DNA of 9,899 bases, taken from an uncultured Clostridium sp. GTDB taxonomy: Bacteria > Bacillota_A > Clostridia > TANB77 > CAG-508. The DNA is taken from positions 1 to 9,899 of the forward strand of contig CAJKKA010000057.1 of assembly GCA_905200315.1 (NCBI GenBank), given 5' to 3'. Shown piece by piece: positions 1-9,899 of this stretch (positions are counted from its first letter, which is position 1; each line of letters starts with the position of its first letter). The translations under genes and the position numbers were made by a program. Below the pieces are notes generated by a model. It was given only the letters and a program-made list of their open reading frames with translations, ran no database searches and had not been told where the DNA came from.

Positions 1-619
1 CTCCTGTTAGATATGTCATTTCTTTTCTTGCTTTTTCTAAGGTTTTATTTTTCTTCTCTGCCATTTTTATCTTCCCCCTATCATTATCATCTATAAATGC
101 TAGCCACTGATTTAGCTTTTCATCCATATTTGGATGTGCTTTTCTAAACTTTGGTAGCTCTATAAAATACCATTTCATTCCTTTTATTATTTCATATTCT
201 CTATGTTTATCTAATACTACTACTGTTTCTGATACATATTCTTCAAATCTTGTTAATTCATAATTTAATATGTTTATCATTATTACATTTTTTATATCAT
301 TATAATTTTTGCCTCTTGCTTCTTCCCTTGCTAATACTTTTGCTCCATATAATGTGGTTCTATTTTCTATGTTATGCAGATTTTTCATTTGCATTTCTAT
401 ATTCACTATTATTCCTTCGTTTAATTCTGCTTGTATATCTAGCCTTCCTCCTTTTTCTCCAACTGATAACTTTTCTAAATTTACTTCTTCTCTTATTTTT
501 ATTTTCTTTATTTCTATTTTTAATATACTTTGTAAAAAATCTATTAAGAATTCTTCATTTCCTTTTCTTGCAAAGAAGGCTGTAAAAATTATATCGTTTT
601 TTTAATTAAATTTACTCAT
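1..619 (-). pseudogene. Rpn-family recombination-promoting nuclease / putative transposase, 3' end outside window, nonsense codon at position 6
   Basis: Reading from ATG at 619 gives M-S-K-F-N, then an in-frame TAA (602-604), then an open frame of about 200 codons to the window edge starting KNDIIFTAFFARKGNEEFL. This opening, the GGRLDIQAEL segment and the following IEMQM are typical of Rpn/PDDEXK_2 nucleases (YhgA-like family). In the frame counted through the stop, D61 and E75-x-Q77 fit the PD-(D/E)XK metal-binding residues. Family members cut DNA and promote RecA-independent recombination, and they usually occur in many copies per genome. A sigma-A promoter (637-665) and an AAAGGA RBS sit correctly before the ATG at 619, so only codon 6 is wrong; family members usually continue directly into K-N-D, so a single base change could have made the stop. 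No ATG, GTG or TTG lies between the stop and the catalytic Asp; the first internal ATG is beyond it. It is therefore probably inactive, unless the base is a sequencing error. Family call confident; pseudogene status moderately so. Confidence 0.82.
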
Positions 620-636
620 ATATTTTTCCTTTCTTT

Positions 637-665
637 ATTATAACAATTTGTATTTTCTTATTCAA
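637..665 (-). promoter_or_regulatory. sigma-A promoter of the Rpn gene
   Basis: On the minus strand TTGAAT (665-660) is followed after 17 nt by a perfect TATAAT (642-637). Transcription would start near 630, giving a leader of only about 10 nt with AAAGGA just before the ATG at 619. The promoter is intact although the gene is interrupted. Confidence 0.6.
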
Positions 666-776
666 GATTTTGTTATAATTTTTACCTGTTCGTTTCTGTT
701 TTACCTCCCTTCCTTTTAGATTTGTTTTTCATTTGGATTTTTTAGAAAAAAAATCTTCTGAAATAAATGTTTTGAA

Positions 777-821
777 AAAATAACCATATTATAAATTTCT
801 TATTTACAATATGGTTATTTT
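777..821. terminator. 14-bp hairpin, probable terminator (best in minus direction)
   Basis: Arms 777-790 and 808-821 pair perfectly over 14 bp (core ATAACCATATT / AATATGGTTAT) around a 17-nt loop. On the minus strand the stem runs into six T residues (780-775), as in an intrinsic terminator; on the plus strand the stem is also followed by T-rich sequence. It lies between the SASP gene and the promoter of the Rpn gene and would insulate one from the other. The rest of 620-919, apart from this hairpin, the Rpn promoter and the next terminator, shows no gene that I can support. Confidence 0.6.
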
Positions 822-875
822 ATATACTATTTGTATAAAAATTTCAAGTGTTTTTGTATTTTAATCTTCATACAT

Positions 876-907
876 AAAATAGATGCAGTATAATCTGCAT
901 CTATTTT
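876..907. terminator. 13-bp bidirectional terminator hairpin after the SASP gene
   Basis: AAAATAGATGCAG (876-888) and CTGCATCTATTTT (895-907) are perfect inverted repeats around a hexaloop. The stem begins with A residues and ends with T residues on either strand, so it can work both ways. It sits 12 nt after the stop of the minus-strand spore protein gene, the expected place for its terminator. Confidence 0.75.
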
Positions 908-919
908 AAATTAATATTT

Positions 920-1096
920 CTATTTATTTTCTACACTTCTATTTGCTATTTCAATTGCTTTTGTTACTATATTACCACATGTTTTTGATGGTACGTTTCC
1001 CCATCCTCCATCTTTTTGTACTTGTTCATATACACCTAATTCTTTTGCTATTTCTTCTTTTAGATTTTTAGATATTAGTTTGCTATTTCTAGACAT
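920..1096 (-). CDS. sspF: Small acid-soluble spore protein, alpha/beta family, SspF-like
   Basis: Encodes 58 residues beginning MSRNSKLISK. The middle and end (EEIAKELGVYEQV, GGWGNVPSKTCGNIV, TKAIEIA) line up with Bacillus subtilis SspF (ELAKDLGFYDTV, GGWGEIRARDAGNMV, KRAIEIA), including the GGWG stretch. Proteins of this family bind spore-core DNA and protect it against UV, heat and chemical damage; some are degraded by the GPR protease on germination. The start is fixed by an ideal AGGAGG at 1111-1106, ten bases before the ATG. The length matches SspF (about 61 residues). It follows ypeB by about 90 nt, with a sigma-G-like -10 (CATAATA) in the gap and a strong terminator 12 nt after the stop, so it is likely a forespore monocistron. 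Cys40 is unusual for a SASP. The symbol is by similarity; a different clostridial paralogue name may apply. Confidence 0.85.
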   Translation of the reverse strand: MSRNSKLISKNLKEEIAKELGVYEQVQKDGGWGNVPSKTCGNIVTKAIEIANRSVENK

Positions 1097-1116
1097 TTTG
1101 TAATACCTCCTCTATC

Positions 1117-1147
1117 TAAGAAAACAATTATTTAATTCGTTTTCTTA
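1117..1147 (-). promoter_or_regulatory. 5'-UTR hairpin before the SASP RBS
   Basis: TAAGAAAAC (1117-1125) and GTTTTCTTA (1139-1147) form a 9-bp stem with a 13-nt loop. On the minus strand it ends five bases before AGGAGG. It has no following T-run, so it does not look like the terminator of ypeB. It could protect the 5' end of a long-lived forespore mRNA, but AT-rich DNA gives such stems by chance. Confidence 0.3.
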
Positions 1148-1151
1148 ATAT

Positions 1152-1180
1152 TATTATGGGCAGTATTATTAAATTTATTT
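1152..1180 (-). promoter_or_regulatory. Possible sigma-G promoter for the SASP gene
   Basis: On the minus strand AAATA (1180-1176) precedes CATAATA (1158-1152) by 17 nt. The known sigma-G pattern is GHATR, about 18 nt, then CATXHTA: the -10 fits fully and the -35 fits 4 of 5. SASP genes are the standard targets of sigma-G, which supports the reading, but the element is short and AT-rich. Confidence 0.35.
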
Positions 1181-1190
1181 TTTCAATTTT

Positions 1191-2567
1191 TTACATTGTT
1201 AGTGTTCCATTTCCAGTATCTACAACTAGTAATATATCTTCTTCTCTTCCGTTTTCTGCATTTATATATACTATATAATTTTTGTTGTTTACTTTTCCTT
1301 TAAATTCATAACAAAGTATTTCTGTTTGATATTCTGTTGGAATTATTGCTAATTTCTCACTTTCTACTTCTAATTTTTTATTTAATGTTTTTTTAGCTTC
1401 TTCTAATGTTATCTTCGGATTTTCAATGTTTCTGACATAATGTGAATTTAAGTATCCACTTGTTTCCATTCCCATTATTTGTCCATTATCTAAAGCTATT
1501 TTTATTTTAATTAAATCTGGATAAATTATTACTCCATTTTGTTCATATGCAAAATTTATTGTTAACATTCCACCTTCTTTTATATAGTAAGTTTCTTTCA
1601 TATTTTCTATTTCTCTTGAAACTAAAAATTCTTTTGCCTTCGTTACCGCTTCTTCTTCATTCATACTTTCTGCATTTATCTCTCTATTGTATGACATATA
1701 CACAATATGTCCGCCTTTTTTGCTAATTGAAATACTCATTTTGTTATCATCTCTACCATCTTGTAAATTTACACTAAAGTCGTAAGTTAGTATTTCTGTA
1801 TTTTCAGATTCTCCATTTAATGAAATTTCTTTTATGTTTTCTGTTCCTACAAAATTTTCTACAACTTTTTTTGCATCTTCTTCTGATACTTCTTCTCCTG
1901 TCAGTCCTTTCTTTTCTTTTAAAGTTAAGTGTTCTGAAAATGCTCCATCATATATAAGTCCTGAATATTCATGAAAATTTTCTTCTAAATTACTAAAACT
2001 ATCTAAAGAAATATTACTAACTTGTTGAGCAAATGCATTGTTTGTTCTTTGAGTTAATTGTTTCCAACTTATTCTTCCACTTTCCATATCTGTAGATAAT
2101 TGTGCTAATGTATTTTCTAATTCAACACTATAATTATATAATTCATTTAAATTATCTAATTCTTCTTGTGTTAAACTTTCATTGTAAATATTTTTTCTTG
2201 ATAAACTATAACTATAATCACTTACTTGATTTAAAAATTTTTCTGTTTTTTCAAGTTCATTTGTATTAACAGGTAATTCTGCTAAATAAGCTTGAGCAAG
2301 ATTTGCCTCTCTCCACACATTTGTAAGAGTTTCTGCTCCATGTTCAGGAGTTGTGGATATTACAGATTTTGCAAGATAAGTTTCCACATTTTGCACATAA
2401 TTTATTAATTCATACAAAGATTGATTATAATCATTTTCAGAAACTTGAATATATTTTTCATTTTGATAAATTATAAAACTCACCAATAAACTTAAAAGTA
2501 AAATTGCAACAATTATTATAATTCTAACAAATTTATTATTAATTGCTTTTTTAATATTTTCTTTCAT
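1191..2567 (-). CDS. ypeB: Spore germination protein YpeB
   Basis: A 458-residue protein with a short basic N-terminus, one membrane anchor at about residues 14-34 and a long extracytoplasmic part, the layout and length of Bacillus YpeB (about 450 residues). Residues about 40-200 are predicted helical, followed by repeated PepSY-like modules (for example EEDAKKVVENFVG, NEEEAVTKAKEFL, LEEAKKTLNKKL). The end, VVDTGNGTLTM, is characteristic of clostridial YpeB. In Bacillus, YpeB sits at the inner spore membrane and is needed to place and stabilise the cortex-lytic enzyme SleB, so the cortex can be broken down during germination. SleB normally lies directly upstream in an operon; here the 5' side is a divergent promoter region, so sleB must be elsewhere or missing. 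The RBS is modest (TAGGTG, 5 nt before ATG). A sigma-G-like promoter is visible upstream, and an SspF-like gene follows. Confidence 0.93.
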   Translation of the reverse strand: MKENIKKAINNKFVRIIIIVAILLLSLLVSFIIYQNEKYIQVSENDYNQSLYELINYVQNVETYLAKSVISTTPEHGAETLTNVWREANLAQAYLAELPVNTNELEKTEKFLNQVSDYSYSLSRKNIYNESLTQEELDNLNELYNYSVELENTLAQLSTDMESGRISWKQLTQRTNNAFAQQVSNISLDSFSNLEENFHEYSGLIYDGAFSEHLTLKEKKGLTGEEVSEEDAKKVVENFVGTENIKEISLNGESENTEILTYDFSVNLQDGRDDNKMSISISKKGGHIVYMSYNREINAESMNEEEAVTKAKEFLVSREIENMKETYYIKEGGMLTINFAYEQNGVIIYPDLIKIKIALDNGQIMGMETSGYLNSHYVRNIENPKITLEEAKKTLNKKLEVESEKLAIIPTEYQTEILCYEFKGKVNNKNYIVYINAENGREEDILLVVDTGNGTLTM

Positions 2568-2592
2568 AAAAACACCTACACTTTTTTTATAA

Positions 2593-2622
2593 TATTTTGC
2601 ATAAATTTAAAAAAAAATATTC
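2593..2622 (-). promoter_or_regulatory. Possible sigma-G promoter for ypeB
   Basis: On the minus strand GAATA (2622-2618) is followed after exactly 18 nt by CAAAATA (2599-2593). This matches the sigma-G pattern GHATR-N18-CATXHTA with one mismatch in the -10. The start would fall near 2586, about 20 nt before the ypeB ATG. The sleB-ypeB operon of Bacillus is forespore-specific and sigma-G-dependent, so this is the expected class. Confidence 0.4.
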
Positions 2623-2628
2623 CATTTT

Positions 2629-2657
2629 TTGAATTTTTATTTAATTTATGTTAGAAT
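2629..2657 (+). promoter_or_regulatory. Extended -10 sigma-A promoter for the glycosyltransferase gene
   Basis: TTGAAT (2629-2634), a 17-nt spacer, then TAGAAT (2652-2657) with the extended -10 dinucleotide TG at 2649-2650. The same TATGTTAGAAT core is seen on the minus strand before rpsF. Transcription would start near 2664, which leaves an untranslated leader of about 180 nt. Confidence 0.6.
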
Positions 2658-2679
2658 TTTTTAAAATTATTAGAAAGAC

Positions 2680-2810
2680 AAAATAATAATTAAGATTAAA
2701 TTTCGCGAAGCAAGTGGGGACCTTTCCGCCATTCTTCAAAATTCTTTGAATTTTGTTAGAATGGCGTGAATGGGGAGCTTCGATGAAATTTTAGATTAAT
2801 TAATTATTTT
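2680..2810 (+). ncRNA. Structured 5' leader RNA of unknown class (or palindromic element)
   Basis: This 131-nt stretch folds into one rod: 2680-2693 with 2796-2810 (14 bp, one bulged A); an internal loop in which G2694-A2695 faces G2794-A2795; 2698-2704 with 2785-2791 (7 bp); a small loop; GAAGC 2707-2711 with GCTTC 2777-2781; a large asymmetric loop (2712-2726 and 2767-2776) holding GGGGA on both sides; CGCCATTCT 2727-2735 with 2758-2766; and an apical 8-bp helix 2737-2744/2748-2755 closed by TTT. The inner part is much richer in G+C than its surroundings. It lies wholly inside the leader predicted from the promoter at 2629-2657 and ends about 20 nt before the RBS (AAGGAG, 2829-2834). I do not recognise it as a known riboswitch. 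No intrinsic terminator precedes the gene, so any control would be at translation or processing. A MITE-like insertion is the alternative. Confidence 0.5.
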
Positions 2811-2842
2811 GGCTTATATGTAGATTATAAGGAGATTTTTAA

Positions 2843-3976
2843 ATGAAAAAAATATTAATATTTTACGCATCTTATGGTGGTGGTCATCTTTCTGCTGCTA
2901 ATTCTATAAAAAATTATTTAAGCAGTAATTATGAAAATATAGATGTAGAATTAATAGACTGTATGAAATACATAAATAAACCTATAGAAAAAATTACAAC
3001 TACTGCATACAATGAAATGGCCCAAAAGGCACCTTGGGCATGGGGGAAAATTTATAGTGATTCTCAAAAAGGTCCTCTTGCTCATATTACAACAAGATCT
3101 AATCAAGTTTTTGCAATTAAATTATTACGTTTATTACGAGAAAAAAATCCAGATTTAATTATTTCTACACATCCATTCGGCAGTCAAATGTGCAGTTATT
3201 TAAAAAGAAAAGGCAAAATAACTTCAAAAATTGCAACAATTCTAACAGACTTTGCTCCTCATGACCAATGGCTTGTAGGAAGTGATTATACAGATTATTT
3301 TTTTGTTGCACATAATAAAATGAAAGAATATTTAATTTCAAAAAATATTCCTGAGAATAAGATATTTGCAACAGGAATTCCAATTTCTAATAAATTTTTA
3401 GAAACCTTTAATACAAGCAAAATATTAAACTCTTTAGGTTTTAAAGAAAATTTAAAAACAATTTTATTTTTTGCTGGCGGAAAATTTGGTCTTGGAAAAT
3501 CTAGAACTTTAGAAATTTTTAATACACTTGTAAATGATTTTAACAATATACAAGTTATTGCAATTTCAGGAAAAAATAAAAAAATGTATGAAGATTTTAA
3601 TCAAATTGTAAAAGCTGCTAATAAAACAGATTTTATAAGAGTATTTGAATTTGTAAACAATGTTCCAGAATTAATGGCTATTTCAGATATAGTTATTACA
3701 AAACCAGGTGGACTAACAACCACAGAAAGCTTAGTTTCAGGACTTCCAATGATTATTATAAACCCAATACCAGGTCAAGAAGAAGAAAATGCTCAATTTT
3801 TAGAGCATTCAAACATTGGAATTTGGCTAAAAAAACAAATGAATATAACAGAAACAATTTCTAACTTTATATCAAATGATGCGAAATTAAAACAAATGAA
3901 AGAAAACACAAAAAAAATTTCAAATAGAAATTCGACAAAAGACATTTGCACAATTTTAAAAGCGGGATTAAATTAA
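2843..3976 (+). CDS. MGDG synthase/UgtP-like diacylglycerol glycosyltransferase (GT28 family)
   Basis: A 377-residue GT-B fold glycosyltransferase. The N-terminal domain opens with KILIFYASYGGGHLSAA (GGGH at 12-15), the hallmark of the MGDG synthase/UgtP group, and carries TDFAPHDQW at 135-143. The C-terminal nucleotide-sugar domain starts after about residue 200, with the glycine-rich AGGKFGLGK (211-219), KPGGLTTTE at 287-295 and PGQEEENA at 310-317, both typical donor-site motifs. Relatives transfer glucose or galactose from the UDP-sugar to diacylglycerol at the inner face of the membrane, making glycolipids and the lipid anchor of lipoteichoic acid. The exact sugar and the number of additions cannot be read from sequence. 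The start is supported by AAGGAG eight bases upstream. The gene stands alone, with its own promoter, a structured leader and a terminator overlapping its stop codon. Confidence 0.88.
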   Translation: MKKILIFYASYGGGHLSAANSIKNYLSSNYENIDVELIDCMKYINKPIEKITTTAYNEMAQKAPWAWGKIYSDSQKGPLAHITTRSNQVFAIKLLRLLREKNPDLIISTHPFGSQMCSYLKRKGKITSKIATILTDFAPHDQWLVGSDYTDYFFVAHNKMKEYLISKNIPENKIFATGIPISNKFLETFNTSKILNSLGFKENLKTILFFAGGKFGLGKSRTLEIFNTLVNDFNNIQVIAISGKNKKMYEDFNQIVKAANKTDFIRVFEFVNNVPELMAISDIVITKPGGLTTTESLVSGLPMIIINPIPGQEEENAQFLEHSNIGIWLKKQMNITETISNFISNDAKLKQMKENTKKISNRNSTKDICTILKAGLN

Positions 3977-3991
3977 TTCTGCTTTTTTTTT
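3958..3991 (+). terminator. Intrinsic terminator overlapping the glycosyltransferase stop codon
   Basis: AAAAGC (3958-3963) pairs with GCTTTT (3981-3986), with weaker A/T pairing inside, followed by an unbroken T-run to 3991. The stop codon TAA (3974-3976) lies in the loop region. The T-run also contains the stop codon of the convergent 61-residue gene, so the two genes meet end to end here. Confidence 0.65.
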
Positions 3992-4175
3992 ACAAATTTA
4001 ATTCCTTATAAATTTCGTTGTAAAACTCAACTATGTTTTTAAACGTAATATCAATATTTTGTTGAAAAGTCATTGAAATTATATTTATAGCATTAAACAT
4101 TATTTCATTTTGCTTTTTCCTTAATACCAAAACATCTTTTTTATCTTTTATATATTTTTCTAATGTAGGAAACAT
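3990..4175 (-). CDS. Small protein of unknown function (61 residues)
   Basis: Encodes MFPTLEKYIKDKKDVLVLRK and a further 41 residues; I do not recognise a family. It is hydrophilic, lysine-rich and probably all-helical, with no signal peptide, membrane segment or cysteine. An AGAGGA motif lies about ten bases before the ATG. It has no shadow relation to a larger gene, ends exactly at the convergent terminator and is preceded by a plausible promoter and leader (4230-4394), which together favour a real gene. A chance ORF cannot be excluded at this length. The helical pattern with isoleucines and phenylalanines spaced 3-4 apart (residues about 26-55) would suit a small helix-bundle or coiled-coil protein. 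Confidence 0.45.
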   Translation of the reverse strand: MFPTLEKYIKDKKDVLVLRKKQNEIMFNAINIISMTFQQNIDITFKNIVEFYNEIYKELNL

Positions 4176-4229
4176 ATTTTGATTTTCCTCTTTCTAATTT
4201 TATTTTTTCACCACCTTTTATTTAAGCAC

Positions 4230-4262
4230 AAAAATAGAGAGCCATAAAAATAAGCTCCCTAT
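4230..4262 (-). terminator. Terminator-like hairpin after the rpsR operon and before the 61-residue gene
   Basis: On the minus strand ATAGGGAGC (4262-4254) pairs with GCTCTCTAT (4242-4234), 9 bp with one G-U, around an 11-nt loop, then TTTT (4233-4230). It is 150 nt beyond the rpsR stop and about 55 nt before the 61-residue gene. The descending arm can pair instead with AAATAGAG at 4283-4276 on the same strand (8 bp), so a terminator/antiterminator switch is possible. Confidence 0.5.
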
Positions 4263-4358
4263 ACATTTATTACCTAGCTCTATTTATATTTCGCCCTCTA
4301 GGAGGCGATTAACATTTATTAAAACATTATATAATGCTGAAAACTTTATGTTTCAAGT
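4230..4358 (-). ncRNA. Candidate leader or small RNA between rpsR and the 61-residue gene
   Basis: The predicted transcript from the promoter at 4394-4365 to the terminator at 4230 is about 130 nt. It contains a hairpin with TCGCC/GGCGA arms (4291-4295/4304-4308), the 12-bp palindrome CATTATATAATG (4325-4336), two copies of TAATAAATGT, and the terminator with its competing upstream arm. A 14-codon frame starts at an ATG (4266-4264) and overlaps the terminator; its RBS is weak. No known riboswitch class is recognised. It could be an attenuated leader of the downstream small gene or a free RNA. Confidence 0.35.
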
Positions 4359-4364
4359 AATATT

Positions 4365-4394
4365 ATTATATGTAATATTACAAAAATTTATCAA
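4365..4394 (-). promoter_or_regulatory. Sigma-A promoter candidate downstream of rpsR
   Basis: TTGATA (4394-4389) and a perfect TATAAT (4370-4365) on the minus strand, spaced by 18 nt. The region is almost pure A/T, so a chance match is possible. The expected start is near 4358. Confidence 0.4.
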
Positions 4395-4410
4395 TAATTA
4401 ATATTTTTTA

Positions 4411-4686
4411 TTATAATGTTGTATATGGTAATACAGCAATATGTCTTGCTCTTTTTACTTCTAAAGTAATGTCTCTTTGATGTTTAGCACATGCTCCTGT
4501 TGCTCTTCTTGGTAGTATTTTACCTTTATCATTTATGAATTTTTTTAATTGTTCAGCATTTTTATAATCTAATACTAAATCTTTATTAGCACATAAAGGA
4601 CATACTTTTTTTCTCATTTTTCTGAATCTTGGATTGTAATCATCATCGTTGTTTCTTCTATTATTGTTATGTTTTTTGTCTGCCAT
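4411..4686 (-). CDS. rpsR: 30S ribosomal protein S18
   Basis: A 91-residue basic protein of the usual length. The core ([18 protein letters not shown], then the conserved [10 protein letters not shown] end) is unmistakable S18. In the small subunit S18 binds 16S rRNA as a heterodimer with S6, which is encoded two genes upstream. Residues C29, C32, C66 and H69 form a zinc-binding set (the C+ form), which many Firmicutes lack or replace with a zinc-free version. The first 20 residues are an Asn/Asp-rich low-complexity tail. The RBS is AAGGGGG, eight bases before the ATG. The gap after ssb is only 22 nt. Confidence 0.97.
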
Positions 4687-4708
4687 TTCATTTTCCCCCT
4701 TTCTTTAC

Positions 4709-5125
4709 TTAAAATGGTAAATCATCTCCTGAAGTAGTTTCAAAGTCTGAATTTCCACCTGGCATTTCTCCAAATGTATTTTCAAAACCACTTGCATCTC
4801 CATCTCTTTTACTATCTGCAAAATATGTTTCTTCTGCAACAACTTCTGTTACATAGTGTTTTTGTCCTTGATCATCATCCCAAGTTCTTGTTTGGATTCT
4901 TCCAATTATTCCAACTTGTTGACCTTTTCTAAAATATTTACTACAGAATTCTGCTGTTTTTCCCCATGCAACTATGTTTATAAAATCTGCTTGTCTTTCT
5001 TCACCTTGACGTACAAATCTTCTATTTACTGCTAAAGAAAATGTTGCAACCATAGTATTGTTAGTTTGTGTATATCTAACTTCTGGATCTCTTGTTAATC
5101 TTCCCATTAAAATTACTTTGTTCAT
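4709..5125 (-). CDS. ssb: Single-stranded DNA-binding protein
   Basis: 138 residues. The N-terminal OB fold covers about 1-105 and shows the family pattern MNKVILMGRLTRDPEVRYTQ, TMVATFSLAVNRRF and DFINIVAWGKTAE, with aromatic DNA-stacking residues F48, W54 and W82. A short Gly/Asp linker leads to the acidic tip DDLPF, which docks repair and replication partners. It coats single-stranded DNA in replication, recombination and repair. It lies between rpsF and rpsR, the classic Firmicutes arrangement. Its own RBS is weak (only AGG about ten bases upstream), so it may depend on coupling to rpsF translation across the 39-nt gap, which holds an imperfect CCTT/AAGG palindrome. The linker is shorter than in Bacillus SsbA (172 residues). 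Confidence 0.97.
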   Translation of the reverse strand: MNKVILMGRLTRDPEVRYTQTNNTMVATFSLAVNRRFVRQGEERQADFINIVAWGKTAEFCSKYFRKGQQVGIIGRIQTRTWDDDQGQKHYVTEVVAEETYFADSKRDGDASGFENTFGEMPGGNSDFETTSGDDLPF

Positions 5126-5164
5126 TTACAATTACCTAAACCTTTCTAGAAGGCTCCCTACTTC

Positions 5165-5452
5165 TTATTTTTCGTCTTTTCTTACAACTATAAATTTAAT
5201 TACTTCATCTGTAATTCTATAGTTTCTTTCTAATTCTGCTATAGATTCTGGTGCAGCTTCAAAAGTAAATACTACATAATAAGCTTCTTTGTTTTTCTTA
5301 ACTTCATAAGCTAATTTCTTTTTACCTAACTCGTCTACTTTTTCAACTTTACCATTTTTATTAATCAAATCTGTAAAAGTTTTAATAAGGTTTTTCATTC
5401 CTTCTTCTTCAACAGATGGATTAATAATGATAACACTTTCGTATTTATTCAT
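5165..5452 (-). CDS. rpsF: 30S ribosomal protein S6
   Basis: 95 residues (MNKYESVIIINPSVEEEGMK to VVRKDEK), a normal S6 with the ferredoxin-like fold; the RNITDEVIKF-like segment near the end is present as RNYRITDEVIKF. It binds 16S rRNA together with S18. The frame is open upstream to 5515, but AGGAGGTG at 5466-5459, seven bases before the ATG at 5452, fixes the shorter start; the longer reading would add 21 residues not seen in S6. First gene of rpsF-ssb-rpsR, driven by the promoter at 5531-5559. Confidence 0.96.
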   Translation of the reverse strand: MNKYESVIIINPSVEEEGMKNLIKTFTDLINKNGKVEKVDELGKKKLAYEVKKNKEAYYVVFTFEAAPESIAELERNYRITDEVIKFIVVRKDEK

Positions 5453-5478
5453 TATTTTCACCTCCTTTTGGATATATA

Positions 5479-5520
5479 ACCCATTGTTACAATGAGTAAG
5501 GAGAAAAGCTCTCACTTTTC
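5479..5520 (-). promoter_or_regulatory. Two-hairpin leader of the rpsF operon
   Basis: In the 70-nt leader, ACCCATTG/CAATGAGT (5479-5486/5490-5497) forms an 8-bp stem with a 3-nt loop and one G-U on the transcript, and GAAAAG/CTTTTC (5503-5508/5515-5520) a second stem; GAG/CTC pairing at the base of the second gives an alternative register. In other bacteria S6:S18 represses its operon by binding an rRNA-like leader site. I cannot recognise that consensus here with confidence. Confidence 0.35.
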
Positions 5521-5530
5521 AACTTTGCCT

Positions 5531-5559
5531 ATTCTAACATAGTTTACCATAAAAATCAA
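5531..5559 (-). promoter_or_regulatory. Extended -10 sigma-A promoter of rpsF-ssb-rpsR
   Basis: TTGATT (5559-5554), 17 nt, TAGAAT (5536-5531) with TG one base before the hexamer, on the minus strand. Start near 5524. An inverted repeat CAAGC-AAAA-GCTTG (5557-5570) overlaps the -35 edge. Confidence 0.65.
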
Positions 5560-5626
5560 GCAAAAGCTTGCAATTTGTATAAACATTTTATGTTTGTTAA
5601 TAATATAATTATAAGAGGTGTTATTT

Positions 5627-6484
5627 ATGAAAATTGGATTAGCTCTTTCTGGTGGTGGAATTAGAGGAATTGCTCATGCAGGTGCTTTAAAAGCTTTCGA
5701 GGAAGAAAATATTAATATAGATATTATTGGCGGTTGCAGTAGTGGTAGTATTATTGCTAGTTTATACGCCATCGGTTACTCTCCTTATTACATATACGAG
5801 TTATTTAAAAGATATGCCAAAGAGATTATTAATGTTAATAGTGCTCCTATAATTTCTGGAGTTGGTAATTATTTTATTAACAAAACAACTTCACTAAAAG
5901 GTTTGCATAGTGGTGAAAATATAGAAAAGGCATTTAATAGATTTGCTTATAAAAAAGGAGTTCAAAGGATTTCGGATGTAAAAATACCATTAGTAATTCC
6001 AGCTGTGGATATTTTAAATTCCACAGAATATATATTCACAAATAATATACCCAAAGATGAAAAAGATAAATCTAGATATATTACCGACATTACAATTGGA
6101 AAGAGTGTAACTGCAAGTAGTTCTTTTCCTGCTGCCTTTTCTCCTTGTAAATTTAAAGAGCATTTATTTATGGATGGTGGAATTTTAGATAATATTCCAG
6201 TAGAGGAAGTAAAAAAGCAAGGCGCAGACAAAGTTATTGCTATTAGTTTTCATAGTGATGAAATAGATGAAAATAGCAATATTATGGATTATGTAATGAA
6301 AACTATTGATATTATGGGAAAACAAATTTCAGAAAATTCTCTTTCAAAAAGTGATTATATTTTAGATATTTATACTGATAAATGTGGTTTATTAGACGTA
6401 AGTAAGTTAGATTCTTGCTATAAATATGGTTATGATGCTGTTAAAAGTAAAATTGATGAAATTAAAGAAAATTTAGATTTATAA
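5627..6484 (+). CDS. Patatin-like phospholipase family protein
   Basis: 285 residues from the ATG at 5627; AAGAGGTG just upstream supports this over a GTG at 5618, which is inside the RBS. All patatin landmarks are present: oxyanion loop SGGGIRG (8-14), nucleophile elbow GCSSG (36-40, Ser38), and the second dyad residue in MDGGILDN (Asp183). The family hydrolyses acyl ester bonds of lipids with a Ser-Asp dyad. Bacterial single-domain members of this size (RssA/YchK-like) are cytoplasmic and mostly of unknown substrate; there is no signal peptide. It is divergent from rpsF with about 70 nt between the promoter and this ATG. I could not find a convincing promoter for it. It is followed by an exporter gene that has its own promoter, so the two are probably separate units. 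Confidence 0.9.
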   Translation: MKIGLALSGGGIRGIAHAGALKAFEEENINIDIIGGCSSGSIIASLYAIGYSPYYIYELFKRYAKEIINVNSAPIISGVGNYFINKTTSLKGLHSGENIEKAFNRFAYKKGVQRISDVKIPLVIPAVDILNSTEYIFTNNIPKDEKDKSRYITDITIGKSVTASSSFPAAFSPCKFKEHLFMDGGILDNIPVEEVKKQGADKVIAISFHSDEIDENSNIMDYVMKTIDIMGKQISENSLSKSDYILDIYTDKCGLLDVSKLDSCYKYGYDAVKSKIDEIKENLDL

Positions 6485-6490
6485 TTTTTC

Positions 6491-6519
6491 TTGTAAATTA
6501 CATAATTCTGTGCTAAAAT
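6491..6519 (+). promoter_or_regulatory. Sigma-A promoter of the exporter / MazF-like operon
   Basis: TTGTAA (6491-6496), 17-nt spacer, TAAAAT (6514-6519) with an extended -10 TG at 6511-6512. Start near 6526. It begins 7 nt after the patatin stop codon. Confidence 0.55.
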
Positions 6520-6537
6520 AAGTTCTAGTTTATTTTA
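6514..6537 (+). promoter_or_regulatory. Dyad overlapping -10 and start site, possible operator
   Basis: TAAAATAA (6514-6521) and TTATTTTA (6530-6537) are perfect inverted repeats with an 8-nt spacer. The left arm is the -10 box and the right arm abuts the RBS (AGGAGA). A repressor here would block transcription, or the hairpin could hold the RBS. It does not match the MntR or Fur consensus that I know. Confidence 0.35.
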
Positions 6538-6548
6538 GGAGAAGATTT

Positions 6549-7394
6549 ATGTTAGATATAATAATAGATACACTTATAGATAGTATAAAATTACTGCCTT
6601 TTTTGTTTGTTACTTATTTAATTTTAGAATATTTGGAACACAAAACTGGTGGTAAAGCTCAAAATATTATAAAAAAATCTGGTAAGTTTGGACCTGCTAT
6701 TGGAAGTTTACTTGGTATTGTTCCTCAATGTGGTTTTTCTGCCGCTGCTGCTAATTTTTATGCTGGAAGAGTTATAAGTTTAGGTACATTAATTGCCATT
6801 TTTTTATCAACATCTGATGAAATGCTTCCAATTTTAATTTCTGAGGCTGCTCCTATAAGTCTTATTGGAAAAGTAATTTTAATAAAATTTATAATTGGTA
6901 TGATTTGTGGATTTATTATAGATTTATTTTCAAAATTCTACAGTAAAGAAAAAAATATGGAAGAAGAAATTGAACATCTTTGTGAACACGACCATTGTGA
7001 TTGTGAACATGGTGTTGTAAAATCTGCTATAAAACATTCTTTAAATATATTTGTATTTATAATAATTGTATCTTTTATACTAAATTTATTAATACATTTT
7101 ATAGGAGAAGATACTATTAGTAGTATTTTTAATAGCAATAAAATTTTAGGGCCAATTCTTGCAAGTTTTGTAGGACTAATTCCTAATTGTGCTTCATCTG
7201 TAATTTTAACACAACTTAACTTATCTGGAGTAATTCCTCTTTCAACAATGATTTCTGGATTACTTGTAAATGCAGGTTTAGGATTGCTTGTATTATTTAG
7301 GGTTAACAATAACCTTAAAGAAAATATATTTATTACAACTTTGCTTTATGTAATTGGAGTTCTAAGTGGATTTATATTAAGTATATTTTTATAA
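6549..7394 (+). CDS. ArsP_2-type 10TM metal/metalloid exporter (annotated elsewhere as arsenic efflux or putative manganese transporter)
   Basis: 281 hydrophobic residues with membrane segments in two bundles (about 10-30, 50-128 and 163-186, 200-280). The halves share a motif: GPAIGSLLGIVPQCGFS at 48-64 and GPILASFVGLIPNCASS at 201-217, each with a conserved P-x-C, showing an internally duplicated transporter. The halves are joined by a cytoplasmic or external loop rich in Cys and His (CEHDHCDCEH, 145-154), suited to bind a soft or transition metal. Families with this pattern are called putative 10TM heavy-metal exporter; the actual ion is not established. The RBS is AGGAGA. Transcription starts from its own promoter, and the next gene follows after only 13 nt. 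Confidence 0.8.
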   Translation: MLDIIIDTLIDSIKLLPFLFVTYLILEYLEHKTGGKAQNIIKKSGKFGPAIGSLLGIVPQCGFSAAAANFYAGRVISLGTLIAIFLSTSDEMLPILISEAAPISLIGKVILIKFIIGMICGFIIDLFSKFYSKEKNMEEEIEHLCEHDHCDCEHGVVKSAIKHSLNIFVFIIIVSFILNLLIHFIGEDTISSIFNSNKILGPILASFVGLIPNCASSVILTQLNLSGVIPLSTMISGLLVNAGLGLLVLFRVNNNLKENIFITTLLYVIGVLSGFILSIFL

Positions 7395-7407
7395 TTGGAG
7401 GTTTTTA

Positions 7408-8079
7408 ATGAACGATTTTAATTTTCAAAAAGAAAATGCTATTATACATAAAAATAATTCTTTAGAAAGACTTAACCTTTCATTTCTCAAACATATAAAT
7501 TCAATGGAATTTAAAAAAAGTCATTTATTAGCTTATTGGATCAATGACTTTTCCAATTATCATGATGAAGAAAAAGTTTTTGATACAACTAAATTAATTA
7601 CTTTTAAACGTGGAAGTATTATAAAAGTAAATCTTGGATTCAATATTGGTAATGAGTTAGGAGGACTTCATTATTGTATTGTTTTAAATAAATTTGATAA
7701 TCCTAAAAATGGAACTTTAAACATTATTCCTTTAACTTCCAAAAAAAATAAAAAATATCCTAAAACTTCTATTGATTTAGGAAACGAAATATACAATGCA
7801 TTAAACAACTTATATTCTAAACAATTTGAAAATTTTTCATTCGATATAAAAAACAATTTAAATCCATCAGAAAAAAATTTATATTCTATTTTTGAATATT
7901 CCCAAAAAATAAAAAATGAAATTTCTAAAATGAAGAAGGGTAGTATTGCACTCATCAATCAAATAACCACTATTAGTAAGCAAAGAATTTATGATGATGA
8001 CATTTTAAAACATATTCGTTTATCAGAAAAAAGTCTAAATTTAATAGATGAAAATATTATTAAATTTTTCACAAAATAA
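7408..8079 (+). CDS. MazF/PemK-family toxin-like protein with long N-terminal extension
   Basis: 223 residues, about twice the size of MazF. The SH3-like core begins near residue 67: KRGSIIKVNLG, then GNELGGLHYCIVL, NIIPLTSKK and, after an insertion of about 60 residues (120-175), KKGSIALINQITTISKQRI. These match Bacillus MazF (KRGDVYFADL, GSEQGGVRPVLVI, AAITAQ, DSVILLEQIRTIDKQRL) strand by strand. The MazF catalytic Thr corresponds to T110; the catalytic Arg position is H88. MazF proteins are mRNA interferases; with the Arg lost, activity is uncertain. Residues 1-65 are an unrecognised helical extension. GGAGG lies seven bases before the ATG, 13 nt after the exporter gene, so they are likely co-transcribed. 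No MazE-like antitoxin gene is adjacent on either side. Confidence 0.75.
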   Translation: MNDFNFQKENAIIHKNNSLERLNLSFLKHINSMEFKKSHLLAYWINDFSNYHDEEKVFDTTKLITFKRGSIIKVNLGFNIGNELGGLHYCIVLNKFDNPKNGTLNIIPLTSKKNKKYPKTSIDLGNEIYNALNNLYSKQFENFSFDIKNNLNPSEKNLYSIFEYSQKIKNEISKMKKGSIALINQITTISKQRIYDDDILKHIRLSEKSLNLIDENIIKFFTK

Positions 8080-8105
8080 AAAAGGAGAGATGCTGTGAAC
8101 TCTCC
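8078..8105 (-). terminator. Intrinsic terminator, minus strand
   Basis: GGAGAG (8105-8100) and CTCTCC (8089-8084) pair around a 10-nt loop on the minus strand and run directly into TTTTTT (8083-8078). On the plus strand it is followed by A residues, so it works only for minus transcripts. It touches the stop codon of the MazF-like gene (8077-8079). It can end both the small RNA and read-through from the pfl operon. Confidence 0.7.
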
Positions 8106-8147
8106 AAAATATTCTGACGACCGACTACTTTTAGTAGTGGTAAAGTT
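8078..8147 (-). ncRNA. Candidate small RNA (about 70 nt) convergent with the MazF-like gene
   Basis: A near-consensus promoter (8182-8154) and an intrinsic terminator (8105-8078) bracket about 70 nt with no ORF. The RNA would contain a first hairpin, ACC-ACTAC-TAAAA-GTAGT-C-GGT (8141-8120, 8 bp with one bulge), a single-stranded AT-rich stretch and the terminator hairpin. It is antisense to any transcript of the MazF-like gene that reads past its stop. It matches no RNA family I know. The alternative is that these are 3'-UTR structures of the operon at 8210-9899. Confidence 0.5.
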
Positions 8148-8153
8148 AAATAT

Positions 8154-8182
8154 AGTATAACAACTATTATAAAACATGTCAA
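8154..8182 (-). promoter_or_regulatory. Near-consensus sigma-A promoter for the small RNA
   Basis: On the minus strand a perfect TTGACA (8182-8177) is followed after exactly 17 nt by TATACT (8159-8154), 11 of 12 bases of consensus. It is the strongest promoter in the window. The expected start is near 8147. No coding sequence follows before the terminator. Confidence 0.65.
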
Positions 8183-8209
8183 TCTTATTTTATTATTTTA
8201 TAAATAATT

Positions 8210-8683
8210 TTATTCATACATTTCTTTTTTTCTTGAAAATAATCTTCTTATTTTATTAAAAATTTTCTGTACAAAATTTTCTTCTTTATATACAATCATT
8301 GATAAAAATTCTTTTCCAATTTCTATTTCATTATTATCATCTTGTATCTCTTCATCTTCTTGCTCTACTTCCTGCTCTTCTTGTTGTTTTAACTCTTCTT
8401 GATATTTATCTTCATTTTCATCAAATAATTCTCTTAATTTTATTTTTTCTTCTTCATCACACCAATAATTTAAATGTAAGAATGCTATTATACTAATTGA
8501 TTCTTTCTTAACAACTTGTCTATCTAATGCAACTGTTGTAGCATATACTGGATTATATTCCGAAGATTTTTCTTCTTTTATTATATTATAAATATCTTTT
8601 GGTAGTTTATCTATGTATTCTTTTCCTAGCATATTTAATATTGCATATACTTCTGAATATATGTCTTTAACTGTGTTTTCCAT
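8210..8683 (-). CDS. Acidic protein of unknown function (157 residues), last gene of the pfl operon
   Basis: I do not recognise a family. Residues 1-80 look globular and helical (MENTVKDIYSEVYAILNML, then VYATTVALDRQVVKK and IIAFLHLNYWCDEEEK). Residues about 80-122 are a highly charged, Glu/Gln-rich low-complexity coil. The end (FLSMIVYKEENFVQKIF, NKIRRLFSRKK) is basic and amphipathic, possibly membrane- or RNA-binding. No signal peptide. Its start overlaps the end of the preceding gene by 17 bases and its RBS (AGAGG) is 12 bases upstream, so translation is probably coupled. Both small genes follow pflA closely. No terminator follows until 8105-8078. Confidence 0.7.
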   Translation of the reverse strand: MENTVKDIYSEVYAILNMLGKEYIDKLPKDIYNIIKEEKSSEYNPVYATTVALDRQVVKKESISIIAFLHLNYWCDEEEKIKLRELFDENEDKYQEELKQQEEQEVEQEDEEIQDDNNEIEIGKEFLSMIVYKEENFVQKIFNKIRRLFSRKKEMYE

Positions 8684-8900
8684 GTTTTTTCTTTACCTCT
8701 TTCTCTTCTGTTTCTTCTATATTTTCTAGTTCTTCTTTTGCCTTATTTTCATGTTCTTTTATCATTGTACTATATGTTTCAAACGCATTTTGCAAGTTAG
8801 TTTTATTCACATCAAAACTTTTATATGTTTCTATTAGCTCTTCATGTGTTACTTTTAATAAATCTTCAACTTTTTTATTTAATTCTTTAGTTTCTTCCAT
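8667..8900 (-). CDS. Small coiled-coil protein of unknown function (77 residues), pfl operon
   Basis: Begins MEETKELNKKVEDLLKVTHE and is charged and helical throughout, with an acidic run (EELENIEETEEKE) before a basic tail (KKKHGKHS). No cysteines, signal peptide or recognisable domain. GGAGG lies 7 bases before the ATG, 12 nt after the pflA stop, so it is in the pflBA transcript. It overlaps the next gene by 17 bases. Overlapping, same-strand small genes with good RBS are likely a real pair. A role connected with pyruvate formate-lyase is only suggested by position. Confidence 0.7.
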   Translation of the reverse strand: MEETKELNKKVEDLLKVTHEELIETYKSFDVNKTNLQNAFETYSTMIKEHENKAKEELENIEETEEKEVKKKHGKHS

Positions 8901-8912
8901 TTATTCCTCCAT

Positions 8913-9635
8913 TTATATTCCAAGTATTTTTTTAGCATTTTCTACATCTTCTTCAGTTGGTATTTTAACATTTTCTAATTCATATTTTAAACCTAATTCT
9001 TTCCATTTATGTTTACCCATATCGTGATATGGCAATATTTCAACTTTTTCTACTGTTTTTAAAGATTTTATAAATTCTTTTAATTTTTCTAAATCTTCTT
9101 TTTTATCCGTATAGCCTGGTACTAGCACTTGTCTTATCCACATTTTTTTATTATTTCCACTTAAATATTTAGCAAATGCTAATTCCTTTTTGTTAGAAAA
9201 TCCTATTAAATCTTTACAAATTTCTTCATTTATACATTTTATATCTAATAAGAATAAATCCGCTAAATCTATTACTTTTTTTATATCTTCGGTTAATTCT
9301 AAATTTCCAGATGTGTCTATTGTAACATTAATATTTTCTTGTTTCAACCTTGTACATACATCTATTAAAAATTTTGGTTGTAATAAAGGTTCTCCTCCAC
9401 TAAAAGTAACTCCTCCATTAGATGCAATAAAATAATTTTTATATTTTAAAATTTTGTGTATAACTTCATCTGTAGAATATTGTTTTCCACAGTTTGTAGG
9501 CCATGTATCTCTATTTTGACAATATTTACACTTCATATGACAACCTTGCATAAATATCACAAATCTAATTCCTGGTCCATCTAAAGCTCCCAAGCTTTCA
9601 AAGGAATGGATATATCCCATATTTTTATCTTGCAT
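8913..9635 (-). CDS. pflA: Pyruvate formate-lyase activating enzyme (radical SAM)
   Basis: 240 residues from the ATG at 9635, chosen because AGGTGG lies eight bases upstream; the frame is open to a GTG at 9647 that would lie within the RBS. Contains the radical-SAM cluster motif CHMKCKYC (C32, C36, C39, CX3CX2C), the SAM-binding GGEP (80-83) and DTSGN, DIKC and LVPGYTD motifs typical of PFL-AE. The [4Fe-4S] cluster reductively cleaves S-adenosylmethionine to form the glycyl radical on PflB; the enzyme needs anoxic conditions. Length matches the family (about 245). It follows pflB by 71 nt with a hairpin in the gap. Confidence 0.96.
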   Translation of the reverse strand: MQDKNMGYIHSFESLGALDGPGIRFVIFMQGCHMKCKYCQNRDTWPTNCGKQYSTDEVIHKILKYKNYFIASNGGVTFSGGEPLLQPKFLIDVCTRLKQENINVTIDTSGNLELTEDIKKVIDLADLFLLDIKCINEEICKDLIGFSNKKELAFAKYLSGNNKKMWIRQVLVPGYTDKKEDLEKLKEFIKSLKTVEKVEILPYHDMGKHKWKELGLKYELENVKIPTEEDVENAKKILGI

Positions 9636-9664
9636 AATTCTTTCCACCTATATTTATTAAATTT

Positions 9665-9697
9665 GCTCCATTTCGCAATTTTTAAGCAAAATGGAGC
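9665..9697. terminator. Hairpin between pflB and pflA
   Basis: GCTCCATTT (9665-9673) and AAATGGAGC (9689-9697) pair over 9 bp, then after one mismatch GC/GC adds 2 bp, leaving a 9-nt loop. On the minus strand only A/T-mixed sequence follows, so it would be a weak terminator or an mRNA-stabilising stem that lets pflB be expressed more strongly than pflA. On the plus strand it is followed by TATTTT. Confidence 0.5.
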
Positions 9698-9706
9698 TAT
9701 TTTAAA

Positions 9707-9899
9707 TTACATTCTTTCATGAATTGTTCTGTGTATTACATCTAATTGTTGTTCTCTTGTTAATTTTATAAAGTTTACAGCATATCCTGAAACCCTTATT
9801 GTTAGTTGTGGGTATTTTTCTGGATGTTCCATTGCATCTTCTAATAACGCTCTATCAAATACATTTACATTTATATGATGACCTGTTTGCATGAAATAT
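9707..9899 (-). CDS. pflB: Pyruvate formate-lyase (formate C-acetyltransferase), C-terminal end only
   Basis: The last 63 residues of PflB; the rest lies beyond the right edge. The segment has the glycyl-radical motif [11 protein letters not shown], whose Gly carries the radical installed by PflA, and the surrounding family sequence [19 protein letters not shown] and the end [16 protein letters not shown]. The enzyme converts pyruvate and CoA to acetyl-CoA and formate in anaerobic fermentation. The first gene of the minus-strand operon with pflA and two unknown small genes. The full enzyme is about 740-760 residues, so the missing part cannot be judged. The typical GQTGHH context reads MQTGHH here. 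Confidence 0.95.

Follow-up and report, generated by a model that had tools for sequence, protein, structure and literature searches.

MazF toxins are textbook partners of protein antitoxins. In the stretch of DNA analysed here, hereafter the window (9,899 nucleotides from an uncultured Clostridium sp., contig CAJKKA010000057.1), a MazF-like gene ends where a putative small RNA gene on the opposite strand ends. The locus therefore raises the question of whether this RNA has a gene of its own and, if so, what it does for the protein at its side. As set out below, an RNA of this kind recurs beside MazF-like genes in phages, plasmids and gut bacteria, which suggests that a toxin system with an RNA antidote has been overlooked.

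The window locus

The MazF/PemK-fold gene (7408..8079, plus strand) codes for the proposed toxin, a protein of 223 aa with an N-terminal helical hairpin followed by a MazF domain into which a second helical hairpin is inserted. The MazF/Kid-like beta-core fold is present and the protein matches PF02452 (PemK/MazF) with an E-value of 2e-12. The adjoining upstream gene, which ends 14 nt before the ORF, codes for an ArsP-like permease of 281 aa; no protein antitoxin gene adjoins the MazF-like gene, in agreement with the first-pass annotation of this DNA. Beyond the RNA lie a pflA-type gene and two genes without a Pfam family over the cut-off, and the minus-strand genes as far as pflA end at 8210, directly upstream of the RNA.

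By its sequence, the minus strand from 8182 to 8078 is a free-standing small RNA gene with a strong promoter, a bulged hairpin, an A-rich linker and a terminator. The promoter (8154..8182; score 11/12) consists of TTGACA at 8182-8177, a 17-nt spacer and TATACT at 8159-8154, and the RNA of ~70 nt (8078..8147) has a predicted start at ~8147 that is placed from the -10 box. Hairpin 1 (8120..8141), as read from the fold and from relatives, has an outer stem ACC/GGT, a bulged C at 8123 and an inner stem ACTAC/GTAGT. A purine-rich single-stranded linker (8106..8119), the sequence of which is partly conserved in the alignments, connects it to the terminator stem-loop GGAGAG/CTCTCC (8084..8105), for which sequence, fold and a covarying stem in relatives all speak. 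The T-run after the terminator stem (8083-8078) overlaps the MazF-like stop codon (8077-8079). Promoter, hairpins, T-run and the meeting of the RNA's 3' end with the stop codon all lie exactly where the first-pass annotation had read them.

The stretch 8147-8073 folds at -17.7 kcal/mol vs -8.63 +/- 2.04 kcal/mol in shuffled sequence (z -4.45), and 0/200 shuffles are as low. Promoter-like sites across this AT-rich window occur at chance level (70 vs 71.0 in shuffles), and one second site, at 4394, also scores 11. Given that the total is at chance, the window promoter alone proves nothing and the case rests on the relatives; it is conservation and covariation there that lift the RNA above chance. 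The window terminator is missing from the list of our terminator scan because its loop of 10 exceeds the limit of 8 that the tool sets on loops. Searches with Rfam gave no match to the small RNA in the window and nothing on the RNAs of nine related loci, and blastn of the window RNA against phages and plasmids gave short AT-rich matches only. The sole Rfam match in the window is a weak, chance-level snoRNA at 2680 (E 0.62), which overlaps an intergenic inverted repeat, long but imperfect (2700-2790, plus strand).

An RNA family beside the MazF-like gene

A search with the window protein gave 1471 relatives, and scanning genome contigs with alignment A1 yielded 80 loci, mainly from Clostridia MAGs, with proteins 48 to 71% identical to the window protein. 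Seven of these loci are ended by the contig end; among the 73 evaluable ones, 72 have a homologous RNA directly after the MazF-fold stop codon, and in the remaining one (L070) the protein is present and no RNA is visible in the remaining 1348 bases. Counting the window with these 72 loci, 73 sequences bear the RNA, and in all of them it is downstream of or convergent with the gene: it is convergent in 56 and codirectional in 17. A quick protein tree (70 rows) places the switch between the two arrangements at a single change, on a branch with a support of only 55. The promoter scores 12/12 in all 17 codirectional RNAs and 11 or 12 in 53 of the 55 convergent ones. As a control, 348 other ORFs of at least 200 aa in the same loci were searched within 110 nt downstream; 26 have a site of at least 11 and four have a site of 12.

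The first-pass annotation had proposed a covariance search for the RNA next to homologues of the MazF-like gene. Such a search, with a model (R1) trained on 12 codirectional RNAs only, found the RNA in 73 of 81 sources; the 74th match is an additional copy, in tandem, in L062 (E 0.0054). The convergent RNAs of 55 loci, which lie outside the training set, were matched with E-values from 1.3e-9 to 3.9e-4 and the window was matched at 8151-8079 (44.1 bits, E 3.3e-6). The tandem copy (L062:6952-7035, plus strand) is a divergent RNA with its own promoter behind the first one and resembles the RNA of a divergent paralogue in L122.

The stems of this RNA are kept by compensating changes. In the 12-row RNA alignment (A4), 97.7% of the cells are paired vs 79.9 in shuffles, 12 of the 18 pairs have changed on both sides (8.7 in shuffles; 1/500 as high) and 50 cells carry both-side changes (17.1 in shuffles; 0/500 as high); the count of further pair types did not beat the shuffles (25 vs 23.9; 189/500). 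Structures slid along the same alignment pair in 37 to 56%. RNAalifold recovers both hairpins unaided from the 12 codirectional rows alone; on the full MAFFT alignment (A2) it returns the terminator only, and hairpin 1 is missed because it is shifted by one column between the groups. In the model-fitted alignment A5 (74 rows) 18/18 pairs covary, a count that leans to the model since the alignment was fitted to it. In the consensus, a short outer stem is followed by a bulged C and an inner stem that varies in length; then come an A/G-rich linker and a terminator, in the stem of which the sequence varies and the pairing is kept. No pseudoknot is evident by eye, and the consensus fold is itself blind to pseudoknots. 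Two further elements, a helix pairing the 5' leader with the linker and a pseudoknot, were judged by eye and dropped as inconsistent. In total, the relatives, in which the -35 and -10 boxes and the hairpins are conserved, support the earlier suggestion of a dedicated small RNA, equipped with a promoter and terminator of its own and tied to the MazF-like gene.

The protein family

PF02452 matches 16/16 members of A1, and PF13958, the ToxN family, is absent among the 21 families listed for these members. The 50 matches listed for VIA-align 2 are MazF/Kid-type chains with no ToxN-type chain among them, an absence that carries no weight in such a listing. Arg is the catalytic residue of MazF; at its position in the alignment to EndoA the window protein family has a His, which is invariant in 54 rows of alignment A6, and among 16 diverse rows Arg is kept in only two (L159 and L162). 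With this replacement, RNase activity is not assured. In PHROGs the window protein falls into phrog_1412 (E 8.2e-45), the label of which, 'antitoxin mazE-like', is probably wrong, as its members carry the MazF-type domain. There is no NCBIfam family for the window protein, and PADLOC had no fitting model, giving four weak families in one of 16 members each and two weak ones among seven proteins.

Intact proteins come with the RNA and the RNA outlives the protein

Forty genomes were reached from 41 of the 80 loci; the protein is present in all 40 and the RNA, by a model designated R2, in 39. Across 287 genomes of one order, 56 have both, 11 the RNA only, 13 the protein only and 207 neither (Fisher p 1e-35, kinship ignored). 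All intact full-length proteins in these genomes have an RNA downstream (52/52), in 41 cases by model R2 within 400 nt and in 11 by eye. The latter are divergent proteins, downstream of which a promoter of the type TTGAC(A/T/G)-N17/18-TA(T/A)AAT, hairpins and a terminator can be read; in eight of these 11 the promoter reaches a score of 11 or 12. The reading frames for the L121 and L123 proteins are open.

The association is asymmetric. Among the 80 RNAs found in the 287 genomes, an intact protein gene is the neighbour of 41 and a broken or partial one of 17; the other 22 have none beside them, and some of these are located at contig ends. In L114, a gene fragment is followed by a transposase-like ORF and then by an intact RNA; in nine orphan-RNA stretches that were opened, protein remnants are clear in one (L181) and the others have none below E 0.1. 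Intact proteins that always come with the RNA and an RNA that outlives the protein form the pattern that a toxin and its antidote would show. Two orphan stretches have features of their own: in L174 (G308:C51) two RNA copies lie ~1 kb apart (contig positions 11812 and 12938), with no MazF-like gene in the stretch examined and the contig ending just after the second copy, and in L116 a gene for a ToxN-type protein (L116:6779-7276, minus strand; PF13958, E 3.4e-41) lies 1.4 kb from the RNA.

The distances of protein and RNA also correlate over 70 loci, with an r of 0.942 (0/2000 permutations). Where a genome carries two copies, as with L046/L063, L052/L074 and, from a third pair, L071, RNA and protein have their nearest relatives in a common group; L008 is an exception, with an RNA nearest to a different group. 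The flanking genes mostly differ, the largest neighbour cluster comprising nine sequences, and no conserved neighbour gene that would be a candidate protein antitoxin was found across the loci.

Phages, plasmids and lone RNA copies

Several loci adjoin integrase, repressor-like or recombinase genes, as judged by reading, and tRNA or tmRNA genes occur in a number of the 49 loci scanned. By tblastn, the protein is present in 102 phage records (60 of Staphylococcus and 42 of Streptococcus) and 16 plasmids, and one member (L154) lies on the B. subtilis plasmid pSX01705-2; among eight loci on viral contigs that have the protein, the RNA was seen in five. In the phage records that were opened the gene sits before the integrase gene, with homologues between repressor and integrase, and the stretch of Javan387 that was seen contains no integrase. 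In each of 13 phage and plasmid loci that were read, hairpins and a terminator follow the promoter by eye. The promoter scores 10 to 12 in five of these loci and 7 to 9 in eight, which makes it weaker evidence in phages and plasmids. In three loci the sRNA Spy779816 (RF02589, S. pyogenes) lies convergent to the module RNA, with the latter on one side and the integrase gene on the other (L149:2301-2387, L150:2302-2388 and L152:2368-2457, all minus strand), the match in L152 being below the cut-off, and a traJ-II RNA over the cut-off (L159:1668-1769, minus strand) lies near the MazF-like gene of an Acinetobacter lwoffii plasmid.

In some of these mobile relatives the RNA hairpins are repeated. 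When repeats of 20 nt at offsets of 18-47 were scored against 300 shuffles in seven phage and plasmid loci, they were clear in L153, L155 and L151 (0/300 as high), marginal in L149 (9) and L160 (7), and not found in L159 (39/300) and L162 (281/300). A comparison of SA13 (S. aureus) with BM31 (S. arlettae), two phages with proteins 57% identical, shows that changes on both sides have preserved the two repeat stems.

The Rfam family sau-63 (RF02394) matches, over the whole model, the RNA that follows the MazF-like gene in phages R1988 and SapYZUs7 (51.7 bits, below the gathering cut-off of 100; E 7.7e-7) and the complete record of R1988 has no other match with an E-value of 10 or less; sau-63 matched two of the 15 phage and plasmid loci scanned and, unlike in these phages, nothing in the window. 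The record of phage 315.1 names a protein of SaPIn2, which we take to be vSa-alpha, as the best hit of its MazF-like gene. PT1028 ORF005, also MazF-like, is a full-length member of phrog_1412 (E 4e-67) that is 37% identical to the window protein over 149 residues. A promoter-like TTGACT-N17-TATATT overlaps its stop codon, followed by two hairpins and a terminator; Rfam gave nothing convincing on this RNA stretch. We infer that PT1028 corresponds to SaPIpT1028 and its ORF005 to Sma, an antiphage defence that the accessible excerpts on it describe as a single protein, without an RNA. Sau-63 is presented, in the accessible part of its report, as an RNA of ~100 nt that was detected by Northern blot and lies between hypothetical proteins in SaPIn2 of S. 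aureus N315 (PMC3053349). Presumably, Sau-63 and Sma are partners.

The repeated RNA also occurs on its own. The repeat part from phage 69 is matched by 73 phage records, 70 of them, from staphylococcal phages, at >=90% (GenBank and RefSeq twins are both counted), and the other three are the protein-linked records of R1988 and SapYZUs7; a protein of the R1988 type at an identity of at least 90% is found in only four phage records. Some carriers of a lone RNA, such as phages 92 and 85, have a protein of the SA13 type elsewhere. Five lone copies were opened: each comes after an endolysin gene, the stretch seen has no MazF-like gene, and one of their two hairpins differs from that of R1988 by a compensating pair. 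Our guess is that these lone repeat RNAs may be antidote mimics. In addition, Javan637, 642 and 648 carry nearly the same RNA (96.8%) as Javan166. Of these three, the Streptococcus phage Javan637 was opened, and there the gene that precedes the RNA is of the DUF1828/DUF1829 type (L165:121-897, plus strand) and not MazF-like.

Proposed mechanism and alternatives

Combining the locus, conservation and association data, we suggest that the window contains a two-gene module in which a MazF-fold protein with extra helical parts is coupled to a short structured RNA, and we consider it fairly probable that this is a type III-like toxin-antitoxin or phage-defence module with the RNA restraining a MazF-fold RNase. 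In this model, (i) the protein, presumably an RNase, would be toxic and arrest growth, (ii) the RNA would be made in excess from its own strong promoter and most likely binds the protein directly and neutralises it by holding it inactive, and (iii) the protein would be released once the RNA is lost, for example after shut-off of host transcription by a phage. The module would serve in phage defence or in the maintenance of the element that carries it. Several observations count against this reading, i.e. the RNA-less locus L070, the RNA beside another gene in Javan637, the His in place of Arg, the 22 of 80 RNAs without a MazF-like gene, the weak promoters in phages and plasmids and the absence of a type III layout.

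Alternatively, the RNA could be a cofactor or guide that activates the RNase or targets it, rather than an antidote. The obligate pairing of intact proteins with the RNA fits this alternative too, and the His in place of the catalytic Arg suggests an altered enzyme. However, a cofactor without its enzyme should decay; given that RNAs with intact promoters persist beside broken or missing proteins and that phages carry lone repeats in many records, we regard a cofactor as unlikely.

The RNA could also act by base pairing with the toxin mRNA in a type I-like manner or, in the convergent clade, through overlap of the 3' ends. The first-pass annotation had likewise offered antisense control of the toxin-like mRNA, and the T-run that overlaps the stop codon in the window as well as the convergent arrangement in 56 of the 73 RNA-bearing sequences agree with it. 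Nevertheless, the other 17 RNAs are codirectional (with the reservation that the flip is a single change on the tree, at a branch support of only 55), pairing of the RNA with the 5' region of the gene is at chance, beating shuffled sequence in only 38 of 70 cases, and the stems covary, which points to the RNA's own structure. The codirectional RNAs and the chance-level pairing also set the module apart from type I systems. We therefore consider base pairing improbable: of the overall reading of the first-pass annotation, the dedicated toxin-linked RNA is supported and antisense control as a general mechanism is not.

It is more doubtful still that the RNA has an unrelated job, such as control of the integrase or free regulation, and rides along by linkage. 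In the phage loci that were opened the RNA does directly precede the integrase gene, there are orphan copies and the RNA of Javan637 lies beside another gene. Against this, the MAG loci have neighbours that mostly vary from locus to locus and in many cases are no integrases; each of the 52 intact proteins has the RNA, and the distances of protein and RNA correlate. Finally, that we are looking at a shared 3' UTR or terminator of the pfl-side genes with no separate RNA, the simpler explanation named in the first-pass annotation, is hardly credible: the minus-strand genes up to pflA do end just upstream, at 8210, but promoter, hairpins and terminator are kept where the pfl-side genes are absent, and the flanks mostly differ while promoter, RNA and MazF-like gene stay together.

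Returning to the reading that we favor, an RNA that restrains a MazF-fold RNase, we tentatively extend it beyond the window, as a possibility in which we place limited confidence: the MazF-fold proteins of phrog_1412 and their bacterial kin may constitute an overlooked RNA-neutralised MazF branch in mobile elements of Bacillota, with Sma and Sau-63 as the two halves of one module and the lone endolysin-side repeat RNA of many S. aureus phages as a phage antidote mimic. A phage RNA mimic of the antidote that disarms the toxin has reportedly been found for ToxIN. If this extension is true, a MazF family with a steady RNA partner would link type II and type III systems, the S. aureus sRNA Sau-63, to date without a function, would gain a job, a 'single-protein' phage defence would become a two-part one, and phage-borne RNA decoys would be indicated.

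Comparison with known systems

A literature search with most subscription papers outside its reach found no paper that pairs this MazF-like family with an RNA. The type II systems MazEF and PemIK share with the module the MazF fold and PF02452; in contrast to them, the module is without an adjoining MazE-like gene, and its protein has extra N-terminal helices, an inserted helical hairpin and a His in place of the catalytic Arg. The Rfam pemK RNA (RF02913) is likewise a structured RNA named after MazF-family genes, but it is another RNA (AUAAUGAUACUU...) that lies elsewhere in the same genomes, and it gave no covariance match on the window or on nine loci. Matches to RF02913 over the cut-off were found in two of the 11 genomes searched (L135:1501-1618, minus strand, and L136:1501-1576, plus strand), the one in L135 beside a canonical MazF-like ORF.

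In Clostridioides difficile, according to the accessible part of the report on AbiF/RCd22, a separate ncRNA binds a phage-borne toxic protein directly and thereby neutralises it, both in cis and in trans (PMC12373285). That system differs from the module in that its protein is of the Abi_2 family and does not have the MazF fold, in that the RNA precedes abiF and in its RNA motif.

The type III systems (ToxIN, CptIN, TenpIN and AbiQ) resemble the module in the MazF/Kid-like fold of the toxin, in a small structured RNA and in their presence on mobile elements, as far as the accessible sections of PMC5086642 describe them, and the repeated RNA hairpins in phage relatives of the module add to this likeness. 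The differences lie in the protein, which belongs to PF02452 and not to PF13958, in the RNA of the window, which has one hairpin unit and no tandem repeats, and in the layout, in which the module RNA is downstream or convergent with its own promoter whereas type III systems have upstream repeats and one promoter. Since the type III definition printed in those sections requires repeats upstream of a ToxN homologue (PMC5086642), we do not file the module as type III, although it may work like a type III system.
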